A stretch of 36,892 nucleotides of DNA from Campylobacteraceae bacterium (GTDB lineage Bacteria; Campylobacterota; Campylobacteria; Campylobacterales; Sulfurovaceae). The first letter of the stretch is position 1. Each line of letters begins with the position of its first letter. The notes below the pieces were generated by a model. That model was not told the origin of the DNA and made no database searches. It saw only the letters and a list, made by a program, of their open reading frames with translations. The stretch is from NCBI GenBank assembly GCA_027056485.1, contig JALUKQ010000042.1:1-36892 (forward strand), read 5' to 3'. Shown piece by piece: positions 1 through 36,892 of the stretch. The position numbers were made by a program, and so were the translations under genes.

Positions 1-2
1 AG

Positions 3-98
3 CTTAAAAAACTCACAAAAATACACCAAGGAATTACTAAGAGTTTGAAGTCTAAACTGATTGATGATTACTTGGTTAATTATAACAAAAAGCTATGA
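3..98 (+). other. C-terminal tail of an unidentified ORF cut by the window edge
   Basis: An open frame runs in from the left edge and stops at TGA 96-98, giving 31 codons ending in DDYLVNYNKKL. It is lysine-rich with no motif I recognise. It could be the end of a transposase or of an ordinary cytoplasmic protein, and chance is not excluded because the piece is short. Confidence 0.25.
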
Positions 99-105
99 TT
101 CAGCC

Positions 106-297
106 TCACAGATTTTTCATTACATCACAAATTTTAAAACTCTGCTCAAACAATATCTCTCCATTCTCTTTGACTTTTTTAATAAGGTTAGCATACTTAT
201 CGTAGATATAATTGATATGAAAATTATGAAATCCATCATACTCTTCTATTATTTGTCCATCTTTGTTATATTTAAAAGATTGCCGTACATCTACGCG
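106..297 (-). pseudogene. Start-less fragment of a decayed protein gene
   Basis: The minus strand has 63 sense codons between an in-frame stop (298-300) and a TGA (106-108). The product contains KYNKDGQIIEEYDGFHNF and ends KICDVMKNL. No ATG, GTG or TTG lies near its upstream end. The composition is protein-like, and the pattern of polar turns and aromatic residues faintly recalls YD/RHS-type repeats. I read it as the 3' remnant of a degraded gene, not a functional gene. A different 81-codon frame on the plus strand over the same bases is probably its shadow. Confidence 0.35.
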
Positions 298-358
298 TCA
301 ACCTAAGCCATAATTTACATAAAGTAGAAGCTTGCTTTTTTAAAAAAGATGGCAGTCT

Positions 359-500
359 GTAGGTCGGGTTGCCCTCATCCCGACACCAAGTGGCATAAAT
401 AAATATTTTATCGTTCAATATATATTTGCAAATTTTGTTTTGTTGTATCAAGTTTTCAATTTATGCATGTTTATGTCGGGATGAGGGCAACCCGACCTAC
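359..500. repeat. REPIN-like element: two GTAG REP palindromes head to head
   Basis: A perfect 27-bp inverted repeat occupies 359-385 and 474-500, separated by an 88-bp AT-rich spacer. Each arm starts at its outer end with GTAG followed by a palindrome (GTCGGG, a 10-base loop, CCCGAC). GTAG before a hairpin is the hallmark of REP sequences mobilised by RAYT transposases, and two inverted REPs define a REPIN. Homology extends weakly inward (ATTTATGC on both sides). Related palindromes lie at 9510-9535, 16802-16921, 17933-17958 and 33653-33677. No RAYT gene is in the window. Confidence 0.8.
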
Positions 501-650
501 GCCGTTTTCAACATAACCTTATATATAAGTAATACTCGAATTAGCTAAGGCTAGTCCTTCGTCTATCTAAGAACAAATCTAAGGCAAAATAATTTCATTA
601 AAATATGACATTTATTATGGTCAGGTACTTAAATCTTAAGTTGACGTATA

Positions 651-672
651 TGCAATGGCAATCGCACCCTAC
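651..672 (-). repeat. Degenerate GTAG REP-like sequence
   Basis: The minus strand reads GTAGGGTGCGATTGCC and continues ATTGCA. The GTAGGGTG head is the same as in the other REPs of the window, but the hairpin is imperfect (TGC/GCA plus AT pairs with mismatches). It lies just beside the structured repeat at 677-851. The stretch 501-650 between it and the REPIN holds no gene or other signal that I can see. Confidence 0.3.
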
Positions 673-676
673 AATT

Positions 677-851
677 TAAACACCATAAAATAGGCTTTTC
701 CTCCTACACAATCAAGACACAAATTGTTACTATAATTTTCACATGAGAGATATTTTTTTCTTCCTATTTTTTAGTATCTCTTCATAATGTCCCAACAAGT
801 TTCTACCTAATATTTTTTACTCGCCACAGCCAATTAGGCAAGGTAGGAACT
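677..851 (-). repeat. Structured intergenic repeat, copy 1 (possible RNA element)
   Basis: About 170 bp closely similar to 10904-11065 in the same orientation. Read on the minus strand it begins 6 bp after the NUDIX stop codon. It can fold as an outer stem (AAGTTCCTACCT with AGGTAGAAACTT, one mismatch), a GAGATA/TATCTC stem, and a TAGG/CCTA hairpin before TTTTA. The outer stem shows a compensatory change against copy 2 (CTACCT/AGGTAG here, CTACTT/AAGTAG there). It could be a 3'-UTR or non-coding RNA module, or a small non-autonomous mobile element. I cannot match it to a known RNA family. Confidence 0.7.
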
Positions 852-856
852 TTGAT

Positions 857-1699
857 TTATCGTCTTAATCCCTTAACAATCTCAATATAATCTTCATCTG
901 CAACACCAATATAGCCATGACGTACTAAAAAATCAATAATAACTAAGTTACAGTTGAGTTTAAACTCATTGGTCTCTCTAACTATTTTAGCTACTTTTTC
1001 AATGGGCATTAGATAAAACTCTTCGACCTCTCCATCGGTACAAACAGGTACAAAATCTTCACTTAACTCAAGGTCATAACAGTAGATAATATCCTCTTTA
1101 CCTCCTCTGTCATAATCATATTTGTAGGAGACCAATCCAACCTCTTTTGCTTTCATTGCTAGAGTTTCAGACATTCCTGCCTCTTCATAACACTCTTTTT
1201 TCAAGTTCTCCCAAGGCTCTAAGTCATAAGGTAGCCCACCAGCAACCAAATGGTCTAACTTTCCAGCTTCATAACCTTTGTTATAGGCACGTCGTCCTAT
1301 CCACATTTTCATTCCATCATCGGTCATGACATAAGCGTTTAGATGTTGCCCAAAAGAGAGTGTTCCTAACAGAGTAGAGATTCCACGGTCTATAAATGCT
1401 AAAGGCTTTGAGCCAATAGAGGTTAAAATAGGATAGTTCTCATTCATATAACGATTTATTACCTTATCTTCCAAAGCCTTTTTAGCAAAAGTGCTTAAAG
1501 CCTCTGTTCGCTCATCAAATGTTTTATATTGAGTTGCTAAGGTTATAGAGTCACCCTCACGAATAAAAACACCACTCTTTAAACAATAGGCTTCAACATC
1601 TTTTAAAATCTGTCCTACTCTTGTTCCCTCGAATACAAAAGGAGTCTTATTTGACTCCTCATACTGATTACACTCGTTTATTCTATCTATGTATGACAT
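857..1699 (-). CDS. NUDIX hydrolase with N-terminal DUF4743-like domain
   Basis: A 280-aa protein. Residues 1-115 resemble the DUF4743 domain that precedes NUDIX folds in thiamine-pyrophosphokinase-related fungal proteins and their bacterial homologues. From about residue 118 the NUDIX fold follows, with WIGRRAYNK and a NUDIX box GGLPYDLEPWENLKKECYEE. The KECYEE core carries the metal-binding glutamates. The first Glu of the consensus box is Leu, so the box is of a divergent type. The expected role is hydrolysis of a nucleoside-diphosphate-linked compound; the substrate is unknown. The start is well supported by AAGGAAAACA before ATG. It is the third gene of a TPR, small-protein, NUDIX run, 21 bp after the small gene, and is followed at once by the structured repeat. 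Confidence 0.85.
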   Translation of the reverse strand: MSYIDRINECNQYEESNKTPFVFEGTRVGQILKDVEAYCLKSGVFIREGDSITLATQYKTFDERTEALSTFAKKALEDKVINRYMNENYPILTSIGSKPLAFIDRGISTLLGTLSFGQHLNAYVMTDDGMKMWIGRRAYNKGYEAGKLDHLVAGGLPYDLEPWENLKKECYEEAGMSETLAMKAKEVGLVSYKYDYDRGGKEDIIYCYDLELSEDFVPVCTDGEVEEFYLMPIEKVAKIVRETNEFKLNCNLVIIDFLVRHGYIGVADEDYIEIVKGLRR

Positions 1700-1720
1700 T
1701 GTTTTCCTTTTTTATTTTAC

Positions 1721-1969
1721 TCATCTTCTTCCTTCTATTCCAAATAATATTTTTAACTTCACTCTATCTTTTCTACTAAAAGAGAACCCATCGTTAGAAG
1801 AGACCACAAAAACTCTCTTCCAAACCCAAAAACGAAAATATATTCCCTCTATTTTTTTAGGAATAATAAACTTAGGAACTCTATGCTCATACTTTCCTTT
1901 TTCTATCTCTGTATTGCAAAATGTGTCGTTTCCGTAGCCTAGTTCTGCGAATATTTTTGTTTGGTTCAT
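1721..1969 (-). CDS. Small conserved hypothetical protein (82 aa)
   Basis: The product starts MNQTKIFAELGYGNDTF, has a basic aromatic core (IYFRFWVWKRVFVVS) and ends with a lysine-rich tail. I recall similar short proteins of unknown function in Campylobacterota, but cannot assign a domain. There is no signal peptide or membrane helix. AAAGGG lies just upstream of the ATG. It sits 12 bp after the TPR gene and 21 bp before the NUDIX gene on the same strand, so the three probably form one transcript. A short basic protein beside a nucleotide hydrolase could be a cofactor or nucleic-acid binder, which is inference only. Confidence 0.65.
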   Translation of the reverse strand: MNQTKIFAELGYGNDTFCNTEIEKGKYEHRVPKFIIPKKIEGIYFRFWVWKRVFVVSSNDGFSFSRKDRVKLKILFGIEGRR

Positions 1970-1981
1970 TTTTTAACCCTT

Positions 1982-2665
1982 TTACAAATTCATCTTCTCA
2001 TTCAAATAACCATAAGTCTCAGAATCTAACTCAATAGCTCGTAAATAAGCTTTTTTCATCTCTTCCTGTTCCCCTAAAAGAGCATAGACATTTCCTAAAT
2101 GAAAATAATAATCCTCATAAGGGTCAAGTTTAATGGCTTTTTTATAAGACTCTATCGCCTTTGAGTACTCTTTTAACTCTTGATACGCAAGACCTATCTC
2201 ATCATAAAAATATTCATACTTATTACTATCAGGTTTAAACTCATTTGCTTTGTTATAGAACTCAATAGCTTTTAAGTACTCTTCTATGTCAAAATAGGCA
2301 TACCCTAAAGCACTATAAGTAGAGAAATTAGGCTTCATAAACTCCATCATCTTCTCATAAAATGCTATAACTTTTAACGCTTCTTCTCTTTCTCTATAAA
2401 AATCTCCTAAAACATGATAAAGTTTTTCTAGCTCATCATAAAAACTACTATCATTAGGTCTATTTTCAATTGCCTTTTTATAAGTTTCCATAGCTTTTGA
2501 ATACTCATCTAACTCTGTATACTCTATAGCGTTTCTTGGAACATCATTATTATTATTATTATCTAATTTTGCTTTTTTGAAATATTTTATAGCTTCATTA
2601 AACTCTTCTGTTTTTAAGAAAGTGTATGCTCTTTTTGTATTATCTTTTTCTCTTTTTTCTACCAT
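1982..2665 (-). CDS. TPR-repeat protein
   Basis: About 227 aa from the ATG at 2665, which has a good AAAGGA site. An upstream in-frame ATG at 2722 lacks one and would add 19 unlikely residues. At least four TPR units are visible, with motifs such as EFNEAIKYFKKA, EYSKAMETYKKAIENRPND, EYLKAIEFYNKANEFKPD and EYSKAIESYKKAIKLDP. There is no signal peptide or catalytic domain, so it should be a cytoplasmic protein-interaction scaffold. A five-unit ATT trinucleotide run (2546-2560) encodes a stretch of Asn; slippage there would change length without a frameshift. The gene heads the small-protein/NUDIX run. The 159-bp gap to the ParB-like gene upstream shows no recognisable signal. Confidence 0.8.
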   Translation of the reverse strand: MVEKREKDNTKRAYTFLKTEEFNEAIKYFKKAKLDNNNNNDVPRNAIEYTELDEYSKAMETYKKAIENRPNDSSFYDELEKLYHVLGDFYREREEALKVIAFYEKMMEFMKPNFSTYSALGYAYFDIEEYLKAIEFYNKANEFKPDSNKYEYFYDEIGLAYQELKEYSKAIESYKKAIKLDPYEDYYFHLGNVYALLGEQEEMKKAYLRAIELDSETYGYLNEKMNL

Positions 2666-2824
2666 CTTTTTTCCTTTTATTTTAAAACTATAGCCAACAC
2701 ATCCATTAATAAATATAAACAACTTTTCCCCTCAAAAACTACTTTTTAGCATAAATGGAGGAATTTTATGAGAAATTTCGAGGAAAATATTAGAATTAAG
2801 GGGAATTTTCTATTTTTAATAATA

Positions 2825-3667
2825 TTACCACTCACTCTCTTCTTCAAGATGTTTTTCCATATGTTCAATCTGCCAAGGGTAAAGGTGTGGTCTTAACTCT
2901 TCAATATCAAAATTCCAAAAAGTCGGACACTCCATTTCATCTTCCCAATTAGTTGGTTCAGCTGTGTCATAAGGAGGATTAATATATCTCTGCCACAGTT
3001 TCCTAGAATCTTTTATAACCCTAGCAACAGGTGGAGCAATACCTAACTCTTGATATGCCATAAGTTTATGATGTCCATCTAAGAGATAATTTTCAGATAC
3101 ATAGTCGTTAATTGGGTCATAATCATCTCTATATACAAGAACAAAAGGTCTTTTTCCTGCTTTTATCTCTTTTTTAAAATATCTTATTCTCTTACTATTT
3201 AACTTCTCTGTTGGTTGTGTCGCAATAAAACAATCTTCACTATAAGAATAAAAACCATACGTTGTTTTATCAATTAGTTCCATTCCTTCTACATTCCCAC
3301 CATACCTCTCTTTTGTTTTAACATTAAGCAGGTCTATAGAAGTGTCTGTATAAAAACTCCAATCTTGAGTTGCAGTATAATACTCCAAAACATAATCACC
3401 ATTTTCAAAGATTTTCCATAAAGGAGAGAGTAACTTTTCTAATCCTTCAATATCATGACTATAATCTTTATAGATAGCCTCTTGATAGAGAGCTAAAAAC
3501 TCATCACGATACTCCTGACTATAAGGAAGTAGCACTATATAGTTACCAATTGAACCTGCACAATCGCCCCAAATAAGACTAAGAGGTCTTTTGTAAACAA
3601 GATAATCTCCTAAATGACTAGCTTTAATAGTTAAAATTCCTTGACCGTTTTCTATTTTGAAATTCAT
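2825..3667 (-). CDS. Hypothetical protein with ParB/sulfiredoxin-like motif
   Basis: 280 aa from the ATG at 3667, chosen because AGAGG lies just before it. A longer frame to 3721 runs through the promoter. The first ~190 residues match nothing I know. Residues ~190-235 read LLDGHHKLMAYQELGIAPPV, the DGHHR/K-x-x-A signature of the ParB/sulfiredoxin-like fold seen in ParB N-domains and in Ser kinase or nuclease relatives. The tail is acidic. The fold suggests nucleotide binding or phosphotransfer, but catalytic function is unproven. Its promoter and leader are a near copy of those of the WD40 gene, so the two are probably co-regulated although transcribed separately. Confidence 0.7.
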   Translation of the reverse strand: MNFKIENGQGILTIKASHLGDYLVYKRPLSLIWGDCAGSIGNYIVLLPYSQEYRDEFLALYQEAIYKDYSHDIEGLEKLLSPLWKIFENGDYVLEYYTATQDWSFYTDTSIDLLNVKTKERYGGNVEGMELIDKTTYGFYSYSEDCFIATQPTEKLNSKRIRYFKKEIKAGKRPFVLVYRDDYDPINDYVSENYLLDGHHKLMAYQELGIAPPVARVIKDSRKLWQRYINPPYDTAEPTNWEDEMECPTFWNFDIEELRPHLYPWQIEHMEKHLEEESEW

Positions 3668-3691
3668 TTTTGCCTCTTTTCTATCTTCTCT

Positions 3692-3731
3692 AAGCACCAT
3701 TATAATACAATTAAACGACATATACAGTTGT
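3692..3731 (-). promoter_or_regulatory. Promoter and putative WYL operator of the ParB-like gene
   Basis: The minus strand has a TATAAT -10 box at 3704-3699. Upstream of it is an imperfect palindrome ACGAC-N7-GTTGT (3715-3731). The segment 3667-3731 closely matches 5626-5690 before the WD40 gene. The palindrome overlaps the expected -35 region, which suits a repressor site. Confidence 0.6.
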
Positions 3732-3760
3732 AATAGAAATTTTCTATCTTATCAAAAAAC

Positions 3761-5626
3761 CTAATCCTCCCTAGAAAATTCATTCACCTCAAAAATCACA
3801 CTATCCCCATTACAATAAACCTCTTTTTTCTCAAAAAGAAAATCTCCATCATCTCCTTTGTAGACCTTTTTGGCTTCAAAATCTCGAACAAACCAGTTAC
3901 CTCTTTGCCCTCCAATGTACTCTTGTTGTAAGGTATTGTCATTGATGTTCCAAACTTTAATTGTACCATCGGTTGAGCCTGATATAACCTCTCTGCCATC
4001 AGAGGTTGTAGCCAATGCTGTAATCATCTCTTTATGAGCTTCTATGGTTTGTATTACTTTTTCTTTTTTAATATCCCATACTAAAATTTTGCCATACCCT
4101 GTACCTACAACCACATACATCTCATTTGGACTCAATATAGCTTTAATAACACGCAATTCTTTCCCTGAAAGGCTTTCTAAAATAACTGACTCTCCACCAA
4201 TTTTTTCTAATTTAATAACATTTTCTAAAACTATTAGAGAGTAATTTTCACTCTTATCTTGCAAAAAGTTAAAACTTTTGATTATCTCATGTTTCGTATA
4301 AATTTTTTGTTCTTCTCTATCCCATACTCTTCCTTCATCAACTAGGTCTCTTATCCCAATATATCGATTGTCATTACTTATGGCTATATCTTCGACATAA
4401 TACTGACAATAGGAAAATGCATTGAGGTCTTTTTCGACTAAAAAACTTTCTACAAGTTGATGATTCTTTTTATCCCATACACGAATAACATTATCTAAAG
4501 AAAGAGAAACAAGATATTGTCCATCAGGACTTAATGCTAAGACTTCAACTCTCTCAGCATTTCCTCTTAAATCTTTAGACTCTTGTAGATGGCTTATATC
4601 CCATACATTTAGTTTGTCTTTTTGAGCAACAATACTTTTTCCATCCAAACTTATACCTATAAAATTTATCAGACCATAGCTATCTTCATTATTAATCGAA
4701 TAAATAGGCTTCTCATTTTTTATATCCCATATCTGTATAGATGAATAACCCTCACCACTATCACAACCTGAACCTGATATAATATAACATCCATCAGAAC
4801 TAATAACAACTGAGTGAATATCTCTTGCACCTACAAAACTTTTTATTAGAAGACCTGTCTCTAAATCCCATAAATTCAAACATATATATACATCATTAAA
4901 GCTACTTGAAGCACCTGAAACCATATATCTCCCATCTTGACTTATGGCTACAGAAGTTATATTTTCAGCATGATTAAAATCTACATATTTCAATTTCTTT
5001 TTCTCTCTGTTCCATATTTTGTAACTCTCTAACTCAGATTTAGAAAATATATAATCAGAATATTGCTCCTTTTTCAAAACGGTAGGAGCTAAACTACTTG
5101 GTAAAGCCCTAATAGATATATCACCTAAAGACATTGCCATATACTGTCTATAGTTAGCTTTTTTTTCAGATAAAATAATCTCACCTAGATTATAATGATA
5201 AAAAGAATAAAAAGAGTGATTCCATCTCCTATGTTCTTTATCTACTATAGTCATACTCTTTGGTATGAACACATAATGAGACTCCTCTCCCTCAATTAAA
5301 ATATCAGAACTATGTTCATCATATTTAGATGAATTAAAACTCTTCAAAAAAGCCTTATCTTTATGAGACAGTTTATCAATATTTTCAAAAACTTTAATAA
5401 CTCTTTCTTTCTTAACATTCCAAAGATGAATATCTCTATTATCTCTTGTCCAAAGATAATGACCATCTGAGGAAATTTTAAGTTCTTTTTCCCACTGTAG
5501 TATATGAAAATAACACGCTTCATACTTCTCTAAAGCCTCTCCACTTTTTACGCTTATGGGTTGTGGGATTATGACTGTAGATTTTATTTGAGATGTAGAA
5601 TTTTCTAATATTGTTTTATTTTTCAT
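3761..5626 (-). CDS. WD40 beta-propeller protein
   Basis: 621 aa from the ATG at 5626, which has AGAGGAAACA in front. The longer frame to 5680 would translate the promoter. Seven to nine WD40-type blades can be read, with endings such as IHLWNV, LNLWDL, IQIWDI, LNVWDI, IRVWDK, ILVWDI and IKVWNI, preceded by the typical SxDGRYxxSGS strand. There is no signal peptide, membrane helix or fused enzymatic domain, so it is probably a cytoplasmic scaffold. The divergent neighbour is a WYL-family regulator 27 bp from the shared palindrome region. WYL regulators often control stress or phage-defence loci; placing this locus among them is inference. Confidence 0.85.
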   Translation of the reverse strand: MKNKTILENSTSQIKSTVIIPQPISVKSGEALEKYEACYFHILQWEKELKISSDGHYLWTRDNRDIHLWNVKKERVIKVFENIDKLSHKDKAFLKSFNSSKYDEHSSDILIEGEESHYVFIPKSMTIVDKEHRRWNHSFYSFYHYNLGEIILSEKKANYRQYMAMSLGDISIRALPSSLAPTVLKKEQYSDYIFSKSELESYKIWNREKKKLKYVDFNHAENITSVAISQDGRYMVSGASSSFNDVYICLNLWDLETGLLIKSFVGARDIHSVVISSDGCYIISGSGCDSGEGYSSIQIWDIKNEKPIYSINNEDSYGLINFIGISLDGKSIVAQKDKLNVWDISHLQESKDLRGNAERVEVLALSPDGQYLVSLSLDNVIRVWDKKNHQLVESFLVEKDLNAFSYCQYYVEDIAISNDNRYIGIRDLVDEGRVWDREEQKIYTKHEIIKSFNFLQDKSENYSLIVLENVIKLEKIGGESVILESLSGKELRVIKAILSPNEMYVVVGTGYGKILVWDIKKEKVIQTIEAHKEMITALATTSDGREVISGSTDGTIKVWNINDNTLQQEYIGGQRGNWFVRDFEAKKVYKGDDGDFLFEKKEVYCNGDSVIFEVNEFSRED

Positions 5627-5657
5627 TGTTTCCTCTTTTCTATTTTTTCTAAGTGCC

Positions 5658-5690
5658 ATTGTAATATAATTAAACGACATATATAGTCGT
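5658..5690. promoter_or_regulatory. Divergent promoter with palindromic operator between WD40 and WYL genes
   Basis: The palindrome ACGAC-N7-GTCGT lies at 5674-5690. The WD40 side has a -10-like TACAAT (complement of 5658-5663) aligned with the TATAAT of the sister promoter at 3699-3704. The plus strand has TATAAT at 5665-5670, which would put the WYL transcript start inside the palindrome. This arrangement fits autorepression by the WYL protein. Confidence 0.6.
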
Positions 5691-5707
5691 AAAGGAATTT
5701 TTTACTC

Positions 5708-6628
5708 ATGAGCCAAAAATCAAGCCTATACCGAACCATAGAGATTCTAAAAGATTTAAATGAGGGTAAAAAACTCTGTATCAACACTCTTGCTAACTAC
5801 TATGATGTTGCTCCTCGTACCATTCAGCGTGACATTAAGCTCATTCGTGAAATCTTTGGTGACTTTCTCTCTAAAGAGGGTGACTGCTACCAAGGTCATA
5901 AAAAGGTACTACTTGATGAGTTGCTTCATGCGACTGATTTGATGACCTTAGCAAACATTACAAATCTGTTTGATATTACAAATAAGCAATCACTAATCTC
6001 TGTCAAGACCGATAAACTTATAAAAAACTCTATGTCTGTTTATGATTTTAAATCCAAACCATTTGAGATTATTAAAGATAAAGAGCTACTCAAAAAGCTA
6101 GAACATGCCATTAAGTTTAATAAAGAGTTATACATTGACTATAAAGCAAACAACAAAATAGTAGAGCGATATTTCTACCCATACCGAATTGTTTTTTTAA
6201 ATGAAAACTTCTATCTTGTAGGAGTAAATGTCTCTAAAAACTACTTTGAACCCTTGCGAATTGCCCTTATAAAAGATATTAACTACACTACAAAAGGGTT
6301 TCACAAAACAAAAGATATTGAGCAGTTCATAGACTCCATGCAAACCCCTTGGGCAAAATTTGGACTAAAAGAGAAAGTAGTAAAACTTCACATAAACTCC
6401 TGCATAGCCAAATATTTCAAACTCAAAAACTATCTTCCTACACAAAAAATACTCAAAGAGTTTGACAATGGAGATTTGGAATTAGAGTATAGAGTAACCG
6501 ATTTTAAAGAGGTTGAGGAGTTGATTATTAAGTGGTTACCCAATGTTAAAGTGTTGGAGCCTTTGGCTTTAAATGAGATGGTTCGTGAGGTGCTTTTTAG
6601 GAAGTTGGAGGGGACAGAGTTGACATAA
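5708..6628 (+). CDS. WYL-domain transcriptional regulator
   Basis: 306 aa. Residues ~5-60 form a winged helix-turn-helix of the DeoR/HTH_11 type (INTLANYYDVAPRTIQRDI is the recognition region). Residues ~130-200 form the WYL domain (LYIDYKANNKIVERYFYPYR, then FYLVGVN), followed by a WCX-like C-terminal extension. WYL domains sense nucleic-acid or nucleotide ligands and their proteins act as dimeric repressors or activators; BrxR/CapW-type members guard phage-defence loci. AAGGAA lies 11 bp before the ATG. Divergent from the WD40 gene with a palindrome in the shared promoter; a second copy of that site stands before the ParB-like gene. These two promoters are the likely targets. Confidence 0.9.
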   Translation: MSQKSSLYRTIEILKDLNEGKKLCINTLANYYDVAPRTIQRDIKLIREIFGDFLSKEGDCYQGHKKVLLDELLHATDLMTLANITNLFDITNKQSLISVKTDKLIKNSMSVYDFKSKPFEIIKDKELLKKLEHAIKFNKELYIDYKANNKIVERYFYPYRIVFLNENFYLVGVNVSKNYFEPLRIALIKDINYTTKGFHKTKDIEQFIDSMQTPWAKFGLKEKVVKLHINSCIAKYFKLKNYLPTQKILKEFDNGDLELEYRVTDFKEVEELIIKWLPNVKVLEPLALNEMVREVLFRKLEGTELT

Positions 6629-6691
6629 TTTTCATGAAAAATAATGATAGTTAGCAATCTCAATGATATAGCCTATAATTTTTATTTGTTT

Positions 6692-7975
6692 TTAATCAAA
6701 TGAAACCAGAGGCATCTCTTTCGCTACCTCTCTAAATTTACTAGCTCGGTTGAGTACAAACCTCAAAAGTTTTTCAATAAAAACAGACTCTTCTTTAGTC
6801 AACAAATCTTTCTCTATGACATCTTCTTCTAAAGTCTTAATAATCTTACTGCACTCACTAATCAAAACTTTTGATACTAATTTATGGTTCACTCCTACAT
6901 TATCAGAAAACTCTCGAAGCTGATAGGCAAACACTTCATTAGGGTTAAACTCATCACCATAAGCCATGGCTAGATTGTGGTCAAAGTCATACATCATTAC
7001 ACAGAGCATATCATAAAATGGTGTTGGTTTTATCCCTCGTTTATCTACAAAAAAAGAGAAGTTTTTACCATGAGCATCAGAGTTTCCAATAATTAAGTTA
7101 AACATAGCCCAATTAAGCAGTTCAAGTTGTGCAACAGCAGGAACAGAGCAAAACTTTGTACTCTCAAAAAGCTTTTTAAAACTTGTCCCCTCTCGAATAT
7201 GTGCAACATCACGCAAGTTACCAAAGTTCTGTTCATACTTATAGGTAGGTGGTAAGTTTAACATTTGACACCCATCTATAATATGCAATCGTTCTACAAA
7301 ATCATCTCTATAGACTCTATCAAATCGTTTAATTAAAAGTGTTGGGTACTCCCCAAACCTTTTAATCTCAACCTTTGCTACCTTGAGACCTATCTTTTTA
7401 GCAAGAGTCATACAAAAAAACTCATTGACCACGATGTGCAGATATTTTTTGGTCTGAAACTTCATAATATGCGTTGAGCTTAATCTTCCATCGCCTAAAC
7501 CAATCTTTTTATCTCTTACAATCACAGGTAATTTAGCTTGAACACCTGCTAAAGAGAGTCGAACTTTTTTATCCCATATCGCAATGCTTCTACTCTCTAG
7601 TTGTTCGATTCTATCACTTAACTCGGTAGGTGAAATCTCTCGAAAAATGGTTTCATTTTTCTCACTCTTGCTACCAAACATCAAAGCCCCTGCCGTATCA
7701 TAACCAATGGTGTTTACAATTGCAAAAGTATTGCTCTTAGCGATATGTGCAAAAGTAGCTATATCCTCTAACCCTTCCCCCTCAGGAATAAGATTTTCTA
7801 AAAATCGTTTAACCGTTGCAGAGCGATACTCTTTATTAAAGGGCAAATGAGGAGAGATAGCAAACCCACTCTCTATCCACTCTTTACAATACTCAAAAGA
7901 GTAGTTGTCATTCTCATCAAGAGAGACTTGACCTACAAGTTTATTTTGCATACTCACTTTTAAACTATTCATCAC
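6692..7975 (-). CDS. hipA: HipA-family serine/threonine kinase toxin
   Basis: 427 aa, the usual HipA length. An N-terminal HipA coupling domain (FLENLIPEGEGLEDIA) is followed by the kinase core: the P-loop-like SLAGVQAKLPV, IMKF with the ATP lysine, the catalytic loop NSDAHGKNFS (Asp and Asn present), and the metal-binding YDMLC in place of DFG. Known HipA proteins phosphorylate aminoacyl-tRNA synthetases or other translation targets and cause dormancy; the target here is unknown. The start overlaps the end of hipB by 11 bp, which suggests translational coupling. It converges with the WYL gene, 63 bp apart. All catalytic residues look intact. Confidence 0.93.
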   Translation of the reverse strand: MMNSLKVSMQNKLVGQVSLDENDNYSFEYCKEWIESGFAISPHLPFNKEYRSATVKRFLENLIPEGEGLEDIATFAHIAKSNTFAIVNTIGYDTAGALMFGSKSEKNETIFREISPTELSDRIEQLESRSIAIWDKKVRLSLAGVQAKLPVIVRDKKIGLGDGRLSSTHIMKFQTKKYLHIVVNEFFCMTLAKKIGLKVAKVEIKRFGEYPTLLIKRFDRVYRDDFVERLHIIDGCQMLNLPPTYKYEQNFGNLRDVAHIREGTSFKKLFESTKFCSVPAVAQLELLNWAMFNLIIGNSDAHGKNFSFFVDKRGIKPTPFYDMLCVMMYDFDHNLAMAYGDEFNPNEVFAYQLREFSDNVGVNHKLVSKVLISECSKIIKTLEEDVIEKDLLTKEESVFIEKLLRFVLNRASKFREVAKEMPLVSFD

Positions 7976-8231
7976 TATCCCAATCTTTCATATTCATCTC
8001 CATTCCTAAAGCTTCCATAATTTGTAGCAGAGTATTAAGTCTTACACCCTCAAAACCATTTTCTATTTTGTTTAGGGTATAGGCTGAAATATTGCAGAGC
8101 ATGGCACAATCAAGGGTGCTTAAGCCTTGTTGTGTTCTTCTTGCTTTTATGAACTTTCCTATGGTTTTTAGGGTTATGGGTTCGTTGAATGGCGGGGGTT
8201 GGGTTGGGGTTACTTTTTTTCCTTTTTGCAT
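7965..8231 (-). CDS. hipB: HipB-like XRE antitoxin
   Basis: 88 aa. A short proline-rich leader (TPTQPPPFNEP) precedes a helix-turn-helix of XRE type at ~22-80 (TIGKFIKARRTQQGLSTLDC ... LNKIENGFEGVRLNTLLQIM). It should bind its own promoter and neutralise HipA. The ribosome site is weak. The start is 16 bp after the stop of the metallo-beta-lactamase-fold gene and no promoter is visible in that gap, so the three genes are probably one operon and hipB may need read-through from upstream. Confidence 0.88.
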   Translation of the reverse strand: MQKGKKVTPTQPPPFNEPITLKTIGKFIKARRTQQGLSTLDCAMLCNISAYTLNKIENGFEGVRLNTLLQIMEALGMEMNMKDWDSDE

Positions 8232-8247
8232 AAGAATCTATCTTTAA

Positions 8248-9306
8248 CTAATAGTAACATTCAATTTTTTGAATAAATCGATTAGAAGCTTCTTCTGTTA
8301 CAACAATAGGTATACCATCTTGCAAAACAATTTGTTTTAATGTTGAACCATGAGGATGTCTAAATTTATTATTTATTCCTGCTGATATTACAGAGAGTAA
8401 ATTTCCTTTAAAATTTAATTTTTTATTATAATTATGTCTTGAACCATGGTGAGGTATTTGTATTGTACCAATATAGTCAAAATATTTTTGAAATGCATTT
8501 TCAAGTTCATTCCATTTTTCTTTACGTTTAGCATTATAATCTCCCAAATATAAACAACCTGACTCATTGTGGTATCTATAGTAATCATGTCGAATAAAAC
8601 ATTCCAGTTCACAATTATTCTTATAGTTTGTAGAATATCCAGAATATATTACTAATGAATTTGTATTTAAATCTTCTTTCAAGTCTTTATATATTCCAAT
8701 TATTTTATTTTTATGTTTTTCATATTTATCAGTAAAATTATCTATATTAATATCTATTTTATCTAATTCATGTTTTAGCATAATACTTCTTTGATTAAAT
8801 CTAAAATTAAATGGTACATAAATCCATTCACAATCATCATTTATTATAATAGGTTGACCACTTAATATAATATCTCTTGGTTCATTTTTTGGATTATCTC
8901 CGTCTATAGGACGTATAAAAGTAATTTGTATCTCTTTATCTCTAGAATATTCTTGAATAGTTTCTTCAGGATGTAAAGATAATTTTTTAATAAATACAGA
9001 AGCATCACTATTTGCTAAAAATACTTCAATTTTTTCCTCATCATATAAAAAAGGTAACAAAATTCTTTTTACATTATAACTCTGTAATAAATATTCTAAC
9101 CCATTTATATGGTCAGCATGAAAGTGAGAAATACATAATAAATCAACACTTTTTAAGTCACTATGCTTAATTTCATTAATAATTAATTTCTTATCACCAT
9201 AAGAACCACAATCATATACCATTGTAAATTTTGGTCTATAATCTTTATCATAAAACTCTTCTGTATAAAAAGCCCCTTGTCCAACTGAATTAAAAGTTCT
9301 TATCAT
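8248..9306 (-). CDS. Metallo-beta-lactamase-fold hydrolase, ComEC/Rec2-like type
   Basis: 352 aa. The start MIRTFNSVGQGAF is of the VGQG-type found in competence-related MBL proteins. The metal motif is SHFHADH at ~60-66; later metal ligands are plausible in LGDYNAKRK and IPHHGSRHNY, near the C-end. There is no signal peptide, so it acts in the cytoplasm. This class includes nucleases and phosphodiesterases; the substrate here is unknown. The base composition is clearly more AT-rich than its neighbours (many AAT, AAA and ATT codons), suggesting recent acquisition. AAGGAAAATAA precedes ATG. It is the first gene of the operon with hipB and hipA. A ~200-bp AT-rich stretch upstream should carry the promoter, but I cannot fix it. 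Confidence 0.82.
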   Translation of the reverse strand: MIRTFNSVGQGAFYTEEFYDKDYRPKFTMVYDCGSYGDKKLIINEIKHSDLKSVDLLCISHFHADHINGLEYLLQSYNVKRILLPFLYDEEKIEVFLANSDASVFIKKLSLHPEETIQEYSRDKEIQITFIRPIDGDNPKNEPRDIILSGQPIIINDDCEWIYVPFNFRFNQRSIMLKHELDKIDINIDNFTDKYEKHKNKIIGIYKDLKEDLNTNSLVIYSGYSTNYKNNCELECFIRHDYYRYHNESGCLYLGDYNAKRKEKWNELENAFQKYFDYIGTIQIPHHGSRHNYNKKLNFKGNLLSVISAGINNKFRHPHGSTLKQIVLQDGIPIVVTEEASNRFIQKIECYY

Positions 9307-9509
9307 TTATTTTCCTTCGTATAATATAAAACACAACTTTACTTTATCTTTAAAAAAGTATAGCATAATATATTATAAAATACAATTATAAATGTATTAA
9401 TACTGTAGTGTGAAAGTTTTATTTTAAAGTTAAACTATAGTTGTGTTTAAAATAAATAGTATAAAATTTTATATTGAACAATAAAACATTCTCTTCATCA
9501 TGCGTAAAT

Positions 9510-9535
9510 GTCGGAATACGGTGATTCCGACCTAC
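9510..9535 (-). repeat. GTAG REP palindrome
   Basis: On the minus strand, GTAG is followed by a perfect 8-bp stem GTCGGAAT / ATTCCGAC with a 6-base loop. It stands 3' of the broken deformylase gene and before the MBL promoter region. It resembles the REP arms at 359-500, with base changes kept complementary in the stem. Confidence 0.75.
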
Positions 9536-9598
9536 AGTGTTTCCAATATTATTTTATGAGAGGTTTGTTTTGACGGTAAATTCTATTTCCCATCTCCC

Positions 9599-10130
9599 CT
9601 ACTCTGAATAAATAATCTTCCGATACTCCCTCTCCATCACAATATCCAAAGTAGACTCAACCCTATCAATAAATACTTTTCCATTCAGATGGTCAAACTC
9701 ATGCTGAAAGATTCGAGCTAAAAAGCCCTCTAATACCTCTTCAACTACTTCTCCATTTTGTGTAAGGTAACGAACTTCTATCTTTGTTGGACGAGGGACT
9801 TTTCCTCGTACATTTGGCAAAGACAAACACCCCTCCCAATCTTTTTCTACTTCATCTCCATAACTTAAAATCTTAGGGTTTATAATGGCTTTTGGTTGCA
9901 TCTTTGGAGCATTTGGGTAACGCTTGTTTGGTTGTGAAGCCATAATAAAAATGCGTTTAGAGACTCCTATTTGTGGAGAGGCTATCCCCTATGCCTTGTG
10001 TTGCTCTACAGGTTAAAATAAGGTCATCAATAAGCTCTTGTGTCTTCTTGGATTTTACATCTTCAAGCACTGTAGATACTTCTCTAAGTACCTCTGTACC
10101 TAACTGCTTTACATTTTGTACTTTTTTCAT
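9599..10130 (-). pseudogene. def: Peptide deformylase gene broken by a one-base frameshift
   Basis: Peptide deformylase removes formyl groups from nascent proteins. The 5' part (from ATG 10130, MKKVQNVKQLG) reads well to TQGIG and then leaves frame. The 3' part carries the metal motifs EGCLSLP and QHEFDHLNG. Removing one C from the run CCCC at 9986-9989 restores GIGIASPQIGVSKRIFIM, that is motif 1 (GIGLAAPQ-like), and a full protein of ~176 aa. It is therefore either a real frameshift or a homopolymer sequencing error. An essential housekeeping def copy is expected elsewhere. ATG overlaps the stop of the phosphatase gene upstream (TAATG). Confidence 0.85.
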
Positions 10131-10846
10131 TATATTTTTCCACACTCAAAAACCTCTTGCGTCTCCACACAATAAGCACTTAACATTCCACTATCTTTTC
10201 GTCCACACCCTGTATCTAAATTTACAAAATTTTGACCTATGACCACACTTGGTACATTGGTATGACCGTAGATATTAAAAATGGGGCTATCAGCAGAGGG
10301 TCGTCTGCGATTGGTCATAATGTAGAACTCAAAGTGTTTGTAGTTTATCTTTTCCAAATCCCAAAAGTCACCAATACTTGCATGGCTAATAACAATAGGT
10401 AGAGCAGGATTATGAGGATTGTCCATTTTGATGTAGAGTGGCAGACGCTTCATCCACTCTATGTCCTCTTGAAGTTAGGCTATGCCCTCCATATTTTTCA
10501 CAAACGCATAAACATCCTCTTGTTTTTCTAGCAAACCATAAGAGAGTAACGTCTCAAGGCCTCCTGAAAAAACCCAAGTGTTGGTCATGCTTACCTCTTC
10601 ATCAGCTAAAAGTTTATCTATAAGTTTTTGTCCATCTTCTATCATAAATTGCTCATGATTTCCTCGAACTACGGTATGGTTATGCTTTCGTATATAAGCA
10701 ATAATCTCACGACTCTGTAAGCCTCTATCTATAAGGTCACCTACAAAGATGAGTTCTACATCTTTTGGGAGTTTTTCTACTAGAGCCAAAAGTGTTTGAT
10801 ACTCTCCGTGGATGTCTTCTATGATGTAGTGCTTTTTCTCTTTCAT
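10130..10846 (-). pseudogene. PPP-family metallophosphatase with an in-frame stop codon
   Basis: The frame starts at ATG 10846 (AGGAG site) and has EDIHG, GDLIDRG, GNHE, then stops at TAA 10475-10477. The same frame continues with LQEDIEWMKRLP, SHASIG, NIYGHT and LDTGCG to 10130. At the stop position both paralogues (11097-11843 and 13185-13892) have Gln, so a single CAA to TAA change explains it. The first motif has also lost its leading Gly (ED for GD). With the frameshifted def directly downstream, this operon end appears to be decaying. Stop-codon read-through is possible but unsupported. A longer reading from 10948 would translate the structured repeat and is unlikely. Confidence 0.85.
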
Positions 10847-10903
10847 TCTCTTCTCCTTATATATTATTAAACCAAATAAATTATCATAAAAAATAATCCA
10901 TAT

Positions 10904-11065
10904 TAACACCGTAAAATAGGCTTCTAAGCCTGCACAATCAAGACACAAATTACTACTATAATTTCCACATGAGAGATATTTTTTTTCTTCCTATTTTTAG
11001 TATCTCTTCATAAAAGTTTCTACTTCATATGTTATTTCCCACAGCCGATTAGGCAAAGTAGAAAC
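10904..11065 (-). repeat. Structured intergenic repeat, copy 2
   Basis: Same element and orientation as 677-851. It begins ~30 bp after the stop of the intact phosphatase at 11097 and ends before the broken phosphatase gene. The outer stem is a perfect 11 bp (AGTTTCTACTT / AAGTAGAAACT) enclosing TTGCCTAATCGGCTGTGG-type sequence or its equivalent. A GAGATA/TATCTC stem follows, then the hairpin AGGCTT-AG-AAGCCT before TTTTA. The last hairpin is longer than in copy 1 although the primary sequence differs. Confidence 0.72.
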
Positions 11066-11096
11066 TAATATTTTCACTTATTTCCAAAGGTATACT

Positions 11097-11843
11097 CTAC
11101 CATACTTTCTCAGCTTCAAGAACCTCACCACTCTCAACAGAATAAGCACTCAACTTTCCATAACCTTTAATATGAGCAAAACAGCACCCTGTATCAACAA
11201 TAGCATACGATTCAGTGACTTTTACTTCATTCTTTTGTGGGGTATGCCCATAGATATTAAAAATATCAGCCTCTTCATTCACTTCTCTCTCTCGATTCCA
11301 CATTACACCATAATCAAACTCATCTTTTTGACTTTTATCGTATCTTAAATGCCAAAGATGAGAGATATTACTATGAGAGACCACTACATTTTTACTTGAA
11401 TGGTGTTTCGCATTAAGCTCAATATAGATAGGTAACTCACGCATCCACAAAGCATCTTCTCTTAACTGATTTATTCCCTCTCTATTGTCATGATTAAACT
11501 CATAATTTCCATTGTCATCAAGTGTAACTAAACCATACGAAAGATAGGTTGCCATGCGACTACTCTCTTTTATACAGCGTGGATTTAACGATGAGAGTTC
11601 TCTTTTATGTTCTAAAAACTCTATAAAAGGTTCAGCACATTTACTTACTGTATTTTCATGGTTACCTTTAACTACTTGGTAGCCTCTTTTACGAACCAGT
11701 GCAACTACTTCTTTGGTTTGCAATCCCCTATCTACTATGTCTCCTGCAAAAATAATCTCTGAATCTTTGGGGATTTTTTTAAGTAGTGCTAGTAGGGTTT
11801 TATACTCTCCGTGAACATCGCCTATAACATAATGCTTTTTCAT
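11097..11843 (-). CDS. PPP-family metallophosphatase, intact paralogue
   Basis: 248 aa. The diagnostic motifs are present in order: GDVHG (8-12), GDIVDRG (34-40), GNHE (60-63), then SHSNISH and NIYGHTP. These bind the two metals. The family includes phage-lambda-type Ser/Thr phosphatase, PrpE and ApaH, which hydrolyse phosphoproteins or dinucleoside tetraphosphates. The neighbours (HIT, MazG) favour a nucleotide substrate, but sequence alone cannot decide. It starts 2 bp after the HIT stop with a weak ribosome site, so it is probably coupled. It is the only one of three local paralogues with all motif residues and an unbroken frame. Confidence 0.88.
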   Translation of the reverse strand: MKKHYVIGDVHGEYKTLLALLKKIPKDSEIIFAGDIVDRGLQTKEVVALVRKRGYQVVKGNHENTVSKCAEPFIEFLEHKRELSSLNPRCIKESSRMATYLSYGLVTLDDNGNYEFNHDNREGINQLREDALWMRELPIYIELNAKHHSSKNVVVSHSNISHLWHLRYDKSQKDEFDYGVMWNREREVNEEADIFNIYGHTPQKNEVKVTESYAIVDTGCCFAHIKGYGKLSAYSVESGEVLEAEKVW

Positions 11844-11845
11844 AA

Positions 11846-12244
11846 TTATTCTTTTACTAACTTCTTCATCTCATCTACAAATGCTTCTCGCTCTTCCAAG
11901 CTCCAAAAGACATCACGATGAGGGTCAAGTTCTGATTGATGAAACAGAGGTGTCAGATGAATATGCACATGAGGAACAGAAAAACCCTCAACCCCAATGC
12001 CTATTCTTTTTGCCTTTGTCAACTCCTTTAATAGCTGGGCTAACAACTTAGCAACACTCCATAGCTTATGATAAATCTCATCGTCCAAGTCAAATATATG
12101 GTCAACTTGAACTTTAGGGACAACTAAAATATGCCCTTTATTCATAAAGTCTGCCTTTGGTAAAAATGAGATAACCTCCTCATCTTCCCAAACAATATAA
12201 GCAGGTAACTCTCTATCTACTATTTTACTAAATACTGTTTTCAT
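11846..12244 (-). CDS. HIT-family hydrolase
   Basis: 132 aa, normal for HIT proteins. The histidine triad HVHIH is at 92-96 followed by LTP. The N-terminal FSKIVDRELPAYIVWEDEEV is typical of HinT/Ap4A-hydrolase-like members. It should split nucleoside phosphoramidates, adenylated amino acids or Ap4A using the middle histidine as nucleophile. It overlaps the MazG gene by 17 bp and is followed after 2 bp by the phosphatase, so the products should be made together. Confidence 0.92.
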   Translation of the reverse strand: MKTVFSKIVDRELPAYIVWEDEEVISFLPKADFMNKGHILVVPKVQVDHIFDLDDEIYHKLWSVAKLLAQLLKELTKAKRIGIGVEGFSVPHVHIHLTPLFHQSELDPHRDVFWSLEEREAFVDEMKKLVKE

Positions 12245-12611
12245 ATCTTTCTCTCTCTAGCACCTTTTTTTGCTTATATTTCACCTCTTTCCAAATAGCA
12301 TGGTCTCTTTCATCACCTTGTAAAGCTAAAATTCTCTCCTCATACTTCTTCAGACCTCTCTGTAAAATCGCTTCATGAGAAGTGACATACCCTTTATCTT
12401 TTAACTTCTCTACAATGGTTAACCAACCCCATAAAATGTCGCTTAGTTCATCTTCTAAATGAGCTACATTATTGGGGCGTATCTCCTCTTTTACCTCTTG
12501 GACTTCTTCAACAATGGCATTGAGGAGCCACTCGCTGTCCATGTATTTGGCTTCGCCTCTTTTTAGGTCTATGTGGTGTTTATAGCCTACCAGTTCTATT
12601 AGTTTATTCAT
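12228..12611 (-). CDS. MazG-like nucleoside triphosphate pyrophosphohydrolase
   Basis: 127 aa. The all-alpha NTP-PPase signature is visible: EEVQE at 35-39 and EDELSD at 53-58, the ExxE...ExxD pattern that binds magnesium. A basic C-terminal tail follows. This family hydrolyses (d)NTPs, often non-canonical ones, to monophosphate and pyrophosphate. Its ATG overlaps the TGA of the acetyltransferase by 4 bp (ATGA), and its own end overlaps the HIT gene, so translation is coupled in both directions. Confidence 0.85.
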   Translation of the reverse strand: MNKLIELVGYKHHIDLKRGEAKYMDSEWLLNAIVEEVQEVKEEIRPNNVAHLEDELSDILWGWLTIVEKLKDKGYVTSHEAILQRGLKKYEERILALQGDERDHAIWKEVKYKQKKVLERERYENSI

Positions 12612-13156
12612 TTTTTATTCTTCCATTCATCTTTTAACACACTATAGAGATTATAATCTCCCAAAACCCCACTAACCAAATAGTATTTTCTCAACACTCC
12701 CTCTTTAGTAAACCCCAAACGCTCTGCAACATTACAACTTGAAGGATTTGTAACATCACAACAAATAGCTACTCTCTCTAAACCATACTCATTAAATCCA
12801 ATATTAACAAGCTCTCTAACAGCTCTTGTCATAATGCCTTTACCGTTGTGTGCTTCATCTAACCAATAGGCTATCTCTGTTCTTTTATTAGAAAGATTCA
12901 GATTCATAAAGTCTAACACTCCTACTACCTGCTCTTTATAGACAATGGTTAAGTGCAGAGTTTTATCTTTTGCAAAAAGCTCTAAACGGCTCTTAATATA
13001 CTCTAATGTATCTTCAACCTCTTTTGTCTCATCGACCCATGGAAATCTCTCTCCAAAAAAGTCTCGGTTTCTATCTATAATCTCAAAAAGAGATTGAGCA
13101 TGTTTTGGCATAGTTAGCTCTAATCTTAACTCATTATCTATTTCTCTGTAAAACAT
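12608..13156 (-). CDS. GNAT acetyltransferase, RimJ/RimL type
   Basis: 182 aa, the size of RimL/YdaF proteins. The acetyl-CoA pyrophosphate-binding loop is in YWLDEAHNGKGIMTRAVREL, then CDVTNPSSCNVAERLGF and the EGVLRKYY motif near the end, all standard for this subfamily, which acetylates N-terminal amino groups or small amines. The substrate is unknown. The gene follows the third phosphatase by 28 bp. Beside nucleotide hydrolases it may act on a modified or toxic aminoacyl compound, which is speculation. Confidence 0.88.
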   Translation of the reverse strand: MFYREIDNELRLELTMPKHAQSLFEIIDRNRDFFGERFPWVDETKEVEDTLEYIKSRLELFAKDKTLHLTIVYKEQVVGVLDFMNLNLSNKRTEIAYWLDEAHNGKGIMTRAVRELVNIGFNEYGLERVAICCDVTNPSSCNVAERLGFTKEGVLRKYYLVSGVLGDYNLYSVLKDEWKNKK

Positions 13157-13184
13157 TTTTATCCTTTTTTATCTAAATAATCTA

Positions 13185-13892
13185 CTAAACGCATCCCACA
13201 GAAACAATCTCTTTTGTCTCCACACAATACGCACTCAACTTTCTATCTTTCCCTCGTCCACAACCTGTATCTAGGCTCACAAAGTTCTTTTCAATTAAGA
13301 CTTCATCTTTTGGAACATGCCCATAAATATTAAAGATAGGAGCAGAAGATGAAGGATTATTTCGGTTATTCATAGCATGAAAAGCAAAATAGTCTGGATG
13401 GCTATCTTTAAAAAGCCAATATTTATCTACTGGTGCATGAGTGACGACTACAGGGAGTGAGTACCCTTTTAACTGTCCAAATTCAAAATAGACAGGTAGT
13501 TGTTCTATCCACTCCATATCTTCTTTCATTTGGTCTATACTCTCTTGATTTATGGTAATTTTATTAGAACCTCTTTTTAAAAATCCATAAGAGCGTAATG
13601 TACTAGAGAGATGAGTATATGCCCAGATAAGACTGCTATTATTTATCTTATTTTGAACTCCTTCTAAAAAATTAGAGCCAAATTTTAGAAGATACTCTTC
13701 ATGATTTCCTTTTATACAACAAAAAGCGTTGTTCCTAACAAAATCAATAACATCCTTACTTTGTGAGCCTCTATTAATTAAATCTCCTACAAAAATAAGC
13801 CGTGTATCTTTGGGAAGTTTCTCTACTAATGCCAAAAGTGTTTGGTACTCTCCATGAACATCACCTATGATGTAATGCTTTTGTTCTTTCAT
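13185..13892 (-). CDS. PPP-family metallophosphatase with Asp-to-Asn change
   Basis: 235 aa, starting after an excellent site (AAGGAGGTAGC). Motifs: GDVHG, GDLINRG, GNHE, THAPVD, NIYGHVP, LDTGCG. In the second motif the usual DRG is NRG (codon AAT). In lambda phosphatase and PP1 this Asp pairs with the GNHE histidine in catalysis, so activity may be weak or altered. It heads the operon with GNAT, MazG, HIT and the intact phosphatase. The 213 bp upstream (13893-14105) contains no gene; it is purine-rich, holds the neighbour's terminator and probably the promoter, which I cannot place exactly. Confidence 0.87.
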   Translation of the reverse strand: MKEQKHYIIGDVHGEYQTLLALVEKLPKDTRLIFVGDLINRGSQSKDVIDFVRNNAFCCIKGNHEEYLLKFGSNFLEGVQNKINNSSLIWAYTHLSSTLRSYGFLKRGSNKITINQESIDQMKEDMEWIEQLPVYFEFGQLKGYSLPVVVTHAPVDKYWLFKDSHPDYFAFHAMNNRNNPSSSAPIFNIYGHVPKDEVLIEKNFVSLDTGCGRGKDRKLSAYCVETKEIVSVGCV

Positions 13893-14063
13893 GCTACCTC
13901 CTTTTGTATTTTTTCTTTTTCATATTTAATAAGTTAGAAGTCTACTCTAAAAAAAATTATTATAAATAAAGAAATTTTCTACCAAAAATCACTATTTATA
14001 AGTTTTAAATGGAAATTAAGTGTAAATTTGGGAGAAAAATTGAGAGAGAAAGAGGAATTTTTA

Positions 14064-14087
14064 GAAAAAAAGAGGAAATATTTCTCT
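14064..14087 (-). terminator. Rho-independent terminator of the TPR-AAA gene
   Basis: On the minus strand AGAGAAATATTTCCTCT forms a seven-pair stem (one G-U) followed at once by seven T. It lies ~20 bp after the stop codon at 14106. Confidence 0.7.
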
Positions 14088-14105
14088 TTTATCTAAAATA
14101 AGTAG

Positions 14106-16856
14106 TTAATTTTTTATAATAGCCAACCACCCCTTTACCTCTTCATTCAACTTAACCTCATACTCCCCTTTTAAAACATACTCTCTAAAGAGAGGCAATC
14201 TGTAAAAATAAGCTCCCTCATCATTCACATCAAGAGTATAGCTTACTTTGAGTCTGTCTAACCCTCTTTCTAGTTCAACTATGTCTACCTCTAAACCATG
14301 CGTTTGTAAAGTAGCTATCAACTCTTTTAGTCTAAACACCCCTTGTTTTACTGTTGCATAGACGATGATTCTGTCTAGTCTGTTGGCTTTTGGCTCATCG
14401 GGGGTTAGCTCTCTCCATGCTTCAAAAAGCTCATAGACATTTTTCTCTTTTATCGCTTTTGTGGCATCTTCTAACTTTATGACTTTTTTGGTTTTACCTA
14501 AACTTTTGATGATATTATTACAGATAATCGCTATGAGATTTGCTCTTTGTCCTGTTCTTTTGACTATCTCATCTACTACGGCATCTTCTACCTTTAAGCC
14601 CAACTGCCCCATGGGTTTGACTATCATCTCCACACACGCCTCATGCTCCAAAGCACCTAGCTCTATGGTCTCTCCAAAGTTCTTTAACGGTGACTGATAA
14701 TCCAATACAGTATGTTGGTAAATCTCCCAAAAACCTGCTAGTATAAAGTTACATCGTCCCTCTTCGCTTAGTTTTCTAAAGGCATTTAAAACCTCATAGT
14801 TGTTCTTTTTTTCACCAACCACAAACCTGTCTGCTTCATCTATCAGAAAGATATATCTCTGCTCTGCTTGAAGTATGTGTGCCACCACTTCGTCTAAACT
14901 TTTTAGTTTCATCTTCAAAGCTTTGGCGATTCCTCGCACCAAACTTCCTTCATTGAGCGAAATATAGTAGGCTTTTTCGTTACTCTTTTGGTACTCTCGC
15001 TCTATCGCTTTGAGCAACGACGACTTCCCAATCTGCCGTGAACCGATGATGATGTAGTTACTGTTGTCTCGCCCCAAAATGTGGCTAACTATCTCACCAC
15101 GCCCAAAGAACATAGACGACTTCACCCCACCACCCAACTGATAAGGTGAAATCTGTGTCAAAGAGAGTTGCTTTGCAAAGTTGTCTGCCAACACCTTAGC
15201 CCCATCGACGCTAAGGAGTATCTTTGTTATCTCTTTAGGCTGAACAATCACAAAATTCTCATAGCCCTCTTTTTGTGAGTAAAGCTCTGTTTGTTGTTCA
15301 CTGTCGTTGCTCAAAATAAATATTTTATGTGTTCGGTACTGAGGAATGCATTTTATATCTTCCATCATGTCATCTACACGCTCTTTGTCACTCATAAAAA
15401 GTATAAACTGTTTGACATTCAGAGGAAAGTCATCGTTTAAAACCATCATATAACTCTGTTCATTTAGTTTGGTAGCTGTGGCAAATATTCGCTTGGCAAA
15501 ATAGTCTGCTTTTCTCTCATGTGCTAAGTTTTCAAAGGCTATGGTGTTGTTGTAGCGTTCTTGGCTTATGAAGTTTTGTGACAATATATTTTCAAATCGG
15601 TCTACTTTGCTTAGTCGCTCTTTTGCTTCTTTTAGTTGTTCTATGTTTAAGGTTAGTAGCTCTTTTGGGGTTTGGGATAGGGTTACTACTAGTGGGTTTT
15701 TATAGCGTTTGTAGTAAAGTATTAATGCTAGCAAAGAGAGTACCATAAAAGCCCAAATATATAAACCAACACCACCCTCTAACTCTTCTATCTGTAACAA
15801 TAGCCCTTTACTTAAAGAGTTTTGAGGAAGTGTAGCAAGAATATTTTTTGCTCTCTCTAACTCATCTGTATCTAAATCAAACTCTTCCACTCCTTTTATA
15901 ATTATACGCACATAATTTAAACCATAAGTTTTTTTGTCTTTTTTAAACAACCCACTGTAGTAATCTAAAGCTTTGGTGTATATCTCTTTTGCTTTTGGGG
16001 GGTTGTTGTTCTCTTGATGTGTTTTGATAATATTCTCAATGTCAGTTAGAACATTATCACTATAAGTAGAATTTATTTGAGCTATTTTTTTATGTAGAAG
16101 TAATGCTCTCATATAGTAATCTATCGCCTTTTGATACTCTTGTTTATCACGATAAGAAGAACCTAATCCATTAAAAGCATAGGCTAAATCGTCACGAGTA
16201 GTTACTGTATCGGAGTGATTCTCTCCTACTGTATCTAGTCTTATCTTTAAAGCTTTATTATAAAATTCTATCGCTTTTTTATACTCTTCTATTTGATTAT
16301 AGATAAAACCAATATCATTATAGTTTGTCACTATATAAGGGTGATTCTCTTTTAAGGTAGCTAACATTATCTTTAAAGATTTTTTATAATATTCTATCGC
16401 TTTGTCATTTTCTCCTTTCTTTTGCAATTGAAAACCTATAAAATTATAAAAAATCGCTGTATCAGGATGGTTCTCTCCTACAGTGGCTAAAGATATCTTT
16501 AAAGCTTTATTATAAAATTCTATTGCTTTGTCACTCTCTCCCTTGATGCTCCATACCATAGCAATATTATTATAACTCAGCTCCGTAGCAATATGGTTCT
16601 CTCCTAAGGTGGCTAGATTTATCTTTAAAGCTTCCTCAAAAGGTTCTAAAGCTTTATCATATTTACCCTCTTTATAATATGTTTCACCAATACTATTATA
16701 TTTATCTGCTCTAGCTGTAGCGTTATCCTCTTTTGATGAAATATTTTCAGCAAGTAGTAAAGAGTGAAATGAGAATAGTGTGAAGATAATAAATAACATT
16801 CGTAGGGTGTTGTGCCTCACAACACCGTCTAATGGAGATTTGGTTTTTTTGTACAT
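14106..16856 (-). CDS. Membrane-anchored TPR-AAA ATPase (STAND-like)
   Basis: About 916 aa from ATG 16856. An N-terminal hydrophobic segment (MLFIIFTLFSFHSLLLA) acts as signal or anchor. About five 42-residue TPRs of kinesin-light-chain type follow (repeats of GENHxDT and AIEFYNKALKI), then one helix near residues 362-382 (IWAFMVLSLLALILYY). Next come a ~200-residue region, and the ATPase with Walker A GSRQIGKSSL (~600), Walker B YIFLIDEADRF and a C-terminal winged-helix region. By topology the TPRs would face the periplasm and the ATPase the cytoplasm: a sensor-to-ATPase layout. The start is uncertain: 16856 and a reading to 16958 both lie in a REPIN repeat, and ATG 16799 has no ribosome site. 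The gene follows the RelE toxin. Confidence 0.82.
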   Translation of the reverse strand: MYKKTKSPLDGVVRHNTLRMLFIIFTLFSFHSLLLAENISSKEDNATARADKYNSIGETYYKEGKYDKALEPFEEALKINLATLGENHIATELSYNNIAMVWSIKGESDKAIEFYNKALKISLATVGENHPDTAIFYNFIGFQLQKKGENDKAIEYYKKSLKIMLATLKENHPYIVTNYNDIGFIYNQIEEYKKAIEFYNKALKIRLDTVGENHSDTVTTRDDLAYAFNGLGSSYRDKQEYQKAIDYYMRALLLHKKIAQINSTYSDNVLTDIENIIKTHQENNNPPKAKEIYTKALDYYSGLFKKDKKTYGLNYVRIIIKGVEEFDLDTDELERAKNILATLPQNSLSKGLLLQIEELEGGVGLYIWAFMVLSLLALILYYKRYKNPLVVTLSQTPKELLTLNIEQLKEAKERLSKVDRFENILSQNFISQERYNNTIAFENLAHERKADYFAKRIFATATKLNEQSYMMVLNDDFPLNVKQFILFMSDKERVDDMMEDIKCIPQYRTHKIFILSNDSEQQTELYSQKEGYENFVIVQPKEITKILLSVDGAKVLADNFAKQLSLTQISPYQLGGGVKSSMFFGRGEIVSHILGRDNSNYIIIGSRQIGKSSLLKAIEREYQKSNEKAYYISLNEGSLVRGIAKALKMKLKSLDEVVAHILQAEQRYIFLIDEADRFVVGEKKNNYEVLNAFRKLSEEGRCNFILAGFWEIYQHTVLDYQSPLKNFGETIELGALEHEACVEMIVKPMGQLGLKVEDAVVDEIVKRTGQRANLIAIICNNIIKSLGKTKKVIKLEDATKAIKEKNVYELFEAWRELTPDEPKANRLDRIIVYATVKQGVFRLKELIATLQTHGLEVDIVELERGLDRLKVSYTLDVNDEGAYFYRLPLFREYVLKGEYEVKLNEEVKGWLAIIKN

Positions 16857-16921
16857 TTTTAAGCCCTTTTTTGTTGAGGTTTTTTGGGTTTGGGTTTGAT
16901 GGTGTTTTCGGGGACTACACC
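16802..16921. repeat. REPIN-like repeat, copy 1
   Basis: Left arm: GTAG then GGTGTTGT-GCCTC-ACAACACC (16802-16826, perfect 8-bp stem). Right arm on the minus strand: GGTGTAGTCCCCGAAAACACC (16901-16921), with the GTAG head decayed to AGAG. The ~75-bp spacer is homologous to that of copy 2 at 17850-17958. The spacer carries the ATG and first codons (MYKKTKSPLDGVV) of the TPR-AAA frame. The right arm ends against the stop of the RelE gene. Confidence 0.75.
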
Positions 16922-16923
16922 CT

Positions 16924-17211
16924 CTAATATATATTTCCTCTATAATCAATATCTTCAACGATACTTTCTATCAAAACTTCATCGTCAACTATCTCAAAAA
17001 CAATTCTAATCTTACCTTTTCTAACTCTAGACTTACCCTTTAAATTTCCTTTTAAATCTTTGACATTCAAATTAATATCTTTCAAAAAAATCTTCTTTTT
17101 TATGGCTAAAATCATCAAGTCATCAACCTCCTCTTCACTAATAACATTTTGATTCTTACGCAAAAATTTATTAGCCTTTTTGAGGTAGGTTATCTTTATC
17201 TCTCTTGTCAT
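16924..17211 (-). CDS. RelE/ParE-family toxin
   Basis: 95 aa, basic, with the RelE-type strand pattern: ITYLKKANKFLRKNQNV at the front, NVKDLKGNLKGKSRVRKGKIRIVFEIVDD-like core (core residues KSRVRKGKIRIVFEI) and ESIVEDIDYRGNIY at the end. RelE-type toxins cut mRNA at the ribosome; ParE types poison gyrase. The R-x-G-x-x-R-I-V-F motif fits RelE. The ATG follows the antitoxin stop with no gap. The stop codon borders the REPIN. Confidence 0.85.
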   Translation of the reverse strand: MTREIKITYLKKANKFLRKNQNVISEEEVDDLMILAIKKKIFLKDINLNVKDLKGNLKGKSRVRKGKIRIVFEIVDDEVLIESIVEDIDYRGNIY

Positions 17212-17424
17212 CTACACCTCTATAGAGATAGTCTTAGAGTAAGCTACCTCTCTATCCTCTACCGTTCGAGCATTTAACATTGCTTCAATCTCTCGTTGCT
17301 CCTCATCACTTACATATTTGCTATCTAAAATCTTAAATTTCTTTATCATATCACTTTTAAAAGATTTTAAAATTTCTAAAAATAGTTCTGCTTTATCCTC
17401 TTGGATAGAAATTTGTAGTTCCAT
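17212..17424 (-). CDS. Antitoxin of the RelE-like module
   Basis: 70 aa from ATG 17424, which has AAAGGTAAAAAT in front; a longer frame to 17439 would use the ribosome site as codons. The sequence MELQISIQEDKAELFLEILK looks like a short dimerisation segment, followed by an acidic helix-rich C-terminus suited to wrapping the toxin. No clear DNA-binding motif is seen. Position immediately before a RelE-like toxin is the main evidence. Confidence 0.75.
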   Translation of the reverse strand: MELQISIQEDKAELFLEILKSFKSDMIKKFKILDSKYVSDEEQREIEAMLNARTVEDREVAYSKTISIEV

Positions 17425-17447
17425 ATTTTTACCTTTCAATTTTTATT

Positions 17448-17453
17448 ATTATA
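17448..17453 (-). promoter_or_regulatory. -10 box of the RelE module
   Basis: TATAAT on the minus strand, 24 bp before the antitoxin ATG, in the context GTTATAATAATA. Similar boxes stand before the neighbouring antitoxins (17833-17838 and 18627-18632). Confidence 0.55.
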
Positions 17454-17464
17454 ACACATCTCAT

Positions 17465-17536
17465 CTACACCAACTCAATATCTAAAAATTTGAAATCTTT
17501 TTTGTTGTGTGTCCATAGGGGTAAATCGTAGATTAT
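17465..17536 (-). pseudogene. C-terminal stump of a VapC-like PIN toxin
   Basis: A 23-codon frame directly after the orphan antitoxin reads LPLWTHNKKDFKFLDIELV and stops at TAG 17465-17467. The form 'LPL-x-T-x-N-x-KDF' is the characteristic end of PIN-domain VapC toxins. The rest of the toxin is missing, so a deletion has removed about 100 codons. Confidence 0.6.
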
Positions 17537-17808
17537 CTATTTCTTTGTCGTCTTAAATCATGAATATATTTTCCACTATCTTCTATATGAGCATAAGGCT
17601 TAACATCACTTAAATCTTCATCATCAACATACGTAATTGTTCGCATATGTTTCAATGGGTCTTTTTTCTTATATATTAACTTCTCTTTTTTTCCAAACGA
17701 ATCAAAAAAATTCTTTAAAGCTTCAACTGTTACTTCCTTTTGCTCTTGAATAAAAGCTTTTAACTGCTCTTCTATATCAGTATTTTCTGTCTTTAATGTA
17801 ATTGTCAT
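17533..17808 (-). CDS. Orphan antitoxin (VapB-like position)
   Basis: 91 aa. The first 40 residues (MTITLKTENTDIEEQLKAF) match the antitoxin at 18343-18603 (MAITLKIDNPDIEEQLLQF), showing a duplicated antitoxin N-domain. The C-terminal half differs (DVKPYAHIEDSGKYIHDLRR), as expected if it fits a different toxin. The partner is reduced to a 23-codon VapC stump just downstream, so this is an orphan antitoxin. It could still bind its promoter or cross-talk with related toxins. Confidence 0.75.
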   Translation of the reverse strand: MTITLKTENTDIEEQLKAFIQEQKEVTVEALKNFFDSFGKKEKLIYKKKDPLKHMRTITYVDDEDLSDVKPYAHIEDSGKYIHDLRRQRNR

Positions 17809-17832
17809 TTTTTCTCCTCATTGTTTTTATAT

Positions 17833-17838
17833 ATTATA
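17833..17838 (-). promoter_or_regulatory. -10 box of the orphan antitoxin
   Basis: TATAAT on the minus strand in GTGGTATAATATATA, about 25 bp before the ATG. The same GTGGTATAAT stands before the paralogous antitoxin at 18627-18632, so the promoter was duplicated along with the gene start. Confidence 0.55.
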
Positions 17839-17849
17839 CCACATCTTCA

Positions 17850-17958
17850 TCACAACGCCATCTAATGAAAATTTGGTTTTTTTGTACATCTTAATCCCTT
17901 TTTTGTTGGGGTTTTTTGGGTTTGGTTTTGACGGTGTTTTTGGGGGAAAACACCCTAC
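17850..17958. repeat. REPIN-like repeat, copy 2 (left arm decayed)
   Basis: Homologous over ~108 bp to 16818-16925. The right arm is intact: on the minus strand GTAG then GGTGTTTT, loop, AAACACC (17933-17958). The left arm is reduced to CACAACGCC. The spacer again encodes a start-like MYKKTK, which here soon ends. It lies between the MazF-like gene and the orphan antitoxin. The bases 17959-18017 hold nothing else recognisable. Confidence 0.72.
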
Positions 17959-18017
17959 CGTTTGTTATTATATCAACTCTTTTTTGGATTTTTGGTGTGA
18001 TGGCAATTGCATTTTTG

Positions 18018-18362
18018 CTATAATAGACAAATATCACTTAAAAACTTATCCAATCTCTCTATGTCTTGTTGTGCCAAAGAGCCTAACCTATGTATAATAA
18101 ACTCTCTCTCAATAGTAGCAACAGAAGATTTAAAAATAGATGGTTTCAAAAGATTTGCCTCTTTCCAAAAAGTTATATTTTGCTCCATCTCTAACTTGCT
18201 ATCTACTTGACTAGAAATAGCCAAGATAAGATAAGTTCCTCTACTATGTTGATTGTAGTACTCATTCGAGATAATCACTGCTGGTCTAGCTTTGTATTTT
18301 AGACTACTTGCAAAAGGAAATTTAACAACAACTACAGTGTACTTATCTAAGGAATCTATCAT
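18018..18362 (-). CDS. MazF/PemK-family endoribonuclease toxin
   Basis: 114 aa from ATG 18362, chosen because GAGG lies about nine bases upstream; ATG 18371 has no spaced site. The PemK fold is visible: VVVVKFPFASSLKYKARPAVIIS, then LILAISSQ and the SVATIEREFIIHRLGSL strand. Such toxins cut mRNA at short motifs. The gene overlaps the antitoxin by ~20 bp, typical for mazEF-like pairs. Confidence 0.85.
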   Translation of the reverse strand: MIDSLDKYTVVVVKFPFASSLKYKARPAVIISNEYYNQHSRGTYLILAISSQVDSKLEMEQNITFWKEANLLKPSIFKSSVATIEREFIIHRLGSLAQQDIERLDKFLSDICLL

Positions 18363-18603
18363 AAACCTCATCCTCTTTATTGTTCCAAATCTTCTCTAGT
18401 GATACATTTGAAAGCTCTTGAAATCCATTTAACTCATCTTCTATTTTTTTATATTTACTGATTCTCTCTTTTTTTTGAAAAGCATTTAGTAAAAACTGCA
18501 ATGTCTCAATCGTTACCTCTTCTAAATCCTGTTTTTGCTGTTTTAGAAATTGTAATAACTGCTCTTCTATATCAGGATTATCAATTTTTAGTGTAATTGC
18601 CAT
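18343..18603 (-). CDS. Antitoxin of the MazF-like module
   Basis: 86 aa, N-terminus MAITLKIDNPDIEEQLLQF shared with the orphan antitoxin at 17533-17808, then a helical acidic C-terminus (ELSNVSLEKIWNNKEDEVYD) expected to bind the toxin. Combining a shared N-domain with different toxin partners suggests modular exchange. The start is preceded by AAAAGGAGTAAA, a strong ribosome site. Confidence 0.8.
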   Translation of the reverse strand: MAITLKIDNPDIEEQLLQFLKQQKQDLEEVTIETLQFLLNAFQKKERISKYKKIEDELNGFQELSNVSLEKIWNNKEDEVYDRFLR

Positions 18604-18626
18604 TTTTACTCCTTTTCATTTTTATC

Positions 18627-18632
18627 ATTATA
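18627..18632 (-). promoter_or_regulatory. -10 box of the MazF-like module
   Basis: TATAAT on the minus strand in GTGGTATAATGATA, about 24 bp before the antitoxin ATG; same context as at 17833-17838. Confidence 0.55.
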
Positions 18633-18639
18633 CCACACA

Positions 18640-20118
18640 TCACCTACACCCCAAAACCTCACGACCCAGCCCAACTATAAACGCAGACCTCCACACAAAC
18701 TTCCCTCTCTCTTCTACTATCAGGTTATCCCAATAGAGCCTATAGAGTCGCTCATCATCGCTATAGGGGTGGGCATCTCCTAGCTTCTCTTTGCTTAACA
18801 ACATACAGAGGTCACTCTCTTTGTAAGTTAGAAAAAGTTCACTTTTAAAGTACGATTCATAGATGAGTTTTTCAGCCTCTTTGGCTGTTTTTACCTTTTT
18901 TTCAAAACAGTATTCTGTTAGTTTCTGATAGCCACCAGTGACCGACAACACCTCTTTGTACTGCTCTTTTGAGAGGTCATTAAAATCTGTTTTCCAGTCA
19001 TCAAATGCAGGAGCAGGTATCATCTTTTGGGTAAAGATATTGAAGTAGGAGTGTCTTCCTGTGCTGTATTTGAGTCTTATGAGCTTCTCTCCACCAAATA
19101 TCACCAAGTTAAACTCTCTGCTACAATGCTCATGTAGACTGCGTAAACTCTCGGCAAAACTGTTTCTTATCTCTTCATCTAATCGTTCAAAACCGACAAT
19201 CAATATGAATGTTTTTAACGGCTTTGCAGTTTCAAAACGCTCTATTAGTGCCTCTTCAAAATCAAAAGAGTCCTCTATGTTTCTCCCAAAACCCAATGTC
19301 CTTGCTAATCGGTTAAAAAACTTTTGGCTGTCGCGTATTCCTGCGAATCTTCCACAGTTTATCTCCACCATATAGGGTTGACCAAAATGTTTAACAGCTT
19401 CGTGTTTAATATGCTCGATATAGTCGGTATGGTTGTAACTGTCTGTAGAGAAAAGTAAGAGAGGATTGCTGTCTAACGACTCAAATACCTCTTTACTAAA
19501 GTTGTCTTTTTGTTCTGAAACAGTAGTCAAAAATAGATTTCTGGGCATATCTTCCCATATCTCTTTTAGGTAAGATATAGGAATAGCATAGGCTTGTTTT
19601 CCATTGCTGTTTCTGTCCGTTGCCACGGCGATAACCTGCCTAGAGTTTTCACAAACTATGGCTGAACCACTATAGCCTTTTTCTATGCTAAAATCATTTT
19701 CTATAAACAGTTCATAGGTCTCTATGTTTCTCTTGGCTGTCAAAATCTGTGAAACTGTTTTTATGGAACCATGAAGTGTTCGCAAGAGATAACTCTCTTG
19801 TTTATGAGGTTTAAAGCCCTCTATACTAAAGTTTGTATCGGCTTCTTTAGCATCAGAAGATAGAGTTGAAATGTTTATATCTACCAAGCCTTTTACATAA
19901 ACAACAGCCAAGTCAATGGTTTGGCTTGACCCTTGAGCTAAAAGTTCTGCTTTGTATCCTTGTACCTCTAAAGTATCTACTCCACACTCTTCGACCACAT
20001 GAGAACAGGTGACTAAAAAAGAACCTTGCTCATCTTGGTCAACACAAAAACCTGTCCCAAAAGATTTGTTCTGACTGCTTTGTATTAAAAATGTAGATTT
20101 GTTTCCCCTTGACTCCAT
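18640..20118 (-). CDS. Trypsin-like protease fused to a degenerate AAA/STAND-like domain
   Basis: 492 aa. Residues 1-190 form a trypsin-fold protease with a complete triad: His40 in VTCSHVVEE, Asp69 in TIDLAV, Ser150 in GYSGSA. Residues ~205-380 look like a P-loop NTPase fold with a Walker B-like FILIVGFERLDEE, but where Walker A should be (LLLFSTDSYNHTDYIEHI) there is no GKT/GKS. A C-terminal part like a winged helix follows. There is no signal peptide, so it is cytoplasmic. Protease-NTPase fusions of this kind are known in bacterial conflict systems, where ligand sensing unleashes the protease; here nucleotide binding may be lost. GGGCAGGAT precedes the ATG. Confidence 0.78.
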   Translation of the reverse strand: MESRGNKSTFLIQSSQNKSFGTGFCVDQDEQGSFLVTCSHVVEECGVDTLEVQGYKAELLAQGSSQTIDLAVVYVKGLVDINISTLSSDAKEADTNFSIEGFKPHKQESYLLRTLHGSIKTVSQILTAKRNIETYELFIENDFSIEKGYSGSAIVCENSRQVIAVATDRNSNGKQAYAIPISYLKEIWEDMPRNLFLTTVSEQKDNFSKEVFESLDSNPLLLFSTDSYNHTDYIEHIKHEAVKHFGQPYMVEINCGRFAGIRDSQKFFNRLARTLGFGRNIEDSFDFEEALIERFETAKPLKTFILIVGFERLDEEIRNSFAESLRSLHEHCSREFNLVIFGGEKLIRLKYSTGRHSYFNIFTQKMIPAPAFDDWKTDFNDLSKEQYKEVLSVTGGYQKLTEYCFEKKVKTAKEAEKLIYESYFKSELFLTYKESDLCMLLSKEKLGDAHPYSDDERLYRLYWDNLIVEERGKFVWRSAFIVGLGREVLGCR

Positions 20119-20196
20119 ATCCTGCCCTTATATTCTAAACTTATCTATTTTACAACAACCTATATTAGTTAGTTATTAAAAAAAGTTACAACCTTC

Positions 20197-20223
20197 TCGT
20201 GACAAATTTAAAATTTGTCACGA
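20197..20223. terminator. Perfect 13-bp-arm palindrome after the macroglobulin gene
   Basis: TCGTGACAAATTT-A-AAATTTGTCACGA. It begins 7 bp after the stop of the gene at 20230 and a run of seven T follows ~12 bases later on the minus strand. Most likely a terminator; a binding site is possible because the symmetry is exact. Confidence 0.55.
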
Positions 20224-20229
20224 ATGAAA

Positions 20230-23200
20230 CTACTTTACCACTACACTAGTATCGTCCTTAGCATAATCACCAATACGACTATCATACATAGCTTCAGTAA
20301 TAACAGCAGGAAGTTGACACTCGCCTTTGGTAGTTACCATAAGAGGTGTAAAGATGGTTCCTCTGTTCTGTAGAAGTTTATTTTGTTTAAGCACTTTATC
20401 GTACTTTTCTTTTTTCTTTAAATTGACAAAATATAGAACTCTATCGTCTCTAATCTCTTTGTACTCTAAATCAATATTTTTATTTTCAAACTTCTCTTTG
20501 GTGTTGCTAATGTTGTTATTTACAATAGATAGACAAGCAGGAACTCTTTGGCTTATAACTACTTGGTTAAGCTCTCCAAGATTTGCGATGCTTACTTTAG
20601 AGTAGATTTTATCACCCTGTTTTAGCTTATTTAGCTCTACTTTTTTACCGTTATCATCTATAAACTCACGCATGATACTAAGCTCTTTAGTAGGAGAGAG
20701 TTCATTTTTTGCTATTTTTGGAAGATGTTTTACCAGTTCAACACTGTAGCTCATGGCAGATTTTTTAGGTTTTAGAGTAATGCTAGGGCTGTTTAGCTTC
20801 TCTAAGGTAATGGTTGTTGGTTCGCTATAGTTTGCTAGTTGTCCATTAACTAAAACATCAACATTGAGTTGAGAGTTTTGAGGTTTCCCCAAATAGAGAC
20901 TTATAGCTTTAAGTGCTACAGCTTTACTTTGTGTAGAGTAGAGATTAGAGAACTCTTTTTGAATGGTGACCAAGTCTTTTGCCTCTTTGCTAAAGTATTT
21001 TGTTTTTATGATAAAGTGCAAGAGCATGTCACGAACATTGGACTCAAAGTTACCTGTTCTGTTTCCATAAGGTTTAATGGCATAACGAGATAGTGCATGG
21101 TTGTTACTGTTATATAGTTTGTTTGCCTCTTTCTCTTTCCCTTGCATTTTTAAAATGGCAGACATATATAGGCTAGATAAAAAGTGTTTTGCATAGATTT
21201 TTTGTTCAAAAAGCATGTTTGCTGTACTCTCATCTAGTTCTTTGTGTTCAGCTAAAATAAAAGCAGCATAGAGACGATGGAAGTTGGTGTAAGCACCCTC
21301 ATAACTATCATCTTTACTACTAACACTTTTAAGCATACTTATAATCTTTTTAGTAAACTCTGAACTCATCTCTGTACCATCACGCTTAAGCTCTAGTAGT
21401 GTTTGAGCTGCATAGAGTGAAGCGTAGGAGTTGACTTTTTCTCCATCTGACCAGTAGTAGAACTCTCCATAGTAGTTTTGCATATTTTGGAGTTTTTTGA
21501 TTCCTTGACGAATAAAGTTTTTACTATCTCTTACTAAGCTGTCTTTGTTTAAAAATGCTTTAGCATAATGCATAGCTGAGAGTTTTGACGAGGTCTGTTC
21601 AGCACAACCATATGGGTAACCTACCAGATACTTCAAGTCAGATTTTAACGCACCTATGAGGTTGTTGGAGAGTGTTATGTATACTTTGGCATCACTATAC
21701 TCTGTAGGGGCTGTAAAGGTTTTACTTTTATTTGTTATGCCCTTAAATGTTTTGGTCGAGATAGCATAAGGGCTATAGATAGGAAGTTCAACACTTTTGC
21801 TAATTATATCTTTCCCATCATCTCCATAGAGTATGATTTCTCCTTTTCCTACTTCATTTGCATAGAGCATTGCTTCTACTACTTTAGAGCTGTTTGCAGG
21901 AATGGTGATACTATCTTCTTTTAATGTAAAGGCTAAGTTAGCAGATAATTTAGAGCTTAGATTAATGGTTTTAGGCTCTTTTGTTGTGTTAAATACTCTA
22001 AGAGGAACCTCTATACTATCACCTGCTAAGAGATATTTAGGGTATGAGGGCTTAAGCATAATGTCATCTTTTATGGTAATCTCTTTTTCATCTACACCGA
22101 TGTTATTTTTATTTACAGCTATAGCCACAATAGATGCTCGTCCATTAAATTCTGGAATATCTATGCTTATGTTGTTTTCTCTATTACTAAGGTCAACTAT
22201 ACCTGACCAGAGCATAAATGGTTTTATTCGTTTTCCTAAGTCTGGAGCCAAATGTTTTTGTCGTAGGGCTAAAATATCACCTGCTCCAAAGCTTATGAGT
22301 TTACCCTCTGCTATATATGTTGCCAACTTGTCATAGAGGTCATAGTAACTTAGCTTTTTATCAGCAGGGTCATTAAAATAGTCAAAAATTTCAGGCTTCT
22401 CTTGTTGAACAAGTTGTAGTATACCTCTGTCAACAATACTTACTAAAACTTTTGCAGGTTTGTCGGTACGTATGTTTAGGGTTAGTGAAGTTTTAGACTT
22501 ACTCTCTTTTGGTGCTTCTATGGCTACTTTTATCTTATGTTCATCTCTATTTGGCTTGACAAATTTGTAGCCCATAGCTCTAAATGGAATAAGTTTTGAA
22601 GAGCTGTTAGATGCACGGAAAACTGTAGCATGAATATGTAGACCTCGTTTCATATCAACCTCTATAGGTATACGAACTTTTGCCACACCTTTTTGTAGCT
22701 CTATACGTTTGTACATCTCTACTTTGTCAGACTCTAAAGTTAAAAACAGTTGCCCCTCTAAAATAGGTGATTTTATACTTATGTCTATGTACTCACCTTT
22801 TTTATAGACTCTATCTTCAAAGTTTATCTCCACAGATTTTAAATCATTTTTTGGAGAGATATTTGAGTATGACCACCACCATACATCAAATGACTCAGAA
22901 GCAGAGTGACCACCTAAACGGTCATGTACCTCTATAACATAGTCACCATTTTCATGTATGTCACGGCTAAAAGACTCACCTGCGTTTATAGTAAAGCTAT
23001 CAACAACTTCACTCTCTTTTTGCCAGTTATACTCTCCATCGCTGTAGTTATAGTGCCATGTTATATGTTTGACCACAGCATAGAGTCTACGCTTAATCTC
23101 TTCCCCTGTAATAGGGTCTATAAGTATGGCTTTCCCCTCTAACTTTTGACCCTTTTCAAATGAGCTTTTATTTAGTTTTAACCCAACCATATGTTTGTAT

Positions 23201-25497
23201 GGGTAAATTTTTACTCTTTTATAGCTAGAGACAGGGTGGGTGTCGTCCATCACTGTTACGTTTATCATGGCTTCTAAAATAGAAGGAACTTTTTGGGTGA
23301 TTTTAGTAGATAGCACCAGTGATTGTTTTCCCTCATTGTCTAGTATAAACTCTTCATTTGTATCTAGGTATGACTCTACATTTCTTTTTCCAATGTTGCT
23401 GTTTGAAAAAGTATAATTTTTAAAATTTTTATGTGAAAAATCTATAGGATCACTTGTAAGTCTAACCGAACCTTGAAGACCAGAAGAGGGAGCTCCAAAA
23501 AGGTAAGAGGAGCTGATGTTTAGCTCTATGAGTTCATTTGCTTTATAAATGTCTTTGTTGGTTACGATACGGTTTTCTATTTTAGGAGGCATGAAAGCTT
23601 CAACTTTTAGTAGTTTACCTCCAATTTTACTTTTACCTATAAAGGCTTCAAGCATATAGTTCCCTGTTCTATCTTCTTTCTCTAGTTGGTAGTTAAACTC
23701 TATCAGTCCAAACTCATCTGTATGGTAAACTTTTTCATGAATAGTTTTTCCATATAGCTCTTTTAAAACCAGTTTAATAGGTAATTTATTAGCAGAGATA
23801 AAGTCTCGGTCTTTTACAGTAATAAGAGCATTTATTTTAGAAGCAGGTCGTAAAATATTGCTTTGAAAATAGATATGAGCTTTAAAACGTTCTCTGTTTT
23901 CTAAAATATCACTTGGAGTAGGGCTGTTTATAGGTTTATTGAGGGCTAAAAAGTTTTTATCGTTGTTTGTACTAACGATGAGACCTTTAGGTTTTGCATT
24001 AAGTAATAAGCTCTTTTCTATAATGGCTACTCCATCTTTGTTGGTTGTGGCAGTGGCTATTAGGTCATTGTTCTCACCATAAAGCTCAACTTTGGCACTA
24101 GCTATAGGTTTTGCTGTGCTTAAAGAGAGTACATTTATAAAAGCTTGTTCTTTTGCTAAGTCTACAGAGATACCTAAGTCAGAGAGAAAGAGTATTTTTG
24201 AGGATGAACGCTCTTCTATCTCTTCATCTACAATTTCATCGTAACGTAGGTTAATTTTGTAGACTCCAAAAGGAAGCTTAGAGTCTAACTCTTTAAGTGA
24301 AAACTTCTGTTTTAAAATTTGATTTTTTTGATTGTTTAGGCTTAACTTCTTAGAGAGAATCTCTTTGGTATATGACTCCACACTGTCGATGTTGGCACTG
24401 TTAAAGTTTATAAAGTATCGTAAGTTATCATCGAGTAGACGTTCTACTATAAGTGTTGCCGTATCAACATTAACAGAGGAGAATCCTAACTCTCCTATAT
24501 TTGATATATACTGCTTATCTCCATCAAAGTGAATGCTCTTTTTACGGTCAGTACTTTTTACTTTATATTGAACATCTGATTTAAGCTCTCTATAGGTTTT
24601 TAAGCCTTTTTTGAGTGTAAGTTTGTAGCTACTGTTTGGCTGAAACTCTGAGGAGATAATGTCAGTGTAGTAGTAAGAATCTTCAGAGATATTATACCTT
24701 TTTCGTAAATTATAATTAATGTAGTTATCTCTGTTGAGGGTAAAGTTTTCAATGCCTTCAACTTCTATGCTCTCTTTTGGCTTACCTTCTAGGGAGTCTT
24801 CTAAAAAGAGTCGAATGGCAAAATTACCATTGTCTAAAGCTACCATACGAGGCTTATCGCTAATGGTCATTGCTTTTTTGTCTTTGTCTAGGGTGACTTT
24901 GGCTGACTTACGATTAAACTCTTTGGTAAAATCTTTTTCAAGTCTACTCTGATGGGTAGTGCTTAAATCTTTGTCAATTTTAAGTACGATGTTAGCATTT
25001 TTAACAGACTCATTGATTTTTATAACCATATTTTTTGAGTCACTATCAATAACCGAGTAGTGAAGTTTTGTTTTTGAGAGCTTGTCAACTTTTGTCAATG
25101 TTAGGTTGTCAGAAAGAGAACTCTTATCAATTTCATCATTAAAACTCAAACGTAAAACTCTTTCAGCTTTAAAATAGTCAGTAACCATTACTTTTAGGGG
25201 TTCAGTTTTAAAAGAAAAGCTCTCATTTTTGTAGTTACAGTTATAGTTAGTAGCACTTTTCAGTGATGTTTTTGGAATAACTTTGAGTTTTGTAGTTGAC
25301 TCTATTTTGTAGACTGCATCAAGTTTTGGCTGACAAGATAGTAGAGGCTTATGCGTGTAAGATATATTATTATCAAACATAGAAGTTTTAGACTCTAGCA
25401 TAAAAGGCTCATCTAAAGGAACTATCTCTTTTATGCTATTAATAGGGTTTGAAAATAACAGGGAGCTAAAGATTAGGAGGAAGATGTGTTTTTTCAT
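20230..25497 (-). CDS. yfhM: Alpha-2-macroglobulin family protein
   Basis: 1755 aa, a usual size for bacterial macroglobulins. The N-terminal signal peptide (MKKHIFLLIFSSLLFSNPINS) lacks a lipobox Cys, so it should be secreted into the periplasm without a lipid anchor, unlike E. coli YfhM. Many beta-sandwich macroglobulin domains are followed by the thioester motif GCAEQ with Cys1298, in the alpha-helical thioester domain. It traps attacking proteases by covalent capture. It lies 32 bp after the PBP1C gene; this pairing is well known and links protease defence to cell-wall repair at breaches. A terminator-like palindrome follows. Confidence 0.93.
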   Translation of the reverse strand: MKKHIFLLIFSSLLFSNPINSIKEIVPLDEPFMLESKTSMFDNNISYTHKPLLSCQPKLDAVYKIESTTKLKVIPKTSLKSATNYNCNYKNESFSFKTEPLKVMVTDYFKAERVLRLSFNDEIDKSSLSDNLTLTKVDKLSKTKLHYSVIDSDSKNMVIKINESVKNANIVLKIDKDLSTTHQSRLEKDFTKEFNRKSAKVTLDKDKKAMTISDKPRMVALDNGNFAIRLFLEDSLEGKPKESIEVEGIENFTLNRDNYINYNLRKRYNISEDSYYYTDIISSEFQPNSSYKLTLKKGLKTYRELKSDVQYKVKSTDRKKSIHFDGDKQYISNIGELGFSSVNVDTATLIVERLLDDNLRYFINFNSANIDSVESYTKEILSKKLSLNNQKNQILKQKFSLKELDSKLPFGVYKINLRYDEIVDEEIEERSSSKILFLSDLGISVDLAKEQAFINVLSLSTAKPIASAKVELYGENNDLIATATTNKDGVAIIEKSLLLNAKPKGLIVSTNNDKNFLALNKPINSPTPSDILENRERFKAHIYFQSNILRPASKINALITVKDRDFISANKLPIKLVLKELYGKTIHEKVYHTDEFGLIEFNYQLEKEDRTGNYMLEAFIGKSKIGGKLLKVEAFMPPKIENRIVTNKDIYKANELIELNISSSYLFGAPSSGLQGSVRLTSDPIDFSHKNFKNYTFSNSNIGKRNVESYLDTNEEFILDNEGKQSLVLSTKITQKVPSILEAMINVTVMDDTHPVSSYKRVKIYPYKHMVGLKLNKSSFEKGQKLEGKAILIDPITGEEIKRRLYAVVKHITWHYNYSDGEYNWQKESEVVDSFTINAGESFSRDIHENGDYVIEVHDRLGGHSASESFDVWWWSYSNISPKNDLKSVEINFEDRVYKKGEYIDISIKSPILEGQLFLTLESDKVEMYKRIELQKGVAKVRIPIEVDMKRGLHIHATVFRASNSSSKLIPFRAMGYKFVKPNRDEHKIKVAIEAPKESKSKTSLTLNIRTDKPAKVLVSIVDRGILQLVQQEKPEIFDYFNDPADKKLSYYDLYDKLATYIAEGKLISFGAGDILALRQKHLAPDLGKRIKPFMLWSGIVDLSNRENNISIDIPEFNGRASIVAIAVNKNNIGVDEKEITIKDDIMLKPSYPKYLLAGDSIEVPLRVFNTTKEPKTINLSSKLSANLAFTLKEDSITIPANSSKVVEAMLYANEVGKGEIILYGDDGKDIISKSVELPIYSPYAISTKTFKGITNKSKTFTAPTEYSDAKVYITLSNNLIGALKSDLKYLVGYPYGCAEQTSSKLSAMHYAKAFLNKDSLVRDSKNFIRQGIKKLQNMQNYYGEFYYWSDGEKVNSYASLYAAQTLLELKRDGTEMSSEFTKKIISMLKSVSSKDDSYEGAYTNFHRLYAAFILAEHKELDESTANMLFEQKIYAKHFLSSLYMSAILKMQGKEKEANKLYNSNNHALSRYAIKPYGNRTGNFESNVRDMLLHFIIKTKYFSKEAKDLVTIQKEFSNLYSTQSKAVALKAISLYLGKPQNSQLNVDVLVNGQLANYSEPTTITLEKLNSPSITLKPKKSAMSYSVELVKHLPKIAKNELSPTKELSIMREFIDDNGKKVELNKLKQGDKIYSKVSIANLGELNQVVISQRVPACLSIVNNNISNTKEKFENKNIDLEYKEIRDDRVLYFVNLKKKEKYDKVLKQNKLLQNRGTIFTPLMVTTKGECQLPAVITEAMYDSRIGDYAKDDTSVVVK

Positions 25498-25529
25498 GAT
25501 AAACTCTTTTTTTTTATTTTAGCATATTT

Positions 25530-27716
25530 TTACCACTCTTCCAGATAAACTTCAATAGTTTGCATTTTAGCTCCTTCATCTAAACATGAAATTTTATGTT
25601 TTTTGGGACTAAGGTATTGGTAGAATGGGATAGAAGATTTGCCTATAATTGGCTCTCTGTTATCTATGAGCCAGTATATGGTTTGGTTTTCCTCAAAAGA
25701 GTAACAGCGTAACATGGTCTTTTTAAGTTGAGTAGGAAGCATACGGTTATGAGCATATGTTTTGTTATGAATAGGGTTGGTAATTAGTGGTTTATAGCTT
25801 TTCCACTCTTGGTAGCATCTGTGAGTGGAGAGATCTGAAAATTTCTCTATTTTCTTGTTTTGAATAAGGTAAGAGAGGACTTCAGCTCTCATAGCTTGGC
25901 AAGGGGTTTTTGTTTTGACTCCAACTATAAAACTGTCTTCTATCTTCTCTTTACATCTGCCTATCACTATGCTGTCTTGACAGATATGCTTTTTAGCGAT
26001 GCCTTTTGGCTCTTGGAACCATGACTGTTTTCCTAGCTCTTTAAAAATTTTAAACATAGTAGGTGAAGCTGTCCTTAGTCCTGTCGCATAGGTTTGATTA
26101 AATGCTTTACTAGATCTTCCTGAAAAGTTTCCATACCAAACAGCTACAGTGTACTTTGGTGTGTATCCTACCGTGAGCATATCTTTAGCATGAGCAGAGG
26201 TTCCTGTTTTAAAAGCGATACGAGGCATGTTTTTCATGTACTCCCATGAAGATGAGAAGTTGAGTCTTGGGGCATTGGCTAAGATGTTAGAGATGAGGTA
26301 GGTTGATTGTGGTGTGAGTATCTGTTTACTTTCTCTTTTATGATTCTGTAGAAAGGTAGCTTTTTTATATGTTCCACCATTGGCAAACATGGCAAAGAGC
26401 TGAGCGTTCTCTTTAAGTGAAAGACCCCAACCCCCAAGAGTTAAAGCTGAACCATAATAAGACTTGGGTTTAGTCAGTGAGCTTATGTGAGCCTCTTTTA
26501 GTAGACTATAGAGGCTCTTGTCTCTTAAGAGTCTATCTAACTCAACAGCTGGGATGTTGAGTGAAAACTGTAAAGCTTCTGTGGCTGTGACCTCTCCCAT
26601 ATAGCTTTTTGAGTAGTTGGTAGGTTTGTAGCCATCTATAAAAAGAGGAACATCATAGAGTTTTTTAAGAGGGGTAATCAAGCCCTCTTCAAGTGCCTTA
26701 GCATAGACTAGTGGTTTAAGAGTAGAACCAGGGGAGACTAAAGCTCTAAGCCCATCATTTTGACCTCCATGTCTGCTATCGTAAAAGTTTTGAGAAGCCA
26801 CATATGCCACGATGTTCATACTTTTGTTCTCTATAACAATGGCAGAACCATTATAGACAGAAAACTTTTTAAGCTCTTTGACTTGAGAAGCTACAAGTTG
26901 CTCTACTTTATGTTGTAGGCGTATATCTATGGTGGTATTGACCTCACCCTCTGTTATTATTTGAGCTGTAAGATGAGGAATCTGATGAGGTAAATCTTTT
27001 ATATCTGTTGAGATATTCTCCTTTTTCGCTCTTAAAAACTCCTCTTCTTTTAGGAGTTTGAGTCTATAAATTCGTGTTAAAAGTCTATTTTTTATTTCTG
27101 CTATATCTCGACCCTTCTTAGGACGATTAGCATTTGGATTTTTAGGAATACTTGTCAAGTATGTAATCTGCGAAAGCGAAAGCGAAGAGGGTGGAAGATT
27201 AAAGTAACGAAACGAAGCCGAAGCAAACCCCTCAACATTCCCTCCATAAGGAGCATTGTTCAAGTAAAACCGAAGTATCTCTTCTTTGCTATAGTACCAC
27301 TCCAACTGAAAAGCTTGGAACATCTCAACCAATTTTTGAGAGAGAGTACGCGACTTGTGGTGCATCATACGAGCGACCTGCATGGTAATGGTCGAAGCTC
27401 CAATTTTACGCTGATTGGTCACATTAAACCAAACAGCACGAAGAAGTGCAAGTGGGTTAACACCAAAGTGCTGTTCAAAATATTGGTCTTCATACCCTAA
27501 AACTATCTTTTTTATATCAGGGGTTAATTCCTCTTTTTTTAGCTCCATTCGTAAAAAGCCATCGGAGCTTAGTTTAACGGAGAGTAGGTGATGGTCTTTA
27601 TCATAAATAAGGGTTGACTGTGGTTTGTTGAGTCTTGCTGTGTTTAGGGGGTAGAGGTAGTTTAGGAGGATGATGGTTAGTGGGAGAGTGATGAGGGTTA
27701 GGAGGGAGTTTTTTAT
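25530..27716 (-). CDS. pbpC: Penicillin-binding protein 1C, apparent ATA start
   Basis: 728 aa if read from ATA 27716. From the first ATG (27548) it would lose its membrane helix. The frame upstream is open and encodes a fitting anchor, KNSLLTLITLPLTIILLNYL, with AAGGA seven bases before ATA and no ATG, GTG or TTG. So the start is a rare ATA codon, or an ATG lost by one base change or sequence error. Glycosyltransferase motifs: EDQYFEQHFG and GASTITMQVARM. Transpeptidase motifs: SPGSTLK, SLN and KTGTS. A BiPBP_C-like end follows. It polymerises peptidoglycan in the periplasm. Confidence 0.9.
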   Translation of the reverse strand: MKNSLLTLITLPLTIILLNYLYPLNTARLNKPQSTLIYDKDHHLLSVKLSSDGFLRMELKKEELTPDIKKIVLGYEDQYFEQHFGVNPLALLRAVWFNVTNQRKIGASTITMQVARMMHHKSRTLSQKLVEMFQAFQLEWYYSKEEILRFYLNNAPYGGNVEGFASASFRYFNLPPSSLSLSQITYLTSIPKNPNANRPKKGRDIAEIKNRLLTRIYRLKLLKEEEFLRAKKENISTDIKDLPHQIPHLTAQIITEGEVNTTIDIRLQHKVEQLVASQVKELKKFSVYNGSAIVIENKSMNIVAYVASQNFYDSRHGGQNDGLRALVSPGSTLKPLVYAKALEEGLITPLKKLYDVPLFIDGYKPTNYSKSYMGEVTATEALQFSLNIPAVELDRLLRDKSLYSLLKEAHISSLTKPKSYYGSALTLGGWGLSLKENAQLFAMFANGGTYKKATFLQNHKRESKQILTPQSTYLISNILANAPRLNFSSSWEYMKNMPRIAFKTGTSAHAKDMLTVGYTPKYTVAVWYGNFSGRSSKAFNQTYATGLRTASPTMFKIFKELGKQSWFQEPKGIAKKHICQDSIVIGRCKEKIEDSFIVGVKTKTPCQAMRAEVLSYLIQNKKIEKFSDLSTHRCYQEWKSYKPLITNPIHNKTYAHNRMLPTQLKKTMLRCYSFEENQTIYWLIDNREPIIGKSSIPFYQYLSPKKHKISCLDEGAKMQTIEVYLEEW

Positions 27717-27753
27717 TGTTAATCCTTATCTGTTTTTTGTTTTACAAGTGTGT

Positions 27754-27759
27754 ATTATA
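27754..27759 (-). promoter_or_regulatory. -10 box for pbpC
   Basis: TATAAT on the minus strand, 38 bp before the ATA start codon. It lies inside the end of the RelE remnant's stop region, so the toxin deletion may have set this spacing. Confidence 0.5.
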
Positions 27760-27760
27760 A

Positions 27761-27856
27761 TTATCTATCCACCCACTTAAATATTTCCAATACCAAAATT
27801 TTATCTGCTTCAACTTTGTAAATAATGGTATACCCCATAATAGAGTGGCTTCTTTT
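27761..27856 (-). pseudogene. C-terminal stump of a RelE/ParE toxin
   Basis: 31 codons with IMGYTIIYKVEADKILVLEI then FKWVDR and TAA. The I-I-Y-K-V-E and V-L-E-I-F strands are the usual end of RelE/ParE toxins. The toxin start is missing: upstream in frame come two stops and the end of the antitoxin at 27863. A deletion appears to have joined the antitoxin to the toxin tail. Confidence 0.6.
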
Positions 27857-27862
27857 CTATAG

Positions 27863-28126
27863 TCATCGCTTAATGCCAAACTCCGTCATAAAAAACTTAT
27901 CCATCTCTTTATTGTACTCATCTTCTGTTAAGCCTACAGTTTTTTCAGCTCCATAAGCTCTCTCTTGAACCTCTTCAACAGTGCTAACCATTAATTCATG
28001 AGGAAAAGAAGTTACTTTTTTCTCTAACTTTTTAAACTTCAAACCCTCTTGAGGTAGACTCTGTAGATAACTCATGAGTTTATCATATATATTAATATCT
28101 TGAATATCTATTTGAATACTATGCAC
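27863..28126 (-). CDS. Antitoxin-like protein, partner of a lost RelE toxin
   Basis: About 87 aa, starting at GTG 28126, because AAAGGAG lies seven bases before it and TATAAT sits at 28150-28155. The ATG at 28144 has no ribosome site and would be right at the expected transcript start. The sequence HSIQIDIQDINIYDKLMSYL is followed by a lysine-rich middle and an acidic C-terminal helix (LTEDEYNKEMDKFFM). No DNA-binding motif is clear. The toxin downstream is a stump, so this is an orphan. Confidence 0.65.
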   Translation of the reverse strand: MHSIQIDIQDINIYDKLMSYLQSLPQEGLKFKKLEKKVTSFPHELMVSTVEEVQERAYGAEKTVGLTEDEYNKEMDKFFMTEFGIKR

Positions 28127-28173
28127 TAAAAACTCCTTTGACATGGTTTATTATATTTTATCATAATCTGTAT

Positions 28174-28515
28174 TTATCCAACAAGTGCAACAATATTCTT
28201 CTGAACACTCTCAATAACACTACTTGGTACTTTGCAGATAAAACTTATTTCACGTACAGAAAAATCTAAATTTTTAACTTGGTCAGAGAGAATAACCCCT
28301 TCAACAGGTAGATTATTAGGAAGCATCACTTCAAAAGGGTAATCTTTTATTTTCGAAGTAATAGGAAGAGCAATACATAAAGAGGTTTTTTCGTTATATA
28401 TTTTGGGTGAAAGAATTAGAGCAGGTCGTTTACCTCTTTGTTCGTGTCCTGCTTGTGGGGTGAAATTGAGCCAAACAATATCTCCTCTATCAGGAACATA
28501 GCTACCACTCTTCAT
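28174..28515 (-). CDS. mazF: MazF/PemK endoribonuclease toxin
   Basis: 113 aa. Classical MazF pattern: VPDRGDIVWLNFTPQAGHEQ, RGKRPALILSP, LCIALPITSK, and the late VILSDQVKNLDF strand. All conserved residues for RNA cleavage appear present. It overlaps its antitoxin gene by 14 bp. The family cuts mRNA at short sites and slows growth under stress. Confidence 0.93.
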   Translation of the reverse strand: MKSGSYVPDRGDIVWLNFTPQAGHEQRGKRPALILSPKIYNEKTSLCIALPITSKIKDYPFEVMLPNNLPVEGVILSDQVKNLDFSVREISFICKVPSSVIESVQKNIVALVG

Positions 28516-28738
28516 TGCCTACACTCCCACCTGTCTCTATCTCTTTATGCAAGTTTTCACTGTTAATCTGTGAAACCAACGTCTCTAGTAAAGTGTTGCT
28601 TTTTGGTTTAATGGTTAACATTCCGTTGTTTACAGATAATTCCATTATAGAGTTTTCATTTATGGATAAAGTGTTAAGTATATCCTTTGGTATGCGTAAG
28701 GCAAGAGAGTTTCCCCACTTTTTTAGTGCAACGGTCAT
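28502..28738 (-). CDS. mazE: MazE-like AbrB-type antitoxin
   Basis: 78 aa. The swapped-hairpin AbrB DNA-binding domain is clear: KKWGNSLALRIPKDIL and then MELSVNNGMLTIKP. The acidic C-terminal tail (LHKEIETGGSVGNEEW) would block MazF. AAGGATTTATT precedes the ATG. A palindrome lies in its promoter. Confidence 0.9.
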   Translation of the reverse strand: MTVALKKWGNSLALRIPKDILNTLSINENSIMELSVNNGMLTIKPKSNTLLETLVSQINSENLHKEIETGGSVGNEEW

Positions 28739-28748
28739 AATAAATCCT

Positions 28749-28775
28749 TGTATTAAGTATATACATAATAATACA
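28749..28775. promoter_or_regulatory. Palindrome before mazEF, candidate MazE operator
   Basis: TGTATTA ... TAATACA, perfect 7-bp arms around a 13-base centre that includes GTATATAC, itself a palindrome. It stands 11 bp before the mazE start, where autorepression by the MazE-MazF complex is expected. Confidence 0.5.
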
Positions 28776-28830
28776 TTAATATTTTTTCTTTGTCAATATA
28801 TCTTTAACTATTATTCTCATGCTTTTAAAT

Positions 28831-30486
28831 TTACTTATTGTACCTCTCCCAATTCGCAACAATATAATCCCCAACTCGAAAAGAGTTGGCATAAATTGTC
28901 CACGTATAAGTAACTGATCCACCTGTAGGCATAAAGCTACCATCGCTTACAAAAAGGTTACTTACTTCATGGGCTTGGCAGTGTTTGTTTAAGACAGAGG
29001 TTTTGGAGTCATTTCCAAAACGGCATCCTCCTGCTTGTAGGTTGGCAGGTGGGTAGCTACTCATAGAGGAGAGTATGTTTTTTGCTCCCATCTCTTTTAA
29101 AACTTCTTCTGCTTTTTTAGCTAAAAGTTTGGCTACTTTTAGGTCGTGAGGGTGGGCTCCTATGCGTATGTTGGCAACAGGTACGCCATAAACATCTTTG
29201 TACTTTTCATCAACAGATACAAAGCAGTTATCTGTAGGTAGCCAGTCGTTAAAGACTTCAAAGTTTAGCTGTTTGGTGGCTGTGAATTTATGAAAAATTT
29301 TATTTTGTAGCTCTTCTCCCCATAGTAATTTACTTCCTTCCCAACGCTGTTTACTCGCTTTTGAAATGGGGTTAGCATGTTCAAAAAGAAAATCAACTAT
29401 TCCCCCTTTCATTTTCTCTATTTCATACCAATCACAGAGTGAACGGTTGACAAAGAGACCTTCGACCATAAGCTCTTTTAGGGGCATGGTTTTTGCATCA
29501 AATTGACCTGAACCTACACCACCTGCTGAAAAGAGTAGGTTTTTTCCTACTTGTCCAGTGTTGTTGGCTAGACCGTTGGGGAAGTTTTTAGACTTTGAGT
29601 TAAGCAAGAGTCTACAACTCTCAACTGCTTGACCTGCTACGACAAAGATGTTTGCTTTAATGTTATGCTCTTTTTTTGTTTGGGTATCTATATAAATAGC
29701 TTCTGTCACTTTGGCATTTTTCTCAACCAACTTTTTTACAAAAGCATGAGTTATAATGGTTAAGTCCCCCGTTTTTAGAGCAGGTTGAAGCAGTGATGCT
29801 CTAGCACTCCCTTTTGCTCCACTTGAACAAGGGTACGAGCCACAGTAGTTGGAGTAGTAGCAGTTGGCTCGGTCATCTTTTGGTTTGGACAAAATGGCAC
29901 GAGGGGTTTTGTATGGAACAAACCCTAGTTTGTTACAACTTTGGTCTATGCGTTTAGAGATGGGGTGTTCATCTAAAGGAGGGTAGGGGAACTCTTTTGT
30001 ACTTCGTGGTTCGTGGTATTTATAAGGGGTGACTTCTCCTGAAACACCTACCAAACGTTCAACCTTTTCAAAGTAGGGTTCAATCTCATCATAGTCAATC
30101 GCCCAATCAACTACATTGGCTCCCTTAATCGTTCCATACGTAGAGAGCAGTTTAAAATCTACAGGTTTTAACCGATGAAAATAGCCACTCATAAAGTTGG
30201 ATGAACCACCTACAATATTTCCGTTAAAAAAACTGCTTTCGGTTACATAGGTTGGGGTTTTAACCCACTTTCCATTCTCTAATGCTTCAATGGTATGGTA
30301 AGACTCTTTAAGGTTGGGCGTTACGATGTCTCTTTTACAGTAGGCTACTTCATCTTTTGAGAAATCTTTCTCTTTTAAGAAGCCTCCACGTTCAAGCATG
30401 ACTACTTTTAGTCCAGCTTCTGTGAGTGTATGGGCTACACCCGATGCTCCTGCTCCTGTACCTACGATGCATACGTCGTATTTCAT
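28831..30486 (-). CDS. GMC-family FAD-dependent dehydrogenase
   Basis: 551 aa from ATG 30486, which overlaps the stop of the small-subunit gene by 4 bp (ATGA); a longer frame to 30552 is only overlap. The FAD-binding start VCIVGTGAGASGVAHTL is followed by ASLLQPALKTGDLTI, VFVVAGQAVES-like sequence and the C-terminal GMC block (LFVSDGSFMPTGGS...TYTWTIYANSFR). It should oxidise a sugar or alcohol, handing electrons to the respiratory chain. Having no signal of its own, it probably rides out through the Tat pathway bound to the small subunit. Substrate unknown; no cytochrome subunit is next to it. Confidence 0.88.
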   Translation of the reverse strand: MKYDVCIVGTGAGASGVAHTLTEAGLKVVMLERGGFLKEKDFSKDEVAYCKRDIVTPNLKESYHTIEALENGKWVKTPTYVTESSFFNGNIVGGSSNFMSGYFHRLKPVDFKLLSTYGTIKGANVVDWAIDYDEIEPYFEKVERLVGVSGEVTPYKYHEPRSTKEFPYPPLDEHPISKRIDQSCNKLGFVPYKTPRAILSKPKDDRANCYYSNYCGSYPCSSGAKGSARASLLQPALKTGDLTIITHAFVKKLVEKNAKVTEAIYIDTQTKKEHNIKANIFVVAGQAVESCRLLLNSKSKNFPNGLANNTGQVGKNLLFSAGGVGSGQFDAKTMPLKELMVEGLFVNRSLCDWYEIEKMKGGIVDFLFEHANPISKASKQRWEGSKLLWGEELQNKIFHKFTATKQLNFEVFNDWLPTDNCFVSVDEKYKDVYGVPVANIRIGAHPHDLKVAKLLAKKAEEVLKEMGAKNILSSMSSYPPANLQAGGCRFGNDSKTSVLNKHCQAHEVSNLFVSDGSFMPTGGSVTYTWTIYANSFRVGDYIVANWERYNK

Positions 30487-30995
30487 GCTATCTCCTCTGC
30501 CCACATCTTTTTGGGTTGTGGTTGTCCTGTGTGGTGTTGCGTCCATTTCCACCCTAGCTCATTTTTATTACCACCATAAATAGGGTCAGAAAATAGAGCC
30601 TCTAAAGTGTAAAAAAGCAGAAGTGAAACCCAGTTTTCACCTTTAGAACTGTTGTTTACAAAATCTCTTAAAGCTTTGTCCTGTTTTTCGGAATTCATGC
30701 TAAGAAAAGTTGGCTCTTCTTTCATAAGCAACTCGGTACCAAAGATTAAAAATTTTAAATCATCTTTCCAAAAAGAGGAGTGAGTAGTAACCGTAGCCAA
30801 ATAGTTAGTTGCTCCAAATTCAGATGCTGAGGGAGCCTTTAACCCCTTTGGAAAAAGAACCTTCTGCACAGTCTCTATGACCTTAAAAGGTTCTACTCTT
30901 ATGTGGGTTTTTTCTCCTTGAGGAAGTAGCGTAAGGGCTGTTCCTGCTAAAAGTGTTGACGCTATAAATACACGTCTTGTCATTATGTTTTTCAT
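30483..30995 (-). CDS. Gluconate 2-dehydrogenase subunit 3-like protein with Tat signal
   Basis: 170 aa. The Tat signal TRRVFIASTLLAGTALTLLP is clear. The mature part resembles gluconate dehydrogenase small subunits, which carry the GMC partner out of the cell interior. The -10 box at 31002-31007 places the transcript start at about 30996, directly at this ATG, so translation may be leaderless; an alternative start is ATG 30983 (MTRRVF). There is no Shine-Dalgarno before either. It is first in the two-gene operon. Confidence 0.82.
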   Translation of the reverse strand: MKNIMTRRVFIASTLLAGTALTLLPQGEKTHIRVEPFKVIETVQKVLFPKGLKAPSASEFGATNYLATVTTHSSFWKDDLKFLIFGTELLMKEEPTFLSMNSEKQDKALRDFVNNSSKGENWVSLLLFYTLEALFSDPIYGGNKNELGWKWTQHHTGQPQPKKMWAEEIA

Positions 30996-31001
30996 GAAAA
31001 T

Positions 31002-31072
31002 ATTATAACATTTTTCAAAATATTACTACTGTAACAAATGTTACATAAGTAATATTTATATTCTGTTATAAT
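31002..31072. promoter_or_regulatory. Divergent promoters sharing a CRP/FNR-like palindrome
   Basis: The palindrome TGTAAC-AAAT-GTTACA occupies 31030-31045. The minus -10 is TATAAT at 31007-31002 (GMC operon), the plus -10 TATAAT at 31067-31072 (Cys-rich lipoprotein). Taking starts 6-7 bases after each -10, the palindrome centre (31037.5) is at about -41.5 in both directions, the class II activation position of CRP/FNR regulators. Confidence 0.65.
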
Positions 31073-31101
31073 TCTTTCATAACTTAACAAAAAGGATTTT
31101 T

Positions 31102-31317
31102 ATGAAAAAAATATTATTTGGCTCATTGGTAACAATGGCTTTAATTGCAGCAACAGGTTGTTCAGGAATGGACTCAGGAGCAAAGAGTGCCAAGTGTGGT
31201 GGAGGTAAATGTGGTGGTGATAAAAAAGCTGAAAAAGCCATGAAATGTGGAGCTGACAAAAAAGCTGACAAAGGTATGAAATGTGCTGCAGGTAAATGTG
31301 GTGGTGACAAAAAATAG
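31102..31317 (+). CDS. Small Cys-rich lipoprotein, metal-buffer-like
   Basis: 71 aa. The signal MKKILFGSLVTMALIAATGC ends in a lipobox-like A-T-G-C, so the mature protein should be anchored by its first Cys. The mature part is low-complexity: KCGGGKCGGD, MKCG, GMKCAAGKCGGD, with five further Cys all in K-C-(G/A) contexts and many Lys. It resembles bufferin/HvfA-type precursors, whose EGKCG motifs are modified by MNIO enzymes, but no DUF692 or partner gene is in the window. Metal or thiol buffering in the periplasm is the likely role. AAAGGA precedes the ATG. Confidence 0.8.
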   Translation: MKKILFGSLVTMALIAATGCSGMDSGAKSAKCGGGKCGGDKKAEKAMKCGADKKADKGMKCAAGKCGGDKK

Positions 31318-31330
31318 TCACCTCTAAACA

Positions 31331-31358
31331 AAGTGGAGAGACCTCCTCCTCTCTACTT
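31331..31358. terminator. Hairpin between convergent genes
   Basis: AAGTGGAGAG pairs with CTCTCTACTT over ten pairs (one G-U) with an 8-base loop. It lies just after the Cys-rich gene and overlaps the last codons of the minus-strand gene at 31353. No long T run follows, so termination efficiency is uncertain. Confidence 0.5.
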
Positions 31359-32234
31359 AACCTCTAAAGTTAATAAATCTTCAGCCCAAATAACATCCCC
31401 TTTAAAACGCTCTCTTATCAATTTTAAACTTTCATTTTCAGTGGCATAGGTTCGTTTCATACGGTGAGATAGAACCAAATGTTTTACCTTGGCTTTTTGT
31501 GCTACCTCTCCAATACGCTTAGGGGTAATGTGTAAAAGCTTTGCAAAATGTCCAGCATCTTGGGGAATGGCATGATGTACGACCAAGTAGTCAGCATTTT
31601 TGGCTAAGGTTATGAGTTTATCACTACTTGCCGATGTGTCTCCTGCAAAAACTATTTTTTTACCTGCTATGTTAATGCAGTAGGCGATGGCAGGGACTTT
31701 ACCATGCGTTACACCTACTGTCCCTACGGTAATTTGACCAAATGTTTTATGGTTGAACTCTTGATTGAACATAATAGGCTTTATTTGAAAAGAGTCACTT
31801 TGTGGTGTTAATATGTCATTCATGTAGGCATAAGCTCCTTTTTTCCCAAAGAGTCTTTGAAGATATTCATTAATATTAGGAAAGTCTCCAGCCTCTGTTG
31901 TCCCTAAAATAGGAAGAACATCTGTTCTCTTTGAAAAATATCCAGCTTTCATAAAGGCAGGAAGGTCAGCTGAGTGATCGATGTGAAGATGGGTTAGAGC
32001 TATAAACTCTAGGTCTTCTATTTTAGCACCACTTTGAGTAAAACGTAAAAAAGCTCCTCCTCCTGCATCTACTAGTACCTTTGCTTTTCCATTAACCCAA
32101 ATAATATAGGAGCTTGAAGCTCTTTTAGAAAATTCAGGTCCTCCTGAACCAAGTATTTGAAGAGAAATATCTTTTGCAAATATTAGTATAGGGCTTAGGA
32201 TTAAGAGTATGATTGTAAATAGCTGTTTTTTCAT
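31353..32234 (-). CDS. Periplasmic metallo-beta-lactamase-fold hydrolase
   Basis: 293 aa. A signal peptide (KKQLFTIILLILSPILIFA) sends it to the periplasm. The fold is of the RNase Z/arylsulfatase type: LQILGSGGPE at the start, THLHIDHSADLP as the main metal motif, TVGVTHGKVPA, FAGDTSAS, and LVLSHRM near the end, supplying all usual metal ligands. Being exported, it is unlikely to be a tRNA processing enzyme; sulfatase or esterase activity is more likely. The promoter carries the same palindrome as the GMC/Cys-rich pair. Confidence 0.85.
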   Translation of the reverse strand: MKKQLFTIILLILSPILIFAKDISLQILGSGGPEFSKRASSSYIIWVNGKAKVLVDAGGGAFLRFTQSGAKIEDLEFIALTHLHIDHSADLPAFMKAGYFSKRTDVLPILGTTEAGDFPNINEYLQRLFGKKGAYAYMNDILTPQSDSFQIKPIMFNQEFNHKTFGQITVGTVGVTHGKVPAIAYCINIAGKKIVFAGDTSASSDKLITLAKNADYLVVHHAIPQDAGHFAKLLHITPKRIGEVAQKAKVKHLVLSHRMKRTYATENESLKLIRERFKGDVIWAEDLLTLEVK

Positions 32235-32261
32235 TTTAAATCTCCATTATAGTTTTATTTG

Positions 32262-32304
32262 ATTATACATAATAATACAAAATATGATTGTAACTTTTGT
32301 TACG
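32262..32304 (-). promoter_or_regulatory. Promoter of the periplasmic MBL gene with CRP/FNR-like site
   Basis: TATAAT on the minus strand at 32267-32262. Palindrome TGTAAC-TTTT-GTTACG at 32289-32304, centre 32296.5, about 41.5 bp upstream of a start near 32255. Same motif and geometry as 31030-31045. Confidence 0.62.
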
Positions 32305-32341
32305 TCAAAATGTTTTTGCCTATTTTTTATACCATAAAATA

Positions 32342-32360
32342 ATTTCTATACACTAGAAAT
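32342..32360. promoter_or_regulatory. Inverted repeat upstream of amt
   Basis: ATTTCTA-N5-TAGAAAT, perfect 7-bp arms, ~110 bp before the amt ATG. It may be a regulator site for amt; no sigma-54 promoter could be recognised nearby. Confidence 0.35.
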
Positions 32361-32468
32361 AGATAATTTGACTCTTTTTTAAGCATATTTGATATATTGG
32401 TTATTTTGATGCACTCTTACTATTTAGATAAAATAAAAGCTATCAAATCTAACAAAAGGAGAATAATT

Positions 32469-34072
<1,604 letters not shown>

Positions 34073-34085
34073 TAAAATTTTATTA

Positions 34086-35297
34086 TTAAGACTCTTTATT
34101 ACACTCTCCTGATTTCTTTAATACATAAGTTGTAAAAAGAGGTCCTATAAATTCATGTACAAGAGTGGTGGCAATAATAATATTTAAAATTATTGGAGCC
34201 ACCAGTTCAAACCCTGCTTTATTTTGGAGTGAGAGAGCTAGTCCAATAGCAATTCCAGCTTGAGGAAATAGAGCAATACCCAGATAGTTCTGAATAGGTT
34301 TACCTGCACCACTTATTTTTGCTCCTACCCAAACACCCGTTACTTTTCCTAAAATTCTAAAGAATACATAAACGACAATAACAAGGGGCATGCTTAAAAG
34401 GAAAACTACATTTAAGTGCATGGCAGAGAGTGTGAAGAAGAGTAAAAAGATAATATCTTTAAGATGATGGTCAAACTCTTTTTTGACTAAAACAAAATTG
34501 TTGGATAGATTTGCCATAACAACACCCATAACCAATGAAGAGAAGAGAGGCTCTAACTCCCAGTAGTCACTTAGACTATAAACAATAAATATCATACCTA
34601 GTGTAGATGTGGTTTTCATACTTGGTTGGTCAGTAAAAACTTTATCTATTAGTTCTGAGATAATAGCCCCTGCAGCACCAACAAGTATGCTTAGTATAAT
34701 AATCCAAAATACTGTTAAAATAGTAGATATAGATAAGCCATAGCTTCCCATTAAGGAGGATGTAAAAGTAACAATAAAAGAAAAAATAATTAATGCTATG
34801 GCATTATCTGCTGCAACAACTGAGAGTAAAAATGAGCTGAATTTACCTTCTACTTTTAGTTCATGAATAATAGCTAAAATAGTAGCTGGAGCAGTAGCTG
34901 AAGCTAAACCTCCAAAAAGAAGTGCAATAGCCAGTCGTTGTTCCTCTGCAAAACCAATACCTAGAAGATGAAAAAGAGAGTAAAAACTAACGCTAATAAA
35001 AAAGAAGGTAAAAAAAGTTTCAAAAAAAGATATAAGAGCAATCTGTTTCCAAACTTTTTTAATAATATGGTATTTTAGATTTGCACCTACCAATACAGCT
35101 ATAAGAGATAGAGATAAATCGGTTATAATATGGGTGTTTTCAATAAATTTATGAGTGACAATCCCTAATACTTCAGGTCCTATAATAAAACCAAGTATAA
35201 GATAACCAACAATATTAAGAATTTTTAGTTTGGAACTTACCCATTTCATAAATGCACCCAATACAAATATGATACCTATGTAAAAAAGTGTTTGCAT
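34086..35297 (-). CDS. Cation/proton antiporter, CPA2 type
   Basis: 403 aa with about 12 hydrophobic segments. NIVGYLILGFIIGPEVLGIV is the usual CPA2 start, and VVAADNAIALIIF is the ion-binding helix, with D-N where electrogenic relatives have D-D. The KTN/TrkA domain of KefB/C is missing. It exchanges sodium or potassium for protons across the inner membrane. The stop faces glnK (14 bp apart), around the AT-only palindrome TAATAAAATTTTATTA (34070-34085), which may be a weak terminator. Confidence 0.85.
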   Translation of the reverse strand: MQTLFYIGIIFVLGAFMKWVSSKLKILNIVGYLILGFIIGPEVLGIVTHKFIENTHIITDLSLSLIAVLVGANLKYHIIKKVWKQIALISFFETFFTFFFISVSFYSLFHLLGIGFAEEQRLAIALLFGGLASATAPATILAIIHELKVEGKFSSFLLSVVAADNAIALIIFSFIVTFTSSLMGSYGLSISTILTVFWIIILSILVGAAGAIISELIDKVFTDQPSMKTTSTLGMIFIVYSLSDYWELEPLFSSLVMGVVMANLSNNFVLVKKEFDHHLKDIIFLLFFTLSAMHLNVVFLLSMPLVIVVYVFFRILGKVTGVWVGAKISGAGKPIQNYLGIALFPQAGIAIGLALSLQNKAGFELVAPIILNIIIATTLVHEFIGPLFTTYVLKKSGECNKES

Positions 35298-35378
35298 AAA
35301 ATTTCTAATTCCCTAAAAGTTTTTTTGTATGATACACTAAATTAATAATTATTAACCAAAAAACTTAAAATTTATTAT

Positions 35379-36892
35379 TTATGATGGTATTAAATCCTCT
35401 CTGCTTAATTCTTTAATATCTCTTTTTCCCATAATGGCTAAAAGAGATTTGATTCCAGTAATTAAAGCTTCATGATAGTTTGCGATGGTTTTTGATTTTT
35501 TTGCGACTAAAAATTTAGAGCGTTTTCCTTTGTCCATGGTTGCTAAGCCTACAGGGCATTGATGCCCTCCTGCTCCTGAGCAGTGTCTAGCACGGATACA
35601 TCCTGCACTTATCATAAAACCTCTAGCGATATTAATAAAGTCAGCACCATAGGCAAAGAGTTCAACAGCATCATCGGGTGTTAGAACCTTTTCACTTGCA
35701 ATAAGCTTTAGCTTTTCTCTTACACCTTCTCTTTTGAGCTCAGCTACTACAATGTCAAGTGAATTTTGAATAGACATTCCTACTCTGCTCATCATCTCTC
35801 TTGGAGCTGTAGCTGAACCACCATCTCCTCCATCTATGGTTAAAAAGTCAGGGTAGGGTTTTCCCTCTTTTACTCTCTTTTTTATCTCTTGAGAGTACTC
35901 TTGAAAATTTTCTCTAGTAGAGATAACAATTTTGATTCCTACAGGTTTTTCAGAGAGTTTTTGTAGCTCTCCTACAAAGTCAAATAGCTCTTCTATACTA
36001 GAAGCATAGGGGAAACGATTGGGGCTATAGAGAGGTTTTCCTGCTTCTACACCCCTATAATAAGCAACTGAAGCAGTTACTTTCTCTGCTAGTAGTTTAC
36101 CTCCCGTCTGTTTGGCTCCTTGAGCTATTTTTATCTCGGTCATTTTACAAAACTTCATAACCTTTTGGTATCGAAGTCCATCAAAATCACCATCTTTGTC
36201 TTTGACTCCATAGAGTCCTGAACCAATCTGTAGAACAATATCTGGAATATTATTTAGTGGTTCTTGGGGAAAAAATTCTAAGGGTTGCTCCCAGTCAATA
36301 CGGTAAAGTAGCATTTTATTTGTGTCAAAGCTATAGGTTTCTTTCTCTTTGGAGCGAATAACCATACTCTTATACAAACCAATAGCTGTGTATTCATTTA
36401 GTAAAATCTTAACAACTCTAAATATACTTTTTGCAAACCAAGTACCCTCTTTTATGGTTAAAAAACGGTTCTCATCGGGGTTATCACTACACTGATGACT
36501 TTTTAGAAAATTTGAGGTTAAAGAACCTTCTCCTGTATTGATAGGGAAGTTACCATAGTAAGCTCCTTGGGCAAAGGCTCGTGTCCCTTCAGGACTGATA
36601 GCACCATCGCTCATGGCTGACCTACCTATGACACTTTTGGTGACAAAAGGGTGAGCGTGTCGCTCTCCAAAAGTTACACTTAGGTTACTGTTTACTTCAT
36701 CATCATTGAGGACAAAGTTAGCATGACGAAAAAAATTATGGTTTTGACCATAGGGCTTACTTAGACCATAAGGTCTTGTCAATGAAAATGAGTACATAAG
36801 TGACTTTTGATGTGAAGCTTTGTTGACCCAGTCTACTTTTTCATAAGAGTCATAATAGGTCTCATCTCCAAAGTATTGACGCATAGGGTCAC
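35379..36892 (-). CDS. FMN-binding glutamate synthase-like protein (5' end outside the window)
   Basis: The frame is open through the right edge (D-P before MRQYFGDE), so the N-terminus is missing; ~503 residues are visible. It has the glutamate-synthase TIM barrel with the FMN/2-oxoglutarate region TIDGGDGGSATAPREMMS and the Cys-bearing RARHCSGAGGHQCPVGLAT, close to the 3Fe-4S motif of GltB. No glutaminase domain is seen here, as in archaeal-type stand-alone synthases. It would make glutamate from 2-oxoglutarate and an amide or ammonium, in line with amt-glnK nearby. Confidence 0.88.
   Translation of the reverse strand, partial: DPMRQYFGDETYYDSYEKVDWVNKASHQKSLMYSFSLTRPYGLSKPYGQNHNFFRHANFVLNDDEVNSNLSVTFGERHAHPFVTKSVIGRSAMSDGAISPEGTRAFAQGAYYGNFPINTGEGSLTSNFLKSHQCSDNPDENRFLTIKEGTWFAKSIFRVVKILLNEYTAIGLYKSMVIRSKEKETYSFDTNKMLLYRIDWEQPLEFFPQEPLNNIPDIVLQIGSGLYGVKDKDGDFDGLRYQKVMKFCKMTEIKIAQGAKQTGGKLLAEKVTASVAYYRGVEAGKPLYSPNRFPYASSIEELFDFVGELQKLSEKPVGIKIVISTRENFQEYSQEIKKRVKEGKPYPDFLTIDGGDGGSATAPREMMSRVGMSIQNSLDIVVAELKREGVREKLKLIASEKVLTPDDAVELFAYGADFINIARGFMISAGCIRARHCSGAGGHQCPVGLATMDKGKRSKFLVAKKSKTIANYHEALITGIKSLLAIMGKRDIKELSREDLIPS

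What the first reader, a model, noticed from the sequence alone, without database searches (positions are those of the whole stretch)
3667..5708. Duplicated promoter, leader and palindrome link a ParB-like gene, a WD40 gene and a WYL regulator
Bases 3667-3731 and 5626-5690 are near copies, including the -10 box, the leader and a palindrome (ACGAC-N7-GTCGT or GTTGT). One copy lies in the WYL/WD40 divergent promoter, so the WYL protein probably represses both genes. WYL regulators commonly guard defence loci (known for BrxR/CapW). A WD40 scaffold plus a ParB/sulfiredoxin-like protein, with TPR, small protein and NUDIX downstream, matches no system I know.
Basis: partly seen in the sequence, partly recalled or inferred. 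Interest (0 to 1): 0.72.

Follow-up and report, generated by a model that had tools for sequence, protein, structure and literature searches.

The report
RNA-repair-type regulator with swappable gene cassettes
A bacterial gene switch whose close relatives sit beside machinery that mends cut RNA here has two copies of its likely control sequence, and in related species different genes occupy the places behind those copies, so the spot looks like a changeable set of stress or defence genes under one regulator.

Summary
In detail: 3663-3743 and 5622-5702 are 84% identical over 81 nt, each with a -10-like box, leader, ribosome site and GAC-N7-GTC-type palindrome. Pattern scans found no further promoter-placed site in the genome held (87% complete).

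The WYL protein belongs to a Campylobacterales clade in which 22 of 32 other fetched loci carry RtcB RNA ligase, PrfH or slipin genes. GAC-N7-GTC lies within 150 nt upstream of 15 of 36 such WYL genes, window included (0.35 expected). So the WYL-palindrome link has evolutionary support; binding is untested.

WD40 and ParB-like genes are variable cargo. In the same genus WYL adjoins promoter copies before WD40 plus an unrelated gene X (L151), X alone (L150), or a 5'-truncated ParB-like gene (L051). The WD40+ParB pair was not seen elsewhere in what I searched. One remote ParB-like relative lies among PNKP-type ligase, Hen1 and T4-type RNA ligase genes.

Best reading: an Rtc-type WYL regulator, most likely an autorepressor relieved by nucleic-acid damage, paralogised and now controlling exchangeable cassettes behind copied operator-promoter-leaders. 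Cargo biochemistry is unknown. New variant of a known kind (WYL-guarded conflict loci).

The parts
5708..6628 (+). WYL-domain transcription factor (HTH-WYL-WCX), 306 aa
   Evidence: Pfam HTH_DeoR, WYL and WCX above their cut-offs; 30 of 32 Foldseek PDB matches with E<=0.001 are PafBC, DriD, BrxR or CapW chains
5674..5690 (.). Operator 1 (inferred): perfect palindrome ACGAC-N7-GTCGT between WYL and WD40
   Evidence: equivalent site in relatives
3715..3731 (.). Operator 2 (inferred): palindrome ACGAC-N7-GTTGT before the ParB-like gene (one arm mismatch)
   Evidence: L151 also has a second site at this place
5622..5702 (-). Promoter-leader copy 1 (operator, -10, leader, ribosome site of WD40)
   Evidence: repeat D2
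3663..3743 (-). Promoter-leader copy 2 (operator, -10, leader, ribosome site of ParB-like gene), 84% identical to copy 1
   Evidence: repeat D2
5665..5670 (+). -10 box TATAAT assigned to the WYL gene; operator 1 starts 4 nt downstream, so it would cover the start site
   Evidence: read from sequence; inferred; the scan did not list it
5658..5663 (-). -10 box TACAAT assigned to the WD40 promoter; operator 1 occupies its -35 region
   Evidence: read from sequence; inferred; not listed
3699..3704 (-). -10 box TATAAT assigned to the ParB-like promoter; operator 2 occupies its -35 region
   Evidence: read from sequence; inferred; not listed
3761..5626 (-). WD40 beta-propeller protein, 621 aa (cassette 1)
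   Evidence: 64% relative beside WYL in L151
2825..3667 (-). ParB/sulfiredoxin-like protein with LDGHHK motif, 280 aa (cassette 2)
   Evidence: ParBc_2 only E 0.082, below cut-off; relatives L051, L052, L148
1982..2665 (-). TPR protein, downstream, membership uncertain
   Evidence: frameshifted in L051
1721..1969 (-). DUF3977 small protein, downstream, membership uncertain
   Evidence: 88-89% copies downstream in L051/L149 and L151
857..1699 (-). DUF4743-NUDIX protein, downstream, probably not part of the core
   Evidence: not found in L051 or L151, remnant in L150

Best explanation
The locus is a regulator-anchored, exchangeable cassette site. The WYL protein (a homodimer by analogy with BrxR/CapW) binds GAC-N7-GTC palindromes. 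Site 1 covers the start region of its own promoter and the -35 region of the WD40 promoter; site 2 covers the -35 region of the ParB-like promoter. It therefore most likely represses itself and both cassettes until its WYL domain binds a nucleic-acid damage product, as ssDNA binds DriD/PafBC and cyclic-phosphate tRNA halves bind the analogous RtcR. The regulator arose among WYL proteins that control RtcB/PrfH/slipin RNA repair. After paralogy its operator-promoter-leader was copied so that each captured gene got its own copy. Which genes sit there differs by species (WD40+ParB-like; WD40+X; X; remnant ParB-like). Shown by sequence: the duplication, clade membership, site conservation, cargo variation. 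Inferred: binding, repression, ligand, control of rtcB by the kin, an RNA-damage role of the cargo.
For: Duplication far above chance. WYL tree: window in a clade of 4 (100/99), in a set of 6 with L152 and L153 (99/99), among 36 close rows; an earlier tree has a 10-row clade (100/98) of window, L051, 7 RtcB/PrfH-linked WYLs and one orphan. RtcB or PrfH in 20 of 32 fetched other loci, 22 of 32 counting slipin; WD40, ParB or DUF3977 in 0 of 32. GAC-N7-GTC within 150 nt upstream in 15 of 36 close WYLs (window included) against 0.35 (max 3 in 200 shuffles); 3 of 21 distant WYLs against 0.17, max 2. Several Rtc loci carry more than one site: in L043 between WYL and rtcB2, between prfH and rtcB1, and upstream of slipin; also L040, L160, L167. 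Q-type helices (TIQRD/TTQRD/SIQRD): 5 of 6 loci have a site, and all 5 nearest sites have at least one CGAC half-site. R-type helices (TIRRD/TVRRD): 18 of 27 loci have an AT-rich site, and 0 of 18 nearest sites has a CGAC half-site. Three same-genus genomes (G823, G827, G832) hold both paralogues. L151: WYL-site-WD40-site-X; L150: WYL-site-X; L051: WYL-site-truncated ParB. The second L151 copy begins, right after the WD40 stop, with 14 nt that are the reverse complement of the WYL start, so it was probably copied from the WYL-proximal promoter. ParB-like relative among PNKP_ligase, Hen1_N and RNA_lig_T4_1 genes.
Against: No binding, expression or ligand data. DriD and PafBC, the best structural matches, are activators. 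The Q-type helices form one clade, so the helix-site association is one event; L150 and the second L151 site have only one CGAC half. The nesting of the cassette clade inside Rtc-type WYLs rests on a fork of 91/99 that the tree draws open, with long-branch outgroups. Ten of 32 other loci show no RtcB/PrfH/slipin; in eight of these the WYL gene ends within about 1.25 kb of a contig end, but not in L152 and L169. Five of the 20 RtcB/PrfH-linked loci (L042, L156, L159, L165, L170) have no AT-rich site in the stretch scanned. The PrfH proteins fall below NCBIfam's cut-off (145.4 versus 166.65 bits; 0 of 298 genomes over it). The window genome as held has no RtcB or PrfH. The ParB-like protein matches Pfam only below cut-off, two of its relatives (L051, L052) do not match ParBc_2 at all, and its RNA-repair context rests on one remote relative; L052 shows no such context. 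L151's WYL gene runs off the contig.
Confidence: 0.6

Rival explanations
1. The WYL protein is a ligand-dependent activator of the cassettes (DriD/PafBC mode), not a repressor.
For: Best fold matches are PafBC and DriD, both titled activators, and four of five PDB profile hits are DriD entries by the titles; I see no good -35 box for the cassette promoters, and the site lies in the -35 region, where an activator could help polymerase.
Against: Site 1 also covers the WYL gene's own start region, typical of autorepression; BrxR and CapW sites overlap or adjoin their promoters (PMC9122601, PMC9122588, PMC9122589, passages read).
Confidence: 0.22
2. A dedicated anti-phage system: WD40 and ParB-like proteins are effectors switched on by phage infection, unrelated to RNA repair.
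For: More distant WYL kin adjoin DarT/macro genes (Pfam) and genes that look like CRISPR-Cas genes (L085, L086; by appearance, not scanned); a HipA/HTH pair lies next door; PADLOC WYL models match, best E 4e-19.
Against: No PADLOC hit for the ParB-like protein and only a short match to a HEAT/ARM model (E 8e-8) for WD40; the nearest WYL kin sit with RtcB/PrfH/slipin. Not exclusive of the main reading, since RNA repair can counter phage or toxin RNases.
Confidence: 0.25
3. The repeat is a tandem-duplication relic without regulatory meaning; palindrome 2 is a weak terminator or decaying copy and WYL controls only itself.
For: Operator 2 has a mismatch; a terminator-like stem was scored at 5690-5674 on the minus strand, one of 2 found against 0.9 in shuffles.
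Against: L151 keeps two copies too, before WD40 and before a different gene; -10-like box and ribosome site are intact in both window copies; the stem has only 5 pairs and lies upstream of the -10.
Confidence: 0.1

Closest known systems
BrxR / CapW WYL regulators of BREX and CBASS
   Same: HTH-WYL-WCX protein, palindromic site in its own promoter region, and for BrxR a putative second site before another unit of the locus (R-BOX2 in pEFER, passage of PMC9122601).
   Different: No BREX or CBASS cargo; site is GAC-N7-GTC rather than 10-11 bp arms with a 5 bp spacer (BrxR); clade kin adjoin rtcB/prfH/slipin; cargo sits behind copied promoter-leaders and varies between species.
RtcR-controlled rtcBA RNA repair (Salmonella)
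   Same: RNA repair genes under a sensor with a nucleic-acid-binding domain (PMC7790460, abstract and passages).
   Different: RtcR is an activator with a CARF domain; here a WYL protein, and the window genome as held has no RtcB.
TrcR of Anabaena
   Same: Autoregulated factor that represses rtcB and, by fold change in its deletion, a slipin gene; relieved by translational stress (PMC10272220, abstract and passages).
   Different: Ribbon-helix-helix family, not WYL.
PrfH-RtcB ribosome rescue and repair module
   Same: The clade's other WYLs mostly adjoin it; TPR genes are accessories of it in some cases (PMC6514570, passages).
   Different: Absent from the window genome as held; WD40 and ParB-like genes stand in its place.
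Pnkp-Rnl-Hen1 RNA repair complex
   Same: A remote ParB-like relative lies among PNKP-ligase, Hen1 and RNA ligase genes.
   Different: None of these families was hit by the nine proteins scanned at the window locus; the shared region is about 85 residues. The complex's paper (PMC4411300) was seen in a search listing only.

Membership tests
WYL transcription factors | N-terminal winged HTH, WYL domain, C-terminal WCX domain | tested here: met
   HTH_DeoR 23.7 (cut-off 21), WYL 30.8 (21.8), WCX 26.8 (23.9) bits; fold matches PafBC, DriD, BrxR, CapW (model pLDDT 76, pTM 0.44, TM-scores about 0.3)
WYL transcription factors | Palindromic site in the own promoter | tested here: met
   5674-5690; 15 of 36 close WYL genes, window included, have GAC-N7-GTC within 150 nt upstream
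WYL transcription factors | Demonstrated DNA binding and ligand response | not testable with these tools
   needs purified protein
BrxR/CapW-guarded BREX or CBASS locus | BREX or CBASS genes next to the WYL gene | tested here: not met
   Pfam and PADLOC scans of 9 neighbouring proteins show none
RtcB-PrfH RNA repair module | RtcB and PrfH present | tested here: not met
   Window genome as held: no RtcB (where 4 of 6 genomes ring), no PrfH beyond an ordinary release-factor match; genome 87% complete
Rtc-type WYL regulator clade | WYL falls in the clade whose members adjoin rtcB/prfH/slipin | tested here: met
   trees; linkage in 22 of 32
ParB/sulfiredoxin superfamily | Recognised ParB-type domain | tested here: inconclusive
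   ParBc_2 E 0.082 (window) and 0.13 (L148), both below cut-off; no ParBc_2 match for L051 or L052; structure model failed (pLDDT 34)
Known defence systems (PADLOC-DB 2.0.0) | Full set of proteins of a catalogued system | tested here: not met
   Hits of the 9 proteins are to WYL models and to single WD40-, HipA-, HTH-, MBL- and (E 0.04) Cas1-type models
Integron-like cassette arrays | Integrase and attC recombination sites | not tested
   No integrase search was made; the shared unit here is a promoter-leader, not a 3' site

The most novel reading that the evidence does not exclude
A WYL damage sensor carries a portable operator-promoter-leader that is copied in front of each captured gene, so homologous exchange between copies adds, removes or swaps cassettes that are under damage control from the start; and the ParB/sulfiredoxin-like LDGHHK protein is a new RNA-end-processing or RNA-repair enzyme delivered by this route.
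Probability: 0.22. Interest if true: 0.82.

Novelty: new variant of a known kind. Interest (0 to 1): 0.6.

Why it matters
It points to a WYL regulator class for RtcB/PrfH RNA repair in Campylobacterales, with a concrete candidate operator (GAC-N7-GTC) and a candidate specificity residue (R versus Q in T-I-R/Q-R-D). It also suggests how such a regulator can be paralogised to run a changing set of unknown genes. That gives a sequence handle (WYL type plus operator) for finding further RNA-damage or defence genes, and a testable model of how genes join a stress regulon by promoter copying. My searches of the held library showed no paper tying a WYL protein to rtcB/prfH specifically, judged from listings and the passages opened; a general prediction that some WYL or CARF factors regulate RNA repair is in print (PMC9503650, passage).

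Tried and rejected
Third genomic palindrome (C122) as a regulon member: lies inside a PurA-like ORF, rejected. Six other loose matches: all inside ORFs, rejected. ParB-like homologues in plasmids, phages and viral contigs: none; WYL in viral contigs: none. ParB-like homologues in 298 genomes of the order: only the window's own. The Bacteroidota profile search was swamped by the MORN tail of one alignment row, so its tally of 107 of 395 genomes is not a count of ParB-like genes; among the matches listed (the list was cut) only the row itself and G320 hit the central ParB-like part. AlphaFold model of the ParB-like protein failed (pLDDT 34) and was not searched. Leader as coding sequence: disfavoured because it is out of frame before X in L151. 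PrfH family search: 291 of 298 genomes ring because ordinary release factors match; only short-frame hits (197-200 aa, six genomes, in a cut list) were taken as PrfH-like, and all six are among the eight other genomes with a close WYL. Two of 31 WYL matches (G731, G781, partial) were not fetched. L149 is the same contig as L051, so it is not a further species; its site is missed in the count because its ORF was called too long (one search shows the site at -109). The helix pattern missed four loci; one search read two of them (L041, L166), both R-type; L169 and L170 stayed unread. L161 has a site with a less AT-rich spacer, left out of the 18.


Full report
Observation. The two stretches are near copies: 3663-3743 and 5622-5702, 84% over 81 nt, score 42 against a maximum of 13 in 100 shuffles. 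Each holds, on the minus strand, a palindrome, a -10-like box, a leader and AAGAGG-N5-ATG. The palindromes are 5674-5690 (perfect) and 3715-3731 (one arm mismatch). In the genome held (2.48 Mb, 87% complete) the two patterns tried gave no third promoter-placed site. The consensus promoter scan gave no support for my -10 assignments and lists another candidate whose second hexamer lies inside palindrome 1.

Proteins. 5708-6628 is an HTH-WYL-WCX regulator. A profile of 16 such proteins hits five PDB chains, four of them DriD entries by the titles. Its model is moderate (pLDDT 76, pTM 0.44); 30 of the 32 Foldseek matches with E<=0.001 are PafBC, DriD, BrxR or CapW chains and the other two are a protein titled CRISPR Cas-related. 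3761-5626 is a WD40 protein. 2825-3667 has an LDGHHK motif and only a sub-threshold ParBc_2 match. Downstream are TPR, DUF3977 and DUF4743-NUDIX genes.

The regulator's kin. In 298 genomes of the order, 126 have a WYL match at E<=1e-10, but 8 besides the window's own stand out at 53-57% identity. RtcB and/or PrfH genes lie beside the WYL gene in seven of these eight loci; the exception is L039. NCBIfam names the ~350-aa protein an RtcB family protein above cut-off (408.5 versus 407 bits) and the ~198-aa protein PrfH below cut-off (145.4 versus 166.65). Short-frame PrfH-like hits were seen in six genomes, all among those eight. A scan of the family (175 genomes) gave 27 genomes with close WYLs, 31 matches. 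Of 32 other loci fetched from both scans, 20 carry RtcB or PrfH, 22 with slipin counted, and none a WD40, ParB or DUF3977 match. The slipin is a Band_7 protein by Pfam. The window genome has no RtcB (0 matches; 4 of 6 genomes ring in the same call) and no PrfH beyond a release-factor match.

The site. GAC-N7-GTC lies within 150 nt upstream (or in the first 45 nt) of 15 of 36 close WYL genes, window included; 0.35 expected, maximum 3 in 200 shuffles. Typical forms are TGACATATTTTGTCC in Rtc loci and CGACATATACAGTCG in cassette loci. Several Rtc loci have more than one site: in L043 between WYL and rtcB2, between prfH and rtcB1, and upstream of slipin. Against this, five of the 20 RtcB/PrfH-linked loci (L042, L156, L159, L165, L170) show no AT-rich site in the stretch scanned. 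Among 21 distant WYLs, 3 have it (0.17 expected, max 2). DarT/macro genes in L089 have one just upstream, and L086, with CRISPR-like genes by appearance, has two.

Specificity. The recognition helix reads TIQRD, TTQRD or SIQRD in six WYLs (window, L149/L051, L150, L151, L152, L153). Five have a site, and each nearest site has at least one CGAC half-site (four have two; L150 one). In 27 WYLs it reads TIRRD or TVRRD; 18 have an AT-rich site and none of the 18 nearest sites has a CGAC half-site (halves are T or G). L045 (TIYRD) has two TGAC halves; L169 was unreadable and has G and T halves. One site with a C half in an R-type locus (L043, third nearest) lies inside rtcB1. All Q-type proteins form one clade, so this is one evolutionary event.

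Cassette variation. Within the genus: window, WYL-site-WD40, site-ParB-like; L151 (G827), WYL (cut by the contig end)-site-WD40 (64%), site-gene X (273 aa, no Pfam family above cut-off); L150 (G823), WYL-site-X; L051 (= G832:C41), WYL-site joined to a ParB-like gene lacking its first 66 or so codons, with a frameshifted TPR gene and DUF3977. The second promoter copy in L151 starts, right after the WD40 stop, with 14 nt that are the reverse complement of the WYL start, so it probably derives from the WYL-proximal promoter; the window copy is alignable there but diverged. G823, G827 and G832 also carry an Rtc-type paralogue with RtcB and PrfH. This fits promoter copying with gain, loss or swap of the gene behind it. 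The order of events is inferred from four loci in draft contigs.

Function of the cargo. The ParB-like family looks rare: a pattern-based scan of genome contigs found L051 and L052. L052 is a Bacteroidetes protein with a MORN tail and no WYL or WD40 seen nearby. A remote relative in L148 (hhalign probability 97, E 7e-11 over 85 columns; BLASTP E 3e-8 over 70 residues) lies among PNKP_ligase, Hen1_N and RNA_lig_T4_1 proteins, all above cut-off. In L150 an RlaP (RNA repair polymerase-beta family) gene lies two genes away from WYL, on the other strand. TPR genes are accessories of PrfH-RtcB in some cases (PMC6514570, passages). These are context links; no activity is shown.

Mechanism. By analogy with BrxR and CapW (passages of PMC9122601, PMC9122588, PMC9122589) I expect autorepression and repression of both cassettes, released by a nucleic-acid ligand. 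DriD and PafBC are the closest folds and are activators (their ssDNA response also from abstracts), so activation remains possible. RtcR senses cyclic-phosphate tRNA halves (PMC7790460), and TrcR represses rtcB and a slipin gene in Anabaena (PMC10272220), so joint control of these genes by a stress-relieved regulator has precedent.

Novelty. Searches of the held library, seen as listings plus the passages opened, showed no paper on a WYL regulator of rtcB/prfH or on such cassettes; PMC9503650 predicts in general that WYL or CARF factors may regulate RNA repair. The 2016 RNA-repair survey and the 2022 PrfH-RtcB paper are not held, so either may say more. I rate it a new variant of a known kind.

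Noticed in passing
window 6692-8231 (-): HipA-like kinase and HTH partner (HipBA-type toxin-antitoxin pair) directly downstream of the WYL gene.
   Followed up: no
window 8248-9306 (-): Metallo-beta-lactamase-fold protein with PADLOC PDC-M48B and RT-associated MBL hits.
   Followed up: no
window 10130-10948, 11097-11843, 13185-13892 (-): Three similar GDVHGEY phosphatase-like genes in a short stretch, the first split over two ORFs; identity recalled from motif, not scanned.
   Followed up: no
window 18018-18371 and 28174-28515 (-): Two MazF-like toxin genes by appearance, not scanned.
   Followed up: no
window 359-400 / 459-500: 42-nt inverted repeat, 88% complementary, 58 nt between the arms.
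   Followed up: no
L089:4158 and 4167-5528: DarT and macro-domain genes next to a distant WYL, with AGACACTATATGTCT just upstream of DarT.
   Followed up: partly
L083:6477 and 8337-10448: Another distant WYL with AGACATATTTTGTCT; a WD40-repeat protein (by appearance) lies a few genes away.
   Followed up: no
L152:3029-5473: STAND-type NTPase gene (by appearance) convergent with the WYL sister of the cassette clade in G828.
   Followed up: no
L038:6348-6671, L040:8202-8537: Small LMWP-phosphatase-like protein recurs in 7 of 32 Rtc-type and sister loci.
   Followed up: partly
L150:2980-4014: RlaP-family RNA repair gene beside the X-type cassette locus.
   Followed up: partly
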